From a gamma proteobacterium symbiont of Taylorina sp. (GTDB lineage Bacteria > Pseudomonadota > Gammaproteobacteria > GRL18), in NCBI GenBank assembly GCA_025655455.1, contig JAHXIV010000002.1, positions 46,400 through 110,399 of the forward strand: a stretch of DNA of 64,000 nt, written 5' to 3'. The notes beneath the pieces are model-generated. The model did not search any database, had not been told where the DNA came from, and saw only the letters and a program-made list of their open reading frames with translations. The position numbers and the translations under genes were made by a program. Below, piece after piece: positions 1-64,000 of this stretch. Positions within the stretch are counted from its first letter, which is position 1. Every line of letters starts with the position of its first letter.

Positions 1-1470
1 GATGGAACTGATCTTATTGCTATTGGTCGATTGATCCATTTAGCAGGATTGTTAGGAAGGAAGGTGATGATTTCATCAGCCACCATTCCACCTGATTTAG
101 CCGTGGGTTACTTTAATGTCTATCAAGCAGGTTGGACAGTTTTTGCTAAAATGCGTGACAAACAAACGTCTATTGGTTGTGCCTGGATTGATGAATTTGT
201 GACTAAAGTTAAATCCATTGCTGATAAAGAAAATTATCTTAAGCAACATAATAAATTTATTAGTAAGCGTATTAATAAACTATCTCAACAACCTGCAAAG
301 AGAAAAGCCTATATAGCACAGTGCAGTACCAATGAAAATAAGTATTTTGGAGCAATACAAAAGGCAATTATTCAGTTACATCAACATCATTATTTTACTG
401 ATCCAAAAACAAACAAAACAATAAGCCTCGGTGTGGTAAGGATAGCCAATGTTGATCCTTGCATTGAGCTGACGAAATATTTACTAAATACTGAGTATCT
501 AGTAAAGAATGGTTTACCCAAAGATACAGTAATTAAAACAATGGCTTATCACTCACGCCAAATTTTACTTATGCGCCATAGTCAAGAAAAGTATTTAGAT
601 AAAATTTTAAAGCGAAATAATGGTGATGAACATATTTTAAATGATGAAATAATTAGAAGTCATATTGATAATACCCAAGCCAAAAATATTATTTTTGTTT
701 TAGTTGCAACACCTGTAGAAGAAGTTGGACGAGATCATGATTTTGATTGGGCGGTTATAGAGCCATCATCTTATCGCTCTTTTATTCAGCTGGCAGGACG
801 GGTATTAAGACACCGAGATAAAGAAGTCATAGAACCCAATATTGCCATTATGAAATATAACTATCGAGCCTTAAAGACAAAAGGTGAAAAGGTGGCTTTT
901 AGGTGGCCTGGTTATCAAAGAACTGAGGATGATTTAAGCAGCTATGATATTGAAAAAATAGTGGATACTGATGAGCTTAGATGCAGGCTTGATGCAACAA
1001 ATCGTATTCAAAAAAATAACACATCAGAACTGGCTGGTCTTGAACATAAAGTTATTCATGAATTATTAACAAACTACGATAGCAAAGGGGCTGAATCCAT
1101 GCAGGGCTGGATCGAAGGATGTTGGTGGATGACTGGCGTACCGCAAAAATTTGTACGGTTCAGAAATAGAACAGGTGATGATTTAACTTTATATTTAACA
1201 CTGGATTATGGTTTTGTTGAAAAAAATGATGAAGGTAAATTTGTTCCCAGAGGAAAAGATAATATTACCATTGAAGAGTTAACTAATAAAGAAATGCAAA
1301 ATTTATGGTTTAAACGGGATTACAAGGTTTTATTAACTAAGCAAACTATTGATAATGACATTGGTAAAACTGCATTGATATATGGTGAGATAAATTTACC
1401 GTTATATAACAAGCCACTAGATAATCAACAATTTATTTATAATGATCAACTAGGGCTTGCTAATGGTTAG
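1..1470 (+). CDS. cas3: CRISPR-associated helicase-nuclease Cas3 (type I-F Cas2-3), C-terminal part
   Basis: The frame is open from base 1, so the gene is cut by the window edge and 489 codons remain. What is seen is the second half of the helicase: ISSATIPP near the start, VATPVEEVGRDHDFDW, and the motif VI sequence QLAGRVLRHR at about residues 253-262, followed by the Cas3 C-terminal region. In type I-F systems Cas3 is fused to Cas2 and degrades DNA bound by the Csy complex; the Cas2 and HD parts would lie upstream, outside the window. csy1 to csy4 follow on the same strand. The TAG stop at 1468-1470 lies inside an antisense CRISPR-like repeat, which is unusual. Confidence in the family is high. 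Confidence 0.93.
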   Translation, partial: DGTDLIAIGRLIHLAGLLGRKVMISSATIPPDLAVGYFNVYQAGWTVFAKMRDKQTSIGCAWIDEFVTKVKSIADKENYLKQHNKFISKRINKLSQQPAKRKAYIAQCSTNENKYFGAIQKAIIQLHQHHYFTDPKTNKTISLGVVRIANVDPCIELTKYLLNTEYLVKNGLPKDTVIKTMAYHSRQILLMRHSQEKYLDKILKRNNGDEHILNDEIIRSHIDNTQAKNIIFVLVATPVEEVGRDHDFDWAVIEPSSYRSFIQLAGRVLRHRDKEVIEPNIAIMKYNYRALKTKGEKVAFRWPGYQRTEDDLSSYDIEKIVDTDELRCRLDATNRIQKNNTSELAGLEHKVIHELLTNYDSKGAESMQGWIEGCWWMTGVPQKFVRFRNRTGDDLTLYLTLDYGFVEKNDEGKFVPRGKDNITIEELTNKEMQNLWFKRDYKVLLTKQTIDNDIGKTALIYGEINLPLYNKPLDNQQFIYNDQLGLANG

Positions 1471-1491
1471 GCTGCCTGTACGGCAGTAAAG
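1464..1491 (-). repeat. Degenerate CRISPR pseudo-repeat 2 (3' repeat of the mini-CRISPR)
   Basis: Bases 1471-1490 are the exact reverse complement of 20 consecutive bases of the array repeat, including the whole CTGCC-GTACA-GGCAG hairpin. Outside this core the match decays: the 3' handle is degenerate (CCTAACCA) and the first base is C. The hairpin is what a crRNA 3' end needs; the decayed handle is not part of the mature RNA. It overlaps the last three bases of cas3. Confidence 0.9.
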
Positions 1492-1541
1492 GTTAAATTT
1501 ATAAATTCAATAATAAATTTTCTAAGCTACTTTTCAGTAGT
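1464..1541 (-). ncRNA. Predicted crRNA-like regulatory RNA (repeat, 27-nt spacer, repeat)
   Basis: Read on the minus strand, a degenerate repeat (1545-1519), a 27-nt pseudo-spacer (1518-1492) and a second repeat (1491-1464) follow one another exactly as in a one-spacer CRISPR array. Cas6f would cut 3' of each hairpin and release CTTAGAAA + 27 nt + a 3' hairpin, the layout of a mature type I-F crRNA. Its promoter is predicted at 1576-1548, placing the start near 1541, just before the first hairpin. The spacer partly matches the csy promoter region. The layout resembles the degenerate mini-CRISPR RNAs (CreR/CreA type) known to steer Cascade to cas or toxin promoters. Transcription and function are inferred. 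Confidence 0.75.
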
Positions 1542-1545
1542 AAAT
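1519..1545 (-). repeat. Degenerate CRISPR pseudo-repeat 1 (5' repeat of the mini-CRISPR)
   Basis: The minus-strand sequence is 27 nt, one base shorter in the loop than the array repeat. It keeps TTTACT and the complete 3' handle CTTAGAAA. The hairpin stem changed from CTGCC/GGCAG to CTACT/AGTAG, two paired substitutions that keep all five base pairs. The loop is GAAA-like instead of GTACA. Confidence 0.85.
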
Positions 1546-1547
1546 AT

Positions 1548-1576
1548 ATTATACAATTTATAAATTTTAAATTCAA
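1548..1576 (-). promoter_or_regulatory. Predicted promoter of the crRNA-like RNA
   Basis: On the minus strand a -35 box TTGAAT (1576-1571) and a -10 box TATAAT (1553-1548) are separated by 17 bp. Transcription would start near 1541, just ahead of the pseudo-repeat hairpin. The -35 box lies inside the site matched by the RNA's own spacer, which suggests self-repression. The region is AT-rich, so chance -10 boxes are common; the exact spacing raises confidence. Confidence 0.55.
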
Positions 1577-1586
1577 TATTAAATGG
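1558..1586 (-). promoter_or_regulatory. Predicted Csy-complex binding site (partial protospacer with CC PAM)
   Basis: On the minus strand, CC (1586-1585) is followed by a sequence matching the pseudo-spacer at 16 of its first 17 positions and 21 of 27 overall. Mismatches fall at 6, 18, 21, 24, 25 and 27. Positions 6, 18 and 24 are bases that type I complexes flip out and do not read. CC directly 5' of the protospacer is the known type I-F PAM. The PAM abuts the -35 box of the csy promoter at 1587. The incomplete distal match would favour binding over Cas3 recruitment. Confidence 0.75.
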
Positions 1587-1615
1587 TTGATATGTTTTTA
1601 GCTTTGCTATATAAT
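1587..1615 (+). promoter_or_regulatory. Predicted sigma-70 promoter of the csy operon
   Basis: TTGATA (1587-1592), a 17-bp spacer and a perfect TATAAT (1610-1615) form a near-consensus promoter. The start point would be near 1622, giving a leader of about 157 nt before csy1. It is the best promoter in the cas3-csy1 gap and would allow csy1-4 to be expressed apart from cas3. Confidence 0.7.
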
Positions 1616-1778
1616 TTGCTTTGTAAGTTGAAGGCACTTGTTTTCTCGTTTTAAACAACACTACAAAAAAAACTTATTGGATGATGCACCTAGTATGTGT
1701 AATTAGTCATTAGAGAGGGACTGTGTATTCTTGGCGGAGACACAGCTTAATCTTAATATTATTTTGAGGACTATCAAA

Positions 1779-3026
1779 ATGTTAGATATAGCGATAATAG
1801 AATTTTTGGAAAATAAAAAGCAAGATTTTCTAAAGAAAAAGATTAAACCAAATACCAGCGAAGAAGATAAATTACTCTTTACTCAAAAAGCTAATGAAAA
1901 GTTTTTGCTAGAAAACTGGCTTATTGGTGCCTCATCAAGAGCCAAGCAATTATCCTTAACCTCTCATCCAGCCAAATTTATCCATCCCAATGCAAAAGCC
2001 AGTAGTATTATTGCTCATTTACCAAAAAAAAATGATGGTTTATTACGATCAGGGAATGTTGATGTTGATTTGGATATCTTTGGCAATGCTGCGGCATTGG
2101 ATGTAGAAAAGTTTTTACGCTTAAAATTATTAGATAATCAAACTATTCTTCAACACATCGAGCAGGAATCAGATCTAATCAAGGAACAATTTCACTCTAT
2201 AAAACAGTCGTTTACACAAATTAAAGAAGGTTTTTTATTAATTAAAAAATCAGATTTGAATCAAACCAGTGGAAAATTAAAACAAGTTTATTTTCCAGTT
2301 AGTGATGATTACCATTTGTTATCAATATTAATACCTTCAGGAATCATTTATAAACTTAAACATAAGATTAATCAATTAAGGTTTTCAGAAGAGAACAAAA
2401 TACTACGTGAAGAATTAAAAAAATCTGCACCCAATCAAATTACTGGAAAAATTAATGAAATTTTTGATTTAACTTCAATTGGTTATGGTGGAACAAAGCC
2501 ACAAAATATAAGCACACTCAATAATCAAAATGGTGGAGTTAGCATTCTACTCTCGTCCATGCCACCAAAGTTATCAAAACGGAAAATTCAACCACCTAAA
2601 CATGATTTTTTTAATGACTGTTTGTGGGATAACTTATTTGAACAAGACTTTACAAACTTTCATCAAATACTAGTCCACAGAAAAAACAATATAAATATTC
2701 GAGATAAACGTGATGATATTGTTATTAATTCAATAACAAAGGTTAAACGACTTGTTGATCAAATAAGATCCATTGGCTTTTGGTCAGACAGTGATACATA
2801 CATGAACTTGGATCGCTGGCAAAAAATTTGGCTGGACGAACAATATGCAAATATTAGAGAAGATATAAAACAAAATCTTGATTATCAAATAAAAGCTCAA
2901 AGCTATTTTGCAAATTGGTTTATTGGTCATTATAAACAAGCAATAAAGAAAAATAAATTACTCGGGGATGATGATATTGGACATATTAAAGATGTATTAA
3001 AACAAGAACAGGAGTTGTTGAAATGA
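1779..3026 (+). CDS. csy1: Type I-F Cascade large subunit Csy1 (Cas8f)
   Basis: This protein of 415 aa is the large subunit of the type I-F surveillance complex; with Csy2 it holds the crRNA 5' handle and helps read the PAM. It carries the family motif GGTKPQNIS followed by LNNQNGG about two thirds along, and the N-terminal FIHPNAKAS region. The reading frame extends upstream to 1731, but ATG 1779 is preferred: GAGGA sits 8 nt upstream and the resulting N-terminus (MLDIAIIEFL) aligns with known Csy1 starts. The stop overlaps the csy2 start (ATGA at 3023), indicating coupled translation. The length is close to the usual ~430 aa. Confidence 0.92.
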   Translation: MLDIAIIEFLENKKQDFLKKKIKPNTSEEDKLLFTQKANEKFLLENWLIGASSRAKQLSLTSHPAKFIHPNAKASSIIAHLPKKNDGLLRSGNVDVDLDIFGNAAALDVEKFLRLKLLDNQTILQHIEQESDLIKEQFHSIKQSFTQIKEGFLLIKKSDLNQTSGKLKQVYFPVSDDYHLLSILIPSGIIYKLKHKINQLRFSEENKILREELKKSAPNQITGKINEIFDLTSIGYGGTKPQNISTLNNQNGGVSILLSSMPPKLSKRKIQPPKHDFFNDCLWDNLFEQDFTNFHQILVHRKNNINIRDKRDDIVINSITKVKRLVDQIRSIGFWSDSDTYMNLDRWQKIWLDEQYANIREDIKQNLDYQIKAQSYFANWFIGHYKQAIKKNKLLGDDDIGHIKDVLKQEQELLK

Positions 3027-3931
3027 AGGATATCTTATTAATTCCTAATGTAAAAATTCATAATGCCAATGCATTATCAAGTCCATACACAATTGGATTT
3101 CCTGCTATGACCGCATGGCTGGGGTTTATGCATGCTTTGCAAAGAAAGCTAGCACAAACAGAATTTGAACAAATTAAGTTTACTGGAATAATTGTGAGTT
3201 GTTTAGATATGACTCTTCACACATACAAGGGAAGTGGTGATTATGTCAGCTCAATTGTTGCAACCAGTAACCCACTAGATAAGTCAGGTAAAAGACCTTC
3301 ATTTATTGAAGAAGCCCGATGTGATCTTGAAGTAACCCTGGCCATTGAATGTGATATGGATTTTATGGGTGATGATAGTTTTACAAATTTTATTGATAAG
3401 CTCCTGCATACCATGAAAATTGCCAGTGGTGATTTAATGAGTTTTAAATCAAGTCGATTACTTGAAGTTGATAATACACAGCCAAGAGATTTAACAAAAT
3501 ATTTAATGCCTGGTTTTTGCTTAGTCTCAAGACAAGAATTAATGCAAAAGGAAATGGAGCAGGGTAATGATGCTATTGATGCCATGCTAACTTATCTTAA
3601 AACAACAACCGATATTGAAATTGATGAAAATCATCACGTCAAAAAAAGCAAAGCCCATAACAAAGAAAAAGGTTGGATAGTACCTATTGCTGTAGGTTAT
3701 CAAGGGATCAGTGAGCTTGGCAATATTGAAAATACTAGAGATCCCAATACACCGCATCGATTTGCCGAAAGTATCGTTACTCTCGGTGAATTTAAAATGC
3801 CGTATCATTTTGAAACGATTGAAGAAATGATATGGCGATATCAAGAGTATAACGATAATGATTTATACCTTTGTCACAACAGTTTTTCAGCTAATAGCTT
3901 TTCGACCAATAAAATGGAGTCAAAATTATGA
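3023..3931 (+). CDS. csy2: Type I-F Cascade subunit Csy2 (Cas5f)
   Basis: A 302-aa RAMP protein of the Cas5 type that pairs with Csy1 at the 5' end of the crRNA. The N-terminal segment ILLIPNVKIHNANALSSPYT and the following GFPAMTAWLGFMHAL are typical of Csy2, and GWIVPIAVGYQGI with a later FAESIVTLGEF matches the family's C-terminal half. It is slightly shorter than the usual ~320 aa. Its start overlaps the csy1 stop and its stop overlaps the csy3 start by 4 bp (ATGA at 3928), so the four csy genes form one tightly coupled operon. Confidence 0.92.
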   Translation: MKDILLIPNVKIHNANALSSPYTIGFPAMTAWLGFMHALQRKLAQTEFEQIKFTGIIVSCLDMTLHTYKGSGDYVSSIVATSNPLDKSGKRPSFIEEARCDLEVTLAIECDMDFMGDDSFTNFIDKLLHTMKIASGDLMSFKSSRLLEVDNTQPRDLTKYLMPGFCLVSRQELMQKEMEQGNDAIDAMLTYLKTTTDIEIDENHHVKKSKAHNKEKGWIVPIAVGYQGISELGNIENTRDPNTPHRFAESIVTLGEFKMPYHFETIEEMIWRYQEYNDNDLYLCHNSFSANSFSTNKMESKL

Positions 3932-4935
3932 GTAAAATACCCGCATCAGTTTTAGCCTTTGAGAAAAAATTAGTTCCATCAGATGGTTTAATGTATGGCA
4001 CAACATGGGAAAAGCGAACATCAATATCTCAACCACTTAAGCTTCAAGAAAAATCTGTCCGAGGTACAATTTCTAATCGTCTGAAAAAATCAGATGAAGG
4101 TAAAGTTGATGCTAAAATTGAAAGTGCTAATCTGCAAACTGTTGACAGTTGTGCCTTAACACCAGAGCAAGATACATTAAAACTGAGCTTTACATTAAAA
4201 GTTTTAAGTGGAGTTGAAACACCATCAGCTTGTAATCATGAAGGGTTTAACCAAACTTATACGGATGCGGTTAGTGATTATATAGAAACAAATGGTTTTA
4301 TAGAACTTGCCAATCGTTACGCAACCAATCTTGCTAATGCTCGGTTCCTATGGCGAAATAGGGTAGGTTGTGAAGATTTAGAAGTTAATATTAAGGTTTT
4401 GGGGAAAGACAGTGATAAAAGCTGGGATTTTAAAAGTCATGAAATAAGTACCCAAGATTTTAACAATCCATCATCTAAAATAACAGAGTTAGGAGGTTTA
4501 ATTGCCCAAACATTATCAGGAGAAAATGAATTTTTATTATTAGAAATTAATGCTTATGCCAAAGTAGGAAAATCTCAGGATGTTTATCCAAGTGAAGAGT
4601 TAGTATTAGATAAAAACAATAGTAAAGAAAAGAAAAGTAAAATTTTATATCATGTAGATGAAATTGCAGCCATGCACTCACAAAAAATCGGTAATGCAAT
4701 TCGTAGCATTGATACTTGGTATCCAAAATTTGAACAACATCAAAAGCCAATTGCAATCGATCCTTATGGTGCGGTAACCAATTTAGGCCGTGCTTATCGC
4801 CAACCTAAAGATAAAACTGATTTCTTTTCATTATTTGATAAATTTTCCCAAAGCGAAAAATTAGATAATGTTGAAGATGAACATTTTGTTATGGCGGTAT
4901 TAGTTAGGGGTGGCGTATTTGGAGAAAAACAATAA
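3928..4935 (+). CDS. csy3: Type I-F Cascade backbone subunit Csy3 (Cas7f)
   Basis: A 335-aa Cas7-type protein; about six copies form the helical backbone on the crRNA spacer and hold it in six-base segments with every sixth base flipped out. The N-terminus (SKIPASVLAFEKKLVPSDG) and the segment ARFLWRNRVGCEDLEVNI match Csy3, as does the C-terminal MAVLVRGGVFG. The length is normal (~340 aa). It lies between csy2 and csy4, sharing one base with the csy4 start (TAATG). The flipped-base geometry is relevant to the mismatch at position 6 of the promoter protospacer. Confidence 0.93.
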   Translation: MSKIPASVLAFEKKLVPSDGLMYGTTWEKRTSISQPLKLQEKSVRGTISNRLKKSDEGKVDAKIESANLQTVDSCALTPEQDTLKLSFTLKVLSGVETPSACNHEGFNQTYTDAVSDYIETNGFIELANRYATNLANARFLWRNRVGCEDLEVNIKVLGKDSDKSWDFKSHEISTQDFNNPSSKITELGGLIAQTLSGENEFLLLEINAYAKVGKSQDVYPSEELVLDKNNSKEKKSKILYHVDEIAAMHSQKIGNAIRSIDTWYPKFEQHQKPIAIDPYGAVTNLGRAYRQPKDKTDFFSLFDKFSQSEKLDNVEDEHFVMAVLVRGGVFGEKQ

Positions 4936-5486
4936 TGAATTATTATTTTGATATAATTTTTCAACCAGATGAAGAAGTCCCAGTCTATTTTATTAGAAAT
5001 AAAGCCTATAACAAGTTACATAAAACTCTTTATGATTTAGATGTTAATGATATAGGTGTTAGTTTTCCGAAGGTTAAAATAAAATTAGGAAACATGATAC
5101 GTATCCATAGCACAAAAAACAGCTTATCCAAGCTACAAAATACAAACTGGTTAGGTGGTTTATCAGGTTATTGTAAAATAACAGAAATTCAACCTATACC
5201 TGATAATGTTAAATATCGAACTGTATCACGTAAACAAGCCAATATGACTGCGGCAAAACTCAGACGTTTAATTAAACGAGGATCTATATCCGAAGAAGAA
5301 GCTAAAAAATATAGGGCTAGAATGTTTAGTCAGGGTTTGGATAATCCTTATCTTGAACTAGATAGCACTTCAAATGGCCATAAGCACCGCCGTTATATTG
5401 AATTTGGAGGTTATCAGGAGTCTCCGGTTACTGGTGAGTTTGATCAATTTGGTCTAAGCAAAACGACAACAGTTCCCTGGTTTTAA
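4935..5486 (+). CDS. csy4: CRISPR repeat endoribonuclease Csy4 (Cas6f)
   Basis: A 183-aa Cas6f that cuts the repeat RNA at the 3' base of its hairpin and stays bound to the crRNA 3' hairpin. The catalytic histidine is at residue 29 (NKLHKTL), the same position as in the Pseudomonas enzyme. A serine-containing segment (LDSTSNG) precedes the C-terminal strands, an arginine-rich helix (AAKLRRLIKR) lies in the middle, and the protein ends with the family hallmark PWF. The length is normal. It is the last intact gene of the operon; a broken gene and the array leader follow. Its substrate hairpin is present in the array repeats and in both mini-CRISPR pseudo-repeats. Confidence 0.95.
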   Translation: MNYYFDIIFQPDEEVPVYFIRNKAYNKLHKTLYDLDVNDIGVSFPKVKIKLGNMIRIHSTKNSLSKLQNTNWLGGLSGYCKITEIQPIPDNVKYRTVSRKQANMTAAKLRRLIKRGSISEEEAKKYRARMFSQGLDNPYLELDSTSNGHKHRRYIEFGGYQESPVTGEFDQFGLSKTTTVPWF

Positions 5487-5508
5487 AATCAAGACAATGG
5501 AGTGATTA

Positions 5509-5828
5509 TGAAACCAAAGCTTGAGGTTCTGGAACAAAACATTGCAACAGATAAGCACTTATAGTTTATGAAGCTCACTAAACATGTACAAAAAAGATGG
5601 AATGAGTGATTTTCTTATCGGGATTTCTTCCAGGAACGGTCTTGTTCTTGGAAGGTTGGCAAGAAAACCAGGAAAAAAATTAGAAAACAATGTCCATATC
5701 AAATTTATTATGATCATTTAGGACTAACGGAAAAAAAGTATTATTTATTATCTCCTGCTGATGTTGTTTTCGTAATATCTTATGATCAATGGATTATTAC
5801 TGTTTTTCCTTATGATAGAGATAATTAA
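5509..5828 (+). pseudogene. Broken small gene downstream of csy4 (toxin-like remnant)
   Basis: A reading frame starts at ATG 5509 behind a GGAG and runs 18 codons to TAG 5563-5565. In the same frame ATG 5568 continues for 87 codons to TAA 5828, broken only by TGA at 5607-5609. Conceptual residues after the stop (SYRDFFQERS, YYLLSPADVVFVIS, WIITVFP) read like a real small protein. The start MKLTKHVQKRW resembles DUF4258- and RelE-like small proteins, so a toxin-antitoxin remnant is possible but unproven. The TGA could come from a CGA arginine codon. It is probably co-transcribed with the csy genes and lies between them and the array leader. Confidence 0.5.
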
Positions 5829-5929
5829 CCTATTAACAATCTATCATAAATAATAATAAACATTATCTCCTGCCTATTAAATTCTGGTGTTTTTACCTTT
5901 ATTTGTAAGCTCTTTAAAAAAACATGAAA

Positions 5930-5942
5930 TATCAATAAGTTA
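5930..5942 (+). promoter_or_regulatory. Predicted IHF-binding site in the CRISPR leader
   Basis: TATCAATAAGTTA fits the IHF consensus WATCAANNNNTTR at every defined base. IHF bends the leader during spacer integration in type I-E and I-F systems. It lies 82 bp before the first repeat. Confidence 0.55.
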
Positions 5943-5960
5943 CAACAGTGCAATTTTTCA

Positions 5961-5990
5961 TTGGTAAAATTAAATATTTTACGCTAAAGT
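5961..5990 (+). promoter_or_regulatory. Predicted promoter of the CRISPR array
   Basis: TTGGTA (5961-5966) and TAAAGT (5985-5990) are spaced by 18 bp. The start would fall near 5997, about 28 bp before the first repeat. The boxes are imperfect, so this is a moderate call. Confidence 0.4.
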
Positions 5991-6024
5991 ATTGTTGTAG
6001 CTGTTTTTTTGTAGCTATATCTGT

Positions 6025-9000
6025 GTTTACTGCCGTACAGGCAGCTTAGAAAAATAGATGAATTTCTTGCAGCTTGAGTTAAACGTTTACTGCCGTACAG
6101 GCAGCTTAGAAAATTATAGGAATCGATACTTAAATTGCCAGAGCGTTTACTGCCGTACAGGCAGCTTAGAAAAAAGGAAAAGAAGTTATATAAAATTTAT
6201 GTTCGTTTACTGCCGTACAGGCAGCTTAGAAAACTCAATGCGTGTGCGATAGATAGGCGCTGATGTTTACTGCCGTACAGGCAGCTTAGAAATCAATCAA
6301 TGATTTGAAAAATTCACCCGCACCGTTTACTGCCGTACAGGCAGCTTAGAAATTGAGTACGAGAATGACTAGTACAGATAACAGGTTTACTGCCGTACAG
6401 GCAGCTTAGAAATCAATAACAGATTCAAAATCTGTATTCAATATGTTTACTGCCGTACAGGCAGCTTAGAAATGTCTGGCTATTACGTGACGTTCTGCCT
6501 GTTCGTTTACTGCCGTACAGGCAGCTTAGAAAGCCAAAAGTGGTTTTTGACCACTCAATAACACGTTTACTGCCGTACAGGCAGCTTAGAAATGCCGGTC
6601 CCTGTTTTGGGTCAGCTAATTAGTGTTTACTGCCGTACAGGCAGCTTAGAAAATGATGTGAATGATAATCACAGAGCAACAAACGTTTACTGCCGTACAG
6701 GCAGCTTAGAAAGACTTTTCACACTTATTTGTTTCTTCATTTTTGTTTACTGCCGTACAGGCAGCTTAGAAAATCTCTCAATAAATCTTTAATAGCCTGC
6801 TCTTGTTTACTGCCGTACAGGCAGCTTAGAAAAACAATGCATGGTTCGCTTACTATTGTGTGACGTTTACTGCCGTACAGGCAGCTTAGAAATAATAAAT
6901 AGTTTTTAGTGCTTATAAGTGCACGTTTACTGCCGTACAGGCAGCTTAGAAATACCAAAAGATCTAAAAGACAGGGCTATAACAGTTTACTGCCGTACAG
7001 GCAGCTTAGAAAATCATATCATTAACTAATTGACTGGCATTCCAGTTTACTGCCGTACAGGCAGCTTAGAAAAGACAGAGCCACAAACGTTAATGCCGGA
7101 ATATGTTTACTGCCGTACAGGCAGCTTAGAAAAATAACATTGGACGACATGAGAAAGCTTGAGCGTTTACTGCCGTACAGGCAGCTTAGAAATGCACGAA
7201 TATTGTTGGTAATATTGTTTATACGTTTACTGCCGTACAGGCAGCTTAGAAAATACTGTTGATAAATGCTTGTGTGTTAACATCGTTTACTGCCGTACAG
7301 GCAGCTTAGAAAAATCCCATATCAACTTCAGACCCACCACTATAGTTTACTGCCGTACAGGCAGCTTAGAAAATAGCTGTTTTTCATATCTGCATCTAAA
7401 TCTGGTTTACTGCCGTACAGGCAGCTTAGAAACAACCCTCATATTTTACGTGTTCAGCAATACCGTTTACTGCCGTACAGGCAGCTTAGAAATCAAGACA
7501 ATTTTACCCGGGTAAATTTTGATTGTTTACTGCCGTACAGGCAGCTTAGAAAAGTCGATGGAGGATTGGACGCACCTCACAATGGTTTACTGCCGTACAG
7601 GCAGCTTAGAAATCTGACGAAATAAACAAGAGATATAAAAAATCGTTTACTGCCGTACAGGCAGCTTAGAAAGTCTGGGCGCTCTTTAACCTCTGACGAA
7701 ATAAGTTTACTGCCGTACAGGCAGCTTAGAAATCAAGAGTTATTTAAAGAGTACGTAACAACTGGTTTACTGCCGTACAGGCAGCTTAGAAATTGTAATG
7801 TCGGAAACCGCCATCTCTAATTGAGTTTACTGCCGTACAGGCAGCTTAGAAAATGTTGCAATACTGGATTAAGCGCATCAAAAGGTTTACTGCCGTACAG
7901 GCAGCTTAGAAACATTGAACAAAAAATTCATTAGCATTATCAACGTTTACTGCCGTACAGGCAGCTTAGAAAAGCTCACGGTACTGATTAAAAAATAATA
8001 AAGGGTTTACTGCCGTACAGGCAGCTTAGAAAATCTGTGCGCAATCGTCATAAAGCTAAAGAGAGTTTACTGCCGTACAGGCAGCTTAGAAAACCAATGC
8101 CAGACTTGGCTACATCCTCATACCGTTTACTGCCGTACAGGCAGCTTAGAAATGGACAAACTGGACGCTCTTAAAAGTTCATGCGTTTACTGCCGTACAG
8201 GCAGCTTAGAAATTTATAAATTCGATTTAGCTCAGGCGTAAATGGTTTACTGCCGTACAGGCAGCTTAGAAAGGTTTGTGAATTACCTGCAGTTTTTATT
8301 TCTGGTTTACTGCCGTACAGGCAGCTTAGAAATGATCGGCAGGACAAGAACAAGCAGGACTGGTGTTTACTGCCGTACAGGCAGCTTAGAAAATAGTATT
8401 GAGTACAAACAATAGGTGTGTCTGGTTTACTGCCGTACAGGCAGCTTAGAAATAGAGCATCAAGAATGCCAGATTTTGTTCTAAGTTTACTGCCGTACAG
8501 GCAGCTTAGAAATTGAACAGATCTGGACTCTGTTTTGAATTGATGTTTACTGCCGTACAGGCAGCTTAGAAAGTCCGCTTCATCTTCACCATTGTTTTCA
8601 CATAGTTTACTGCCGTACAGGCAGCTTAGAAAAGATAAAACTTATGAAATGCCTGTTGTTGAAGGTTTACTGCCGTACAGGCAGCTTAGAAAAACAAAAG
8701 GATGATAGACATGAAAAACGAAATGTTTACTGCCGTACAGGCAGCTTAGAAATTTCTAAATTTTATTATCCGCCAGGCGACAATGTTTACTGCCGTACAG
8801 GCAGCTTAGAAATGTTTATTACTAAAAGCAAAAAAAGAAAAATAGTTTACTGCCGTACAGGCAGCTTAGAAAATCCAAGCGTGCTTGTGTCAGTCGCTCC
8901 TGATGTTTACTGCCGTACAGGCAGCTTAGAAATTTGCAACTCAATACAGAACGCTCCTACTGGGGTTTACTGCCGTACAGGCAGCTTAGAAAGCAAAGAT

Positions 9001-9954
9001 TAGATAAAAGCCATAAAATAGGATGTTTACTGCCGTACAGGCAGCTTAGAAATGGAACTTCTGTGCTACCAAGATCAAATAAAGGTTTACTGCCGTACAG
9101 GCAGCTTAGAAATGCTATCGGTGCGCCGCAATGAGGGCATGTGGGTTTACTGCCGTACAGGCAGCTTAGAAATTTATTTTCTCATCCTTTATTTCTTCTT
9201 TCTCGTTTACTGCCGTACAGGCAGCTTAGAAAGATGTAAGTTTTCACATCCAAATCGGTGAAATGTTTACTGCCGTACAGGCAGCTTAGAAAATCCAATG
9301 ATTCCAATGTATCAGTTATGTCTCGTTTACTGCCGTACAGGCAGCTTAGAAAAACTTCGCATAATGACCCTTGTGATTATGTTCGTTTACTGCCGTACAG
9401 GCAGCTTAGAAATAAATATTGTATTTTTATACTCATTTTGATTTGTTTACTGCCGTACAGGCAGCTTAGAAACCAAAAATTTTACTTAAACCCCATTTTT
9501 AGCATGTTTACTGCCGTACAGGCAGCTTAGAAAATTCCAACACTGTTCAACAGTTATTATCCCAAGTTTACTGCCGTACAGGCAGCTTAGAAATGTTCAT
9601 AAAGATTGTCTGGTTCATCGGTAGAGTTTACTGCCGTACAGGCAGCTTAGAAAAAAAACAGGGGATTTGTTAATAAACGAGATTGGTTTACTGCCGTACA
9701 GGCAGCTTAGAAAATAAGGTTCCTCAAAAACTTCACCACCATCGCGTTTACTGCCGTACAGGCAGCTTAGAAAATGCCTAAAAGTTCCTGCGCTCTGGTT
9801 GAAAAGTTTACTGCCGTACAGGCAGCTTAGAAAAATCCCGGTGTTACTGCGATTTTGATTTATGGTGTTTACTGCCGTACAGGCAGCTTAGAAATGGATA
9901 GTGCTGTCACCATCGCCGCTGTAATGGTTTACTGCCGGACAGGCAGCTTAGAAC
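6025..9954 (+). CRISPR. Type I-F CRISPR array, 66 repeats and 65 spacers
   Basis: The 28-bp repeat begins GTTTACTGCCGTACAG and ends GCAGCTTAGAAA, with a 5-bp hairpin CTGCC/GGCAG, typical of type I-F. Repeats start every 60 bp from 6025 to 9445 (58 copies), then at 9506, 9566, 9626, 9686, 9746, 9806, 9867 and 9927. Spacers are 32 nt except two of 33 nt (9473-9505 and 9834-9866). All repeats read as identical except the last (9927-9954), which has GGACAG in place of GTACAG and ends GAAC. Spacers at 7613-7644 and 7673-7704 overlap by 13 nt and reveal a CC PAM. No in-window target of an array spacer was noticed, though this was not searched exhaustively. Frames reading through the array are artefacts of the repeat. 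Confidence 0.99.
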
Positions 9955-9974
9955 TGGATGATGTCATTTACCTT

Positions 9975-9984
9975 GTTTACTGCC
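9975..9984 (+). repeat. Truncated CRISPR repeat at the array's trailer end
   Basis: The first 10 bases of the repeat (GTTTACTGCC) follow the terminal repeat after only 20 nt and stop abruptly at an IS21-like end. The spacing is 12 nt short of normal. Confidence 0.6.
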
Positions 9985-10038
9985 TGTCAACAGCAATCAA
10001 AAAGTGATCCACTCTAGCAATTGAAATTTGATCCACTA
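9985..10038. mobile_element. Solo IS21-family-like terminus
   Basis: The sequence begins TGTCAACAGC and contains two direct copies of TGATCCACT about 28 bp apart (in AAAAGTGATCCACT and AATTTGATCCACT). Ends starting TGT with repeated (T)GAYCCACT blocks are characteristic of IS21-family elements. No istA or istB gene and no opposite end is visible, so this is a remnant. It begins exactly where a CRISPR repeat breaks off. Confidence 0.5.
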
Positions 10039-10054
10039 TTCATTATTTCAGTAT

Positions 10055-10116
10055 CAGACATAACTCACCTCTCAATTAGTTGGGTTAATTGTAAGTGAGT
10101 GAAAATGTGGTGTCTG
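10055..10116. repeat. Nested inverted repeat
   Basis: CAGACA (10055-10060) pairs with TGTCTG (10111-10116). Inside, ACTCAC pairs with GTGAGT and CAATTA with TTAATTG. The result is a long interrupted stem upstream of the small Rmf-like gene. No function is assigned. Confidence 0.4.
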
Positions 10117-10216
10117 TAGGAAAAGTCTTATTTTGTTGTAGGTATTATTAATTGCTGAATATTTTGGTAAACTTTGAGTGATCGATTATTACTTTATTCA
10201 GGGGAGTAAAAACTAA

Positions 10217-10402
10217 ATGGTAGATTTACGAAAAAATGAATCTGATGATATTTATGATCCTTTCAATGATGGCTGGAATGAACGAATCACTGGCATACAA
10301 CAATATGATAATCCTTTTGGAGTTAACAACTGGAAATTCTATGAATGGGAAAAAGGTTGGTTGGCCGCTGATAAAGCCATTAAAGAGGAAGAAAATAAAT
10401 GA
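10217..10402 (+). CDS. Small Rmf/CrpP-like protein
   Basis: A 61-aa acidic, aromatic-rich protein. The pattern GW-x2-R followed by NPF and then W-x-KGW recalls the ribosome modulation factor and CrpP-like small protein fold (G-x3-R, NPY, WL-x-GW). That resemblance is weak and by eye. A GGGGAG lies about 11 bp before ATG 10217, so translation is plausible. It is isolated, lying between the end of the CRISPR array with its IS remnant and a decayed gene. A role in ribosome hibernation or stress is speculative. Confidence 0.5.
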   Translation: MVDLRKNESDDIYDPFNDGWNERITGIQQYDNPFGVNNWKFYEWEKGWLAADKAIKEEENK

Positions 10403-10477
10403 AATATATTTTGTGACTCACTGTGATGAACTGACTACTCTGTAATCCCAGTCGTGCAGAATTTCAACAGCAAGCAG

Positions 10478-10649
10478 TCGTGCTGATTTTTATATTGAGT
10501 ATGATGGTTTACTTATTTTTACGCGGCCATTACCAAAAGGTTTTGATGGTGTAGTTTTAGAAATGTGATTCTTTGCTTTAGATAAGCAAGGAAATATCAT
10601 TGCTGAAAGCACTTCCAGTGATAGAAGTACGATAACTGTGACAGATTAA
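10478..10649 (+). pseudogene. C-terminal remnant of a FecR-like secreted protein
   Basis: One frame ending at TAA 10647-10649 encodes EYDGLLIFTRPLPKGFDGVV, a TGA stop, then FFALDKQGNIIAESTSSDRS and TITVTD. This closely parallels the C-terminus of the intact protein at 39365-40903 (EYDNLILFSLPLPEGLDG; FALDVSGQIIGESVSSDRST). No upstream part of the gene remains, so it is a truncated paralogue fragment. The upstream 75 bp after the small gene hold nothing recognisable. Confidence 0.75.
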
Positions 10650-10656
10650 AACCATC

Positions 10657-10683
10657 AAGGGTACGACTTTAAAACGTACCCTT
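10657..10683. terminator. Hairpin terminator-like structure
   Basis: A perfect 9-bp stem AAGGGTACG/CGTACCCTT encloses a 9-nt loop, right after the gene remnant and 27 bp past the end of the minus-strand rhodanese gene. The T-run is weak on both sides. Confidence 0.45.
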
Positions 10684-10709
10684 GGCATGTCCTTTTGTTA
10701 TACCATAAG

Positions 10710-11165
10710 TTAATAGGCATTATTTGGTGAAAGATATTTAGCCAAATCCTGAAGCCCTAGTTTTAGTAAATATACATTATCAAATCCAATATGGCGTAAT
10801 GCAGTACTCACAGCCATTGCCCGATGACCTGCTTTACAGACAATAACAATTTTCTTATCTGTTGGCAGACGAACTAGATTTTCAGGTTTAAAGATTTTAT
10901 CCATTGGAATAGCAATACTTCCTGGAATTGTAAAACCATAGATTTTTGCTTCCCCAGAGGTTCTGATATCAATTACAAACAATTCTTCAGCTTTTACATA
11001 CTCGACAAAAGTTGCTGTACCTATCATGTGCAGTGACTTACCCACAGATTTCTCTGAAAACGGCTTGAAATATTGAGCATAACTTTCAGCCATTATCTTG
11101 TCATAAGCTGATGTGACAGAAGTTGTTAAAAGAAATAAAATAAAGATTAAGAAGACTTTTTTCAT
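10710..11165 (-). CDS. Exported single-domain rhodanese-like protein
   Basis: A 151-aa protein with an N-terminal signal peptide (MKKVFLIFILFLLTTSVTSA), so probably periplasmic. The rhodanese domain carries the active-site loop CKAGHRA with the catalytic cysteine, preceded by VIDIRTSGEAKIYGFTIPGS, the usual D-x-R and IPGS signatures. Rhodaneses move sulfane sulfur from thiosulfate or persulfides, which fits the sulfur-oxidising genes elsewhere in the window. It stands alone on the minus strand within the accessory region between the CRISPR array and an orphan repeat. AAGGGAGA lies just upstream of the start. The physiological donor and acceptor are unknown. Confidence 0.85.
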   Translation of the reverse strand: MKKVFLIFILFLLTTSVTSAYDKIMAESYAQYFKPFSEKSVGKSLHMIGTATFVEYVKAEELFVIDIRTSGEAKIYGFTIPGSIAIPMDKIFKPENLVRLPTDKKIVIVCKAGHRAMAVSTALRHIGFDNVYLLKLGLQDLAKYLSPNNAY

Positions 11166-11549
11166 GGCTATCTCCCTTATAAAATAACTCCCCTTTATAA
11201 AAAAATACTCAAATTTATCCTTTTATTAGTTACATTATACTCTTATGCTTGAATGTTTTATTAGACTTGCATCATAATAAGGATAATTAATTTAAAATAT
11301 ATTTAACTGCTAATATATAATTAAAAGTAACTATCAAAGATGGCGCAAATCTGTGTTCACCTCAATAAGTTGTGGAGTTACCTTATGCATAAAAAAAATA
11401 AAATTTATTTGGATGCTGAAACTAATCTATTATTTGTTTCTAACAATAGATTTTATCTCTAATATTAAATTTTATATATTAGAGGCGTTGTTATTTTCTA
11501 ATATACTATTTCTTATAATATATTTAAAGAAGGTGTACTGGATAAAAAT

Positions 11550-11578
11550 GCAGTTGTTGCAAAATTTGCAACAACTGC
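11550..11578. repeat. Perfect 14-bp inverted repeat
   Basis: GCAGTTGTTGCAAA (11550-11563) is separated by a single base from its exact reverse complement (11565-11578). It lies inside the coding-like remnant and 36 bp before the orphan CRISPR repeat. Confidence 0.7.
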
Positions 11579-11614
11579 TGATGACGGAAAAACCTATCAG
11601 GTAGCCTAAGCCGC

Positions 11615-11642
11615 GTTTACTGCCGGACAGGCAGCTTAGAAA
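11615..11642 (+). repeat. Orphan type I-F CRISPR repeat
   Basis: A complete 28-bp repeat in array orientation with one change from consensus, GGACAG in place of GTACAG, the same change carried by the array's terminal repeat at 9927. No second repeat lies within a spacer length on either side. It is probably a stranded piece of a once longer array. Confidence 0.9.
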
Positions 11643-11995
11643 AACATATAGAAGAGTATAATATTAAGATAATGGCTGATACAAGTAGCATTAAAGAAAA
11701 AAATTATAAATCCATGATGGTATGAAACAGTAGAGAAATTAAATATTTATTTAAATTACCTGTTTATTTTTATTCTTTTAGGATATTTATAGAGGGATAT
11801 GAAATTTAACGACATATTTCAAGTTCTCAGCAAAAAATAAATTTATGAGATATTTTAATCTTGAACAGAATTTAGATGATACTTTATTCAGAGGTATGAT
11901 CCAAAACTAATTTATTGTACAATTATCATTTATTTTTATAATTGGATTTTAGAAATAGTGAAATTATATCCACAAATTGTTCATCAGGAGAAAAC

Positions 11996-12343
11996 ATGTC
12001 TATTAAGCTTGAATACATTGTCTGTAATAAAAAAGGGGATGAATTGAAACGGTTTGATATCAAGGCTGATGCGGAGGCTTATGATTCTGTGATATGTGCA
12101 GCAGAAGATATTAGCGTATTACTGGAACCATTACAAAAACAACAGGATCTAACCGAAGATCAGATATATGCAATTTCTGAACATTTGGCTTTCCAATCAG
12201 ATGAAGTTAAGTTGGCATTAAAACAGATTAAAAAGCCTAAAGTACTTGTTAATGTAGGGATTAACAGCAATGACAGCACAGCATCAGAAAATTCTAAAAA
12301 AGTTTCTTTGGCAAAGCTTAGTACTAAAAAATCACCTAAGTAA
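11996..12343 (+). CDS. yebG: YebG-like DNA damage-associated protein
   Basis: A 115-aa protein similar to the E. coli SOS protein YebG: the N-terminal pattern IKLEYIVCNKKGDE, then the conserved DAEAYD segment, an acidic helical middle and a lysine-rich low-complexity tail (KLSTKKSPK). YebG is a small cytosolic protein of unknown mechanism, induced by LexA in E. coli. ATG 11996 is chosen because AGGAG lies 6 bp upstream; the frame stays open to 11942 without a better start. No clear CTG-N10-CAG LexA box was seen upstream, so SOS control is unproven here. Confidence 0.7.
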   Translation: MSIKLEYIVCNKKGDELKRFDIKADAEAYDSVICAAEDISVLLEPLQKQQDLTEDQIYAISEHLAFQSDEVKLALKQIKKPKVLVNVGINSNDSTASENSKKVSLAKLSTKKSPK

Positions 12344-12707
12344 ATCTGACGTCGTTCGGCTTAATGATAATTTTAGCGCTGAACTCTGAGCTAATAATTG
12401 ATATAGTCAGCACTTCCACCCTGCTGCTTGTTTATTTTGTTTTCGGCTAATATGAATAAATGCATTAAAAGCAAATACGATATCAATTGATCTTGCTGTG
12501 ATGAGTGCTGTGATGAGTGCTGGGAATACCTGAGGTGAGCAGCTGAAAATCATCGTGTAAGTTTATTCAAAACTTGAAAAATGCCATTGAATATCATATT
12601 CTTAAAATAGCTGGCTATTACTTCAGTCAGTTGTAGTGTGGGGATGGAACTGCAATACTAATACTGCTGCTCTATTCTAAATAATAATCTACATAAAAGG
12701 TGTGCTC
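12344..12707. other. Intergenic stretch
   Basis: 364 bp with no recognisable gene. A tandem 12-mer TGTGATGAGTGC-like duplication occurs near 12498-12522. No promoter or terminator stands out. Confidence 0.4.
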
Positions 12708-13325
12708 ATGAAGCTTGAGTTGGAACCACTTGAAGGTGAGAAGCTGCTTCCACCGGAAGAACGGGAACAGATGATTAAACGAATCAAACCGATTCTTGCA
12801 GAAGAATTGGCTCATTTTTCAGATAATGATTGCCTTCAGATCAAAAGTTTTATTATTCAGTTAATAACTTATTCTGAAATAATTCATCACTATATGGAGG
12901 ATAAGGAGCATGTCAGGGAACATGAGGATCAGCTGATGAAAAATCATCATAACCGTCGAGGAGTGATTGAAAATGCTTCAGATGTGGTTAAAGAATATAT
13001 CCAACTTGTGGATATTTCTGCTGTGGAACCCTGGCTGGAGTGGGAAGTGTTAATCAAACTATTTCGTAGTGAACTGCACAAACGTTTATATGAAATCAGG
13101 GATAATAGTGGTATAGCTGAAGCCTCTAAAAATCCTTTCCTGATGCAGGTTGATAACGTTGCTGATGAACAGGCACAAGATATTCAGCAACAAGGCAGGT
13201 TGACCAGTTCAGATATAGAAGAATATGTCTTTCAGTTTAGTATCGAGGAGATCACAAATATGATTATCAGTTCACGCAAGATAATTACCGGAGCATTCTG
13301 GGGTGGTGACTACTACGATCTATAA
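12708..13325 (+). CDS. Hypothetical protein
   Basis: A 205-aa acidic, largely helical protein that I do not recognise. It has no signal peptide, membrane segment or metal-binding motif. Visible features are a charged N-terminus (LELEPLEGEKLLPPEEREQ), a His-rich helix (IIHHYMEDKEHVREHEDQ) and an aromatic C-terminus (GAFWGGDYYDL). ATG 12708 is preferred over the in-frame GTG 12702 because AAGG lies 7 bp before the ATG. It is followed about 60 bp later by a phage-type DNA methyltransferase on the same strand, so both could belong to one mobile or phage-derived island. No function is claimed. Confidence 0.6.
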   Translation: MKLELEPLEGEKLLPPEEREQMIKRIKPILAEELAHFSDNDCLQIKSFIIQLITYSEIIHHYMEDKEHVREHEDQLMKNHHNRRGVIENASDVVKEYIQLVDISAVEPWLEWEVLIKLFRSELHKRLYEIRDNSGIAEASKNPFLMQVDNVADEQAQDIQQQGRLTSSDIEEYVFQFSIEEITNMIISSRKIITGAFWGGDYYDL

Positions 13326-13389
13326 TGCTGAGATAGATATATTGAATCTATCAGATTAAGTTGAATCTGGTAGTATGTCTGGAGGGAAA

Positions 13390-13908
13390 ATGGCAGGAAC
13401 TACACGTAAAAATATTAGGCTTACGGATTATTATGGTACACCTTCATGGTGTGTTGAAAAGTTAAAGCCACTGATTAACTGGTCAGTAATAAAAACTTTT
13501 CATGAGCCTTGTATTGGTATGGGCAATATCTATGATTTGATCCCGGTGACAGAAAAATCATGGCATGAGATTCTGCTTGGAGAAGATTATCTGAAAGATC
13601 CAAATTTACCCCAGGTGGATCTTGTCCTCACTAACCCCCCCTATAAACATGCCACACAATTTATTGAACGGGCGATAACACATGCCAGGACTATAATCAT
13701 GTTATGCAAATTGGATCTAATGGGATCATCAGATAGACGCTTGTTCTGGGAAAAACATCCGCCAAAGAATATTATTATCATGAATGAACGTCCTAGTTTT
13801 ACTGCTAATGGTAAGAGCGACGGCTGTGTTTATGCATGGTATGTCTGGGGTGACAATTCGATATTAAAAAATACTGCTCCGTTTCAGTGGATTAGCAGAA
13901 ATCATTAA
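13390..13908 (+). CDS. Phage-type DNA N6-adenine methyltransferase-like protein
   Basis: A 172-aa protein with the adenine-methyltransferase catalytic motif NPPY (VLTNPPYKHA) at about residues 85-88 and a motif I-like EPCIGMGN segment, where SAM would bind. It is much shorter than chromosomal Dam-type enzymes and fits the compact methyltransferases of phages and prophages. The C-terminal GCVYAWYVWG segment is typical of that group. GGAGG lies a few bases before ATG 13390; an in-frame ATG at 13375 has no ribosome-binding site. No restriction enzyme gene is nearby. The target sequence and activity cannot be inferred. Confidence 0.7.
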   Translation: MAGTTRKNIRLTDYYGTPSWCVEKLKPLINWSVIKTFHEPCIGMGNIYDLIPVTEKSWHEILLGEDYLKDPNLPQVDLVLTNPPYKHATQFIERAITHARTIIMLCKLDLMGSSDRRLFWEKHPPKNIIIMNERPSFTANGKSDGCVYAWYVWGDNSILKNTAPFQWISRNH

Positions 13909-14336
13909 CAAGAAAGGAAGAAAACAGGGACAAAATGTTTTGTGTCAAAAACTTGAATAATTCTGCTATATTTCCTACCCTTAAAATAGGTGACTACAAG
14001 TAAAAAGGGAAGTTATATTATGCTGCATACATTCATCACACTTAGTTCAATAGAGTTATTTTTGTATAGAAAATATTGGGCTGAAGTTTGCCATGAAAAT
14101 TGTTAAAACACTATTTATAAAATTTTTTTATCGTTCCAGTATTATCTCAAGAATAAGAAAATGTATTCCTGGAAAAATGATGTGTGGTCTGGCATTCCAG
14201 CACTTACCTGAATCTATTCATATGGTGAAACGTTATGAAATCATAACAGAAAAATGCAGTGCTGAGATTGCTAAGCTAGTTAGAACTGCAAAATGGAGGT
14301 ATAAGAGGAAATAAATTAAGTTGTTTATTTTCTTGT
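13909..14336. other. Intergenic stretch with a doubtful small frame
   Basis: 428 bp after the methyltransferase. A 73-codon frame (14093-14314) starts MKIVKTLFIKFF and ends WRYKRK; it is basic and unlike anything I recognise, with no good ribosome-binding site, so it is not called as a gene. Confidence 0.35.
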
Positions 14337-16547
14337 TTACGACATAACAATTCTATTTCGCCCCCTGTTTTTTGCCAGATACATTGCTTTGTCTGCTCGA
14401 TTCAAGGACTGATCAATTTTCTGATCATCACATTGAACACTATCCACACCTAAGCTAATGGTATATTGCAGGTCATTGTTATTCGCTATCGGCATTACTT
14501 GCTGCTCAACTACAGATTTTAATTTTGAAGCGATCTGTAATGCCCCCTTTTTGTCGGTATCGGGTAGTAGTATTACAAATTCTTCACCGCCAAATCTGGC
14601 AATGATATCACTTGCTCTGGTGTGTTCTTTCAGCAATCCGGCTAAATTAATTAACACCTCATCTCCAATACTATGTCCATAAGCATCATTCACATCTTTA
14701 AATTTATCAATGTCAAGCATGATAGTACTGATTGTATTTTTATTCCTTTTGCATAATGCAAGCAGATCACCGGCCATCTCATGAAAATATCGCCTATTAT
14801 AAAGATGCGTTAATGGATCACGATGAGCCTGTTTGATTAATCTTTTCTGTGTTTCTGCCAGCTCTTTATTGCTTAAGCTTAATTTTTTATTCCAATATAG
14901 ACTGGCTGATAATAAGATAAAAGCAATGCCTAAAACCTGCCAAAGCAAAGTATAGTCAAAACCTTTTTCATAACGTATTCCAACATATTTATTAATAATT
15001 GCCTGCCTTTTACTGTCATCAATCTGTTGAACAAATTTCTCAAAAATTCCTAATAAGTTGACATCATCATTTCTAACACCAAAACTAAAGCCAATATTTT
15101 CATCAAATTTTCCGATAATTTTCAGTTCTCCCGTAAACTCAGTTTGAAACATATATGCAATACCATACAATGTACCCACAAATCCGAATAATTCACCATT
15201 AATTACTTTTTCCAGACCTGCTTTTCTGTTCTCAACAATGATAATGTTTAAATTTGGATAGCTGAGACTTAATAGTTCAACAAAGGCATAATCTCTGCTG
15301 ATGCCTATTTTTTCATGGGCCAGATTTTTAAAATCTGCAATAAAAGGCACTTCAGGTTTTGTGGCGATGACTACAGGATTTTCCATATAAACTGAGGTAA
15401 AATTAATATAATTATTTCTGCTGGGGGTGGCTGCCACTAAAGATAAAATATCGCATTTTCTAGTCCCGAGGTATTCTAATGACTGTGACCAGGATGATGT
15501 TAATACCAGCTTTAATGGAATGGGTAATTGTTCCCGTATTATTTTCAGGTAATCAGCACTCATACCAATATGCTGTCCTTTTTCAACTTTTTCAAATGGC
15601 ATCCAGTCTGGATCAACACATAAGTTAATCTGCTCCTTTTTCTCCAGGTAGTTTTTTTCATCAGCAGAGAGTACGATGGTTTTATTTTTTCCTCCCTTAG
15701 ACAAAGCTGCCGACATGTAGCTTTGACCAAACCATTTTAGTTGCAGATCCGTCACCTCTTTAGCAGAAATAGAGGCGAATGCCTTTTGCAGTGCAGAATG
15801 CATTAACGGCCAGTCATGACGAATGCCGAAGGCTTCAGTAGTCTTTGGAATAAGGGAATTGTTTAATATTGGTATACTGATAATATCATTTAAAAAAAGG
15901 GCATTAATATTGTATTGCATCACCTGATGTGTTGAAATAGCCGCGTCCACTTTTCCTAATCTAACGGCATTTAAAAGTGTTTGGTTATCAGGATAAGCAA
16001 TCATTAGAATATCAGGATTGGCTTTTTTAAAAGTATGTTCAATATTATATCCTTTAATAAAAGCGACCTTCTTACCCTGTAATTTCTCTATAGTATCAAG
16101 ATGGATATTGTCTTTTTTCACCACGATGGCTTGATAATAGGTCATATAATCATCTGTAAATAATGCAAACTCCCGGCGCTCTCTGGTGTTGATCATTTGT
16201 GCAATGATATCTGTTGACTTGTCCTTCAAATGACTGATGGCCTGATCCCAGTTTTCGTGTTTATTGTAATGAAATTGGATTCCCAGTTTATTGGCGATCA
16301 TATTGGCATAATCAATGGAATAACCAATAAAATTATTATTATTTTCAATATTAGAAAATGGTGTATAGTTATCTTCCATGTGAACCTTAATGATAGGGTG
16401 AGATTTTATAAAGGCTTTTTCTTCCACTGTCAGCTGGATAGGGGAGGCATGAGATGCGGAATGCAGCAGTATAAAACAGATAAAAATTAAAAGGAGTTTG
16501 CTTGCCTTCACACGGGGTTCCTGAAATAAGGTACTATGAATGTCCAA
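14337..16547 (-). CDS. Sensor diguanylate cyclase with two periplasmic solute-binding domains
   Basis: A 736-aa membrane protein. After a signal-anchor region (LLLIFICFILLHSASHA) come two tandem SBP_bac_3 domains: the first begins near residue 45 (IIKVHMEDNYTPFS), the second near 300 (INLCVDPDWMPFE). A transmembrane helix (LLWQVLGIAFILLSASLYW) at about residue 540 leads to a cytoplasmic GGDEF domain with intact GGEEF active site (about 653-657) and DPLTHLYNRR. It should make cyclic di-GMP in response to a small ligand, probably an amino acid-like molecule. It is the first gene downstream of the FliK/FlhB-like pair, 52 bp after it, and may share its transcript, linking the signal to motility. 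Confidence 0.9.
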   Translation of the reverse strand: MDIHSTLFQEPRVKASKLLLIFICFILLHSASHASPIQLTVEEKAFIKSHPIIKVHMEDNYTPFSNIENNNNFIGYSIDYANMIANKLGIQFHYNKHENWDQAISHLKDKSTDIIAQMINTRERREFALFTDDYMTYYQAIVVKKDNIHLDTIEKLQGKKVAFIKGYNIEHTFKKANPDILMIAYPDNQTLLNAVRLGKVDAAISTHQVMQYNINALFLNDIISIPILNNSLIPKTTEAFGIRHDWPLMHSALQKAFASISAKEVTDLQLKWFGQSYMSAALSKGGKNKTIVLSADEKNYLEKKEQINLCVDPDWMPFEKVEKGQHIGMSADYLKIIREQLPIPLKLVLTSSWSQSLEYLGTRKCDILSLVAATPSRNNYINFTSVYMENPVVIATKPEVPFIADFKNLAHEKIGISRDYAFVELLSLSYPNLNIIIVENRKAGLEKVINGELFGFVGTLYGIAYMFQTEFTGELKIIGKFDENIGFSFGVRNDDVNLLGIFEKFVQQIDDSKRQAIINKYVGIRYEKGFDYTLLWQVLGIAFILLSASLYWNKKLSLSNKELAETQKRLIKQAHRDPLTHLYNRRYFHEMAGDLLALCKRNKNTISTIMLDIDKFKDVNDAYGHSIGDEVLINLAGLLKEHTRASDIIARFGGEEFVILLPDTDKKGALQIASKLKSVVEQQVMPIANNNDLQYTISLGVDSVQCDDQKIDQSLNRADKAMYLAKNRGRNRIVMS

Positions 16548-16599
16548 TTTATAATGAACAGGCTGGTATTGTCAATATCTGGTATCATCTCTTTTATGA

Positions 16600-16944
16600 C
16601 TATTTTTTTGCTTTGAAACCCTTAGGCATTTTTCCTGCAACGATATAGGCAAATGCCAGTACTTCAGCAACAACATGATAAAGTGATTCAGGTATATCTT
16701 CATAGAGTTCCAACTGAGAGAGCAAAACAGCCAGTTCCGGATCTTCATGAATGGGGATGCCATGTTCTTTGGCTAAGGTAATGATTTGCTCTGCTATTTC
16801 ATTTTGTCCTGTAGCGGTGACTTTAGGAACAGGATTAGAATTTCCTCCCTCATTATAATTAAGAGCAATAGCCTGTTTGTAGATGGTATTATCATCTGCT
16901 TCAGACTGATTATCTGTGTTTGCTTTTGCCTTCTTGTTCATCAT
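16600..16944 (-). CDS. FlhB-related small protein (EscU/YscU/FlhB C-terminal family)
   Basis: A 114-aa protein corresponding only to the cytoplasmic C-terminal domain of the flagellar export switch FlhB: IALNYNEGGNSNPVPKVTATGQNEIAEQI, ending VAEVLAFAYIVAG. In full FlhB an NPTH sequence self-cleaves; here the equivalent position reads GNSNPVPKVTA, so the cleavage motif is not intact. Such stand-alone FlhB-like proteins (FlhX) commonly sit beside fliK, as here, 25 bp downstream. It probably influences flagellar export specificity; the direct function is inferred. Confidence 0.85.
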   Translation of the reverse strand: MMNKKAKANTDNQSEADDNTIYKQAIALNYNEGGNSNPVPKVTATGQNEIAEQIITLAKEHGIPIHEDPELAVLLSQLELYEDIPESLYHVVAEVLAFAYIVAGKMPKGFKAKK

Positions 16945-16969
16945 TATTTAATCATATTCAGGATAATGT

Positions 16970-19021
16970 TTACACTCGTTCATCAATAATAAACTGACTA
17001 TCTTGCTGTTCTTTTTTTGCGGTCTCGGGTATTCCGTGAAAGGCACCTAATTTTGAAATAGTAAAACCGGCATCATGCAGACGTTCTGTAAGCAAAGAAA
17101 AATATGTCTGAAACAATTGCTGAGTGTTTTTTTCTTCAGTCCAGAACTGCATGGATAAATCTTGTTTATCCAGGGTAATATAAATTCTGATCCCACCCAG
17201 AGACTGTAAGTGGAAGGCCAGGTTAACAGTCCAGATTTTATTGCCTTTTTGCGCCTCATTCTCTTTAATTTCTTCACGAATTTTTAGCTGCAAAACTTCC
17301 TGCTGATCATTATTTCGAAAAGGAATTTCAAAGTTTAATTGTATCTGATCAGTACCTCTCTCACGAGTCTGTAATTGAGTGGAAATAATTCTCGATAAAA
17401 CACCTTCTAATTGATCTAATACTTTGGATTGTAGTACCAGCAGTGAATTTAGCTGAAATAAATTGGCATCAGGTGCAGGTTTTTGTACCTGAGCATGAGT
17501 GACCTGAGCCGGGAGATCAAACGATTGAGCGGATCTTATATTAGAGCCAAATAGAGCCTTGTGTTCAATATGCTGATATAAATTATTATTTAATAATGGG
17601 TTTTTGGGTAAAATCAGTGCTTCATTTTTTTGTATCAATACGATTAACTGTGCCAGGTTAGCCTTGAAATCAGCCTGAGAAATCTGTTGTATAACAGTAT
17701 TCGTTATAGGTTTGGAAGGTGAATCTGTCAGCTTCATAGATTGTACAATAGTGGTGAGTAATTTATTCTCTAAAAATTGTCCGGAATTTTGCAGAATATT
17801 TTTTATTTCTTTTATCGTAGAGAGTTCGGCCAGTTGCGGGAAGTGCTGTATTATCCTGTCTACCTGTTTGGCAAATTGTGGTGTTAAAGCCGTTTTGCTT
17901 TGAGCTATTTGACTGGAAATATCTTTTAATGAAGCTAATAGTTGCGGCAGTGCCTGCTGTTTTAAAGTATGTTGATTAAGGTATTGACTTATTTTATGAC
18001 TTTCCATTGGAGCATGTTGTATTTGAAAAGAAACTTTTCCTGACTTTTTATGTACCTGCAGTAATAGCTGTTGTCCTGCTTGAAGAGACAGTTCGGTTTT
18101 TATCTGGACAACTTGCGACTGCTGGATAATTTTATTATTAATGGGATTGGCAGATAATAAAGTATTATTTGCCGGAAGTGATATTTTAGCGGCAATATCT
18201 GTAAGCATTTTAGCGGCTGATTTTATTTGTACTTGTGGTGTTTCCGAATTTGCCTGAGTAGATATTGAAGTATTCATTAATAATGAAAAATTGCTGCTGA
18301 TCTGATTAAGAATTTTAGCAGCTGATTTTATTTGTGCCTGTGGATTTTCTGAACCAGGCTGAGTCAGAATATCAGAGGCTGATTTTATTTGTACCTGTAT
18401 TGGTGAGGGAATAGATTGTGTAGATATGGGGAGTGTTTTCTGTGCTGACAATCCGGTCATGACCTGAGCTAAAATTTTAATTACGGATTGAAGCTGTGTC
18501 TGTTGCTCAGATGATATATGGGCTGACTGCTGTGTGTTGCCCTGCAGTATGACCTGGGATAGTATTTTTTTGTCAAACTGCCCGCTGCCATTGACTAATA
18601 AAGAAGCCAGGTTATTTTGTGTCTGCTCATAGACGACACTTTGAATCAGTTGCCCCGTCGTCCATTGGCGAATGGTTCCCAGAGTTAATTCTTTTGGTCT
18701 GATGGATGTTTCCTGAGCGGCCTGTTTCTGTTGAACAACCTTGTCCTGGATATAGAGTTGAGTATATTCCCCGGGCAGAATTTGCCTGGCATTGAGTAGA
18801 GCTTTTGGAATGTTAACACTGAGTAGTCCGTTCTGTGTTAAGTTAGACAGCGTTTGTTTCAATAATTGGCTGATAAGCAATCGTTCCTGATTAACTGAAG
18901 TCGAAGCAGCCTGCTTAGCCACTTCATTACTGACTGCAGCATCCGGTTTTTTTGTTTCAGCGGCAATTTTTGACGGATCAATAGAAGACATTCTGTTAGA
19001 GTCCACGCTCGATAGTGACAA
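16970..19021 (-). CDS. fliK: Flagellar hook-length control protein FliK-like
   Basis: A 683-aa protein, glutamine- and serine-rich over most of its length, with a compact C-terminal domain (about residues 550-650: FEIPFRNNDQQEVLQLKI, TVNLAFHLQSLGGIRIYITL, WTEEKNTQQLF) typical of FliK_C (Flg_hook). FliK measures hook length during flagellar export and triggers the substrate switch through FlhB. Internal imperfect repeats (IKSAAKILNQISSNFSL, IKSAAKMLTDIAAKISL) lie near residues 215-285. The FlhB-like gene follows on the same strand. The rest of the flagellar cluster is not in this window. Confidence 0.85.
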   Translation of the reverse strand: MSLSSVDSNRMSSIDPSKIAAETKKPDAAVSNEVAKQAASTSVNQERLLISQLLKQTLSNLTQNGLLSVNIPKALLNARQILPGEYTQLYIQDKVVQQKQAAQETSIRPKELTLGTIRQWTTGQLIQSVVYEQTQNNLASLLVNGSGQFDKKILSQVILQGNTQQSAHISSEQQTQLQSVIKILAQVMTGLSAQKTLPISTQSIPSPIQVQIKSASDILTQPGSENPQAQIKSAAKILNQISSNFSLLMNTSISTQANSETPQVQIKSAAKMLTDIAAKISLPANNTLLSANPINNKIIQQSQVVQIKTELSLQAGQQLLLQVHKKSGKVSFQIQHAPMESHKISQYLNQHTLKQQALPQLLASLKDISSQIAQSKTALTPQFAKQVDRIIQHFPQLAELSTIKEIKNILQNSGQFLENKLLTTIVQSMKLTDSPSKPITNTVIQQISQADFKANLAQLIVLIQKNEALILPKNPLLNNNLYQHIEHKALFGSNIRSAQSFDLPAQVTHAQVQKPAPDANLFQLNSLLVLQSKVLDQLEGVLSRIISTQLQTRERGTDQIQLNFEIPFRNNDQQEVLQLKIREEIKENEAQKGNKIWTVNLAFHLQSLGGIRIYITLDKQDLSMQFWTEEKNTQQLFQTYFSLLTERLHDAGFTISKLGAFHGIPETAKKEQQDSQFIIDERV

Positions 19022-19097
19022 AAGGTTAATTTATTATTGTTAATACGCTATGATAAACAAGTATATACTGAACAATTACAATTAAACAAGGTAAAGC

Positions 19098-19931
19098 ATG
19101 AGTCAGGACAATCAGCTTTGGTATGTTAAAGAAAAAGGTCGTGTAAAAGGGCCTTTTACTTCAGGACTTATTAGTAAAAATATTTTGTTAGGAAGAATTC
19201 ATCCCGATGATGAGCTCAGTCAGGACAAAAAAAATTGGCGTAAGGCTTCATCAGTTCATTCCGTCATGCCCGATGTGATCAAAAATCGTCATGAGCCTAA
19301 CTATAAGGAACGCTTAAGAGCTGCCAGACGCTGGGCTGATGAACGGGGTGAAATCCGCGAAGTTCGTACTAATGGAGAGGAAAAAATATTTTCACCACGT
19401 AAGAAAATGACTCATCTGGGCATTAAAACAAGCGGTGTGCTGGGTATATTTGCTTTTATCATTATTGTTTCAGCAATGCTTTATGCCATGTTTCATTTTA
19501 CACCGGATGATCCTGTTACACAGATCGATTGTGCTTCTGCGGGGGAAAACGGCAGTATTTTTGATAGTTGTCATTTACAACGTAGAAACTTCAGCAAGCG
19601 CAGTTTGAAGGAGGCTAGTTTTAAAAATACTTTATTACAAAATAGTCACTTTAAACAATCCAGTTTACAAAATAGCCAATTTGATTATGCCAACCTGTCC
19701 AATGCTGACTTAAGTCATGCCAATTTTACACAAGCCAGTCTGAAAGCCGTTGATTTAAGTAATACAATATTAACGGCTACTATCTTTACAAAAGCTGATA
19801 TGAGTTATGCTAATCTGACGGGGGCAAAAGGTTCAAAAGTTAAATTTAGCGGTGCCAATCTATCCAATGCTATCTGGTTTGACGGGCGTATTTGCGCTAA
19901 AGGTTCAGTGGGTCAATGTCTTGCAAAATAA
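19098..19931 (+). CDS. GYF-type and pentapeptide-repeat membrane protein
   Basis: A 277-aa protein. Residues 1-60 form a GYF_2-like domain (LWYVKEKGRVKGPFTSGLI), followed by a charged linker, one transmembrane helix near residues 110-133 (GVLGIFAFIIIVSAMLYAMF), and a C-terminal pentapeptide-repeat region (A(N/D)L/F pattern: FDYANLSNADLSHANFTQA). The cytoplasmic N-terminus and outer C-terminal right-handed helix suggest a scaffold role. It starts 76 bp from fliK on the opposite strand and precedes prmB by 19 bp, perhaps co-transcribed. No specific function can be named. Confidence 0.75.
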   Translation: MSQDNQLWYVKEKGRVKGPFTSGLISKNILLGRIHPDDELSQDKKNWRKASSVHSVMPDVIKNRHEPNYKERLRAARRWADERGEIREVRTNGEEKIFSPRKKMTHLGIKTSGVLGIFAFIIIVSAMLYAMFHFTPDDPVTQIDCASAGENGSIFDSCHLQRRNFSKRSLKEASFKNTLLQNSHFKQSSLQNSQFDYANLSNADLSHANFTQASLKAVDLSNTILTATIFTKADMSYANLTGAKGSKVKFSGANLSNAIWFDGRICAKGSVGQCLAK

Positions 19932-19950
19932 TCCGGGGATGTAATCATAA

Positions 19951-20877
19951 ATGTCTAATATTAATTATAATAAAAAAGCACTGAAAGAATCATTGCATAC
20001 TATCACTGATTATGTTCGCTGGGGAGCCAGTTTATTTAAGCAGGAAAACCTGTACTATGGTCATGGTAATGCCAGTGCCATTGATGAAGCTGCTTATCTG
20101 GTTTTATATACATTAAATCTTGAACCTGACATCCAATCAGTTTATTTCTCGTCTAATTTAACTTCTAATGAGAAAGAATATGTGATTGATATTATTTTTC
20201 GTCGTGCTTTGGAAAAAATTCCTGCGGCTTATCTGACTAATGAATCCTGGTTTGCCAATCTTTCCTTCTACGTTGATCCACGGGTTCTGGTGCCTCGTTC
20301 ACCTATTGCTGAATTGATCCAGAATTATTTTGAACCCTGGATTGAGTCTGATAATGTGGAACGAATTCTTGATCTTTGTACCGGAAGCGGCTGTATTGCC
20401 TGTGCCTGTGCTTATTGTTTTCCTCAGGCAGAAATAGATGCAGTTGATATTTCGAGTGATGCTTTGGATGTGGCAAAAATCAATATAGAAAATCATCATC
20501 TGATTGGCCAGGTCAGAACGATAGAATCAGATTTGTTTAATAAACTTCAAGGTCAGCAATACAACATTATTGTTTCCAATCCACCCTATGTTGACGCTGA
20601 TGATATGCAGAGTATGCCGCAGGAATTTAAGGCTGAACCTGAATTGGGACTTGCTGCTGGTGATGATGGTCTGGATTTGGTGATCCCTATGCTGGAACAG
20701 GCTGCATCACATCTATATCCTGAAGGAATACTTATTGTAGAAGTCGGTAATAGTGAATACGCCCTGCAGGAACGTTATCCTGATCTGCCTTTTTACTGGA
20801 TGGAATTTGAAAAGGGTGGCCATGGGGTATTTTTATTGACTAAAGAACAATTAGAGGCTTATTTTGGCACAGGATAA
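19951..20877 (+). CDS. prmB: Ribosomal protein L3 N5-glutamine methyltransferase PrmB
   Basis: A 308-aa class I SAM-dependent methyltransferase. The catalytic NPPYVD loop follows FNKLQGQQYNIIVS at about residues 211-216, and the SAM-binding motif LDLCTGSGCIA is near 146. The N-terminal region (TITDYVRWGASLFKQENLYYGHG) is the PrmB-specific signature that separates it from the release-factor enzyme PrmC. It methylates a glutamine of ribosomal protein L3. Length agrees with the E. coli protein (310 aa). It lies directly downstream of the pentapeptide-repeat gene and 10 bp before oadB. Confidence 0.93.
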   Translation: MSNINYNKKALKESLHTITDYVRWGASLFKQENLYYGHGNASAIDEAAYLVLYTLNLEPDIQSVYFSSNLTSNEKEYVIDIIFRRALEKIPAAYLTNESWFANLSFYVDPRVLVPRSPIAELIQNYFEPWIESDNVERILDLCTGSGCIACACAYCFPQAEIDAVDISSDALDVAKINIENHHLIGQVRTIESDLFNKLQGQQYNIIVSNPPYVDADDMQSMPQEFKAEPELGLAAGDDGLDLVIPMLEQAASHLYPEGILIVEVGNSEYALQERYPDLPFYWMEFEKGGHGVFLLTKEQLEAYFGTG

Positions 20878-20886
20878 GAGTAGTGA

Positions 20887-21999
20887 ATGGAAAATTTAAT
20901 TAAAATCTGGGAAGGTTCGGGAATTTATAACTTATCTTTAGGACAGGCTGCCATGATAGTGGTAGGTCTGATTCTGCTTTACCTGGCAATTAAGAAAAAA
21001 TTTGAGCCCTTGCTTCTTCTTCCCATTGGTTTTGGTGCAGTGTTATCCAATATTCCTATGGCAGGTCTTGCAGAGCCGGGTGGTATTTTATATATTTTTT
21101 ATTCACTTGGTCTGTCCAGTGGTGTTTTTCCCTTGCTGATTTTTATGGGAGTAGGGGCGATGACTGATTTTGGCCCATTGCTAGCCAATCCTAAAACTCT
21201 TTTGCTTGGGGCTGCCGCTCAATTTGGTATCTTTGCAACACTGCTAGGAGCGCTTGCTCTGGGGTTTTCGGGAAAAGAAGCTGCGGCTATTGCTATTATT
21301 GGCGGAGCAGACGGACCTACCGCAATTTATGTGACCAGCAAACTGGCTCCCCATCTATTAGGGGCTATTGCTGTGGCTGCCTATTCATACATGGCTCTGG
21401 TACCATTAATTCAGCCCCCGATCATGAAATTATTGACGACTGAAGAAGAACGTCAACGACCCATGACTCAGCTGCGTCCTGTTTCACAAACTGAAAAAAT
21501 AATATTTCCCTTGATGTTGGTAATTTTAGTCGGCATGATCCTTCCTGAAGCAGCACCTTTACTGGGTATGTTTTGTTTTGGCACTTTAATGCGGGAAAGC
21601 GGTGTAGTTGAACGTTTGAATCAGACGACTCAAAACTCCTTAATTAATATTGTCACAATATTCCTTGGTCTTGCTGTGGGTTCCAAACTGCAGGCAGAAC
21701 AGTTTCTACAATGGGATACCTTAAAGATTCTACTACTGGGTGTGATTGCCTTCTGTATTGGTACAGCAATGGGGGTGTTAATGGCAAAGCTCATGCATCG
21801 ATTTTCCAAAGATGCAATTAACCCCCTGATTGGTTCAGCAGGAGTTTCTGCAGTGCCAATGGCGGCGAGAGTATCCAATAAAGTAGGTCTGGAGGCAAAT
21901 CCCCATAACTATCTATTAATGCATGCAATGGGACCTAATGTTGCTGGTGTGATCGGCTCAGCCGTAGCGGCAGGAGTATTGTTGAAATATTTCCCTTGA
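20887..21999 (+). CDS. oadB: Sodium-pumping oxaloacetate decarboxylase beta subunit
   Basis: A 370-aa, highly hydrophobic protein with roughly nine to eleven membrane segments. The family signature [17 protein letters not shown] is present at about residues 139-155, as is [19 protein letters not shown] near the end; these hold the aspartate and asparagine/serine residues that bind sodium. The beta subunit decarboxylates carboxybiotin and drives sodium out of the cell. The alpha and gamma partners are not adjacent, which is unusual. A pyruvate carboxylase gene with a biotin domain lies 4.5 kb downstream on the other strand. Whether the two cooperate is speculation. Confidence 0.9.
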
Positions 22000-22019
22000 G
22001 TAACAAAAAATGTTCACAA

Positions 22020-22057
22020 AATTATTTTAAGTCATTTTTATGTTACTTAAAATAATT
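22020..22057. repeat. Long AT-rich hairpin upstream of the peroxidase gene
   Basis: A perfect 13-bp inverted repeat (AATTATTTTAAGT and its complement) with a 12-nt loop lies 20 bp after oadB. It could end oadB transcription or act as an operator for the peroxidase gene; there is no clear T-run. Confidence 0.45.
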
Positions 22058-22136
22058 CGTGCCAATTTTTTTGGCTGTGGGCACTTCTAAGTAACTTTTG
22101 TTATCCTCATCATTATTTTTAAAAGGTCAGCATGAA

Positions 22137-23201
22137 ATGAATACAAAACAATTTAAATTATTCACAATGTCTTCTGTTTTAGTACTTGCTCTGCTTGGAA
22201 TCAGTCAAATTGCGGGTGCCGATGATGAAATTCAAATGATTTTTAAGGCTGGTGATCTAAGTTTACAAAAGTGGTTATTAGCGGATAAGCCGCCGGTTCC
22301 AAAACATAATTATCCTAGTCATGAACGCATTGAACTGGGTAAAAAATTATTTTTTGATCCGCGTATCAGTCGAGACGGAAATATGTCTTGTGCCACCTGC
22401 CATAGTCCTATGTTTGGCTGGGGCGATGGTTTACCTCTGGGCGTTGGTTATAAAGGCAAAATTCTGGGGCGAGCCAGCCCGGTTGTGACTAATACGGCCT
22501 ATAATTCAATCCAGATGTGGGATGGTCGAAAACGTGATCTGGAAGATCAGGCTACCGGCCCGATGGAAGCCAGTGTTGAAATGAATACCGATATGCATGC
22601 GATTACTAAATTATTCAGTAACTCCGGTTATAAGAAGTTATTTGACAAGGCATATCCGGGAGAAAAAGTGGGGCCTGCAACCGCTGCCAAAGCCATTGCT
22701 TCTTTTGAATGGACAATTCTGAGCAATGATTCTCCCTTTGATAATTGGGTTCGTGGTGATGAAACAGCGATGACCAAACAGCAAATTAATGGCTTCAAAC
22801 TGTTTGTTGACTCTGATAAGGGCAATTGCTCTGTTTGTCATTCGGCACCAAACTTTACTGATAATGGTTTTCATAATGTTGGTTTAAAAGCCTATGGTGA
22901 AAAAAATCCGGATATGGGACGTTATGTACAAAAGCCTATCAGAGTTTTAAAAGGAGCCTTTAAAACCCCGACTTTAAGGGATATTACTTTGTCAGCCCCC
23001 TATTTTCACAATGGAGAGGCAAGTACTTTAATGCAGGTGATGGATCACTATAATAAAGGGGGAGTGACTAAAAAAGATTTATCTCCCAATATTAAAGAGA
23101 TTAAACTCGATAAGCAGGAATCAGAAGATATTGTGGCCTTTATGCAGGCTCTGACAACGCCGCCTGTACCATTTGATTTGCCTATATTACCATTAGATTA
23201 A
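22137..23201 (+). CDS. Di-haem cytochrome c peroxidase
   Basis: A 354-aa exported protein with signal peptide (VLVLALLGISQIAGA) and two haem c motifs, CATCH (about residue 88, in MSCATCHSPMFG) and CSVCH (about 232, in GNCSVCHSAPNF), matching the CcpA/MauG family. Such enzymes reduce hydrogen peroxide in the periplasm. The FKTPTLRDITLSAPYFHNG segment near residue 284 is a family hallmark. The frame is open from 22098, but ATG 22137 is preferred, with AAAAGG 10 bp upstream and a good signal peptide. A small copper protein gene follows after 27 bp and may be its electron donor. Confidence 0.93.
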   Translation: MNTKQFKLFTMSSVLVLALLGISQIAGADDEIQMIFKAGDLSLQKWLLADKPPVPKHNYPSHERIELGKKLFFDPRISRDGNMSCATCHSPMFGWGDGLPLGVGYKGKILGRASPVVTNTAYNSIQMWDGRKRDLEDQATGPMEASVEMNTDMHAITKLFSNSGYKKLFDKAYPGEKVGPATAAKAIASFEWTILSNDSPFDNWVRGDETAMTKQQINGFKLFVDSDKGNCSVCHSAPNFTDNGFHNVGLKAYGEKNPDMGRYVQKPIRVLKGAFKTPTLRDITLSAPYFHNGEASTLMQVMDHYNKGGVTKKDLSPNIKEIKLDKQESEDIVAFMQALTTPPVPFDLPILPLD

Positions 23202-23228
23202 ATTTTTTATTAGGAAAAGGGAATAATA

Positions 23229-23546
23229 ATGAAATATATGAATATTCTAATTGCTTTAAGCCTGTTTCTATTTTCAAACACCGGTTTTGCAGAAGAGCAT
23301 ACCGTCGGGCAAAAAAATAAGGCTTTTTCAGTAAAGCAAATAAAAATCAAAAAAGGAGATGTGATTCATTTTGAAAATCAGGATCCATTCTTTCATAATG
23401 TTTACAGTCTGTCTGACAGCACCACTTTTGATCTGGGATCTTTTCCGAAAGGTGAGAGCAAATCAGTGACTTTTAATACCCCGGGAACCATTCCTGTGGA
23501 GTGCGCCATTCATCCGAATATGTATATGGAAGTGATTGTTGAATAG
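23229..23546 (+). CDS. Cupredoxin (plastocyanin/amicyanin-like)
   Basis: A 105-aa secreted protein with a signal peptide cleaved after TGFA. The type 1 copper ligands are visible: His in FFHNVYS (about residue 57) and Cys-His-Met in VECAIHPNMYM (C, H and M around residues 92, 95 and 98). Such proteins carry electrons in the periplasm. Its position 27 bp after the di-haem peroxidase and on the same strand makes it a likely electron donor to that enzyme. The length is normal for the family. Confidence 0.9.
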   Translation: MKYMNILIALSLFLFSNTGFAEEHTVGQKNKAFSVKQIKIKKGDVIHFENQDPFFHNVYSLSDSTTFDLGSFPKGESKSVTFNTPGTIPVECAIHPNMYMEVIVE

Positions 23547-23617
23547 AGATTGAGTAAAAGTGAACGCCATGAATCTGTTATTATAAGCAGTAAATACCGG
23601 AAAATATAGATTAAAAA

Positions 23618-26491
23618 ATGATTTTATCATCCATCAAAAATCTTAAAATAAGAGTAAAATTATTATTACTTTTATTTTTACCTGCCAGTTTACTCATTTA
23701 TTTAAGCTATTCTCAAATTTCTACAGAACAATTAATTATTGATGAAAGTGAAAAATTAATTCAGTTTATAGAATTATCACAATCCTTGTCATCCATTGTC
23801 CATGAAATTCAATTAGAACGCGGCTATACGGGTGAGTCTTTCTTTGGCTCTGATAATGGAACTGAACAATTACTGGCACTTTATATTAATACGGATGAGC
23901 GTATTAATCAGTTTTTACAGAAAATAAATAATAGTAGTCTTTTTTCTTATACTGAATTTCAAGATGAGATAGAATTAAACGAGCTGATTGTTAGTCTGGA
24001 TCGGATTAAATCAGTACGCCATCGTGTTGCCAATGAACAGGATGGTGCTTATCAACCTTATTTTGAAAATTATACCAAGCTGATACATGAAATAATTATT
24101 TTTATTAAATATTTACAAGTGATTTCAAGCGATAGTGTCATTTTGCATAAAATCACTACTTATCTTAATTTATTACAAGCCCAGGAATATGCCGGGCAGG
24201 AACGAGCCATTTTAAATACTATCTTTTTAAAAGGAGAAATTAATGTTGAACTCTACAGGCAGATAGTTGAAATTATCAGTCAGCAAAACAGCTTTTTGGA
24301 TTCATTCTATCAGGATGGTTTTGAGAGTTTCAGCAATGATTTAGTCAGTCGTTTAAATACCAGTCAAACAAAAGAAATGTTATTACTGCGTCAGGCTGGC
24401 CTGGATAAAGCAAAGAAAAATTCTGTATTGAATCAATTACAAAATATTATCGGTTATGGCGGCCTGATTCATGATTTTAAAAATTTTGTTATGCGAGGTA
24501 ACACCGAATATCGAATGAGATTTAATCAGGATATTGAAAAAGTAAAAATATTAATTAACGAGTATTCTCAGTTAGCTGGTATGAGTAAAAAGGAGCGCCA
24601 GTTTTTAAAAGTTATCCAGACAACACTGGAGAAATATCATAGTATGCTGATGGTTGTAGAAAATATGAAAAAGCAGGGTGCAAGCATTGAAGAAATCGAT
24701 CATATCGTTAATATTAATGATAGACCGGCTAAAACAGCAATTGGTTTGCTCAGTACCTATGTGACAGGATTAGAAAGCGGCAACTGGTTCTCTGTTTCGA
24801 CACAGCGTATTGAAAATATGCGTCAAGTGAGTCTTAAATTAGAGGATGATATTTTAAATACAGTCATTAGCAAGTATAAGGCAGAATCTTCCAGTCTGTT
24901 ATTACACCTTATTTTAATTGTTTTTGTATTAGCGATACTTATTTTATTAAGTTTTATGTTAATTAGGCGTATGGTTGTTGAAGTCAGTGCTATGACAAAA
25001 AAAATTAAAAGCATGCGCTCAAGTGGACAGTTTGATCAACTATTGGAGGTTCAGGGCGATGATGAAATTGCTTTAATGGCTGATGCTTTTGATTCTTTAA
25101 TTTTAAAGCAGCGGGAATATCAAAAAAAGATGTGGCAGCAGGCTTATTATGATGATTTGACCGGCCTGGCCAACCGCAAGCGTTGTACAGAAAAAATTGT
25201 AGAAGAAATTGAGCGTTCTGCACGTAGTCATACCCCTTTTTCAGTGCTATTTATTGACCTGGATCGCTTTAAAATTATCAATGACAGTCTAGGACATCAG
25301 ATTGGAGATGATCTGCTGTGCCAGGCGGCGAAAAGGTTAGAGTTAACAATACGTAATACTGATTTATTGTCCCGTATAGGAGGTGATGAATTTGTTATTG
25401 TTTTGACTGAAATTCATAATATTCAAAATGTAAAAGTAGTTGCAAACAGTTTGCTCAATGCATTGAGTCAAAATTTTGTTTTGGATGGGGTACACCAGAC
25501 AATCATCTCAGGAAGTATCGGCATTGCTATGTATCCGGATGATGGTGAGAGTGTGGAAATTTTGTTAAAAAATGCTGATACGGCAATGTATCAGGCAAAA
25601 GATAAAGGTAAGGATCAATACCAGTTTTTTACTCAGGAAATGAATTTCCGGGTGATGAATTATATGAAAATTGAACAGGACATGCATACGGCTCTGGAAT
25701 ATCAACAATTTGAACTGTTTTACCAGCCGGTCATAGACTTAAAAAGTAAAAAAATTGTTTCAGTTGAAGCCCTCATTCGCTGGAATAGTCCTCAGAATGG
25801 TCTGGTTTTTCCTGATGACTTTGTTCCTATTGCAGAAGAAACCGGTATGATTGTCCCTCTGGGAAAATGGATAATGCAGCAGGCAATGTGGCAGATAAAA
25901 GACTGGAATAGTCGCTGTGATAATAAAATAAAAATGGCTATTAATGTTTCTTCACGTCAGTTTTGTGATAGAAATATGCCGATATATAAGGTATTAAATG
26001 ATTTATTGAATGTAGTCGGAATTTCTGCGGATTTGATAGAGCTGGAAATAACGGAAAATCTATTAATGGAAAACTCGTCTGAGCTTGAAAAAACACTGCA
26101 GCAAATTAGTGAAAAGGGTTTTGCAATCTTTATGGATGATTTTGGTACCGGCTATTCCTCCTTGAGTTACCTGAAAAAGTTTCCCATTGATGTATTAAAA
26201 ATTGATCGTTCTTTTGTCTGGAATATGGACAAAGATGAAGGGGATAAGCGTCTGGTTAAGTCCATTATTAATATGGCAAAAAGTATGGAATTAACGGTTC
26301 TGGCTGAAGGCGTAGAGACAGACAAACATGAAAAACTATTAGCTGAAATGGGCTGTGATCTGGCACAGGGTTATTTATATTCAAAACCTGTGCCGGCAAA
26401 GGAATTAGAAGAAAAATTTTTGCTGCAAAGTGATAAGGCTAATAAAGGTAAAGTGATTCCCTTACCAATAAAAACTAAACGAATTCAATAA
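23618..26491 (+). CDS. NIT-HAMP-GGDEF-EAL cyclic di-GMP signalling protein
   Basis: A 957-aa membrane protein. A transmembrane helix near residues 12-30 is followed by a helical periplasmic sensor of the NIT type (IQLERGYTGESF is characteristic), a second helix near 428-448, a HAMP linker (SMRSSGQFDQLLEVQGDDEIALMADAF split across it), a GGDEF domain with intact GGDEF (about 589-593) and an EAL domain with EALIRW (about 717). Both catalytic motifs look intact, so it could make or degrade cyclic di-GMP. NIT domains are linked to nitrate or nitrite sensing, but the ligand here is unknown. Its 3' end overlaps the convergent pyruvate carboxylase gene by 17 bp. Confidence 0.9.
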   Translation: MILSSIKNLKIRVKLLLLLFLPASLLIYLSYSQISTEQLIIDESEKLIQFIELSQSLSSIVHEIQLERGYTGESFFGSDNGTEQLLALYINTDERINQFLQKINNSSLFSYTEFQDEIELNELIVSLDRIKSVRHRVANEQDGAYQPYFENYTKLIHEIIIFIKYLQVISSDSVILHKITTYLNLLQAQEYAGQERAILNTIFLKGEINVELYRQIVEIISQQNSFLDSFYQDGFESFSNDLVSRLNTSQTKEMLLLRQAGLDKAKKNSVLNQLQNIIGYGGLIHDFKNFVMRGNTEYRMRFNQDIEKVKILINEYSQLAGMSKKERQFLKVIQTTLEKYHSMLMVVENMKKQGASIEEIDHIVNINDRPAKTAIGLLSTYVTGLESGNWFSVSTQRIENMRQVSLKLEDDILNTVISKYKAESSSLLLHLILIVFVLAILILLSFMLIRRMVVEVSAMTKKIKSMRSSGQFDQLLEVQGDDEIALMADAFDSLILKQREYQKKMWQQAYYDDLTGLANRKRCTEKIVEEIERSARSHTPFSVLFIDLDRFKIINDSLGHQIGDDLLCQAAKRLELTIRNTDLLSRIGGDEFVIVLTEIHNIQNVKVVANSLLNALSQNFVLDGVHQTIISGSIGIAMYPDDGESVEILLKNADTAMYQAKDKGKDQYQFFTQEMNFRVMNYMKIEQDMHTALEYQQFELFYQPVIDLKSKKIVSVEALIRWNSPQNGLVFPDDFVPIAEETGMIVPLGKWIMQQAMWQIKDWNSRCDNKIKMAINVSSRQFCDRNMPIYKVLNDLLNVVGISADLIELEITENLLMENSSELEKTLQQISEKGFAIFMDDFGTGYSSLSYLKKFPIDVLKIDRSFVWNMDKDEGDKRLVKSIINMAKSMELTVLAEGVETDKHEKLLAEMGCDLAQGYLYSKPVPAKELEEKFLLQSDKANKGKVIPLPIKTKRIQ

Positions 26492-29400
26492 TTAGATCCC
26501 CTTGTTCTACCAGTTCTCCTGTGTTGATACAAATATTTTTAACTATCCCATTACAATTTGCAGTAATTGTTGATTCCATTTTCATTGCTTCAATAACAAA
26601 AAGCGGATCATTTTGTTTAACCTTTTGGCCAGTTTCAACTAATACTGCAGAGAGTTTTCCCAGTAATGGTGCGCCTATTTGATTGTCTTCCACTGCTTTG
26701 GGGTTTATTTTTATCGTTGACCGGGCTGATTGATCACGTACCTGCACACTGCGAGTCTGTCCATTCAATTCAAATGTGACGGTACATAAGCCGCTTTCAT
26801 CTGCTGGTGACTGGTAAATCAGACGGATAATAATCAGTTTGCCCTGTCCCAGTTTTACCTGTACTTCTTCATTTTGTTTTATACCGTAGAAAAAGGCGGG
26901 TGTTGGAACATTTCTGACCTTGCCATAGATTTTTCCGTGTTCATGAAAGTCACGAAATACATCTGGATACATCTTATAAGAAAGAAAATCTAAAAATTCC
27001 TGTTCATCATCAAATTCTTCTTGAAAATCAGCAAACTCAAGGTCAAAGTCAACAGGCTTAAGATATTCATTGGGACGTTTAGTAAAAGGCTTATCACCTT
27101 TTAATATCAGTCGTGTCAGTTTTTTTGGAAATCCTCCTTCAATTTGTCCCAGATTGCCCTTGAACAAATCAATTACAGAATCCGGAAATGCCAGGGTTTC
27201 ACCCTGTTGCATGACATCTTCCTCAGACAAATTATTTGATACCATAAACAGAGCCATGTCACCAACGACTTTAGAAGAGGGGGTGACTTTAACGATATCG
27301 CCAAACATTTTATTGACAATGGCATAATTCTTTTTGATCATTTCAAATTTGTGTTCCAGGCCTAAAGCAATAGCCTGAGGACGAAGGTTTGAATATTGTC
27401 CACCGGGTATTTCATGTTCATAGACTTCTGCAGTGCCAGCCTTTAACCCTGATTCAAAGGGATAATACATTTCACGCACATCTTCCCAATAGTTGGCGTA
27501 TTGATTTAAAGAAGGTAAATTAAAGTGCTGTTCACGTTCATGACCTTGCATAATGGCAATCATTGAATTCAGATTGACCTGAGAAGTCAGTCCGGACATT
27601 GAACTGAGGCAGGCATCAACAATATCAACGTCTGCTTCAATGGCCTTTAACAAGGTTGTTGCCTGAATGGAAGAAGTGTCATGACAATGCAGATGAATAG
27701 GCAGATCAACAGCTTCTTTCAGGGCGGGGATGAGTATCTGTGCAGCATAAGGTTTTAAAACACCCGCCATATCTTTGACTGCCAGTGTGTGTGCACCGGC
27801 ATCTTCCAGTTGTCTGGCCAGATCAAGATAATATTGCAGATTATAACGATAAGAAGGATCCGGGTTAAGTAAATTACCGGTATAACAGATGCTGGCTTCG
27901 GCAATACCACCGGTCTGATTGCGTACAAACTGGATGGACTTGCGCATGCCTTCTACCCAATTGAGTGAATCGAATATACGAAACACATCAATACCATTTT
28001 CCCAGGATTTTTCTATAAATTTTTCAACAAGATTATCCGGATAGGCCTTATAACCCACAGCATTTGAACCACGAAACAGCATTTGTAATAGTATATTAGG
28101 AATAGCTTTGCGTAATTCTCTCAGGCGTTCCCAGGGACATTCGTGCAAAAACCGCATGGAAACATCAAAAGTGGCACCACCCCAAACTTCCAGTGAAAAT
28201 AATTGTGGATGATTCTTTGCCAGACCTTCGGCTACTTCAATCATATCAATAGTTCTGACGCGTGTTGCCAATAAAGACTGGTGAGCATCACGCATGGTAG
28301 TATCGGTATATAAAATATTTTTCTGATTTTTTATCCACTGCACAAAATTATCTGCCCCTATTTTATCCAGTCGATTTTTTGTTCCTTCAGGATACTGAGC
28401 GAAATGATCATAATCAGGGATGACGGGGATGCGAAACTGGTGATTGAAATCCACTGACTTAACATCAGGATTACTGTTAACAATCACATTAGCTAGATAA
28501 TTCAGTGTTTTTGTGCCGCTGTCAAAACTGCGGATGGTATTAAATAATTCCGGATGATTTTCAAGAAAAGTCACCCTGGCCTCACCTGCAGCAAAGACGG
28601 GATGTTCCAGCACATTTCTCAGAAAGGCAATATTGGTTTTTACACCACGAATACAGAATTCACGTAAAGCACGATTAATTCTCTGTACGGCGCCATCCAG
28701 AGTTCTTCCCCAGGAAGAAACTTTGACCAGCATAGAATCGAAAAAAGGAGAAACCTTGGCACCTGGATAGGCAGCGCCGACATCGAGGCGAATACCAAAT
28801 CCACCGGCACTGCGATAGGCAATAATAGTACCATAATCAGGCATAAAATCATGTTTTGGATCTTCGGTGGTAATGCGGCATTGCACGGCATAACCATTAC
28901 ATTGAATTGATTCCTGAGAGGGGAGATTAATTTGTGGATCAGAGAGTTTATGTCCTGAAGCTATATGAATCTGACTGCGAACAATATCAACACCGGTCAC
29001 TTCCTCGGTAATGGTATGTTCAACCTGGATTCTCGGATTGACTTCAATAAAGTAAATTTCACCGTCTTTATCAACTAAAAATTCAACGGTTCCGGCATTA
29101 TAATATCCAACTTTTTGACAGATTTTTATTGCATAGTCATATAGTTTATCACGGGTTTTCTGGCTTAGTGTTACGCTGGGAGCCACTTCAATCACTTTTT
29201 GAAAACGCCGTTGAACTGAACAATCCCGTTCAAAAAGGTGCACCAGATTGCCTGAATGATCGCCTAGAATCTGAACTTCAATATGCTTCGGGGAATCAAT
29301 ATATTTTTCAAGAAAGACCGTATTGTCACCAAAGGCATTAGCGGCTTCATTGCGTGCATCGGTAAAAGCATGTTCCAGTTCCTGTGCCTGACGGATCACC

Positions 29401-29918
29401 CGCATTCCACGTCCACCACCGCCGGAGGCTGCTTTGAGCATTAATGGATAGCCAATACGCTCGGCTTCTTCACGGGCGATTTCATAACTGACCAGCTTAC
29501 GTTCACTATCCTTGATCACCGGAATACCAACAGAAACGGCATTATTTTTTGCCATCACTTTGTTACCTAGCTGTTCCATACTTTCAGGCGAGGGACCAAT
29601 AAATATAATGGATTCTTCGCGGCAGCGTTTGGCAAATTGAACATTTTCAGAAAGAAATCCATAACCGGGATGAATGGCATCAATCTGATGAAGTTTAGCA
29701 AGGTCAATGATGCCTTCAATATCAAGATAGGGTTTGAGAGGTTCATCATCACTGCCGATCTGATAAGCTTCATCAGCCTTGTAACGATGAGGAGAAAAAC
29801 GATCAACATGAGTGTAAACTGAAATGGTTTTTATTTTCAGCTCAGAAGCAGCGCGCAGAATTCGTATCGCAATCTCGCCGCGATTAGCAATTAGTATCGT
29901 TTTTATTTCTTTGGTCAT
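26475..29918 (-). CDS. pyc: Pyruvate carboxylase
   Basis: A full-length 1147-aa enzyme making oxaloacetate from pyruvate and bicarbonate with ATP. Domains in order: biotin carboxylase (residues 1-450; ANRGEIAIRI, GGGGRGMR, EVNPRIQVEHT), carboxyltransferase (about 530-1000; DTTMRDAHQSLLATRVRT, KDMAGVLKP), and a C-terminal biotinyl domain with the biotin lysine in EAMKMES at about 1113. The gene has its own upstream gap of about 180 bp. Together with the pyruvate:ferredoxin oxidoreductase of this window it links pyruvate to C4 acids. The start at 29918 gives the expected KTILIANRGEIA N-terminus. Confidence 0.97.
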   Translation of the reverse strand: MTKEIKTILIANRGEIAIRILRAASELKIKTISVYTHVDRFSPHRYKADEAYQIGSDDEPLKPYLDIEGIIDLAKLHQIDAIHPGYGFLSENVQFAKRCREESIIFIGPSPESMEQLGNKVMAKNNAVSVGIPVIKDSERKLVSYEIAREEAERIGYPLMLKAASGGGGRGMRVIRQAQELEHAFTDARNEAANAFGDNTVFLEKYIDSPKHIEVQILGDHSGNLVHLFERDCSVQRRFQKVIEVAPSVTLSQKTRDKLYDYAIKICQKVGYYNAGTVEFLVDKDGEIYFIEVNPRIQVEHTITEEVTGVDIVRSQIHIASGHKLSDPQINLPSQESIQCNGYAVQCRITTEDPKHDFMPDYGTIIAYRSAGGFGIRLDVGAAYPGAKVSPFFDSMLVKVSSWGRTLDGAVQRINRALREFCIRGVKTNIAFLRNVLEHPVFAAGEARVTFLENHPELFNTIRSFDSGTKTLNYLANVIVNSNPDVKSVDFNHQFRIPVIPDYDHFAQYPEGTKNRLDKIGADNFVQWIKNQKNILYTDTTMRDAHQSLLATRVRTIDMIEVAEGLAKNHPQLFSLEVWGGATFDVSMRFLHECPWERLRELRKAIPNILLQMLFRGSNAVGYKAYPDNLVEKFIEKSWENGIDVFRIFDSLNWVEGMRKSIQFVRNQTGGIAEASICYTGNLLNPDPSYRYNLQYYLDLARQLEDAGAHTLAVKDMAGVLKPYAAQILIPALKEAVDLPIHLHCHDTSSIQATTLLKAIEADVDIVDACLSSMSGLTSQVNLNSMIAIMQGHEREQHFNLPSLNQYANYWEDVREMYYPFESGLKAGTAEVYEHEIPGGQYSNLRPQAIALGLEHKFEMIKKNYAIVNKMFGDIVKVTPSSKVVGDMALFMVSNNLSEEDVMQQGETLAFPDSVIDLFKGNLGQIEGGFPKKLTRLILKGDKPFTKRPNEYLKPVDFDLEFADFQEEFDDEQEFLDFLSYKMYPDVFRDFHEHGKIYGKVRNVPTPAFFYGIKQNEEVQVKLGQGKLIIIRLIYQSPADESGLCTVTFELNGQTRSVQVRDQSARSTIKINPKAVEDNQIGAPLLGKLSAVLVETGQKVKQNDPLFVIEAMKMESTITANCNGIVKNICINTGELVEQGDLIIEFV

Positions 29919-30099
29919 TATTCAGCACCTTAATAGAACATAATAAACATAGAGGGTTTAAAAAAGCACCTGTAATTATAATGGAATTATTAGTATTGTA
30001 ATAATAATGTATTTTGATAATTAATATTGTTTTTATTAATGCTTATTGTAAAGAGTAGTATTAATGAGAATAGTACCAAAGCAGCAAAAATGCTATATT

Positions 30100-30786
30100 T
30101 TATAGAATAACACTTTTTAATCGTGGTGATTTCATTTGTTGCTTAAGTTCTATTTCAGCCAAAAATAATTCTGCTGTTGCCAGAGCATCACTTAAGGCAT
30201 TATGTGCCCTATAACGGGGTAATTGAAAATTTTCTCTTAGATTAAATAAACGTAAATCATTGGGAGAATATAAAGCGGTTCTTTGATCCAGACGTTTACG
30301 AGCCAACACGAGTGTATCAATAATAGGAAAAACTGGTGCCATGCCGTAAAGTTTCTTGCAGGTATATTGTAAGAAGTTTTTTTCTATTTGTGCAAAGTGG
30401 ACTAAAATTACTTTACCTGCCATCGCCTGTAATAATTTTTCAATAACCTCTTCAGCTCCCTGTCCACTGGATTTGGTGTCATCTGTTATCTGGTGGATCA
30501 CCACGCTTTCTTCTTTCAGATCTCCACGGGTACAGATGATCTGATGATAGGCTGAAGCCAGTAATATTTCAAAAGACTCAATAGTAATATGGCCGACACT
30601 GAGAATTTGATCGGTTTTTGCATCCAGGCCGGTGGTTTCAAAATCCAATGCTAAAATCGGGGTTTGATTGAGTCTTGTTGCAGGATCGGGAAAGGGGACA
30701 GATAAATATTCCTTTAATGGTCCCGGTGGTGCTTTTGCCAGCAAACGCTTTCTTTTTGCTTCATATCCAAACCATTGACTGAACAT
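30100..30786 (-). CDS. DnaQ-like 3'-5' exonuclease
   Basis: A 228-aa DEDD-family exonuclease. Motif I is LALDFETTGLDAKTDQILSV (Asp and Glu at about residues 47 and 49), motif II lies near VILVHFAQIEKNFLQ, and motif III is RAHNALSDALATAELF with the conserved His and Asp. Such proteins resemble the proofreading subunit of DNA polymerase III, but this one sits downstream of a DUF294 signalling gene (12 bp apart), an arrangement often seen with acetate-type symporters. Its role is probably regulatory or in nucleic-acid turnover rather than replication. Confidence 0.85.
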   Translation of the reverse strand: MFSQWFGYEAKRKRLLAKAPPGPLKEYLSVPFPDPATRLNQTPILALDFETTGLDAKTDQILSVGHITIESFEILLASAYHQIICTRGDLKEESVVIHQITDDTKSSGQGAEEVIEKLLQAMAGKVILVHFAQIEKNFLQYTCKKLYGMAPVFPIIDTLVLARKRLDQRTALYSPNDLRLFNLRENFQLPRYRAHNALSDALATAELFLAEIELKQQMKSPRLKSVIL

Positions 30787-30798
30787 TATTGACCCCGT

Positions 30799-32652
30799 TT
30801 AAGCCAAAGCATAACGTTTTTCTACATAAGTCTGTAGATTTTGTATAACTTTAAAGCTATCCTTTAAGTGGCTTCTTTCCAGTTTTGAAATTTCTACCGG
30901 TGCCATAAAGTTATCTGCATTAATACCAATATTGATTTGCTGAGCCTGGTGTTTTACTCTAAGATTACCAATAAACTCAAATGCATCTAATAAATTATCA
31001 GCACTTTCCCGGCTGAGAGACTGACTGCCGCTGACTTTTTTTAGGCGCTCGATGGTACTGACTTCCTCGATACCCTCAGCTAGAGCATAAATGCGGGCTA
31101 AATCCACAATTGGTGCCAGACCATTGTGCTTTAAATCAAGTGTATCGTTATGTTTGCCATCATGAATCAGAACAAAATCACGGAAAAAACCTAATGGAGG
31201 TTTTAGTTTTAAAGCATTAAATGTTAAATGTGCCAGGAATAAATTATTGTTAGGGGATAATTTTAGCATTTTTTGACGAACATCATCGATTAAACGGCAG
31301 TCACCCGAGATACAGCGTAAATCAAAGAAAATACTGGAATACATTAAGGCTTTCGGGGAAGGTGTCGTGATCCAGTTTGTGAAATATTCTGTCCATTTTT
31401 TAGCGGGTTGACGCCATTTTATATTACTTGCCATCACTTCTCCGGGACAATAGACATAGCCGCATTGATTTAGTCCATCACAGACAAATTGAGCTAAAGC
31501 AGTAAACCATTGAGTGTCTTCCTGACTCGTTTGATCAGAAATAATTAAGGCATTATCCTGATCAGAATGACTACTTTGTTCACGACGAGCATGGGAGCCG
31601 GCTGCTAACCAGGCATAAGGTACCGGAGCAGCCCCCAGCTTTATTTCAGCCAGTTCTATTAAACGTCGGGTGACTGTGGTGCTGATGGCGGTAATAATTT
31701 TTGCAAGATGATCCGCTGTTGCTCCCATATTGACCAATTGTAACTGCAGTTGAGGGATAGTTTGGCAATATTCCTGTATCTCTTCAATAGAATCAGCTTT
31801 TTTAATGGCATTAGTAATATAGATTGAGTTTCGACCTTCCATGCGTAAAAAATCAGATATACTGATGATACCGTTGAGTTGCTGATTATCAATAATAGGA
31901 AGATGTCGAATGTGTTGACGGGTCATGATCATCATGGCATCAAATGCACTGATATCTCCGGACACTGATATCAGTCTCGCAGTCATAATATGCTCAACCG
32001 GGTTAGATACAGGGACATTGCCGGCTACGCAGCGTTTGGTAATATCCTTATCTGTTAAAATACCAACAGCCTGACCATCCTGCAATATAATCAGTGATGA
32101 GACATTTTTATTTGCCATGACTATGGCTGCATCATGAATACTGATATTGATTTCTGCTGTGATGACTGTGGGATGCATAACATTAGAAAGTGATGTTTGC
32201 ATTAAAGATAAAGCCAGATTATTTTTTTCCTCCATCGTTTTCATTTTGCGATTAAGACGTTGTGTTGAAGTTTCCTGTAAATAAGATAATTCTTCGGGAT
32301 GATTCTGTAAAATAGTACTTAAAACCTGACAGCTAATGCTATAAAGTAAAGTATCTTCATCTACATGAATGCTAAATTCTATTTTTTTCTGTAACTGACA
32401 AAAAGCGGTACAAATATCACCTTCTCCCAACTTGCCTAATAATTTTTTCTGTTGCGATAATAAGATGACAGCGCCTTTGCGTAATAAATACAATCGCCCC
32501 TCATTGTCAGGCTCGAGAGCTAAAGCAGTCCCACGTCGAACATATCGAATGGTCATTTTTTTTATCAGTTGTTCAATAATGGCCTGAGGTAAATTCTCAA
32601 AAGGGTGAACCGTACTGACAAAATCAGCAATCTCCTGTAATTCAATCTCCAT
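30799..32652 (-). CDS. Cyclic nucleotide-binding/CBS/DUF294 nucleotidyltransferase-like protein
   Basis: A 617-aa cytoplasmic protein. Domains in order: cNMP-binding (about 10-130), paired CBS domains (about 155-280; GILTDKDITKRCVAG, GIISISDFLRMEG), a DUF294 nucleotidyltransferase-like domain (about 340-480; AAGSHARREQSSHSDQDNA, the G-S-x-G/A-R-x-E and SDQDNA motifs of the fold) and its C-terminal substrate-binding partner. It probably senses adenylates and controls the neighbouring transporter. It lies between a small membrane-anchored protein and the exonuclease, all on the minus strand. Confidence 0.88.
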   Translation of the reverse strand: MEIELQEIADFVSTVHPFENLPQAIIEQLIKKMTIRYVRRGTALALEPDNEGRLYLLRKGAVILLSQQKKLLGKLGEGDICTAFCQLQKKIEFSIHVDEDTLLYSISCQVLSTILQNHPEELSYLQETSTQRLNRKMKTMEEKNNLALSLMQTSLSNVMHPTVITAEINISIHDAAIVMANKNVSSLIILQDGQAVGILTDKDITKRCVAGNVPVSNPVEHIMTARLISVSGDISAFDAMMIMTRQHIRHLPIIDNQQLNGIISISDFLRMEGRNSIYITNAIKKADSIEEIQEYCQTIPQLQLQLVNMGATADHLAKIITAISTTVTRRLIELAEIKLGAAPVPYAWLAAGSHARREQSSHSDQDNALIISDQTSQEDTQWFTALAQFVCDGLNQCGYVYCPGEVMASNIKWRQPAKKWTEYFTNWITTPSPKALMYSSIFFDLRCISGDCRLIDDVRQKMLKLSPNNNLFLAHLTFNALKLKPPLGFFRDFVLIHDGKHNDTLDLKHNGLAPIVDLARIYALAEGIEEVSTIERLKKVSGSQSLSRESADNLLDAFEFIGNLRVKHQAQQINIGINADNFMAPVEISKLERSHLKDSFKVIQNLQTYVEKRYALA

Positions 32653-32655
32653 AAT

Positions 32656-33090
32656 TTAATTTTTCCTGCTATGAAATTCAGCAAAATAATAGCCCTTATT
32701 GATGACGCCGATCAGACGCATTTTTAAAGTTGATGATTGACTTAGCAGAGCAGATGCCTGAGTTTCTGATTGCCAGAATTGCCGACCTTTATCTGCCGTC
32801 ATCCTATAACGTGTTTCTTTATTATTTGTACTAACTAAAGATAAAATCACGTCTTCCAGTGGATGATTAGAGTCAATTTGAGTGATACCGGAATGATCAG
32901 ATAATATCAGTGTTAATTGTTTATTACTAAGAATACAGGGCTTTTTTGTCAGATCACAATGATCTTCCAGACTGAGCTTAAAGAGGTTTTTATTTTTTTC
33001 CTGCTCCTGTGCATAATAATCAGCAGCAATATAGCCACCAATAATTAAAAAAGGGGCAATAATAATAGCTATTTTTGTGTGTCTGTTCAT
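32656..33090 (-). CDS. Hypothetical membrane-anchored protein
   Basis: A 144-aa protein with one N-terminal transmembrane segment (IAIIIAPFLIIGGYIAADYY) and an exported remainder of mixed strands containing two close cysteines (HCDLTKKPC, about residues 44-51). I do not recognise the family. The gene ends 4 bp before the DUF294 gene and follows the symporter gene on the same strand, so it probably belongs to the symporter/DUF294/exonuclease module. A role in supporting or regulating the transporter is a guess from position alone. Confidence 0.65.
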   Translation of the reverse strand: MNRHTKIAIIIAPFLIIGGYIAADYYAQEQEKNKNLFKLSLEDHCDLTKKPCILSNKQLTLILSDHSGITQIDSNHPLEDVILSLVSTNNKETRYRMTADKGRQFWQSETQASALLSQSSTLKMRLIGVINKGYYFAEFHSRKN

Positions 33091-33118
33091 ATCTTTTACC
33101 CGGTGCAGAATAAAATAA

Positions 33119-33136
33119 GGCTTCTATAGAGAAGCC
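33119..33136 (-). terminator. Terminator of the symporter gene
   Basis: A 7-bp stem GGCTTCT/AGAAGCC with a short loop is followed, in minus-strand direction, by TTATTTTATT. It lies 67 bp past the symporter stop and directly after the palindromic element at 33153-33180. Confidence 0.6.
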
Positions 33137-33152
33137 TTGTTAATTTTGATTG

Positions 33153-33180
33153 GGAGTCAAATGGTATACAATTTGACTCC
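33153..33180. repeat. Dispersed palindromic element, copy A
   Basis: GGAGTCAAAT (33153-33162) and ATTTGACTCC (33171-33180) form perfect 10-bp arms around an 8-nt loop. The same core recurs at 55093, 60557 and 61356, so it is a repeated element family, perhaps REP-like. Confidence 0.7.
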
Positions 33181-33202
33181 GAACCCTGTTCCACAAAAAT
33201 AT

Positions 33203-34945
33203 TTAATGACCAGTTGCAGCGGCAGACGCACCTGCAGGGATACGAATATCCTCGATCATTGCCTGAATATCTTCAGGTGGACGTTCACCAATGATTCTGG
33301 ATACTGCAAATGCGACACTAAAGTTCACCATTGCACCGACAGCGCCAAATGCTTTTGGATCAATACCAAAGAACCAGTTTCGAGCCATATCTCCCAGAAA
33401 GGCAGTGCCTTTAATAAACATAATTCCTTCATGCTGGAAAATGTATAATAAGGTAATGCCAATACCGGCCAACATACCTGATACTGCGGCTTTACTACCA
33501 ATTGACTTGGCAAAAATACCCATCATTAAGGCCGGAAATATTGACGAAGCAGCTAAACCAAAGGCGAGTGCAACGGTTCCGGCGGCAAACCCGGGCGGAT
33601 GAAGCCCCAGATAGCCTGCCACTAAAATGGAAACTGTCATAGCTATACGACCAGCCCTCAATTCTGTCTTTTCAGTAATGTCAGGCATAAAGACACCTTT
33701 CATTAAATCATGAGAAATGGAGGAGGAGATGGCCAATAATAAACCGGCGGCAGTTGATAACGCTGCTGCAAGACCACCGGCAGCCACTAACGCAATCACC
33801 CAGTTTGGCAGGTTGGCAATTTCAGGATTGGCCAGAACCATGATATCACGATCCACCTTAACCAGTTCATTGGTTGCTTTATCAGCAACATACTGGATTT
33901 TTCCATCACCATTTTTATCTTCAAATTTTAATAAACCGGTTTTTTCCCAGTTCTTAAACCATTGAGGACGCTGTTCATATTCCAGTGGTTCAGAAGCAGC
34001 AGGTTGAATGGTATTCATTAAATTTAAACGAGCCATTGCACCAACGGCAGGAGCTACAGTATACAGTGCTGCTATAAATACCAGAGCCCAGCCTGCAGAT
34101 GAACGGGCACCCTTGACTGTCGGTACGGTAAAGAAGCGCATAATGACATGAGGTAAACCTGCGGTACCAATCATCAGCGATAGGGTATACATAAACATGT
34201 TGAGTGTACTGCCCAGTTTGGCCGTAGTATATTCTTTAAAACCCAGATCGGTCACAATCAGATCCAGTTTATCTAATAGATAAACACCACTGCCGTCAGC
34301 CAGAGTACTACCCAGTCCAATTTGAGGAATAGGATTCCCTGTCAGGTGCAGAGAAATAAATACGGCGGGCACAGTATAGGCAAAAATCAATACACAATAC
34401 TGAGCAATCTGAGTATAGGTTATTCCTTTCATTCCGCCGAGTACAGCATATACCCAGACGACGAACATGCCGATGCCCAGACCAAGACCGTAGTCGACTT
34501 CTAAAAAGCGTGAAAAGGCAACGCCTACCCCTTTCATTTGCCCGATAACATAAGTCAGTGATGCAATAATCAAACATAGCACGGCAACGACACGGGCAAA
34601 ATTTGAATAATAACGATCACCAATAAATTCTGGTACGGTAAACTTTCCATATTTTCTTAAATAAGGAGCCAGCAGCATGGCTAATAATACATAGCCTCCG
34701 GTCCACCCCATTAAAAAAACAGAACCACCATAACCTAAAAAGGCAATTAAACCTGCCATGGAAATAAAAGATGCAGCGCTCATCCAGTCAGCGCCAATGG
34801 CCATGCCGTTCAGTACTGGATGTACTCCACCGCCAGCAATATAAAATTCACTGGTACTACCGGCTCTGGCCCACCAGGCAATCGCAAAGTAAAGCCCAAA
34901 GGTGCCGAAAACGGCAATATAAGTATATAGCTTCAATTCATCCAT
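33203..34945 (-). CDS. Sodium:solute symporter (acetate permease ActP-like)
   Basis: A 580-aa membrane protein of the sodium/solute symporter superfamily with about 13 transmembrane segments. It starts with FGLYFAIAWWARAGSTSEFYIAGGGVHP and contains GADWMSAASFISMAG, the family signature, plus GGMKGITYTQIAQYCVL. A charged loop near residues 325-365 holds EFGDKNGDGKIQY-like residues (FEDKNGDGKIQYV), a possible calcium-binding DxNxDG loop. The companion 86-aa subunit gene lies 3 bp upstream. The substrate is probably a small carboxylate such as acetate, by family resemblance only. Confidence 0.9.
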   Translation of the reverse strand: MDELKLYTYIAVFGTFGLYFAIAWWARAGSTSEFYIAGGGVHPVLNGMAIGADWMSAASFISMAGLIAFLGYGGSVFLMGWTGGYVLLAMLLAPYLRKYGKFTVPEFIGDRYYSNFARVVAVLCLIIASLTYVIGQMKGVGVAFSRFLEVDYGLGLGIGMFVVWVYAVLGGMKGITYTQIAQYCVLIFAYTVPAVFISLHLTGNPIPQIGLGSTLADGSGVYLLDKLDLIVTDLGFKEYTTAKLGSTLNMFMYTLSLMIGTAGLPHVIMRFFTVPTVKGARSSAGWALVFIAALYTVAPAVGAMARLNLMNTIQPAASEPLEYEQRPQWFKNWEKTGLLKFEDKNGDGKIQYVADKATNELVKVDRDIMVLANPEIANLPNWVIALVAAGGLAAALSTAAGLLLAISSSISHDLMKGVFMPDITEKTELRAGRIAMTVSILVAGYLGLHPPGFAAGTVALAFGLAASSIFPALMMGIFAKSIGSKAAVSGMLAGIGITLLYIFQHEGIMFIKGTAFLGDMARNWFFGIDPKAFGAVGAMVNFSVAFAVSRIIGERPPEDIQAMIEDIRIPAGASAAATGH

Positions 34946-34948
34946 TTT

Positions 34949-35209
34949 TTATTGCTCCTCATCTTCATTTACACCATATTCTTTATCCAGCTTATTCATA
35001 CGTGATGAATAGAAAAAGACCAGAGCAACAAAAGTATAGATAGAACCCTGTTGAGCAAACCAGAATCCCAGTTTGTAGCCACCCAAGTGAAAGTTATTAA
35101 GTGGTTCTACTAAAATAATGCCAAAAAGAAATGAAACTACGAACCAGATGCTTAGACAAATTGTCATCAAGCGAAGGTTTGCTTTCCAGTATGATTGGTG
35201 TTTATCCAT
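34949..35209 (-). CDS. DUF4212 small subunit of the symporter
   Basis: An 86-aa protein with two transmembrane helices (LMTICLSIWFVVSFLFGIIL and FWFAQQGSIYTFVALVFFYS) and the conserved YWKANLRL N-terminus and PLNNFHLGGYKLGFWFAQQG core of DUF4212 proteins, which accompany ActP-like symporters. It ends 3 bp before the symporter gene. It is the first gene of the module on this strand, so the promoter should lie in 35210-35400. Confidence 0.88.
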   Translation of the reverse strand: MDKHQSYWKANLRLMTICLSIWFVVSFLFGIILVEPLNNFHLGGYKLGFWFAQQGSIYTFVALVFFYSSRMNKLDKEYGVNEDEEQ

Positions 35210-35400
35210 GATTTTTCCCCGTGAAGAAATGAATTCAATATTCAGGATTGATGCACTAAATATTAACTATTAATATTTCCAATGATTGATAAGTAAATCA
35301 TTGAAAACAATAAGGGTATTCCAGTATTAATTTTTATGCAACTAATATTTATCTTGAATGGAGAATTTTTTTAATAAATAGAAAAACTTTTACAATAGGG

Positions 35401-37251
35401 TTAAATTGTTCTAACCAGATTGCGTCCTTCTTTTTTGGCTGTATACATGGCTTTATCTGCTGCATGTATCAGCTGCTCCCAGCATTGAGCATGCTCAGGA
35501 AATGTGGCAATACCTATACTGGCAGTAATGTTTAAATTTTTTCCCTGCCCGGCAGAAAAAGAATACTCTGCTATTTTTGTGCGTAATCGTTCTGCCAGTT
35601 CTTGTGCTTTGCCGAGTGATGTCTCCGGAAGAATAACAACAAATTCCTCACCACCATAACGAGCGGCATAATCTGTTTTGCGGATTGAATTGCTTATTAT
35701 GCCTGCAAAATTATGCAGAATAGTATCACCTGCCTGGTGAGTGTAAGTATCATTAATATTTTTGAAATAGTCGATATCCAGCATAAATACTGATAGAGGG
35801 TGTTTATAGCGAGTAGCTCTATTGATATCACTGCTCAGTCGTTGATCCAGCACTTCCCGGTTATAGAGTTCAGTTAGAGCATCGTGACTTGCCATATATT
35901 TTAATTCAGTTTCAACTTTTTTTCGTTGTGTAATATCCCGGTCAATGCCCCGATAACCCTGTAACTCTCCCGTACTGCTGAAAAAAGGCTGGCCACTGGT
36001 TTCAAGAATTACTTTCCTGCCATCCTTAGTGAGATTAATATTTTCCAGTACTTTAATTGGAGCATGTTGTTTTACAATACTGATAAAAATTTCTTTTACT
36101 CGTTTTGCTTCTTTTTCCGGCATCAGATCAAAGGGACTCTTTCCTAACAATTCATCCTGCTCATAGCCAAGGATTTTTTTACTTTGTGGACTACAATAGG
36201 TGTATATGCCGTCCGCTGTGGTTTCCCAAACAAAGTCATGTGTGGTTTCAGTCAAGGCGCGGAACTTATTGTTACTTTTTCGGGATTCTTCATAACGTGA
36301 TTGTAATAGGATATTTGCGACTCGTGCTCGATATCCTATGATGACAAATGACAGGACTAATATAGATATCAGACTCAAAGAAAACAGATACCATGGTGAG
36401 GTTAAAAAGTCTTTGATGCCCGTGTAATTATCTCTACTGGAAATAAGCAATGATGTACCCGCTATCATTGTACTCATAGCAGATTGTTTTTCTTCTATCA
36501 GCTGAAATGTTAATAAATGATCTTGCTTGTTTTCTAATTTTGGGGTTTTACTCTTTGTATTTTTTAAAGTATGTATTTGTGTAGAGTCACTTATAGAAAT
36601 TTGGTATTTTGGAGAAATATTATGTTCAGGGTGAAGTAAATAGGATATGGCATTACTATGATTGATTTCAGCCACGATGAACCCCATTGACTGTTCTTTA
36701 TAAATATAGGGAATGCAGATTGAGGGGTAGTATTGCCCGGTGTTATTGATAATAATAAATTGAGCATGTTTTCCAGTGCAGAAATTTTTTTCAATAATAA
36801 TCTGGGGATTAGAACTTTTATGACTTTTTGTTTCAATAAGTACTTCACCATTATTAGTAATAAAACTTAATTTTTGATATATCGGAAGATGGTTGATTAG
36901 TTTGCCATCCATTAATGCCTGAAATTCAGTTTGCATTGCTAGTAAACTGGCACGAAGACCATATCGCATGGACATACCCAGTGCACGATTAGAGAAAAAG
37001 ACTTCTAATGTTTTTGAATGTGCTAAATTAATAATATCATTTTTCCTTTCGGTGTAAAAATAACTGGCCGATGCTGCATACATTTTCATATTCAATTGAG
37101 CAGATTGCTCCTGTGCTTTGCTCAGGCTCTTTTGAGACATATAGGTAGTAGTAATGATCAGCAATAAAAAAAACAATAAAGACTGGCCGGCAATATAAGG
37201 AAAAAACCTGCCGATCTTTGCTGTATCTATACGATTATTTTCAGTTGTCAT
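35401..37251 (-). CDS. Membrane PAS-GGDEF diguanylate cyclase
   Basis: A 616-aa protein. An N-terminal helix (YIAGQSLLFFLLLIITTTYM) and a second near residues 285-305 (SLSLISILVLSFVIIGYRA) bracket a periplasmic sensor region; a PAS domain follows (about 330-440; TYCSPQSKKILGYEQDELLGKS is close to its core), then a GGDEF domain with GGEEF (about 541-545) and DALTELYNRE. It should make cyclic di-GMP. Its ATG overlaps the stop of the upstream solute-binding protein gene, so the two are translationally coupled and the binding protein may feed the sensor. Confidence 0.88.
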   Translation of the reverse strand: MTTENNRIDTAKIGRFFPYIAGQSLLFFLLLIITTTYMSQKSLSKAQEQSAQLNMKMYAASASYFYTERKNDIINLAHSKTLEVFFSNRALGMSMRYGLRASLLAMQTEFQALMDGKLINHLPIYQKLSFITNNGEVLIETKSHKSSNPQIIIEKNFCTGKHAQFIIINNTGQYYPSICIPYIYKEQSMGFIVAEINHSNAISYLLHPEHNISPKYQISISDSTQIHTLKNTKSKTPKLENKQDHLLTFQLIEEKQSAMSTMIAGTSLLISSRDNYTGIKDFLTSPWYLFSLSLISILVLSFVIIGYRARVANILLQSRYEESRKSNNKFRALTETTHDFVWETTADGIYTYCSPQSKKILGYEQDELLGKSPFDLMPEKEAKRVKEIFISIVKQHAPIKVLENINLTKDGRKVILETSGQPFFSSTGELQGYRGIDRDITQRKKVETELKYMASHDALTELYNREVLDQRLSSDINRATRYKHPLSVFMLDIDYFKNINDTYTHQAGDTILHNFAGIISNSIRKTDYAARYGGEEFVVILPETSLGKAQELAERLRTKIAEYSFSAGQGKNLNITASIGIATFPEHAQCWEQLIHAADKAMYTAKKEGRNLVRTI

Positions 37252-38144
37252 TAGTTGTTAAAAAAATCTGCATAATAAAGAAAGACTGACGGATAATACT
37301 TTTTGACCATTTTATTGTAAGTACCGTCTTTTCTGATTATTTTCAGATATTGGTTAAAGGCATGGAGTAATTGAGGAGAATTTTTTCGAAAGCCGGCTCC
37401 CATTACCTGTTCCTGAGAAATCGGACCAATCACTTTCAATTGCCCCGGCCATTTTTCCAGTGCAATAAGTGCATCAGGAACGTCAAGTAGGGTTGTTTCC
37501 GCTTCATTGTTTAAAATTGCGGGTGCCATTTCATTCAGTTTCAGGTGTTGTTTCAGAAGACGAATTTCTGCTTTTGTTTTAGACAGTTGATAAAGTGCAG
37601 GATCCAGGCAGGTGTTTTCCAGGGCTAATACGCTAACGCCATCCAGAGACTGTTTGACTAGTAATATATCGGATTGAAGAGAACGGCTTGGTTTAATGGG
37701 TGATATATTTGACTCGGCACGAGCGATAAGCCATACAGAGGATGGAAATGTTGGTTCTGAAAAAGTGATAAGTTGTTCTCTCCAGGGCAATACTGTCATG
37801 CCATTGGCAATCACATCACCAATAATAGGGGAAGGTTCAAGTAATTCAGCTCCATTGCTGCCGCGTCGGGCATGTCGACCGGTTAAATCACCAAATATTG
37901 TCCTCCAGTCACTTTTAACAAATTGGTATTTAATGCCAAGATAGGAAGCAAAATTTTTCATTAGTTCTACATCCAGGCCATCATCACTGCCGGTAATAAA
38001 ATTTGCATAGGGAATACCCAGATGACGAAGTACTCCTGATTTTTTTATCTCAGCTAAGTCCTGTGCATAAGAAGGGGCTGGAAATATAATAAATAATGAG
38101 AAAGCTAATAGCAGGAATAGAGAATTAAATCTTATGTTTATCAT
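37251..38144 (-). CDS. Periplasmic solute-binding protein (SBP_bac_3)
   Basis: A 297-aa exported protein; the signal peptide (LLLAFSLFIIFPAPSYA) ends near residue 27. The remainder has the amino-acid-binding-protein layout (VLRHLGIPYANFITGSDDGL, MTVLPWREQLITFSEP). No transporter permease or ATPase is nearby; instead the next gene is a coupled diguanylate cyclase. It therefore probably acts as a ligand sensor for signalling. The LysR gene upstream is on the same strand, 117 bp away. Confidence 0.82.
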   Translation of the reverse strand: MINIRFNSLFLLLAFSLFIIFPAPSYAQDLAEIKKSGVLRHLGIPYANFITGSDDGLDVELMKNFASYLGIKYQFVKSDWRTIFGDLTGRHARRGSNGAELLEPSPIIGDVIANGMTVLPWREQLITFSEPTFPSSVWLIARAESNISPIKPSRSLQSDILLVKQSLDGVSVLALENTCLDPALYQLSKTKAEIRLLKQHLKLNEMAPAILNNEAETTLLDVPDALIALEKWPGQLKVIGPISQEQVMGAGFRKNSPQLLHAFNQYLKIIRKDGTYNKMVKKYYPSVFLYYADFFNN

Positions 38145-38261
38145 GATAATTTTTCCTTTAAATTGGAAAATTATAAATAATCAGCGATTACAATTTTTGA
38201 GCTGTTTGTAGGAATTATACTACATAAAATTTGTTTCAGGTTTAAAAAAATGGCTAAAAAT

Positions 38262-39194
38262 TTAGTCTCTTTCAATTTGCTGTGCAAAAAAATCAGGATC
38301 CATTACTTCAATAAATCGTTTGGCCTGTGGTGACAAAAACTTTCCTTTTCGAAGTACCAGCCCATAGCTTCGTTTTGGAAAATACTGATCAAGTGGTTTG
38401 CTGACCACATTTTCTGTACCAGTTAAGCAAACATCCGTCACAATTGATATACCCATACCTAATTCTACATATTTTTTAATAATTTCCCATCCACCAGCTT
38501 CCAGAGCAACATTAAATGAAAGATTTTGCTGACGAAACACCATATCAACCACGCGCCAGGTACTTAAGTGATGAGGAGGTAAAATTAACCCATAAGGACT
38601 AATATCTTCCAGAGTAATTTTTTCTTTTTCAGCCAAGGGGTGATCCAGAGGGGTAATTAATACCGGGTTATAAGTAAATATAGGATGATATATAATATCT
38701 TCAGGAATATCTATCATGGAACCTACAGCAAAATCCGCTTCATCTGATCTGACCAGAGCCATGCCGTCACGACCGGTTACATTGAGTAGTTTGAGATGTA
38801 TCTGAGGACAGCATTGATTATATTGTTCGACAAATTCAGGGAGGATATAAAGAATGGTTGATTCTCCGGCGGCAATACTCAAATTACCTGATTCCAGGTG
38901 CCCAAGATTAGCTGCAAAAGTTTCATGTAATTTATCCATACCATCCACCAGGGAATTGGATAACTTATAAAGTACTTCGCCCTCAGGAGTTAATTGAATC
39001 TTTGGTCCCCGTCTTTCAAATAATGTGGTATTCAATTCCCGCTCAAGTGCCTGAATTTGTAAAGTTACTGTTGGCTGGCTTAAAAACAAGAGCTCAGCAG
39101 CTTCACTGACATTCCCTGTGCGACTCACATGACAAAATGCACGAAGTTGTTTTAAGCGGTTTTTTTTGTAATAAATAGAGGATGTATTGGTCAT
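38262..39194 (-). CDS. LysR-family transcriptional regulator
   Basis: A 310-aa protein with an N-terminal winged helix-turn-helix (about residues 12-72; LKQLRAFCHVSRTGNVSEAA, LSQPTVTLQIQALE) and a LysR substrate-binding domain. The sequence is of the CysB/CbbR-like type. Known relatives bind sulfur compounds or metabolites, but the effector here is unknown. It is transcribed away from the FecR-like gene at 39365; the 170-bp gap between them is very AT-rich and is where its own and the divergent promoter should lie. Confidence 0.9.
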   Translation of the reverse strand: MTNTSSIYYKKNRLKQLRAFCHVSRTGNVSEAAELLFLSQPTVTLQIQALERELNTTLFERRGPKIQLTPEGEVLYKLSNSLVDGMDKLHETFAANLGHLESGNLSIAAGESTILYILPEFVEQYNQCCPQIHLKLLNVTGRDGMALVRSDEADFAVGSMIDIPEDIIYHPIFTYNPVLITPLDHPLAEKEKITLEDISPYGLILPPHHLSTWRVVDMVFRQQNLSFNVALEAGGWEIIKKYVELGMGISIVTDVCLTGTENVVSKPLDQYFPKRSYGLVLRKGKFLSPQAKRFIEVMDPDFFAQQIERD

Positions 39195-39364
39195 AAATTT
39201 TGATCTTTTCTAAATAAGGTGACTGAATCTTATTTTATTTTTTAATATTATACAATTATCATTATATTATATCAGGATTTTTACATTGATTTTTTGTGTA
39301 AAATATGTTAGCTTTGAGTCATATATGTAACGGTATTTCATAAATTATCTGATTTGTAATTGCT

Positions 39365-40903
39365 ATGTTAAATATAAGACAAATTTTATTATTAGCAATC
39401 CTGTATCTTTTTCTGGATGCTGGTGTTTTAGCGAATGAAAATGTTCAAAATTCTTCTGACGCTTTAACAACTCCTATTGCTAAACGATCATATCAAATTT
39501 CCAGTAGTTTTCCTTTTCCTGATGACTTTAACGACTATTTGGGCTTACAAGCCAAAAAAGCATTTGCTATTGCTTTTGATTGTGGTGGAAATGCATCTTA
39601 TGGCTGGTCTGCACGTTACAATGAACAATACTCCGCAAGTCAATCTGCTCTTGATTGGTGTAATACATATAAAGCTGAATTCAATATCACTGGCAGTTGC
39701 TTTATTTTCGCAGAAGGAAATAGTGTTGTTTCTAATGTATCCTTTGATTGCTTAAACGACGGTTCAGATACACCTGATACCGGCACACCTGACACTGGCA
39801 CGCCTGATACCGGCACACCTGATACCGGCACACCTGACACTGGCACACCTGATATTGGCACACCTGACATAGGCACACCTGACATTACTGAGATAATAAA
39901 TAGCTCATTTTCAAATAGTATATCAACTCCTTATGTTGTCGCGGATGATGTGGGTTCTGCACTTATTGTTACACCAATAAGTGTGGATGTGACTCATATT
40001 TCAATACCTGAAGTTCATATTGTCATAACCGGTGAAAATGATGAGATTACTTTAATTGATAGTGAAAATACCAAGCTGACAATCAAACCTGATACATTAC
40101 TTATTCAACATCCAAAACAACTTGAAGATACTCAAACAACAAAAAAAGTGTCTCTATTGAAAGGTTCTATAGAACTAGAGGTTCCTATTACTTTTCGGGA
40201 ATATACAGTAACAACACCTGTTGTTGATATTGTTGTTGCAGGCTATCAGACAATTCCGGATTCTCAACATACGGATGATCCTGAAGGCATTGGCGGTAGT
40301 TTAGCTGATCTTCTTGATATTATTAACGGAACTGTAAAAAAAATCAGTTTGTTTTTAGATACATCCGATACATCCGATACGTCCGAGACATCTGAACCAT
40401 CTAATTTCTCAGCCAGCTATAGCCAAAATGGCTTGGTAGGAACAACAACAGTGTCAGTTGATTCCGGTACTGTTGAAGTTACCGATAGAGAGAACAAGAG
40501 CACTACCACCCTGACTGCAGGTGGAGAACAAACAATACAAAGCAGGGTGCCGCGTACGTCGTGGGTTTCACCAGTGGATAATGATAAAATCTATGGTGGT
40601 AAAAGCAATTTACTTATTTGGACAGAATTTCCAGGTGCAAAGAGTTATTTATTGGAATTTAACCTCCCGGTTCCGAAATTTTCTGAAGATAATGTAAGCA
40701 GACCTGAATTTGAAAAACAATCCGTACCATTGCCTTCTACATCTTATACTGAATATGACAATTTAATTCTCTTTAGTCTTCCTTTACCTGAAGGTCTGGA
40801 TGGTATTATTCTGGAAGTACGAATATTTGCATTAGATGTTTCAGGTCAGATTATTGGTGAAAGCGTCTCCAGTGATAGAAGTACTGTAACCATAACAGAC
40901 TAA
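39365..40903 (+). CDS. Secreted FecR-domain protein with a GTPDT repeat linker
   Basis: A 512-aa protein with a signal peptide (ILLLAILYLFLDAGVLA). Residues about 55-125 resemble a DUF4189-like domain (KAFAIAFDCGGNASYGWSAR). A low-complexity linker of eight TPD(T/I)G units follows (about 136-175). The next part is FecR-like (TVTTPVVDIVVAGYQT, TTTVSVDSGTVEVTDRE), and a C-terminal strand-rich domain ends SSDRSTVTITD. It probably lies in the periplasm or on the surface. A homologous C-terminal fragment lies at 10478-10649. The function is unknown. Confidence 0.7.
   Translation: MLNIRQILLLAILYLFLDAGVLANENVQNSSDALTTPIAKRSYQISSSFPFPDDFNDYLGLQAKKAFAIAFDCGGNASYGWSARYNEQYSASQSALDWCNTYKAEFNITGSCFIFAEGNSVVSNVSFDCLNDGSDTPDTGTPDTGTPDTGTPDTGTPDTGTPDIGTPDIGTPDITEIINSSFSNSISTPYVVADDVGSALIVTPISVDVTHISIPEVHIVITGENDEITLIDSENTKLTIKPDTLLIQHPKQLEDTQTTKKVSLLKGSIELEVPITFREYTVTTPVVDIVVAGYQTIPDSQHTDDPEGIGGSLADLLDIINGTVKKISLFLDTSDTSDTSETSEPSNFSASYSQNGLVGTTTVSVDSGTVEVTDRENKSTTTLTAGGEQTIQSRVPRTSWVSPVDNDKIYGGKSNLLIWTEFPGAKSYLLEFNLPVPKFSEDNVSRPEFEKQSVPLPSTSYTEYDNLILFSLPLPEGLDGIILEVRIFALDVSGQIIGESVSSDRSTVTITD
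39771..39892 (+). repeat. 15-bp tandem repeat coding the TPDTG linker
   Basis: Eight near-identical copies of a 15-bp unit (CCTGATACCGGCACA and variants) encode TPDTG, changing to TPDIG at the 3' end. Near-identity at DNA level suggests recent expansion or contraction. Confidence 0.85.
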
Positions 40904-40913
40904 ATCCATCATC

Positions 40914-40938
40914 AAGGATAAGTCAGTAACTTGTCCTT
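40914..40938 (+). terminator. Terminator-like hairpin
   Basis: AAGGATAAGT pairs with ACTTGTCCTT (10 bp, one G-T pair) around a 5-nt loop, 11 bp after the FecR-like gene. There is no strong T-run. A similar hairpin follows the related remnant at 10649. Confidence 0.5.
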
Positions 40939-41089
40939 CCAAATCCTCCGTTTATTCAAACACTTGCTTTTTTGTACTAAAGTGATTAAGTATTAATAAA
41001 TTTAATAATAAACATTAAAAATATTTAAATGACTAATAATAAAAAAACCTGTAAATTGTATAGGAATTCATTTTTATAAAAAGATTACT

Positions 41090-41995
41090 ATGGAATTTTC
41101 TAGCGAATCGATCAATCAATTGCTACTGACCGCTACTTTTATGGCAGGTTTGGGAATATTTTTGGCCTTGCTATTATCATTTGCTAACCGCTATTTATAT
41201 GTGTTTGAAGATCCCCGTATAGATGAAGTAGAAGAGCTGCTTCCTCATGCTAATTGTGGTGCCTGTGGTACACCAGGTTGCCGGCCTTTTGCTGAAGCTT
41301 TAGTCGCTCGTGAAGTTGATCCTGGACTCTGTACGGTGAATGCCATAGAGATGAATCAGGTGATTGCTGATTTTCTGGGTGTAGAAGTGACTCAACATGA
41401 ACAACTGGTTGCCCGTCTTGCCTGTGCCGGAGGCAGCCATGTGGCTCATACACGAGCCAATTATGAAGGTTTGAAAACCTGCCGGGCAGCAGCTTTAGTT
41501 TCCGGTGGTGGAAAAGGCTGCAGCTGGGCCTGCCTGGGGCTGGAAGATTGCGGCACTGTGTGTGATTTTGATGCCATCACTTTTAATAAGTTCAGCTTAC
41601 CCGTAGTGGATGCTGATCTTTGTACAGCATGTGGAGACTGTGTCGCGGAATGCCCAAAAGATTTGTTCTCATTAGAACCGGTCGCTCATAAACTATGGGT
41701 TGCCTGTAATAATAAAGATAATATGGATGAGAGTGAAGCGCATTGTGATGTTGCCTGCAATGCCTGTAATCGTTGTGTCAGCGATGCACCGGAAGGGTTA
41801 ATCACTATACAAAATAGTTTGGCAACGATTGATTATTCAAAAAATGGTCTGGCCTCCCAGGTTGCCATCGAACGTTGTCCAACCGGAGCAATCGTTTGGA
41901 AAGACTACAATAGTGAATCTCAACGTGGTCATCAATCACATAAAATAATCCGCAAGGAACCAATCCATAGAATCGAACCTTTACCAAGAGCTTAA
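41090..41995 (+). CDS. rnfB: RnfB-type iron-sulfur subunit of the Rnf complex
   Basis: A 301-aa protein with one N-terminal membrane helix (TATFMAGLGIFLALLLSFA), the four-cysteine Fe-S domain CGACGTPGC near residue 56, and [4Fe-4S] ferredoxin motifs, best seen in CTACGDCVAECP near residue 181 and CNACNRC near 224. In Rnf, RnfB accepts electrons from ferredoxin. It is longer than E. coli RnfB (192 aa), with an extended C-terminal part. It lies 23 bp before the pyruvate:ferredoxin oxidoreductase gene, and the other rnf genes follow that gene, so one operon is likely. It is called RnfB-like because of its separation from rnfC. Confidence 0.85.
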   Translation: MEFSSESINQLLLTATFMAGLGIFLALLLSFANRYLYVFEDPRIDEVEELLPHANCGACGTPGCRPFAEALVAREVDPGLCTVNAIEMNQVIADFLGVEVTQHEQLVARLACAGGSHVAHTRANYEGLKTCRAAALVSGGGKGCSWACLGLEDCGTVCDFDAITFNKFSLPVVDADLCTACGDCVAECPKDLFSLEPVAHKLWVACNNKDNMDESEAHCDVACNACNRCVSDAPEGLITIQNSLATIDYSKNGLASQVAIERCPTGAIVWKDYNSESQRGHQSHKIIRKEPIHRIEPLPRA

Positions 41996-42018
41996 TCTGA
42001 AAACTGAAGGACATTAAT

Positions 42019-45000
42019 ATGTTTGACAAAATTCGCAACAACCTGACAAAAAATAGTGCAGAGGATTTTCCTTATCCTGGAACACGTATGGCAATGGATG
42101 GTAATGGTGCTGTGATAATGTGTGAACGTGAAGCTTCAGATGCAGCTGGAGCCTATCCTATTACACCTTCAACCCAGATGGGAGAATACTGGGCAGAAGA
42201 AGTTGGTAAAGGGCATGTTAATACAGCAGAAAGACCGTTGATTTTTATTGAACCGGAGAGTGAGCATGCTGCCGCTGCTGTTACCGCAGGTTTATCCATG
42301 ACAGGACTGCGTGCGGTTAACTTTTCATCAGCACAGGGTGTTGCTTTTATGCATGAATCACTTTACGCTGCGGTGGGTAAAAGACTGCCCTATGTGTTAA
42401 ATATCGGCTGTCGGGCAATTACTAAAGCCAGTTTGAATGTTCATTGTGGACATGATGATTATCATTGTATTGATGATACGGGTTTTATTCAGGTTATGGC
42501 CAGAAATGCCCAGGAGGCTGCTGATTTAAATTTGATTATGCGCAGACTGGCTGAATTGGCTCTTACTCCCGCCATTGTTGCTCAGGATGGTTTTTTAACT
42601 ACCCATTTGATTGAATCACTGCAGGTACCTGAGCGTCAGCTGATAAAAGAATATCTTGGTTTTCCGGGGGATATGATTGATTGCCCGACACCTGCACAAC
42701 AAATGATTTATGGTAAACAACGCCGTCGTATTCCACTTTCCTGGGATGTTGATAATCCGGTTTCTAGCGGGAGTGTGCAAAATCAGGATGCCTATATGCA
42801 GACTGTTGCTGCACAACGACCTTATTTCTTTGATCATATCAATGAACTGGCTGAACAGGCTATGGAAGAATATTATCAATTAACCGGTAGAAGTTATGAC
42901 CGTGTCGGCTGTTATAAAACGGATGATGCTGACTATCTGATTATTGCACAGGGTAGTGTGGTGGTTCAGGCAGAAGCGGTGGCTGATTATTTACGCCAGA
43001 CCCGAAAAATAAAACTTGGTGTGCTGAATATGCGTTTTTACCGTCCATTTCCGGGTGATCTCTTAGGTGAAATTCTCAAAGGGAAAAAAGGGGTGACCGT
43101 TATTGAACGCACGGATCAACCGCTTGCTGAAGATCTGCCGCTGGTCAGAGAAATTCGTGCAGCTCTGAGCAAGTGTAGTGACAACAATGTTGATGAAGGT
43201 GATAAAAAACCTTATCCTGATTATGCAACCTATAGTAAAACAACACATAAGCCGAGAATATTTTCTGCGGCTTTTGGTTTAGGTAGTCGTGATCTACAAC
43301 CCGGCGCCTTGATTGGTGTATTTGAAAATATGCTGCCTGATGGAAGAAAACTACCTTTCTATTATCTTTCAATTGATTTTGTTCATGGTGAAGCTGATTC
43401 TCCTAAACAGGAAATTTACCAGCAAAAATTATTGGATGCTTATCCGGATCTGGCTGATTTATCTTTAACCGGTAGTGAAAATCCCAATTTAATGCCTGAT
43501 CACTCAATCACTCTACGCATGCATTCTGTAGGCGGATGGGGTGCTATTACTACAGGCAAAAATCTGTCCATGACGTTGTTTGATCTATTGGGTTATCATA
43601 TTAAATCTAATCCAAAGTATGGTTCTGAGAAAAAAGGACAACCAACAACATACTATCTCTCAGCTGCACCTGAACCCATTAAAGTGAACTGCGAATATCA
43701 TTATATTGATATTGTATTATCTCCTGATCCCAATGTTTTTGAACATTCTAATCCACTTTTTGGTCTGAAAAAGGGTGGGACTCTGGTGATCCAGAGTAAT
43801 CTGACTTCAGCAGATGAGATATGGAATTCTTTTCCTTTAAAAGCCCGTAGAGAAATGATTGAAAAAGACATACATGTTTATTATGTTGATGGATTTAAAA
43901 TTGCCAGAGAAGAAGCCGGTAATCCTGATTTACAATATCGTATGCAGGGTACTGCCTTTCAGGGGGCGTTTTTTGTCGCATCTCCGCTAATGAAAGAAGC
44001 TGAATTAAATGAAAAACAATTATTTCGAGCGATTGAAGCACAATTAGAGGCAAAATTCGGCAATAAAGGTAAAGCAATTGTTGAAGATAATCTACGGGTT
44101 GTTAAACGTGGTTTTGATGAAACTCATGAAATTATCAATAAAGCCATTGATGACAGCCAATCAACTATTGCACGTAAAGTCGTTAATTTACCGGCATTAC
44201 TGAAAAAGCAAAAACAGGGTGATGCAGATTTATCTGATATTCATCGTTTCTGGGAACAAACCGGTAGTTTATACCTTGCAGGGCAGGGTAATAATAATAT
44301 TGCCGATCCCTTCCTGGCTATTAGTCAAATTCCGGCTTCTACCGGTGTTTTTCGTGATATGACACAAATACGTTTTGAACATCCTGTCTGGAATGCAGAA
44401 AATTGTACTGCCTGTGGTGATTGCTATACGGTTTGCCCTGATAGCGCTATTCCAGGTCTGGTGAATACCATTAGTGAAGTTTTTAATACCATCGTCACGC
44501 GTATTGAAAGTGGTGGTACAGGATCAATTGGTCACAAGACACTGTTTTTACGCCGCGCCTTACGTGATGTTGAAAAAATATTACGCTCATTGATGGAACC
44601 TATGGGTGATAAGGCAGAAGTGAACCTGCTGCTGGATCAGGCTATTTTAGAAACACTGAAAGATTCTGTTCTGGAAGAAGAAGAATTGCAAACACTGGAG
44701 AAAGAATTCGGCAGGTTTATGGAAATACTGGCTGAATTTAAATTTTCATCGACCAAGCCTTATTACACCAATAAGGAGAAAAAAAGCAAAGGCAGCGGCG
44801 GTTTATTTTCAATTACAGTTAATCCCTATACCTGTAAGGGCTGCATGATGTGTATTGATGTCTGTGAAGATGATGCTCTGAGCATTGAGACTCAAACAAC
44901 AGAAAGTATTGCTAAACTGCGTAAAGAATGGGACTTCTGGGAAAAATTACCCACTACCGATGATAGTTATATCCGCATTGATGATATTGACGAAGGTGTT

Positions 45001-46980
45001 GGTGCTCTGGAGACATTATTACTCAACAAACGCAACTATGCTTCAATGGTTTGTGGTGATGGTGCCTGCCTGGGTTGTGGTGAAAAAACCTCTATTCATT
45101 TATTCACCAGTACAGTAACAGCATTGATGCAGCCCAGAGTGAAAAAACATCTGGCTCATATTGAAAAACTCATTATTGATATGGAACAGCATATCCGTCT
45201 TAAGCTGGCTGAAAACATCAATTTGAGTAATACCGATGCTATTCATACCGTGCTGCAGGATAATGAAAATAGTGATGTCACATTAAGCCGCCTGACGCGT
45301 AAGCTGGATGAAGATAAAACAGCCAAACCACTGGATTCAGACTGGTTAAAATGGGCGACCGGCTTATTGGAAACTCTCAAGCAACTGCAATGGAAGTATA
45401 CCACCGGTGTGACCAATACCGGTCGTTCAGATATGGGCTTTATCAATGCCACCGGCTGTACTTCTGTGTGGGGTTCAACTTTCCCATACAATCCTTATCC
45501 TTTCCCATGGTCAAGTAATCTGTTCCAGGATTCTCCCTCTATGGCAATGGGTTTGTTTGAAGGACATATGGCAAAAATGGCAGAAGGTTTTAAAGCAGTC
45601 AGAATGGTCGAAATGGAACTGGCTGGAAAATATAATGAAAAAGAACATAAGGACTTTTTCACCTATTTTAACTGGGAAGCTTTTTCTGATGAAGAATTTC
45701 ATTTGAGTCCTCCCGTGGTTTCAGTGGGTGGGGATGGTGCCATGTATGATATTGGTTTCCAGAATCTGTCTCGTATGATGATGTCAGGTGTTCCGATTAA
45801 AGTCATGATTGTTGACACCCAGGTTTATTCCAATACCGGGGGGCAGGCCTGTACTTCGGGCTTTGTCAGTCAGATATCTGATATGGCTCCCTTTAGTAAA
45901 ATGTGGAAAGGTAAAAAAGAAATTCGTAAAGAAATGAGTCTGATTGCAACTGCTCATCGTACATCTTATGTCCTGCAAAGTTCATTCTCACATATCAGCC
46001 ATCTACTGGAAGGCTATATTGAAGGATTGAATAGCCGTCGACCAGCAATCTTTAATATTTATGCAGTTTGTCCTCCAGAACATGGCATTGCTGATGATAG
46101 TGCAGATAGACAAAGTAAACTGGCGGTGGAATCACGTGCCTATCCGTTATTTAAATATGATCCTGATAAGGGTACTACTCTGGAAGAATGTATTGAGCTG
46201 GAAGGTAATCCATCGATCAATCAGGACTGGCCGCGCTACTCTTTAAAATATATTGATGCCAGGAATAAAGAGTCTGTTCTGGATGTTCCTCTGACCTTTG
46301 TCGATTTTGCTGCCACTGAAGGTCGTTTTCGAAAACACTTTAGAAATGTTGTTGAGGATAAGTGGACAGATGCAATGGTTCAGGTGGATGAATTCATTGA
46401 TATGGATAAAGATGAACAGAATACGGCAATCCCGTATATCTGGACAGTTAATAAAAAACAGCAGTTGATGCGTACTCAGGTTTCCAAAGAACTGGCTCTT
46501 TCTGCATTAGAACGTCGCGATTTCTGGAGGCAATTAAAATCTCTCAGCGGTTATGATCATAAGCTGGACAAAGAAAGTCTTATCCAGCAGACCCGTCAGC
46601 AAATGGCTCAGAGTCTGACCAGTAATTTATTAAATATGACTGGTGGTGCAGGGAGTAATGGCGCGGCAGTGGATTTGATGAGTTCATCTATTACCTCTTC
46701 AGCAGCTGGTAGTACAGGTGCTGGTGGAGATTATGAAGCAGTATGGATTGACTCACCTGAATGTACCGCCTGTGATGATTGTATGGATATAAATCCTGAT
46801 ATTTTTGTCTATAATGATGATAAACAGGCAGTGATTGCCAACCCTCAGGCAGGGACATTTAAGCAAATTGTCAAGGCAGCAGAACAATGTACTGCTGAAT
46901 GTATTCATCCGGGATCACCATTTAATCCCAATGAAGCAGGATTGGATAAATTAATAAAAAGGGCTGAGAAATTTCAGTGA
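42019..46980 (+). CDS. nifJ: Large fused pyruvate:ferredoxin (flavodoxin) oxidoreductase
   Basis: A 1653-aa protein, well above the usual ~1200 aa. Domains in order: alpha part (1-440; GNGAVIMCEREASDAAGAYPITPST), gamma part (about 490-720; HSVGGWGAITTGKNL), two ferredoxin clusters (CTACGDCYTVCP near 796, CKGCMMCIDVCE near 938), the thiamine-diphosphate beta part (CGDGACLGCGEKT near 1013; GGDGAMYDIGFQN; YSNTGGQ), and an extra C-terminal Fe-S domain (CTACDDCMDINPD near 1581, CTAEC). It interconverts pyruvate and acetyl-CoA with ferredoxin. Extra length lies between the ferredoxin clusters, before the beta domain core and at the C-terminus. It sits between rnfB and rnfC. Confidence 0.92.
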   Translation: MFDKIRNNLTKNSAEDFPYPGTRMAMDGNGAVIMCEREASDAAGAYPITPSTQMGEYWAEEVGKGHVNTAERPLIFIEPESEHAAAAVTAGLSMTGLRAVNFSSAQGVAFMHESLYAAVGKRLPYVLNIGCRAITKASLNVHCGHDDYHCIDDTGFIQVMARNAQEAADLNLIMRRLAELALTPAIVAQDGFLTTHLIESLQVPERQLIKEYLGFPGDMIDCPTPAQQMIYGKQRRRIPLSWDVDNPVSSGSVQNQDAYMQTVAAQRPYFFDHINELAEQAMEEYYQLTGRSYDRVGCYKTDDADYLIIAQGSVVVQAEAVADYLRQTRKIKLGVLNMRFYRPFPGDLLGEILKGKKGVTVIERTDQPLAEDLPLVREIRAALSKCSDNNVDEGDKKPYPDYATYSKTTHKPRIFSAAFGLGSRDLQPGALIGVFENMLPDGRKLPFYYLSIDFVHGEADSPKQEIYQQKLLDAYPDLADLSLTGSENPNLMPDHSITLRMHSVGGWGAITTGKNLSMTLFDLLGYHIKSNPKYGSEKKGQPTTYYLSAAPEPIKVNCEYHYIDIVLSPDPNVFEHSNPLFGLKKGGTLVIQSNLTSADEIWNSFPLKARREMIEKDIHVYYVDGFKIAREEAGNPDLQYRMQGTAFQGAFFVASPLMKEAELNEKQLFRAIEAQLEAKFGNKGKAIVEDNLRVVKRGFDETHEIINKAIDDSQSTIARKVVNLPALLKKQKQGDADLSDIHRFWEQTGSLYLAGQGNNNIADPFLAISQIPASTGVFRDMTQIRFEHPVWNAENCTACGDCYTVCPDSAIPGLVNTISEVFNTIVTRIESGGTGSIGHKTLFLRRALRDVEKILRSLMEPMGDKAEVNLLLDQAILETLKDSVLEEEELQTLEKEFGRFMEILAEFKFSSTKPYYTNKEKKSKGSGGLFSITVNPYTCKGCMMCIDVCEDDALSIETQTTESIAKLRKEWDFWEKLPTTDDSYIRIDDIDEGVGALETLLLNKRNYASMVCGDGACLGCGEKTSIHLFTSTVTALMQPRVKKHLAHIEKLIIDMEQHIRLKLAENINLSNTDAIHTVLQDNENSDVTLSRLTRKLDEDKTAKPLDSDWLKWATGLLETLKQLQWKYTTGVTNTGRSDMGFINATGCTSVWGSTFPYNPYPFPWSSNLFQDSPSMAMGLFEGHMAKMAEGFKAVRMVEMELAGKYNEKEHKDFFTYFNWEAFSDEEFHLSPPVVSVGGDGAMYDIGFQNLSRMMMSGVPIKVMIVDTQVYSNTGGQACTSGFVSQISDMAPFSKMWKGKKEIRKEMSLIATAHRTSYVLQSSFSHISHLLEGYIEGLNSRRPAIFNIYAVCPPEHGIADDSADRQSKLAVESRAYPLFKYDPDKGTTLEECIELEGNPSINQDWPRYSLKYIDARNKESVLDVPLTFVDFAATEGRFRKHFRNVVEDKWTDAMVQVDEFIDMDKDEQNTAIPYIWTVNKKQQLMRTQVSKELALSALERRDFWRQLKSLSGYDHKLDKESLIQQTRQQMAQSLTSNLLNMTGGAGSNGAAVDLMSSSITSSAAGSTGAGGDYEAVWIDSPECTACDDCMDINPDIFVYNDDKQAVIANPQAGTFKQIVKAAEQCTAECIHPGSPFNPNEAGLDKLIKRAEKFQ

Positions 46981-47017
46981 TAAGTTGTAATAAACTATGG
47001 AGTTGTTTTCCGTGCTC

Positions 47018-47123
47018 TAGAATCAGGTACTGCCTATTAAGGGACGCTTCAAGTGCATCCATGCACCGCTATGTAAAAACGTCCATGTTTTTACAATCCC
47101 TTAATAGGCAGTACCTGACTCTA
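47018..47123. repeat. Cloverleaf-like palindromic element between nifJ and rnfC
   Basis: A perfect 22-bp inverted repeat (TCAGGTACTGCCTATTAAGG start at 47023-47044; complement at 47097-47118) encloses two smaller hairpins, GTGCAT/ATGCAC (47053-47066) and TGTAAAAAC/GTTTTTACA (47072-47094). The whole folds like a three-armed cross. It could be a MITE/REP-like insertion or an RNA structure inside the operon. Confidence 0.8.
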
Positions 47124-47196
47124 AATCACTCTTAAGCCACGTCTATAAAGTTTAATACTATTGGCAGCACGGATTGATAAACTAAGAGTTCAAATA

Positions 47197-48543
47197 ATGG
47201 CTTTTTTGGATATATTTAAATACAAAACATTTGAGCATGGTATCCATCTTAAGGATAGTAAGGATCGTACTTGTGATCAGGCTATTCGTCGTCTGCCTTT
47301 TTCTCCCATATTAATTGTTCCTCTCTCGCAACATTTTGGCAAACCTGCAAAATCAATTGTTCGTAAAGGGCAGGAGGTAGTGCGTGGTGAAGTCATTGCA
47401 CAAAGTGATGGTTTTATGTCAGTGCCTATTCATGCACCTGCCAGTGGAAAGATAAAAGAAATTGAACTATTTCCAACTGCACGGGGGCCAAAAACCGAGT
47501 CTATTGTCATAGAAACCTGGGCAGGTGCCAGCCAGAGATTAGGGCAAACTGAAGCCAATAATATAAGTCAGATGAGCAGGGAAGAGTTAATTCAGGCGGT
47601 ACAAAATACGGGCATGGTCGGTCTGGGCGGTGCAGGATTTCCTACCCATGTTAAACTTTCTGTTCCTGAAGGATATAGTATTGATACTCTGGTTGTTAAT
47701 GGTTGTGAATGTGAACCTTATTTGACGACCGATCATCGCCTGATGCTGGAACATCCTCAGGAGCTGCTTCAGGGTATCAATATGTTGATGAAGACTCTGG
47801 GTGCCAAACAGGCCATTATTGGTATTGAAGATAATAAAATGGATGCGATTAATGCCATAAAAAATCAACTTTCCGGATTTGAATCGATTCATGTCAAAGT
47901 GGTTAAAACTCACTATCCACAGGGTTCTGAAAAATTATTAATTAAGGTTTTATTAGGGCGTGAAGTCCCTTCAGGTGGTTTTCCTTATCAGGTGGGGGTG
48001 GTGGTACAAAATATTGCGACTCTCAGACAGCTTGGAGTACTTTTACCCAACAATCAGGGGTTGATAGAACGGGTGATCACGGTTACTGGTCCCGGAGTTA
48101 AAAAACCGGGAAATTATCTGGTTCCTTTGGGAACCCCCATTCGATTTTTGTTGGATTATGTTGGATTTTCCGGTACGGCCAATCATCTGATTCTGGGTGG
48201 ACCAATGATGGGTTCAACTGTATCATCATTAGATGTACCCATTACTAAGCCGGTATCTGGATTACTGGTTTTTAATGAACAATCAGTTGAGAAAGAGACG
48301 GGTGAAATATACCCCTGCATCAAGTGTGCCCGCTGTGTTGAGGCCTGTCCAATGTTCCTTAATCCATCTATGCTGGGACAGCTGGCGGCAAAACGAGAAT
48401 ATGAAAGTATGCAGGAGGACTATAATTTAATGGATTGTTTTGAGTGTGGATGCTGCAGCTATGTCTGCCCCTCTAATATACCTTTAGTTCAATATTTCAG
48501 GATATCTAAGTCTGTTATGAGAGAAAGAGCCGTCAGCCAATGA
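47197..48543 (+). CDS. rnfC: Rnf complex subunit C (NADH- and iron-sulfur-binding)
   Basis: A 448-aa peripheral subunit. The N-terminus FLDIFKYKTFEHGIHLKDSK is typical, followed by the NADH/FMN-binding Rossmann region (GMVGLGGAGFPTHVKL; VNGCECEPYLTTDHRLM) and two ferredoxin motifs near the C-terminus (CIKCARCVEACP and CFECGCCSYVCP). ATG 47197 is chosen because it gives the family N-terminus; the frame is open back to 47161. It is shorter than E. coli RsxC, which has a long C-terminal repeat tail. RnfC passes electrons between NAD and the membrane part. Confidence 0.93.
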   Translation: MAFLDIFKYKTFEHGIHLKDSKDRTCDQAIRRLPFSPILIVPLSQHFGKPAKSIVRKGQEVVRGEVIAQSDGFMSVPIHAPASGKIKEIELFPTARGPKTESIVIETWAGASQRLGQTEANNISQMSREELIQAVQNTGMVGLGGAGFPTHVKLSVPEGYSIDTLVVNGCECEPYLTTDHRLMLEHPQELLQGINMLMKTLGAKQAIIGIEDNKMDAINAIKNQLSGFESIHVKVVKTHYPQGSEKLLIKVLLGREVPSGGFPYQVGVVVQNIATLRQLGVLLPNNQGLIERVITVTGPGVKKPGNYLVPLGTPIRFLLDYVGFSGTANHLILGGPMMGSTVSSLDVPITKPVSGLLVFNEQSVEKETGEIYPCIKCARCVEACPMFLNPSMLGQLAAKREYESMQEDYNLMDCFECGCCSYVCPSNIPLVQYFRISKSVMRERAVSQ

Positions 48544-48559
48544 AAAGAGCCATTAGTCA

Positions 48560-49570
48560 ATGATAGAACTACGCACCTCCCCTCATGTGAAAGGCACACT
48601 GAGTCTACCTCAGATCATGCGTCATGTTGTCTATGCACTACTGCCTATTTGTGCTTTTGCAGTTTATCAGTTTGGTCTGAGTGCTCTGGCACTGCTTATT
48701 GTGGTGACGCTTTCCTGTGTTTTAACTGAATTGCTTTTTAATCGACTGGCGAGCAAAAATACGACAATTCATGATAATAGTGCCTATATTACTGGTATTT
48801 TACTGGCACTGACTCTGCCTCCTGGCTTTCCTTTGTGGATGGGGGCAGTGGCAGGTTTCGTTGCCATTGCTTTGGGTAAGAGCCTATTTGGAGGGATTGG
48901 TTTTAACCCGTTTAATCCTGCATTAATGGGACGAGCCTTTGTTCAGGCTGCTTTTCCAGTGGCGATTACCAGCTGGACGCCTGCTGCTATGAATGATCGT
49001 TTTAGTCAATTTATTCCATCCAGTTTATCTTTCCCGTTTGCCCTGCCTTCTGTTAATGATGCTATTAGTGAAGCAACCCCCCTGGCTCTGCACAAGTTTG
49101 AAGCCACAACAACCTCATTCAATCATTTATTTTTTGGTTTCAGCAGCGGTTCTCTTGGAGAAACTTCCAGTTTACTCATTATGCTCTGTGGTGCCTATCT
49201 CATTTTGCGCGGCATGATGGGCTGGCGTATACCCGCTGCAATATTGTTGAGTTCAGCTGTTTTAAGCGGTTTGTTTTATTTAGTGGATAACAGTCAATAT
49301 CCCAGTCCGATTTTTATGCTGACATCTGGAGGTCTGATGCTGGGTGCACTATTTATGGCAACCGATCCGGTCAGTGCACCAGTGACACTTAAGGGAATGT
49401 GGGTGTTTGGTTTTTTGATAGGTATATTAACCATAATTATTCGTCTGTTTGGCGGCTTACCTGAGGGTATTATGTACGCTATTTTGTTAGCCAATGCCTC
49501 AGTACCGCTGATTGAAGCCGTTACGCAGCCAAGAAAATTTGGCTGGCTTAGCAACCGGGATGAAAAATGA
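48560..49570 (+). CDS. rnfD: Rnf complex membrane subunit D
   Basis: A 336-aa membrane protein with about nine helices (HVVYALLPICAFAVYQFGLS, AIALGKSLFGGIGFNPFNPA). SEATPLALHKF at about 172-183 contains the threonine that carries covalent FMN in RnfD/NqrB. A 20-bp tandem duplication at the rnfC stop and rnfD start (48524-48563) separates the two genes. The stop overlaps the rnfG start (ATGA). Confidence 0.93.
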   Translation: MIELRTSPHVKGTLSLPQIMRHVVYALLPICAFAVYQFGLSALALLIVVTLSCVLTELLFNRLASKNTTIHDNSAYITGILLALTLPPGFPLWMGAVAGFVAIALGKSLFGGIGFNPFNPALMGRAFVQAAFPVAITSWTPAAMNDRFSQFIPSSLSFPFALPSVNDAISEATPLALHKFEATTTSFNHLFFGFSSGSLGETSSLLIMLCGAYLILRGMMGWRIPAAILLSSAVLSGLFYLVDNSQYPSPIFMLTSGGLMLGALFMATDPVSAPVTLKGMWVFGFLIGILTIIIRLFGGLPEGIMYAILLANASVPLIEAVTQPRKFGWLSNRDEK

Positions 49571-50268
49571 CTGATACTGAACAGGCAATCATAGCAATGG
49601 CAGCCAAAAAAACTTCTTCACTTGCTATGGTGATCACCCTGGGTCTTGTTGCTATGCTGTCCGGATTATTGGTTGTTATTACCTGGCAGCTGACTCTTGA
49701 ACCTATTGAAAAAAATAAACGTATTATGATTGAAAAAGCAATTTTCCAGGTGATAGCTGATGCTCAATATCGTCAGACTTATGCGATAACTAATAAGGGA
49801 CTTGTCTCTGGGGAACAAGGTGACGGGCTGCCTTTTTATGCTGCTTTTGATAAAACAGGTCAGCTCAAGGGGATTGCAATTGCTTCTGCTGCTCAGGGTT
49901 ATGCCGGTATGGTGAATTTACTTTATGGCTATGATCCGGTGTGTGAATGTATACGCGGTTTTAGCATAATAAAAATGGCTGAAACACCGGGGCTGGGTGA
50001 TAAAATATTAACGGATGAAAAATTTCTTACTAACTTTAAAGCACTGGATGCCCGGATAGATAGTGATAATAACGCGCTGAAGAATGCAATTGTCAGTGTC
50101 AAACACGGCAGCAAAAGTAATCCATGGGAAGTCGATGCCATATCCGGGGCGACCATTACATCCAAAGCGGTAGCTAAAGCGATTAATCAGAGTGCTCAGG
50201 TTATACTCCCTAAGCTTAAACCCTATATTTCACAACTCATTTATACACCAGTAGAAAAACAGGAGTAA
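49567..50268 (+). CDS. rnfG: Rnf complex subunit G (covalent FMN)
   Basis: A 233-aa protein with one N-terminal membrane helix (AMVITLGLVAMLSGLLVVIT) and a periplasmic FMN-binding domain; the covalent FMN threonine lies in SGATITS at about residues 194-200. Its start overlaps the rnfD stop, and rnfE begins 2 bp later. Length is normal. It carries electrons across the periplasmic side of Rnf. Confidence 0.93.
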   Translation: MTDTEQAIIAMAAKKTSSLAMVITLGLVAMLSGLLVVITWQLTLEPIEKNKRIMIEKAIFQVIADAQYRQTYAITNKGLVSGEQGDGLPFYAAFDKTGQLKGIAIASAAQGYAGMVNLLYGYDPVCECIRGFSIIKMAETPGLGDKILTDEKFLTNFKALDARIDSDNNALKNAIVSVKHGSKSNPWEVDAISGATITSKAVAKAINQSAQVILPKLKPYISQLIYTPVEKQE

Positions 50269-50270
50269 TT

Positions 50271-50945
50271 ATGCCGATTAAAGAAGACCATAGCATTACT
50301 GCTGATACATTTTTAGATGGTGTATGGAAAGACAATCCAGTGTTTGTCATGTTGCTGGGTATGTGTCCGGTATTAGCGGTAACCAATTCGGTTGTTAATG
50401 CACTGGCAATGGGTATTGCCACCACATTTGTGCTGATTTGTTCCAGTGTGTTAATTTCCCTGTTGCGCAAATTAATTCCGAAGGAAGTTCGTATTGCTAC
50501 CTATATTGTGATTATTGCTACCTTTGTGACTATCACTGATTATGTCATACAGGCGATTAGTCTGGAACTTTATAATGCCCTGGGTGCTTTTATTCAGTTA
50601 ATTGTTGTAAATTGTATGATTTTAGGAAGGGCTGAGGCCTATGCTTCCAAAAATAAGCCACTAAAGACCATGATTAATGGACTGGGTATGGGGTTAGGTT
50701 TCACTATTGCTTTACTCTGTCTTGGGAGTGTGCGTGAATTATTAGGTAACGGCAGCCTCTTAGGCTTTTCAATCTTTGGTGCTCAATTTCAACCCTGGGT
50801 GGTCATGATTTTGCCTCCGGGTGGATTTTTTGTACTGGGATCATGGTTATTATTATTTAACTGGATAGAAGAACGAAAGAAAAATAATACTGCTACCTCT
50901 AAGGTTTCACATGCAGGTGCTGCGGCATCAAAAGGAGCTTCATAA
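50271..50945 (+). CDS. rnfE: Rnf complex membrane subunit E
   Basis: A 224-aa protein with six membrane segments; TFLDGVWKDNPVFVMLLGMCPVLAVTNS at the start (given in parts: DGVWKDNPVFV, LLGMCPVLAVTNS) is the family hallmark with its cysteine near the iron site. It is homologous to RnfA and faces the opposite way. GGAG lies before ATG 50271. The stop shares a base with the rnfA start (TAATG). Confidence 0.93.
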   Translation: MPIKEDHSITADTFLDGVWKDNPVFVMLLGMCPVLAVTNSVVNALAMGIATTFVLICSSVLISLLRKLIPKEVRIATYIVIIATFVTITDYVIQAISLELYNALGAFIQLIVVNCMILGRAEAYASKNKPLKTMINGLGMGLGFTIALLCLGSVRELLGNGSLLGFSIFGAQFQPWVVMILPPGGFFVLGSWLLLFNWIEERKKNNTATSKVSHAGAAASKGAS

Positions 50946-51526
50946 TGCCGACAGATTCTGTTTCTTTTATTTTTCTTAATGCCTTTTTGATGAACAATTT
51001 TGTATTGGCATTGTTTCTTGGCATTTGCCCGTTTCTGGGTGTTTCAGGTAAATTAAAAACAGCCTGGTCTATGGGGCTGGCTACCACACTGGTGATGTTA
51101 ATCAGTTCTTTAAGTGCTTATTTTATTAATCAGCTGCTGGTTTATTTTGAAATCGAATTTTTACGCTTGATTTGTTATATTGCGGTTATTGCTTCTGCCG
51201 TACAGTTGGTTGAAATGAGCATGAAGAAATTTTCTCCGACTCTGTTTAGAGCATTGGGCATTTTCTTACCCTTAATTACCACCAATTGTGCCATTCTTGG
51301 ACTGGCGCTATTTCAAACCTTTAAAGAATATAACCTGATTCAATCATTAGCCTATAGTACAGGGGCGGGAGCCGGATTTGTACTGGCTATTGTACTAATG
51401 GCTGGATTAAGAGAAAAACTGGAACTGGCTAACCTGCCGAATACCAGCCAGGGAGCTGCAATGAGTTTAATGCTTGCAGGTATGTTATCACTGAGTTTTA
51501 TGGGCTTTGCCGGACTTGGAAATTGA
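50945..51526 (+). CDS. rnfA: Rnf complex membrane subunit A
   Basis: A 193-aa protein with six membrane segments. FLMNNFVLALFLGICPFLGV and TTNCAILGLALF carry the two cysteine-containing segments that hold an iron-sulfur centre with RnfE in the membrane. Length agrees with E. coli RsxA (193 aa). The small Cys-rich gene starts 2 bp after its stop. Confidence 0.94.
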   Translation: MPTDSVSFIFLNAFLMNNFVLALFLGICPFLGVSGKLKTAWSMGLATTLVMLISSLSAYFINQLLVYFEIEFLRLICYIAVIASAVQLVEMSMKKFSPTLFRALGIFLPLITTNCAILGLALFQTFKEYNLIQSLAYSTGAGAGFVLAIVLMAGLREKLELANLPNTSQGAAMSLMLAGMLSLSFMGFAGLGN

Positions 51527-51528
51527 GC

Positions 51529-51738
51529 ATGGAAATCATTGGAAAATATTTTCTGGCCATGTCATTTATGTTATTTTTTTTGTTTATATGGTATATGGTA
51601 CAAAAATTATCACGAAAGGTAGCAACTGAACACCCTGAGTTTGGTAAGGCAAGAGAAGAAGGGGGCGGATGCGGCGGCGGTGGAAAATGTAATTGCAGCA
51701 GTATTAAAAATTGTGTGAATTCAAAAGTGAAAAAATAG
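51529..51738 (+). CDS. Small membrane protein with C-terminal cysteine cluster (NqrM-like)
   Basis: A 69-aa protein with one N-terminal helix (YFLAMSFMLFFLFIWYMV) and a C-terminal GGGCGGGGKCNCSSIKNC cluster of four cysteines. The layout recalls NqrM, the small protein that delivers iron to the membrane Fe centre of Na+-NQR, a relative of Rnf. It lies 2 bp after rnfA, so it is probably the last gene of the operon. A role in maturing the RnfA/RnfE iron site is an inference from layout and position; direct homology to NqrM is not established by eye. Confidence 0.7.
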   Translation: MEIIGKYFLAMSFMLFFLFIWYMVQKLSRKVATEHPEFGKAREEGGGCGGGGKCNCSSIKNCVNSKVKK

Positions 51739-51857
51739 AGCCAGTCCTGTATGGGGTTGATGTGAAATGAGTTCTCTAAGTCTACTTCATTTAAAATTGA
51801 AGGAGGCGTGTTACTAAAAGTGAATATACCAACAAAGACAGGCTAGCTCATCTTAAG

Positions 51858-52709
51858 TTACAAAGCATTGATCTCACCTTCAATATTTGCGACAATTTGC
51901 TCATCAAACATTAGTTCTTCAAGTGCATTTTGATACATGAGATTACATTCAACGGAATAAATATTACCACTTAATTTTTCTTTATGGTTTAAATAATTAG
52001 CAAGTTTTAGAACAGCTGCTATGGTAACTGATTCAGCACTAACTTCCTTTTTATAGGTTGCATAGATGTGGTGATGCAGATAAATAGCATTACATACATG
52101 ATTGGGAAGCCCCCATTGTTTAGCTAATAAAACACCAATTGAAGAATGTGTGACTTGAAATTTCTCTTTTTCAGATAGAGTCAGTGTAATCGGATGAGAT
52201 TCCTGGCTTTTATACCACTCCAATGAAGCAGGGTATTTATCAGCTATAACCAAAATACCAGCGTCATGAAATAAACCCGCTAAATAAAATAAACCCTGAT
52301 CAACTGTATCTATTTCTTTAGCAATAAGCTCTGCAATCAACCCAACAGAGTGGGAATGCTTGGATATATGATCAAAACCTTTAATACTTTGATTCAGGGC
52401 GCGTCTATAGGCAGGTTGAATAATATAATTTTTTAATTTATTGAGACCTAATAAGTTAACGGCATGTTCAATTGAGCTAATTTCAATATCCAATCCAAAC
52501 AATGGTGAATTAACAGTTTTTAATATAGACGATGCCAAGCCAATGTCTTTTAAAATCCAGTCGAGAATTTTTTTTTCATTTGGTTCTTCTGCAGCTAATT
52601 CAGCTTTTAGATCCAATAATAGTCGAGGTGGTGAAGGAATATTTGATTCCTTAATCAAATCCATTGCCACTCTTAATTCATTTTCATCAATTATATTTCT
52701 AATACCCAT
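51858..52709 (-). CDS. HDOD-domain signalling protein
   Basis: A 283-aa protein with an HDOD domain: LLDLKAELAAEEPNEKKILD, VNSPLFGLDIEISSIEHAVNLLG and the HD-like GLFHDAGILVIADKYP near residue 146, which keeps an HD pair. HDOD proteins act in signalling and cell-cycle or stress control. The frame opens upstream to 52778, but ATG 52709 has a GGGA 7 bp before it and gives the usual start (MGIRNIIDENELR). It is isolated, convergent with the rnf operon. No partner is evident. Confidence 0.82.
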   Translation of the reverse strand: MGIRNIIDENELRVAMDLIKESNIPSPPRLLLDLKAELAAEEPNEKKILDWILKDIGLASSILKTVNSPLFGLDIEISSIEHAVNLLGLNKLKNYIIQPAYRRALNQSIKGFDHISKHSHSVGLIAELIAKEIDTVDQGLFYLAGLFHDAGILVIADKYPASLEWYKSQESHPITLTLSEKEKFQVTHSSIGVLLAKQWGLPNHVCNAIYLHHHIYATYKKEVSAESVTIAAVLKLANYLNHKEKLSGNIYSVECNLMYQNALEELMFDEQIVANIEGEINAL

Positions 52710-52977
52710 AAATTTCCCAAGGTTATATTTTGTAAAACTGTAGCATATTTCTATATAAATTAATTTGCTATATGTCAAAAATCAGCATGTATTCTCAATT
52801 GTTCAGTTTTCTACAGATTGAACAGGATAGAGATAATTGTTGGCCTGTCAAAAAAAGACTGCTCAAGAAGATAAAAAATAAAGTGTCTATTTGGGTTGAG
52901 AAGTAACTGTTTTGGAATATTGAAAAAGAGAGGCTGATTTTTAAGGGTGTAATTTTAACTATACAGATGCTCTTTAT

Positions 52978-53004
52978 ATATGAGGAACTATCTGCTCCTC
53001 ATAT
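52978..53004. terminator. Terminator-like hairpin downstream of soxB
   Basis: A perfect 9-bp stem ATATGAGGA/TCCTCATAT with a 9-nt loop lies 26 bp past the soxB stop on the minus strand. No clear T-run follows. Confidence 0.5.
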
Positions 53005-53029
53005 TTCAGTGCTGTACTATCACCGAAAA

Positions 53030-54967
53030 TTAGCTTAACTCTCCGGGATAATCTGCAATACCCGGATTTTTCTTAACGCCTAATAATTTAGGGTGATTGA
53101 TTTTGGGTAGATTTAAAATATTATTTTTATCTCGTTGACTTACAATATAGTCATGCACCACATCCCACATTAAACGTCCATCCGGAGTTCGATTGACTGA
53201 GGCCCATCCTGCAACACGATAGGTCTTGTCTGCTTCGATGAGATGACCATTATCAAGGCGGGCATCAGTAATACGTTCATAAATAGGTTTTTTAGGATCC
53301 ATGGTGTAATCCAGGCCACCTACACGAACCATATCACCACCGGATTGCAGATAAGGATCCGGATCAAATAAATTATCAGCAACGCCTTCTAATATATTCA
53401 TTAAATCCTTACCTGACATGTCGCTAACATAGGTTTCGCCATAGGTCATGGCACATTGTGTCATCACATCTTCCATGGTAATCCAGTCACCTTTGAGGGT
53501 TGTAGTTCCCCAGCGAACGCCGGCAGACATTGCTACATCGGCTTTAAATTCATGTCTTAGGGCATTACAAAGAACCTGATCCCAGGTGCCCATAAAATTA
53601 CCACGACGATAGAGGAGGCGATCAGCGATAGCTAATTTTTCATTGAGAATTTCTTCAAATGTTCTTCCAAGCCGTTTCTTATTATAGAAATATTTCTTGG
53701 CACGGCTTTCAATTATTTTGTCAGAATATTTAGTTTGACGCATTTGCTTAATAAAGGCAGCCATCTCTTTATCAGCAGGCAGCCAGTCAGTAATAATCGG
53801 CAGCATTTTATAATTCATTGATATCAGCTTGCCGTTTTGGATGTCAAAATCCATAACACCGACATATTTACCATTAGAACCGGCATTGGTGACCAGACAG
53901 GTATTACCCTCCACATTTTTGACTTCAACCGGTTTAGGCATGCCGTCATGAGTATGACCGCCAAATACAGCATTGAGTCCGGGGACATTCTGAGCCATTT
54001 TTATATCCACATCCATGCCATTATGGGATAACAATACAATGGCATCAGGCTTTTCTTCTGCACGGATGGTGGCAACCAGCTCAATCATATCATCTTCACG
54101 CAAACCGAAAGACCAGTCGGGGAAAAATTCTTGCGGATTAGCATTACCGGTACGCGGGAAAGCCTGACCAATAATACAAATTTTTGCACCGTTAATGACT
54201 TTAATGACATAGGGACGAAAAGCATGGCCGGAATCTTCATCATATAAGCCGCTGCCGTCAAAACGCTCAACCAGAGCAGGGTATTCATCGCCCATAAGAG
54301 CATCTTCTTTAACGCGTACGTTTTGGCCAATAAAATCCCCTTTAAACAGGGCAACATTACTGAGCACTTCTTCCTCCTTATAAGTGAATTCCCAATGTCC
54401 AACCATCACATCAACGCCCATAATATTGGAGGCCTCAACCATATCAATGCCGCGAGTCCATAATGAAGTACCGGAACCCTGCCACAGATCACCGCCGTCA
54501 ATAGTGAGTGTGTTTTTCTTGCCGCCGGCTTGCTGGCGTAGTCGATTGACTAGTGTTTTTATGTGAGCAAAACCACCGGTTTTGCCATATATTTTGGCAA
54601 CATTCTCAAAATTCAGATAAGTATAGGCATAGGCTTCAGGAGAATTTTCCTTGAGTCCCATGTGAGAAAGCAGTCCTTTGCCCACCACATGAGGAGGTCG
54701 GCCATAGGCATCACCAACACCCAGATTAACATTGGGTTCACGAAAAAATACCGGATTTAACTGACCATGCACATCGGTAATATGTAAAATACGTACATTA
54801 CCTTGCATCGGTACATTATAAAAATCTTCGGGTGTTTTTGCCATTTCAGAACTGGTTTTGCCGGTTTGACCTATTGCACTGACAGGAAATAGTGCAGGAA
54901 TTGTTGCGGCGGCAGTGCCTGATACACCCATCATTTTTACAAAATTTCTTCTTGAAACAGTCATCAA
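53030..54967 (-). CDS. soxB: Thiosulfohydrolase SoxB
   Basis: A 645-aa exported enzyme. The N-terminus SRRNFVKMMGVSGTAAATIP is a Tat signal (twin arginine). The metallophosphoesterase part contains ILHITDVHGQLNPVFF, DGGDLWQGSGTSLWTRG, VGHWEFTY and VFGGHTHDGMPKP, with the histidines and aspartates that bind two manganese ions; a 5'-nucleotidase C-terminal domain follows. SoxB hydrolyses the sulfone group from the cysteine-bound substrate on SoxYZ and releases sulfate. It faces away from the two-component system and soxXA. soxYZ and soxCD are not in the window. Confidence 0.95.
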   Translation of the reverse strand: MMTVSRRNFVKMMGVSGTAAATIPALFPVSAIGQTGKTSSEMAKTPEDFYNVPMQGNVRILHITDVHGQLNPVFFREPNVNLGVGDAYGRPPHVVGKGLLSHMGLKENSPEAYAYTYLNFENVAKIYGKTGGFAHIKTLVNRLRQQAGGKKNTLTIDGGDLWQGSGTSLWTRGIDMVEASNIMGVDVMVGHWEFTYKEEEVLSNVALFKGDFIGQNVRVKEDALMGDEYPALVERFDGSGLYDEDSGHAFRPYVIKVINGAKICIIGQAFPRTGNANPQEFFPDWSFGLREDDMIELVATIRAEEKPDAIVLLSHNGMDVDIKMAQNVPGLNAVFGGHTHDGMPKPVEVKNVEGNTCLVTNAGSNGKYVGVMDFDIQNGKLISMNYKMLPIITDWLPADKEMAAFIKQMRQTKYSDKIIESRAKKYFYNKKRLGRTFEEILNEKLAIADRLLYRRGNFMGTWDQVLCNALRHEFKADVAMSAGVRWGTTTLKGDWITMEDVMTQCAMTYGETYVSDMSGKDLMNILEGVADNLFDPDPYLQSGGDMVRVGGLDYTMDPKKPIYERITDARLDNGHLIEADKTYRVAGWASVNRTPDGRLMWDVVHDYIVSQRDKNNILNLPKINHPKLLGVKKNPGIADYPGELS

Positions 54968-55092
54968 TTAATCCTTTGTATTAAATTTATGAATTATTTA
55001 AACTATTATGGAATAATAGAATAAATAATTCTATGGAGAATTTTAAGACTGTATCTAGTGGTTTTCCATAACATTCAGAGTTCAGAGCGGCT

Positions 55093-55192
55093 GTCGGAGT
55101 CAAAATAGCCCCGAGGCTACCTCTTCGATATGACTCTGGTTTGAAAAGTGGTTAAGTACAGTAATTAACAGGATAGGCTATTTTGACTCGAC
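55093..55192. repeat. Dispersed palindromic element, copy B
   Basis: GTCGGAGTCAAAATAGCC (55093-55110) and GGCTATTTTGACTCGAC (55176-55192) pair with one extra base, around a 65-nt loop. The arm shares the core GGAGTCAAA with copies A and C. It lies in the soxB / sensor kinase divergent region, ending 16 bp before the kinase start. Confidence 0.65.
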
Positions 55193-55208
55193 CCCTGAGG
55201 TAAGGTAA

Positions 55209-57398
55209 TTGAAAACATATCTATTTATTATTATTTTTATAGCTCAGACAATGACTGCTATTACAGTCAATGCAGAAGATCAGGTGATTCGCATAGGAGT
55301 GTTAAGCCATCGGGGAGATGAGGTGACACTGAAAATGTGGTCACCAACCGCCCAATATCTGACTAAAACCCTGAGCAGATATCAATTTAAAATTGTTCCT
55401 CTGGACTTTGCTGAAATTGATCCGACAGTGGCTTCCGGAGGGATTGATTTTTTACTGGTGAACTCGGGTATCTATGTCAATATGGAAGTGCGGCATCGCA
55501 TATCAAGAATTGTGACTTTGAATAACCGTATTGGTGGTGTACCTCTTAATGTTTTTGGCGGGGTGATTTTTACGCGTAAAGCACGTCATGATCTACGTAG
55601 TTTACGTGATCTCCCGGGTAAAAAATTAATTGCTGTTGATGAAACCTCTCTGGGAGGATTTCAAATGGCATGGGGTGTTATGCATGAAAAAAAAATGAAC
55701 CCCTATCATGATATGTCTTCAATAGTATTTGCAGGAACACATGATAAAGTGGTGCAGGCGGTAAAAGAAGGACGTGCGGATGTGGGTACTGTGCGTACTG
55801 GAATTTTAGAAAAAATGTCTGCCAATGGAGATATTTCATTAGAAGATTTTAAAATTATCAATGCAATCAGCAATGACGGCTTTCCTTATATTCATAGTAC
55901 CTCTTTATATCCTGAATGGCCCTTTAGCAAGCTTAAACATACCTCTAATCAATTAGCCCAGAAAGTTGCCGTGGCTCTGTTGAATATGAAATATTCGCAT
56001 ACTCTGGGCATGAATAATTATGAGGGATGGACAGTGCCCCTTGATTATCAGCAGGTACATCAGTTATTTAAAAATCTGGATTTACCGCCTTATGAGATGC
56101 ACGCTAAATTTACTCTTTTTGATGCCATTAAACAGTATTGGAAGGGGATAGTGGCTATTTTGTTTTTTTTGATTCTCTTAACTATTATGAGTACCCTGGT
56201 TTCAAGATTAAATGCCCAACTGAAAAAATCCAAGCAATCATTGGAGTATCAACATAATCTGATTTTAAATTCTGTGTGTGATGGTATCTATGGTGTGGAT
56301 GTCAGTGGTAATTGTACTTTCATGAATCGTTCAATGGAAAAAATCACTGGCTGGAAAATGGAAGATATGGTCAATAATAATCAGCATAATTTGCTGCATC
56401 ATACGCATGAAGATGGTTCGCCGCATAAGGCTGAAGAATGTCCTGTTTATTTGACGTTTAAAGATAATCAGCCGCGTTTTATCAAAGATGATGTGTTCTG
56501 GAAAAAAGAGGGCGGGAGTTTTCCGGTTGAGTATAGTAGCACCCCAATGAAGGATCATAGGGGAGATACCATCGGCAGTGTGGTGGTTTTTAGAGATATC
56601 AGTGAGAAAAAAACAGCAGAAGAGGAAATATTACGTCACCAGAAAGAAGTCGCTCATATGGCACGTTTAAATACCATGGGTGAAATGGCATCGGGTATTG
56701 CCCATGAAATCAACCAGCCGTTAACAGCTATTGCTACTAATTCATTTGCCTGTATTCAAATGCTGGAAAACGGCTCAATAGAAACGGATAAACTGATTGA
56801 TATCCTGGAAACTATTGGTGTTCAGGCGGAACATTCAGGACAGATTATTAAACAGTTAAGACAATTTGTACGCAAGGAACAGCCGGAACGTTCTACTATT
56901 AACCTGAATAGTTTAATTGAACAGGTTGTTTTGTTTATCAAACCGGAGATAAAAAGGGCACGGGTGATATTACACAAAAATATGGATAGTCAGATTAGTG
57001 ATGTATTGGTACAGCCGATCCAGATAGAACAGGTGGTGTTAAACTTATTAAAAAATTCTATCGAGGCTTTACAATCCGTGTCTGAGGGTAGGAGAAATCT
57101 AACCATTAGTACCGCAATGGTGGGTGAAAATGCAGTGATTGTATCGGTTGAAGATAATGGACCGGGAATTGATACAAGTATAGAAGAAGGATTGTTTGTG
57201 CCCTTTGTGACCAGTAAAGAAAATGGTCTGGGATTGGGATTGTCCATTAGTCGTGGTATTATAGAATCACATCAGGGTAAGTTATATCTGGATTCCTGTG
57301 TTAACTGTGATGTTAATACAGGATCAGAAAAAGGGACAATTATCAGGTTCACATTGCCTATTGTTAGTCCTGATCCAATGGAGAATATAAATGAATAA
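55209..57398 (+). CDS. Membrane sensor histidine kinase, TtrS-like
   Basis: A 729-aa protein: signal peptide, PhnD/TtrS-type periplasmic binding domain (about 25-290; IRIGVLSHRGDEVTLKMW), a membrane helix near 320 (GIVAILFFLILLTIMSTLV), a PAS domain (about 350-460), a HisKA domain with the phosphorylated histidine in ASGIAHEINQPLTA (about 502) and an ATPase domain (NLLKNSIEAL, EDNGPGI, GLGLGLSIS). TTG 55209 is the start, with GAGG 8 bp before it. The layout is that of tetrathionate sensors; with sox genes on both sides it probably senses a sulfur oxyanion. The response regulator start overlaps its stop. Confidence 0.88.
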   Translation: MKTYLFIIIFIAQTMTAITVNAEDQVIRIGVLSHRGDEVTLKMWSPTAQYLTKTLSRYQFKIVPLDFAEIDPTVASGGIDFLLVNSGIYVNMEVRHRISRIVTLNNRIGGVPLNVFGGVIFTRKARHDLRSLRDLPGKKLIAVDETSLGGFQMAWGVMHEKKMNPYHDMSSIVFAGTHDKVVQAVKEGRADVGTVRTGILEKMSANGDISLEDFKIINAISNDGFPYIHSTSLYPEWPFSKLKHTSNQLAQKVAVALLNMKYSHTLGMNNYEGWTVPLDYQQVHQLFKNLDLPPYEMHAKFTLFDAIKQYWKGIVAILFFLILLTIMSTLVSRLNAQLKKSKQSLEYQHNLILNSVCDGIYGVDVSGNCTFMNRSMEKITGWKMEDMVNNNQHNLLHHTHEDGSPHKAEECPVYLTFKDNQPRFIKDDVFWKKEGGSFPVEYSSTPMKDHRGDTIGSVVVFRDISEKKTAEEEILRHQKEVAHMARLNTMGEMASGIAHEINQPLTAIATNSFACIQMLENGSIETDKLIDILETIGVQAEHSGQIIKQLRQFVRKEQPERSTINLNSLIEQVVLFIKPEIKRARVILHKNMDSQISDVLVQPIQIEQVVLNLLKNSIEALQSVSEGRRNLTISTAMVGENAVIVSVEDNGPGIDTSIEEGLFVPFVTSKENGLGLGLSISRGIIESHQGKLYLDSCVNCDVNTGSEKGTIIRFTLPIVSPDPMENINE

Positions 57399-58005
57399 TT
57401 CGCCTGTTATTTTTATTGTTGATGATGATGAGCAAGTCCGCAGTGCATTGACCCTGTTAATGCAGTCTGTTGGTTTAATCGTAGAAAGTTATTCCTCTGC
57501 TCAGGATTATCTGGACAGTTTTGATGATTCTAAACCGGGTTGTCTGATTCTTGATGTGCGTATGCCTGGAATGAGTGGTCTTGATTTGCAGGCGCGTCTA
57601 ACAGCTGAAAAAATTCATCCGCCAATTATCATTATTACCGGACATGGTGATGTACCCATGGCAGTGAAAGCGGTTAGTGCGGGTGCTGTTGATTTTATTG
57701 AGAAACCGTTTAATAATCAGTCTATGTTGGATAGTGTCCATAAGGCTATTGAACGGGATGCTGTGCAGCGTGGTGAATCTTCTCGTCTGCAGGATATTGA
57801 AGCACATTATAGCACTCTGACTCCAAGGGAAAAAGAAGTTCTGCAAAGTGTTATTGAAGGAAAACGTAATAAAGTGATTGCTTTTGATCTTAATATCAGT
57901 CAATCCACAGTAGAAGCTCACCGTTCAAAAGTTATGGATAAAATGTCAGCTGGCAGCCTGTCAGATTTAATGCGTATGGCTATATCTTTAAAACTCATTC
58001 AATAA
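57391..58005 (+). CDS. FixJ/TtrR-family response regulator
   Basis: A 204-aa protein with a receiver domain, phospho-acceptor Asp in LILDVRMPG (about residue 54), the DDDE cluster (FIVDDDEQVRSAL), and a C-terminal LuxR-type helix-turn-helix (LTPREKEVLQSVIEGKRNKV, ISQSTVEAHRSKVMDKM). It is the partner of the TtrS-like kinase, whose stop it overlaps by 8 bp. It probably regulates soxB and the soxX-soxA-soxK genes; the binding sites cannot be named from sequence. Confidence 0.9.
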   Translation: MNNSPVIFIVDDDEQVRSALTLLMQSVGLIVESYSSAQDYLDSFDDSKPGCLILDVRMPGMSGLDLQARLTAEKIHPPIIIITGHGDVPMAVKAVSAGAVDFIEKPFNNQSMLDSVHKAIERDAVQRGESSRLQDIEAHYSTLTPREKEVLQSVIEGKRNKVIAFDLNISQSTVEAHRSKVMDKMSAGSLSDLMRMAISLKLIQ

Positions 58006-58099
58006 TTATTTTCTTTATTAAGGTTTACCATTATATCCCTCAGCATATCTTCTAATTTAGTTTATCAGTAAATTCATTAAAATGTTTGTAAGTAATAAG

Positions 58100-58166
58100 T
58101 GCTAAGTGCTGAGCTAAATGATAAAGTCAAAAGCGTTTGCTTTTAGCTCTTGCTCAACACTTAGCA
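58100..58166. repeat. Nested inverted repeat upstream of soxX
   Basis: TGCTAAGTGCTGAGC (58100-58114) pairs with GCTCAACACTTAGCA (58152-58166) at 14 of 15 positions. An inner hairpin AAAAGC/GCTTTT lies at 58129-58144. It could end the regulator transcript or be a mobile palindrome. Confidence 0.6.
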
Positions 58167-58260
58167 TATACGGCTTCCTGCTGTTACTTGTAGATAGTTG
58201 ATCGGTACGGTTTGGGTTGCTGAATTGCATTAGTATAAAAAAATACCTTAGGAGAAAACA

Positions 58261-58632
58261 ATGAATACAAAAAGCAAAGGTTTGCTGAGTATAGCTGGTG
58301 CCATGCTTATCGGTGCTTCTTTATCAACCTCTGTTGTGATGGCAAAAGAGGCTGGTATGAGCCGTATGGATGAAGGAAAAAATCTGGCATTTACCAGAAA
58401 AAAAGGTAATTGTCTGGCTTGCCATATGATTGTCGGTGGCAAAGCGCCTGGAAATATAGCACCGCCACTGGTTGGAATGAAAGCTCGTTTTCCAGAAAGG
58501 GAAGTGTTAAAAGCGCAAATTTATGATGCATCAAAAAAGAATGCAGGCACAATGATGCCATTATTTGGTCGTTATGAAGTTCTGACTGATGATGAACTGG
58601 ATAAAGTCGTTGATTATATTCACTCTCTATAA
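58261..58632 (+). CDS. soxX: Cytochrome c SoxX
   Basis: A 123-aa exported monohaem cytochrome: signal peptide (IAGAMLIGASLSTSVVMA), haem motif CLACH at about residue 55, PPLVGMKARFP and the distal methionine in GTMMPLFG near 101. With SoxA it forms the enzyme that attaches thiosulfate to SoxYZ. GGAG lies 7 bp before the start. soxA follows after 72 bp. Length is normal. Confidence 0.93.
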   Translation: MNTKSKGLLSIAGAMLIGASLSTSVVMAKEAGMSRMDEGKNLAFTRKKGNCLACHMIVGGKAPGNIAPPLVGMKARFPEREVLKAQIYDASKKNAGTMMPLFGRYEVLTDDELDKVVDYIHSL

Positions 58633-58704
58633 AGCTGAGTTAAGCAGCCTGTCTGCTTGTATGAAATTTATGCCTTTGGGTATAACAAAGAATGGTAAAA
58701 AATT

Positions 58705-59541
58705 ATGAATAAATTGATAAGCAAGTTAATTTTTGTCTGTATTGCATGGGCAATTGCATCTGCAGTCTATGCAGATCCAGCTAAAGATCAAGCAATTTTA
58801 GCTGACTATTTTAAGAATCGTTTCCAGGGAGTGCCTGTAGAAGAATATGCTAATGGTGCTTATTCATTTGATACAGTAGGTAGAGAAAGTTGGGAAGCAA
58901 TTGAAGAATTTCCACCCTATGAAATGGCTATTGACGATGGTCAGGCTATGTGGGAAAAACCTTTTGCCAATGGAAAAACCTATAAGAGTTGCTTTGCGGA
59001 TGGCCCGGCTATTGCTCATAAATACCCTTATTGGGACAAAAAGAAATCTATGGTTATTACATTAGCTCTGGCTTTAAATCATTGTCGCAAAGCCAATGGT
59101 GAAAAACCTCTAAAATATAAAAAAGGATCAATTAATAATCTCCTGTCTTATATTACTTTCGAATCCAGGGGCAATAAAACTAATGTCGTTGTACCTAAGA
59201 ATGATGCAGGTGCAGTGGCTGCTTATGAAGCAGGTAAAAAATTCTATTTTACCCGTAGAGGTCAGTTGAATCTGTCATGTGCTTCCTGCCATATCCAGAA
59301 TGCTGGTAATAAAATTCGTTCAGAAAATCTAAGTATGTCTATGGGACATACCACACATTTTCCTGTTTATCGTTCAAAATGGGGTGCAGTAGGAACTCTA
59401 CATCGTCGTTTTACCGGCTGTAATAAACAAGTAAGAGCAAAACCATTTAAAGCGCAAGGTGAGGAATACCGTAATCTGGAGTATTACCTGACGGCTATGA
59501 GTAATGGTTTGGAATTAAATGGTCCTGGCGCTCGTAAGTAG
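58705..59541 (+). CDS. soxA: Cytochrome c SoxA (monohaem type)
   Basis: A 278-aa exported protein (signal peptide ending AVYA). One haem motif CASCH lies near residue 193 and the cysteine that becomes the haem ligand and persulfide is in TGCNKQVRA near 237. The N-terminal haem of di-haem SoxA is absent; cysteines in KSCFADGPA and NHCRK mark the disulfide-bearing monohaem form found with SoxX and SoxK. SoxAX joins thiosulfate to SoxYZ. The next gene begins with a SoxK domain, which fits this type. Confidence 0.92.
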   Translation: MNKLISKLIFVCIAWAIASAVYADPAKDQAILADYFKNRFQGVPVEEYANGAYSFDTVGRESWEAIEEFPPYEMAIDDGQAMWEKPFANGKTYKSCFADGPAIAHKYPYWDKKKSMVITLALALNHCRKANGEKPLKYKKGSINNLLSYITFESRGNKTNVVVPKNDAGAVAAYEAGKKFYFTRRGQLNLSCASCHIQNAGNKIRSENLSMSMGHTTHFPVYRSKWGAVGTLHRRFTGCNKQVRAKPFKAQGEEYRNLEYYLTAMSNGLELNGPGARK

Positions 59542-59570
59542 TAGTCCTGAGCAAAAAATTGGAGAATAAT

Positions 59571-60530
59571 ATGACATTTGTTACAAAAAATATGACCATG
59601 TTCTTACTTGGTTGTTGTTTGGTTATTAGTAGTACAATCACTATGGCAGCTGATAAAAAGGCAGCTCAAGAAGCGATTAATAAAGCGGAAAGCTCTCGTC
59701 AACATGCTGCATCAGTTAATGGTGAGTGGCGTGATACGGGTAAATTTATCAAAAAGGCAAAAGCGGCTTTGAAAGAAGGTAAAATTGATAAAGCTATTAA
59801 ATTAGCTCATTTTGCTGAAAGACAGGGTAGATATGGTTATGAGCAAGCTGTATCACAGTCAACACAAAACGACTTGACTATGCCGTACTACATGAGTGGC
59901 GGTAACATAGCAAGTTCTACTATTGAAGGAAATGGCTATATTACACCTGAATTAAAAGTGCTTGATGTTATGCATAATGGTAAGTCTGTGAGTATTACTC
60001 GTGCATCGGATAAAAATGCAACAGCAATGCCCAAAATTTTCACTCATACTGCCCGAGCCTGCCCACCATTTTGTGTGCAGCCAATCACGGTTGCAAAGGG
60101 TGTTGAAACAATTGGAGAATTGGAAGTGCTGGATTATCTTAAACGCATAAGTCATGGCGATCGGGGTATTCTGGTGGTTGATTCACGTACACCTGAATGG
60201 GTACGTCTGGGTACTATTCCTGGTTCTGTCAGTATTCCATGGAATAAAATTAGTCTGGATAGCCTGGGTACTTTTGAGCAGGACTCAGAGGCTAAAATTT
60301 TGCAGAATATTCTCAGTAAAGATTTAGGTGTTCGTATTACCAAGGATGGCAGACGCGATTTTCGTAATGCTAAAACACTAGTGATGTATTGTAATGGTAA
60401 CTGGTGTCCACAGTCCTCTGTAAATATCAAAACACTGATTAAGTTAGGTTATCCTCCTTATAAACTTAAGTGGTATCGTGGTGGTATGCAGTCCTGGGTT
60501 AGTGTTGGATTGACAACTGTTAAGCCTTAA
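59571..60530 (+). CDS. SoxK-rhodanese fusion protein
   Basis: A 319-aa exported protein. After the signal peptide (LGCCLVISSTITMA), residues about 28-95 (AINKAESSRQHAASVNGEWR, DTGKFIKKAKAALKEGKIDK) match the small SoxAX-binding protein SoxK. A linker leads to a rhodanese domain (about 200-315) with VVDSRTPEW, TIPGSVSIPW and the active-site loop CNGNWCPQ. A CPPFC motif near 164 is typical of the Sox-associated rhodanese SoxL. One frame encodes both, so it is a fusion. GGAG precedes ATG 59571 by 6 bp. It would bind SoxAX and handle sulfane sulfur at the same place. Confidence 0.85.
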   Translation: MTFVTKNMTMFLLGCCLVISSTITMAADKKAAQEAINKAESSRQHAASVNGEWRDTGKFIKKAKAALKEGKIDKAIKLAHFAERQGRYGYEQAVSQSTQNDLTMPYYMSGGNIASSTIEGNGYITPELKVLDVMHNGKSVSITRASDKNATAMPKIFTHTARACPPFCVQPITVAKGVETIGELEVLDYLKRISHGDRGILVVDSRTPEWVRLGTIPGSVSIPWNKISLDSLGTFEQDSEAKILQNILSKDLGVRITKDGRRDFRNAKTLVMYCNGNWCPQSSVNIKTLIKLGYPPYKLKWYRGGMQSWVSVGLTTVKP

Positions 60531-60556
60531 GCTGGTATTTAAGCAGAAATAAGGTT

Positions 60557-60602
60557 GGGGTCGGAGTCAAATAGAATTGATATTGACTCCGCCCCCTTTT
60601 TA
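60557..60602 (+). terminator. Terminator formed by palindromic element, copy C
   Basis: GGGGTCGGAGTCAAATA (60557-60573) pairs imperfectly with TATTGACTCCGCCCC (60581-60595), followed by TTTTTAT. It carries the same GGAGTCAAAT core as copies A and B and probably terminates the sox transcript 26 bp after its last gene. Confidence 0.65.
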
Positions 60603-60618
60603 TTTAACAATAGTAAAA

Positions 60619-61347
60619 ATGGATAATTTAGATAATTCTTTTGGTCAGCAAACTGTCTCCCAATCTGAACGTGCAAAAAAAATACGTCGTGTTTTTCAAT
60701 TAGTTGCTCCTCGCTATGATTTAATGAATGATTTTATGAGTTTTGGCTCACATCGTTTATGGAAAATTCTCTTTGTTAATAATATTCCTTTTAAAGCAGA
60801 TGACATTATTGTTGATTTGGCTGGCGGGACTGGTGATATTGCCCGAAAATTAGTCAGGAAAGGGGCTAATGTAATAGTGGTTGATCCCGGTATTGAAATG
60901 ATGTTGGCAGGTGAACAATCCCATACCTTAAAACTGGTTAATGTGGCGGCTATTGGAGAAAATCTTCCATTTGCCGATGCCAGTATCGATAAACTAACCA
61001 TTTCTTTTGGCATTCGCAATATGACGAGTATGAGCGCTGCTCTGAAAGAAATTCATCGAGTGCTTAAACCGGGAGGTTGCTATTATTGCCTTGAATTTTC
61101 CCGTCCTGTGATGCCTGTTCGTCCTTTTTATAATTTATATAATCAATATGTTATTCCTCGTCTGGGTGCTCTGGTTGCCGGGCAGCCGGAAGCGTATCAA
61201 TATTTGATTGAATCAATTCGTCGCTTTCCTAACCAGGAAGAAATGAAAAAGTTGATAGAAGAGGCTGGATTCTCTCGTGTGACCTATAAAAATATATTTT
61301 TTGGTATTGCCTGTATTCATATTGGAATAAAGGCTGCCAAGCTGTGA
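60619..61347 (+). CDS. ubiE: Demethylmenaquinone/ubiquinone C-methyltransferase UbiE (MenG)
   Basis: A 242-aa SAM-dependent methyltransferase. RVFQLVAPRYDLMNDFMSFG near residue 25 is the UbiE signature, IVDLAGGTGDIARKL is the SAM site, and SFGIRNM and FSRPVMP follow as in the family. It methylates the quinone ring in ubiquinone and menaquinone synthesis. The frame opens upstream into the palindromic terminator, but ATG 60619 gives the normal start. A MenE-like gene follows, which favours a menaquinone role. Confidence 0.92.
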   Translation: MDNLDNSFGQQTVSQSERAKKIRRVFQLVAPRYDLMNDFMSFGSHRLWKILFVNNIPFKADDIIVDLAGGTGDIARKLVRKGANVIVVDPGIEMMLAGEQSHTLKLVNVAAIGENLPFADASIDKLTISFGIRNMTSMSAALKEIHRVLKPGGCYYCLEFSRPVMPVRPFYNLYNQYVIPRLGALVAGQPEAYQYLIESIRRFPNQEEMKKLIEEAGFSRVTYKNIFFGIACIHIGIKAAKL

Positions 61348-61355
61348 AGCGGGGG

Positions 61356-61425
61356 GTGGAATCAAATGGAGCAAGCACTGAATTTAATTATCACCCGGTG
61401 GATCATGTCATTTGATTCCGACCAC
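61356..61425. repeat. Dispersed palindromic element, copy D
   Basis: GTGGAATCAAATG (61356-61368) and CATTTGATTCCGACCAC (61409-61425) share an exact 11-bp stem GGAATCAAATG. The right arm overlaps the only possible start codon of the MenE-like gene. Confidence 0.6.
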
Positions 61426-62494
61426 TGTTACAAAACCTGCCGATTTAATCAATCATCTGGAACTTTACCAGCCGGATGATATTGTGCTCGCTATTGCTAC
61501 CAGCGGCAGTCAGGCCGAACCTAAAATTGCACTCATTAGTCATAAAAATATAATTGCACATTGTCGGAGTTTTGTCCGTTCCATTCCAGTCAATTCACGT
61601 TCTATGTGGCTGAATTGTATGCCTATGAGTCATATTGCCGGGGTAATGATTGTTTATCGCTGCTGGTTTTATCATACTGCCATGCTGCTGCATGATTCTT
61701 TTAATGTCGAAAGAGTATGGCGGGATCTGCATCTGCATCCGATTACCCATATCTCTCTTGTACCACGCATGTTATTTCTCTTGCTGGAACACCAGTTAAT
61801 GATTCAAAAGAACAACATTGCTGATAGTACATTGCCCAAATCATTAAGCTATGTCATTGTGGGTGGAGACAAGATCTCTGATACCTTATATCAACGGGCT
61901 GTGTTGGCTGGCTGGCCTGTCTATTTCAGTTATGGAATGACAGAAGCAGCATCAACTATTGCAATTGGCCGTAATCCGGAACGACTGAAGCTATTAGAAG
62001 GATTTTCTGCAATAATTAATGCACAGGGAACATTAAATATAAAAGGTGATATGGTTATTTCATCCTATGCCAATCCAGCTGATAATTATCGCTTTGATGA
62101 AAACGGTTTTAAGACGAATGACAGAGTTCAGATTGAGGGAGATTATCTTCAGTTTCTGGGACGTAATGATTATATGATTATCTCAGGTGGGGAAAGCATT
62201 GCCCCGGAATATATTGAATCTCTGCTGTCAGAAGCTCCAGGTATTAAAGGGCTGGCTATAGCAAAATATCGTGATGATAATCCTGATAATATAAATGCTG
62301 ATGAACGGGGTGATACTATTGTTGCACTGGTTCATGGAGATATTGAACAATTAAAAAGCTGGTCTCAATTGCATATTAAATCCTGCTATAGACCACGGAT
62401 TTTTATTAAAGTTGAAAAAATTCCCATAAATATACTCTATAAGATTGATCGCCAGGCAATAGAAGAGATTCTATACAAAAAACTGCCATGTTAA
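61412..62494 (+). CDS. menE: MenE-like O-succinylbenzoate-CoA ligase, short N-terminus
   Basis: A 360-aa AMP-binding enzyme with the phosphate loop TSGSQAEPK at about residues 30-38, then YGMTEAAS and the C-terminal GRNDYMIISGGESIAPEYIE, typical of MenE. MenE activates O-succinylbenzoate in menaquinone synthesis. Only about 30 residues precede the phosphate loop, tens fewer than in E. coli MenE. The frame is closed upstream by TAA at 61385-61387, and the only start is TTG 61412 with GGTGG about 10 bp upstream. That region is the arm of a palindromic element, so the start may have been replaced. Activity is uncertain. Confidence 0.75.
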   Translation: MIPTTVTKPADLINHLELYQPDDIVLAIATSGSQAEPKIALISHKNIIAHCRSFVRSIPVNSRSMWLNCMPMSHIAGVMIVYRCWFYHTAMLLHDSFNVERVWRDLHLHPITHISLVPRMLFLLLEHQLMIQKNNIADSTLPKSLSYVIVGGDKISDTLYQRAVLAGWPVYFSYGMTEAASTIAIGRNPERLKLLEGFSAIINAQGTLNIKGDMVISSYANPADNYRFDENGFKTNDRVQIEGDYLQFLGRNDYMIISGGESIAPEYIESLLSEAPGIKGLAIAKYRDDNPDNINADERGDTIVALVHGDIEQLKSWSQLHIKSCYRPRIFIKVEKIPINILYKIDRQAIEEILYKKLPC

Positions 62495-63283
62495 TTAACG
62501 ATAACCAAGTAATTCATATAGATCCCCCTTAATCACTTCTTTTTGTGCATTTGCAACCATGCCGTTCAGCTGCCATTTATGGAGTAGTTTTTTGATGATT
62601 GGCTTAACTTCTGTCTTTGTCATACCTGCTTTGACTTTAGAAGAATACAATAGCTTTAAAAAAAGGAAGTCTAATCCAGTGAGCAATTTATAGATATTTT
62701 TATCACTAAAAATAGTGGGATGGACTGTTTTAGAATCATTTGGCAGTCCAAGGATCTGAGTTAACTCTTCTACAAAACAGGAGATAAGTTTTCCATGCAT
62801 TCTAGCTCTATCGACCGGGATGATAACCATGGCTTTAGTAATTTCACTCCGATTGTTTTGTCGTATATTGGCCAGACAAACAGCATTGCGTAATTGTTTG
62901 ACGGCTTGCGGGCTGATTTCAGAACGAATAATATTATTGACCTGATTAGAACGGGTAATAAAAATTGTAAGGTTCGCCAGAGATTTTTTATTAACGTATT
63001 GGATAGGCAGGCGGGTAATCTTATTAATCTGTGATAAATGCATCTTCAAAATACGCAGATGCAGATCACGATCACCAACTTGATGACTAATAAATACTTT
63101 TAGCGGCTTTGTCCACTTTCTTATTCGTGTTGGCTTGTTGTCATATTCATTTTTCAATGCAATATCATAGAAACTCTTTTCAATATAAGCGGATGAATGC
63201 CAATGGGGTTTTTGTGTTGCAGGACTATTGCAGCTGACAGATAACAAAAGACATAAAATCAGAAATTGATAAGGCAGTAGCAT
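62495..63283 (-). CDS. DUF2927-domain lipoprotein
   Basis: A 262-aa protein with a lipoprotein signal (LILCLLLSVSC, lipid cysteine near residue 18). The body contains the conserved segment FVEELTQILGLPNDSKTVHP and IFSDKN, then LTGLDFLFLKLLY, as in DUF2927 proteins, which may have a protease-like fold (the family function is unknown). The stop meets the convergent MenE-like gene at 62494/62495. It starts 6 bp after the thioesterase gene on the same strand. Confidence 0.75.
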   Translation of the reverse strand: MLLPYQFLILCLLLSVSCNSPATQKPHWHSSAYIEKSFYDIALKNEYDNKPTRIRKWTKPLKVFISHQVGDRDLHLRILKMHLSQINKITRLPIQYVNKKSLANLTIFITRSNQVNNIIRSEISPQAVKQLRNAVCLANIRQNNRSEITKAMVIIPVDRARMHGKLISCFVEELTQILGLPNDSKTVHPTIFSDKNIYKLLTGLDFLFLKLLYSSKVKAGMTKTEVKPIIKKLLHKWQLNGMVANAQKEVIKGDLYELLGYR

Positions 63284-63289
63284 AAAAAC

Positions 63290-63709
63290 TCATTGCCTAT
63301 TATTAGTAGTTAAGAATAAAGCTGCCAGATCATCCGGTAAATCTCTATGTTTTTTTGTTTCTTTATCAAGACAAATATGCTGAGTTAAGGCTTTGGCACG
63401 AATAGTTCTGTTGATATCATACAGGTGATATGAAAGTGAAAACTCATTGTTATTAATATGTTCTAAAAAAATTTCGATGCTGATAGTTTCATTTAATAAA
63501 ACAGGTGCTATAAAATCTGCTTCAGTATGTTTTATCGGCAAAATAACATTGTAATTTAAAATTCTGTCAATGCCATATTGGTGATGATTTAAAAAAGCTT
63601 CATAGGCATTATGGATGTGATAAAAAAATTGACCGAAAAAAACAACTCCGGCTGCATCTATATCATGTATCCGTGTGGTAAATGAATGCTTAAATAGTGT
63701 TGAAGACAT
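63290..63709 (-). CDS. Hotdog-fold acyl-CoA thioesterase (MenI-like)
   Basis: A 139-aa single hotdog domain. IHDIDAAGVVFFGQFFYHIH near residues 13-32 carries the conserved Asp and the aromatic pattern of 4-hydroxybenzoyl/DHNA-CoA thioesterases. DHNA-CoA hydrolysis is a step of menaquinone synthesis, and its neighbours are MenE- and UbiE-like genes, so this role is likely but inferred from context. Other acyl-CoA substrates are possible. Confidence 0.82.
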   Translation of the reverse strand: MSSTLFKHSFTTRIHDIDAAGVVFFGQFFYHIHNAYEAFLNHHQYGIDRILNYNVILPIKHTEADFIAPVLLNETISIEIFLEHINNNEFSLSYHLYDINRTIRAKALTQHICLDKETKKHRDLPDDLAALFLTTNNRQ

Positions 63710-63842
63710 AGAGTGTCCTGTTTTAGTTGAGATTAGCTGATTTGTACAATAATATTTGCTTTTACTTACCTATGTCAATGATTCAGATAGGTCATTGTGT
63801 TATAATCCCGCTTTTGTTGTCTTTCTAATGGAGTATCCCTAA

Positions 63843-64000
63843 ATGACTGAAGAAATAATCGACTATGAAGAAACTGAATGGACTCTCGAAGAGTCGCTTG
63901 CTGAAAATAAAATGCTGACAGCGGCCAATACAGCCTTAAAAAAAGGCAATAAAAAGGCAATCAGGAAGTTTAAACGGGAACAATCGTTAAAACCGTATCA
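63843..64000 (+). CDS. Start of an unidentified gene (cut by window end)
   Basis: The frame starts at ATG 63843 (MTEEIIDYEETEWTLEES) behind a GGAG 11 bp upstream and runs open to the end, 52 codons. The N-terminus is acidic, then basic (KKGNKKAIRKFKREQ). A TATAAT lies at 63801-63806. The family cannot be told from this piece. Confidence 0.55.
   Translation, partial: MTEEIIDYEETEWTLEESLAENKMLTAANTALKKGNKKAIRKFKREQSLKPY

What the first reader, a model, noticed from the sequence alone, without database searches (positions are those of the whole stretch)
1558..1586. The pseudo-spacer targets its own cas promoter region with a correct PAM
CC, the type I-F PAM, is followed by 16/17 matches to the pseudo-spacer seed side; the only seed-side mismatch is at position 6, which type I complexes do not read, and two more mismatches fall at 18 and 24, also flipped positions. 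The PAM abuts the -35 box of the csy promoter. Match beyond position 20 is poor, so binding without Cas3 cleavage is expected. This predicts autorepression of csy1-4 that is relieved when crRNAs or complexes are scarce or blocked, for example by anti-CRISPR proteins.
Basis: partly seen in the sequence, partly recalled or inferred. Interest (0 to 1): 0.95.

Follow-up and report, generated by a model that had tools for sequence, protein, structure and literature searches.

The report
Self-repressing CRISPR guide beside csy genes
Next to its type I-F CRISPR genes this bacterium carries a one-spacer mini-CRISPR whose guide matches, with a correct PAM, the promoter of those same genes. The layout recurs with different guides in at least 33 other species, so it is very probably a built-in thermostat that turns the CRISPR machinery down.

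Summary
A degenerate repeat–27-nt spacer–truncated repeat lies on the minus strand between cas2/3 and csy1. Its spacer matches 16/17 PAM-proximal bases (21/27 overall) of a site flanked by CC, and that CC abuts the -35 box of the csy promoter. Zero of 20,000 shuffles of the gap reach 16/17, and the site is the only such match in the 4.5-Mb genome. A sister species has the same layout with a different guide and a correspondingly different target. Across 114 I-F loci I found 34 distinct guide/target pairs. In all 34 the best match within the ~1.7-kb region searched, sought without requiring a PAM, is preceded by CC. Mismatches sit at positions 6, 12 and 18 (66% mismatched against 2-8% elsewhere in 1-17), and pairing ends at about 17. 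In 20 of 34 the site lies 29-84 nt from csy1, leaving no evident room for a separate toxin gene. The literature I could read shows CreR for I-B, I-E and V-A, and for I-F only the related CreTA. Extras: the creR promoter overlaps the same site, and the csy leader holds a new covarying two-hairpin RNA.

The parts
1..1470 (+). 3' part of cas2/3 (Cas3f), stop codon 1468-1470
   Evidence: NCBIfam TIGR02562 matches the C-terminal part of the model; cas1 and the rest of cas2/3 lie upstream in the genome
1472..1491 (-). Pseudo-repeat 2: CTTTACTGCCGTACAGGCAG, complete Csy4-type hairpin, cut off just after the hairpin, one base from the cas3 stop
   Evidence: Rfam CRISPR-DR4 1467-1491, 23.1 bits; folds as a hairpin
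1492..1518 (-). Pseudo-spacer (27-nt guide) ATTTATTATTGAATTTATAAATTTAAC; main-array spacers are 32 nt
   Evidence: sister species also has 27 nt
1519..1545 (-). Pseudo-repeat 1: stem rebuilt on both sides (CTACT-GAAA-AGTAG instead of CTGCC...GGCAG), 5' handle CTTAGAAA kept
   Evidence: Rfam CRISPR-DR4 1519-1545, 23.4 bits
1548..1576 (-). Predicted creR promoter TTGAAT-17-TATAAT, overlapping the target site; start site predicted at the pseudo-repeat 1 stem
   Evidence: promoter scan, 10/12
1558..1584 (-). Target (protospacer); 16/17 matches on the PAM side, mismatches 6, 18, 21, 24, 25, 27
1585..1586 (-). CC PAM of type I-F
   Evidence: the best match found without a PAM requirement is CC-flanked in 34/34 loci
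1587..1615 (+). csy promoter TTGATA-17-TATAAT, -35 box directly against the PAM
   Evidence: promoter scan, 11/12; -35 at 0-2 nt from the PAM in 29/34 loci
1674..1764 (+). Structured leader RNA of csy1 (two hairpins), conserved in 6 I-F loci, not in Rfam
   Evidence: covariation; specificity to I-F loci; no Rfam match in this stretch
1779..3026 (+). csy1 (Cas8f)
   Evidence: NCBIfam TIGR02564
3023..3931 (+). csy2 (Cas5f)
   Evidence: NCBIfam TIGR02565
3928..4935 (+). csy3 (Cas7f)
   Evidence: NCBIfam TIGR02566
4935..5486 (+). csy4 (Cas6f), the presumed processing enzyme of the RNA
   Evidence: NCBIfam TIGR02563
6025..9954 (+). Main CRISPR array, source of competing crRNAs

Best explanation
The minus-strand mini-CRISPR makes a crRNA-like RNA (creR): handle CUUAGAAA, 27-nt guide and a Csy4 hairpin. 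It assembles with Csy1-4 and directs the complex to the CC-flanked site just upstream of the csy promoter. Pairing over three 5+1 segments (positions 1-17) is enough to bind and block RNA polymerase at the -35 box. It is too short for the full R-loop that licenses Cas2/3, so the chromosome is not cut. Csy1-4 thus repress their own operon when free complex is plentiful. The operon is released when array crRNAs take up the Csy proteins or when anti-CRISPRs disable them. The creR promoter overlaps the same site, so creR probably limits its own synthesis too. Shown here: anatomy, statistics, conservation, guide/target co-change and promoter geometry. Inferred: expression, processing, binding, repression, lack of cleavage and relief.
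For: Match, PAM and shuffle tests; only match in the genome. Sister species with guide ATGCAATACAGTATTTACATATTAAAC and matching CC-flanked target, mismatches 12, 18, 24, 25, 27. Survey: 34 distinct pairs; own pairs match 94.6% at read positions against 39.8% when swapped, and 0/1122 swapped pairs reach 93%. Mismatch rate 0.66 at 6n against 0.02-0.08 at other phases, whichever phase is left out of the scoring. CC flanks the best match in 34/34 without a PAM requirement. -35 box at 0-2 nt from the PAM in 29/34. PAM to csy1 start 84 nt or less in 20/34. Both pseudo-repeats keep hairpins (fold z -3.0). Complete I-F effector genes and long array. In Acinetobacter I-F a 20-nt guide pairing at 17 positions represses transcription about 7-fold and needs Csy4 (PMC10097628).
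Against: No transcript, binding or reporter data. The 27-nt guide is shorter than the 32 nt of normal crRNAs. The csy leader of about 160 nt leaves room for another product (structured RNA 1674-1764), so a toxin reading cannot be excluded. csy may also be reached by read-through from cas1-cas2/3. A same-genus I-F locus (G009) has a cas3-csy1 gap of only about 28 nt and no mini-CRISPR, so the element is dispensable.
Confidence: 0.82

Rival explanations
1. CreTA: the mini-CRISPR is an antitoxin RNA (CreA) that represses a small toxic RNA (CreT) made from the 1587-1615 promoter, here the structured leader 1674-1764, making the cell addicted to its Csy complex. It could act together with csy repression.
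For: I-F CreTA modules of Acinetobacter sit in the same cas3-csy1 gap with the same guide layout (PMC10097628). The leader holds a conserved covarying RNA with an invariant AUG in six loci. In G203 the same RNA stands behind a second mini-CRISPR/target before cas2/3, so RNA and mini-CRISPR travel together.
Against: Not homologous to the Acinetobacter creT by the RNA model. No Shine-Dalgarno before the 10-codon frame at 1681, and the frame is not conserved. No terminator between leader and csy1, so csy1 shares the promoter. 20/34 loci with the same layout have only a promoter and ribosome site before csy1. In the Acinetobacter case the target is downstream of the start site; here it is upstream of the -35 box.
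Confidence: 0.12
2. Decayed remnant: the mini-CRISPR was once active but is no longer processed or bound in this strain (altered repeat 1, short guide).
For: Repeat 1 scores low against CRISPR-DR4 (23.4 bits); the guide is 27 nt.
Against: The stem of repeat 1 was changed on both sides and keeps pairing. Divergence of repeat 1 is the rule in such modules (PMC9458426, PMC10097628). Both the guide and the read positions of the target are kept in the sister species despite sequence turnover.
Confidence: 0.05
3. Chance match in AT-rich DNA.
For: The gap has 28% G+C.
Against: 0/20,000 gap shuffles; single site in the genome; the same arrangement in 34 independent pairs.
Confidence: 0.005

Closest known systems
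CreR, cas-regulating RNAs (Liu et al. 2023, Cell Host Microbe; read only through reviews PMC13131331, PMC12737573, PMC12948488)
   Same: Mini-CRISPR next to cas genes, partial complementarity to the cas promoter, no separate toxin needed
   Different: A review lists CreR for I-B, I-E and V-A; this is type I-F. Here one site overlaps both the csy and the creR promoter, and the csy leader carries a structured RNA.
CreTA of type I-F in Acinetobacter sp. WCHA45 (PMC10097628)
   Same: cas3-csy1 gap, pseudo-repeats 1 and 2, CC PAM, pairing to position 17 with mismatches at 6, 11, 18, divergent transcription
   Different: WCHA45 has a 33-bp mini-ORF with a Shine-Dalgarno and its target downstream of the start site; here the target is upstream of -35, the guide is 27 nt, and no such mini-ORF is conserved.
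Cas9 tracr-L and SpyCas9 autorepression
   Same: Effector represses its own promoter through a natural short-match guide and is relieved by anti-CRISPRs (PMC13131331; tracr-L from own knowledge)
   Different: Class 2, guide from the tracrRNA; different effector and RNA

Membership tests
CreR (cas-regulating RNA) | Mini-CRISPR with repeat-like flanks that cognate Cas6 could process | tested here: met
   processing itself not testable
CreR (cas-regulating RNA) | Partial, PAM-flanked complementarity to the promoter of a cas operon | tested here: met
CreR (cas-regulating RNA) | Effector-dependent repression of cas transcription, competed by crRNAs and relieved by Acr | not testable with these tools
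   needs reporter strains
CreR (cas-regulating RNA) | No toxin gene under the target promoter | tested here: inconclusive
   met in 20/34 loci by lack of space; in the window a structured RNA of unknown role lies in the leader
CreTA (type VIII toxin-antitoxin) | Guide represses a small RNA toxin with mini-ORF and Shine-Dalgarno | tested here: not met
   no Shine-Dalgarno before 1681, frame not conserved; no match of the leader RNA to Moraxellaceae I-F gaps, two of which hold the known creT
CreTA (type VIII toxin-antitoxin) | Toxicity of the transcript | not testable with these tools
   needs expression assay
Type I-F CRISPR-Cas | cas1, cas2/3, csy1-4, 28-nt repeats, 32-nt spacers | tested here: met
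   csy1-4 and Cas3f, cas1 (by sequence and position), array

The most novel reading that the evidence does not exclude
The unit is both regulator and guard. One Csy-bound site controls its own guide RNA, the csy operon and a structured RNA at the head of the csy transcript that acts in its own right, as a toxin or as a sensor of csy expression. The unit (mini-CRISPR, target promoter, RNA) moves between cas genes as a block, since it also stands before cas2/3 in another genome.
Probability: 0.2. Interest if true: 0.8.

Novelty: new variant of a known kind. Interest (0 to 1): 0.62.

Why it matters
It extends RNA-guided cas autorepression to type I-F, where many anti-CRISPRs are known. It gives 34 natural guide/target pairs that show what a Csy complex needs to bind without cutting: CC plus pairing at positions 1-5, 7-11 and 13-17. 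That rule is directly testable and useful for native CRISPR interference. The structured leader RNA is a second, unexplained layer that goes with some of these units.

Tried and rejected
Chance in AT-rich DNA: rejected. Selection bias from ignoring 6n positions when picking targets: rejected, the same targets and the same periodicity appear with raw scoring and with every other phase left out. Leader as known CreT: no match to Acinetobacter creT-bearing gaps. Leader structure from single-sequence folding: not significant (z 0.09); only covariation shows it. Known Rfam family for the leader: none. Plasmid relatives of the gap: none. A second mini-CRISPR in the window's own cas1-cas2/3 junction: none, the genes overlap. 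The original CreR paper is not in the library, so whether it already lists I-F members could not be checked. creR promoter signal over all loci is weak (mean 8.19 against 7.80, p 0.04), so the shared-operator claim is made for the window and its sister only.

Full report
Observation. The gap between cas2/3 (stop 1468-1470) and csy1 (start 1779) holds, on the minus strand, a degenerate repeat (1545-1519), a 27-nt spacer (1518-1492) and a second repeat cut off right after its hairpin (1491-1472). Rfam's CRISPR-DR4 model finds both pseudo-repeats on that strand, below its gathering score, and the RNA folds into two hairpins with z -3.0. The spacer matches 16/17 and 21/27 bases of 1584-1558, next to CC at 1586-1585, with mismatches at 6, 18, 21, 24, 25 and 27. 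The CC lies directly against TTGATA-17-TATAAT. Shuffled gaps never reach 16/17 in 20,000 trials; shuffled guides do so in 3 of 20,000. In the whole 4.5-Mb genome the CC-seed pattern with up to one mismatch occurs once, here.

Sister species. G004 (MAG N3S-Bin_2, Csy1 78% identical) has the same layout with another guide of the same length, ATGCAATACAGTATTTACATATTAAAC, and a CC-flanked target that differs at 12, 18, 24, 25 and 27 only. Guide and target have therefore changed together. Its second pseudo-repeat keeps the loop of the window's repeat although its own array has drifted. G009, of the same genus, has a gap of only about 28 nt and no such element.

Survey. From 34 I-F loci of the class and 80 named GTDB loci, a repeat-pair detector found 39 candidates, 37 with a CC-flanked target, giving 34 distinct guides. 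Some loci in the two sets are the same genome, so 39/114 is not a prevalence estimate. Mismatch rates are 74%, 59% and 69% at positions 6, 12 and 18, at most 16% at every other position up to 17, and about half beyond 18. The pattern is independent of how targets were picked, and without any PAM requirement the best match within the roughly 1.7-kb region searched around the gap (both strands) is preceded by CC on the minus strand in 34/34. Own pairs match 94.6% at the read positions; swapped pairs 39.8%. This is what pairing in 5+1 segments predicts (structure described in PMC11480323), limited to three segments. A full R-loop is needed to activate the nuclease in the I-F Cas8-HNH relative (PMC11480323), and in canonical I-F Cas3 is recruited only after target binding moves the Cas8 helical bundle. 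The lack of cleavage at a 17-nt match is therefore expected, not shown. A scan of both strands of the whole loci with the same detector gave no further cases apart from one array.

Geometry. The csy -35 box starts 0-2 nt from the PAM in 29/34 loci. The PAM lies 29-84 nt from the csy1 start in 20/34, which leaves only a promoter and a ribosome site; for those loci cas autorepression is the natural reading. In the window and G004 the distance is 191-192 nt. On the minus strand TTGAAT-17-TATAAT (1576-1548) would start creR at the stem of pseudo-repeat 1 and overlaps the target, so the complex would also block its own guide's promoter. Over all loci this second promoter is only weakly supported.

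Leader RNA. The extra leader in the window, G004, L080, L083 and L052 contains two hairpins with 7 of 19 pairs changed on both sides in five sequences (8 in six) and 96-97% of cells paired; shuffles never reach these values and slid structures stay at 52% or less. RNAalifold finds the same helices unprompted. A covariance model finds it in 3 of 369 class genomes, all at I-F cas loci. The third, G203, carries it before cas2/3 behind a second mini-CRISPR with its own CC-flanked target (mismatches 11, 12, 18-20). It is not in Rfam. It does not match Moraxellaceae gaps, two of which hold the published creT mini-ORF ATGTTTAGCACGCAT with a strong Shine-Dalgarno. Its role is open: leader regulator or toxin.

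Known systems. CreR is reported for I-B, I-E and V-A (PMC13131331; described in PMC12737573). CreTA of type I-F in Acinetobacter lies in the same gap with a 20-nt guide mismatched at 6, 11 and 18, represses transcription about 7-fold and needs Csy4 (PMC10097628), but its target is downstream of the start site and it controls an RNA toxin. The window's element works like CreR with I-F parts. I file it as a CreR-type variant with the functional criterion untested. The original CreR paper was not available, so earlier listing of I-F members cannot be excluded.

Noticed in passing
window 1674-1764 (+); also L078, L080, L083, L052, L160: New structured RNA element (two covarying hairpins, invariant TGGATG) in the leader of csy1, or of cas2/3 in G203; specific to I-F cas loci, absent from Rfam.
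   Followed up: partly
L160 about 2400-2510 (G203:C1): Second mini-CRISPR between cas1 and cas2/3 with a CC-flanked target before cas2/3, in a genome that also has one before csy1.
   Followed up: partly
L044, L049, L131, leader of csy1: A small protein of about 60 aa (M..KYVKKETxT...) is encoded between the guide target and csy1; one weak sub-threshold Pfam hit only. A candidate guide-controlled small protein.
   Followed up: partly
window 11615-11642 (+): Solitary CRISPR repeat (one change from the array repeat) 1.7 kb beyond the array, with no partner repeat seen.
   Followed up: no
L216, L218, L219, L222, L225, L228 (Moraxellaceae): Same mini-CRISPR/target layout also occurs in I-F loci of the Acinetobacter family; in those read (L216, L218, L222, L225, L228) csy1 starts close to the target, without the published creT.
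   Followed up: partly
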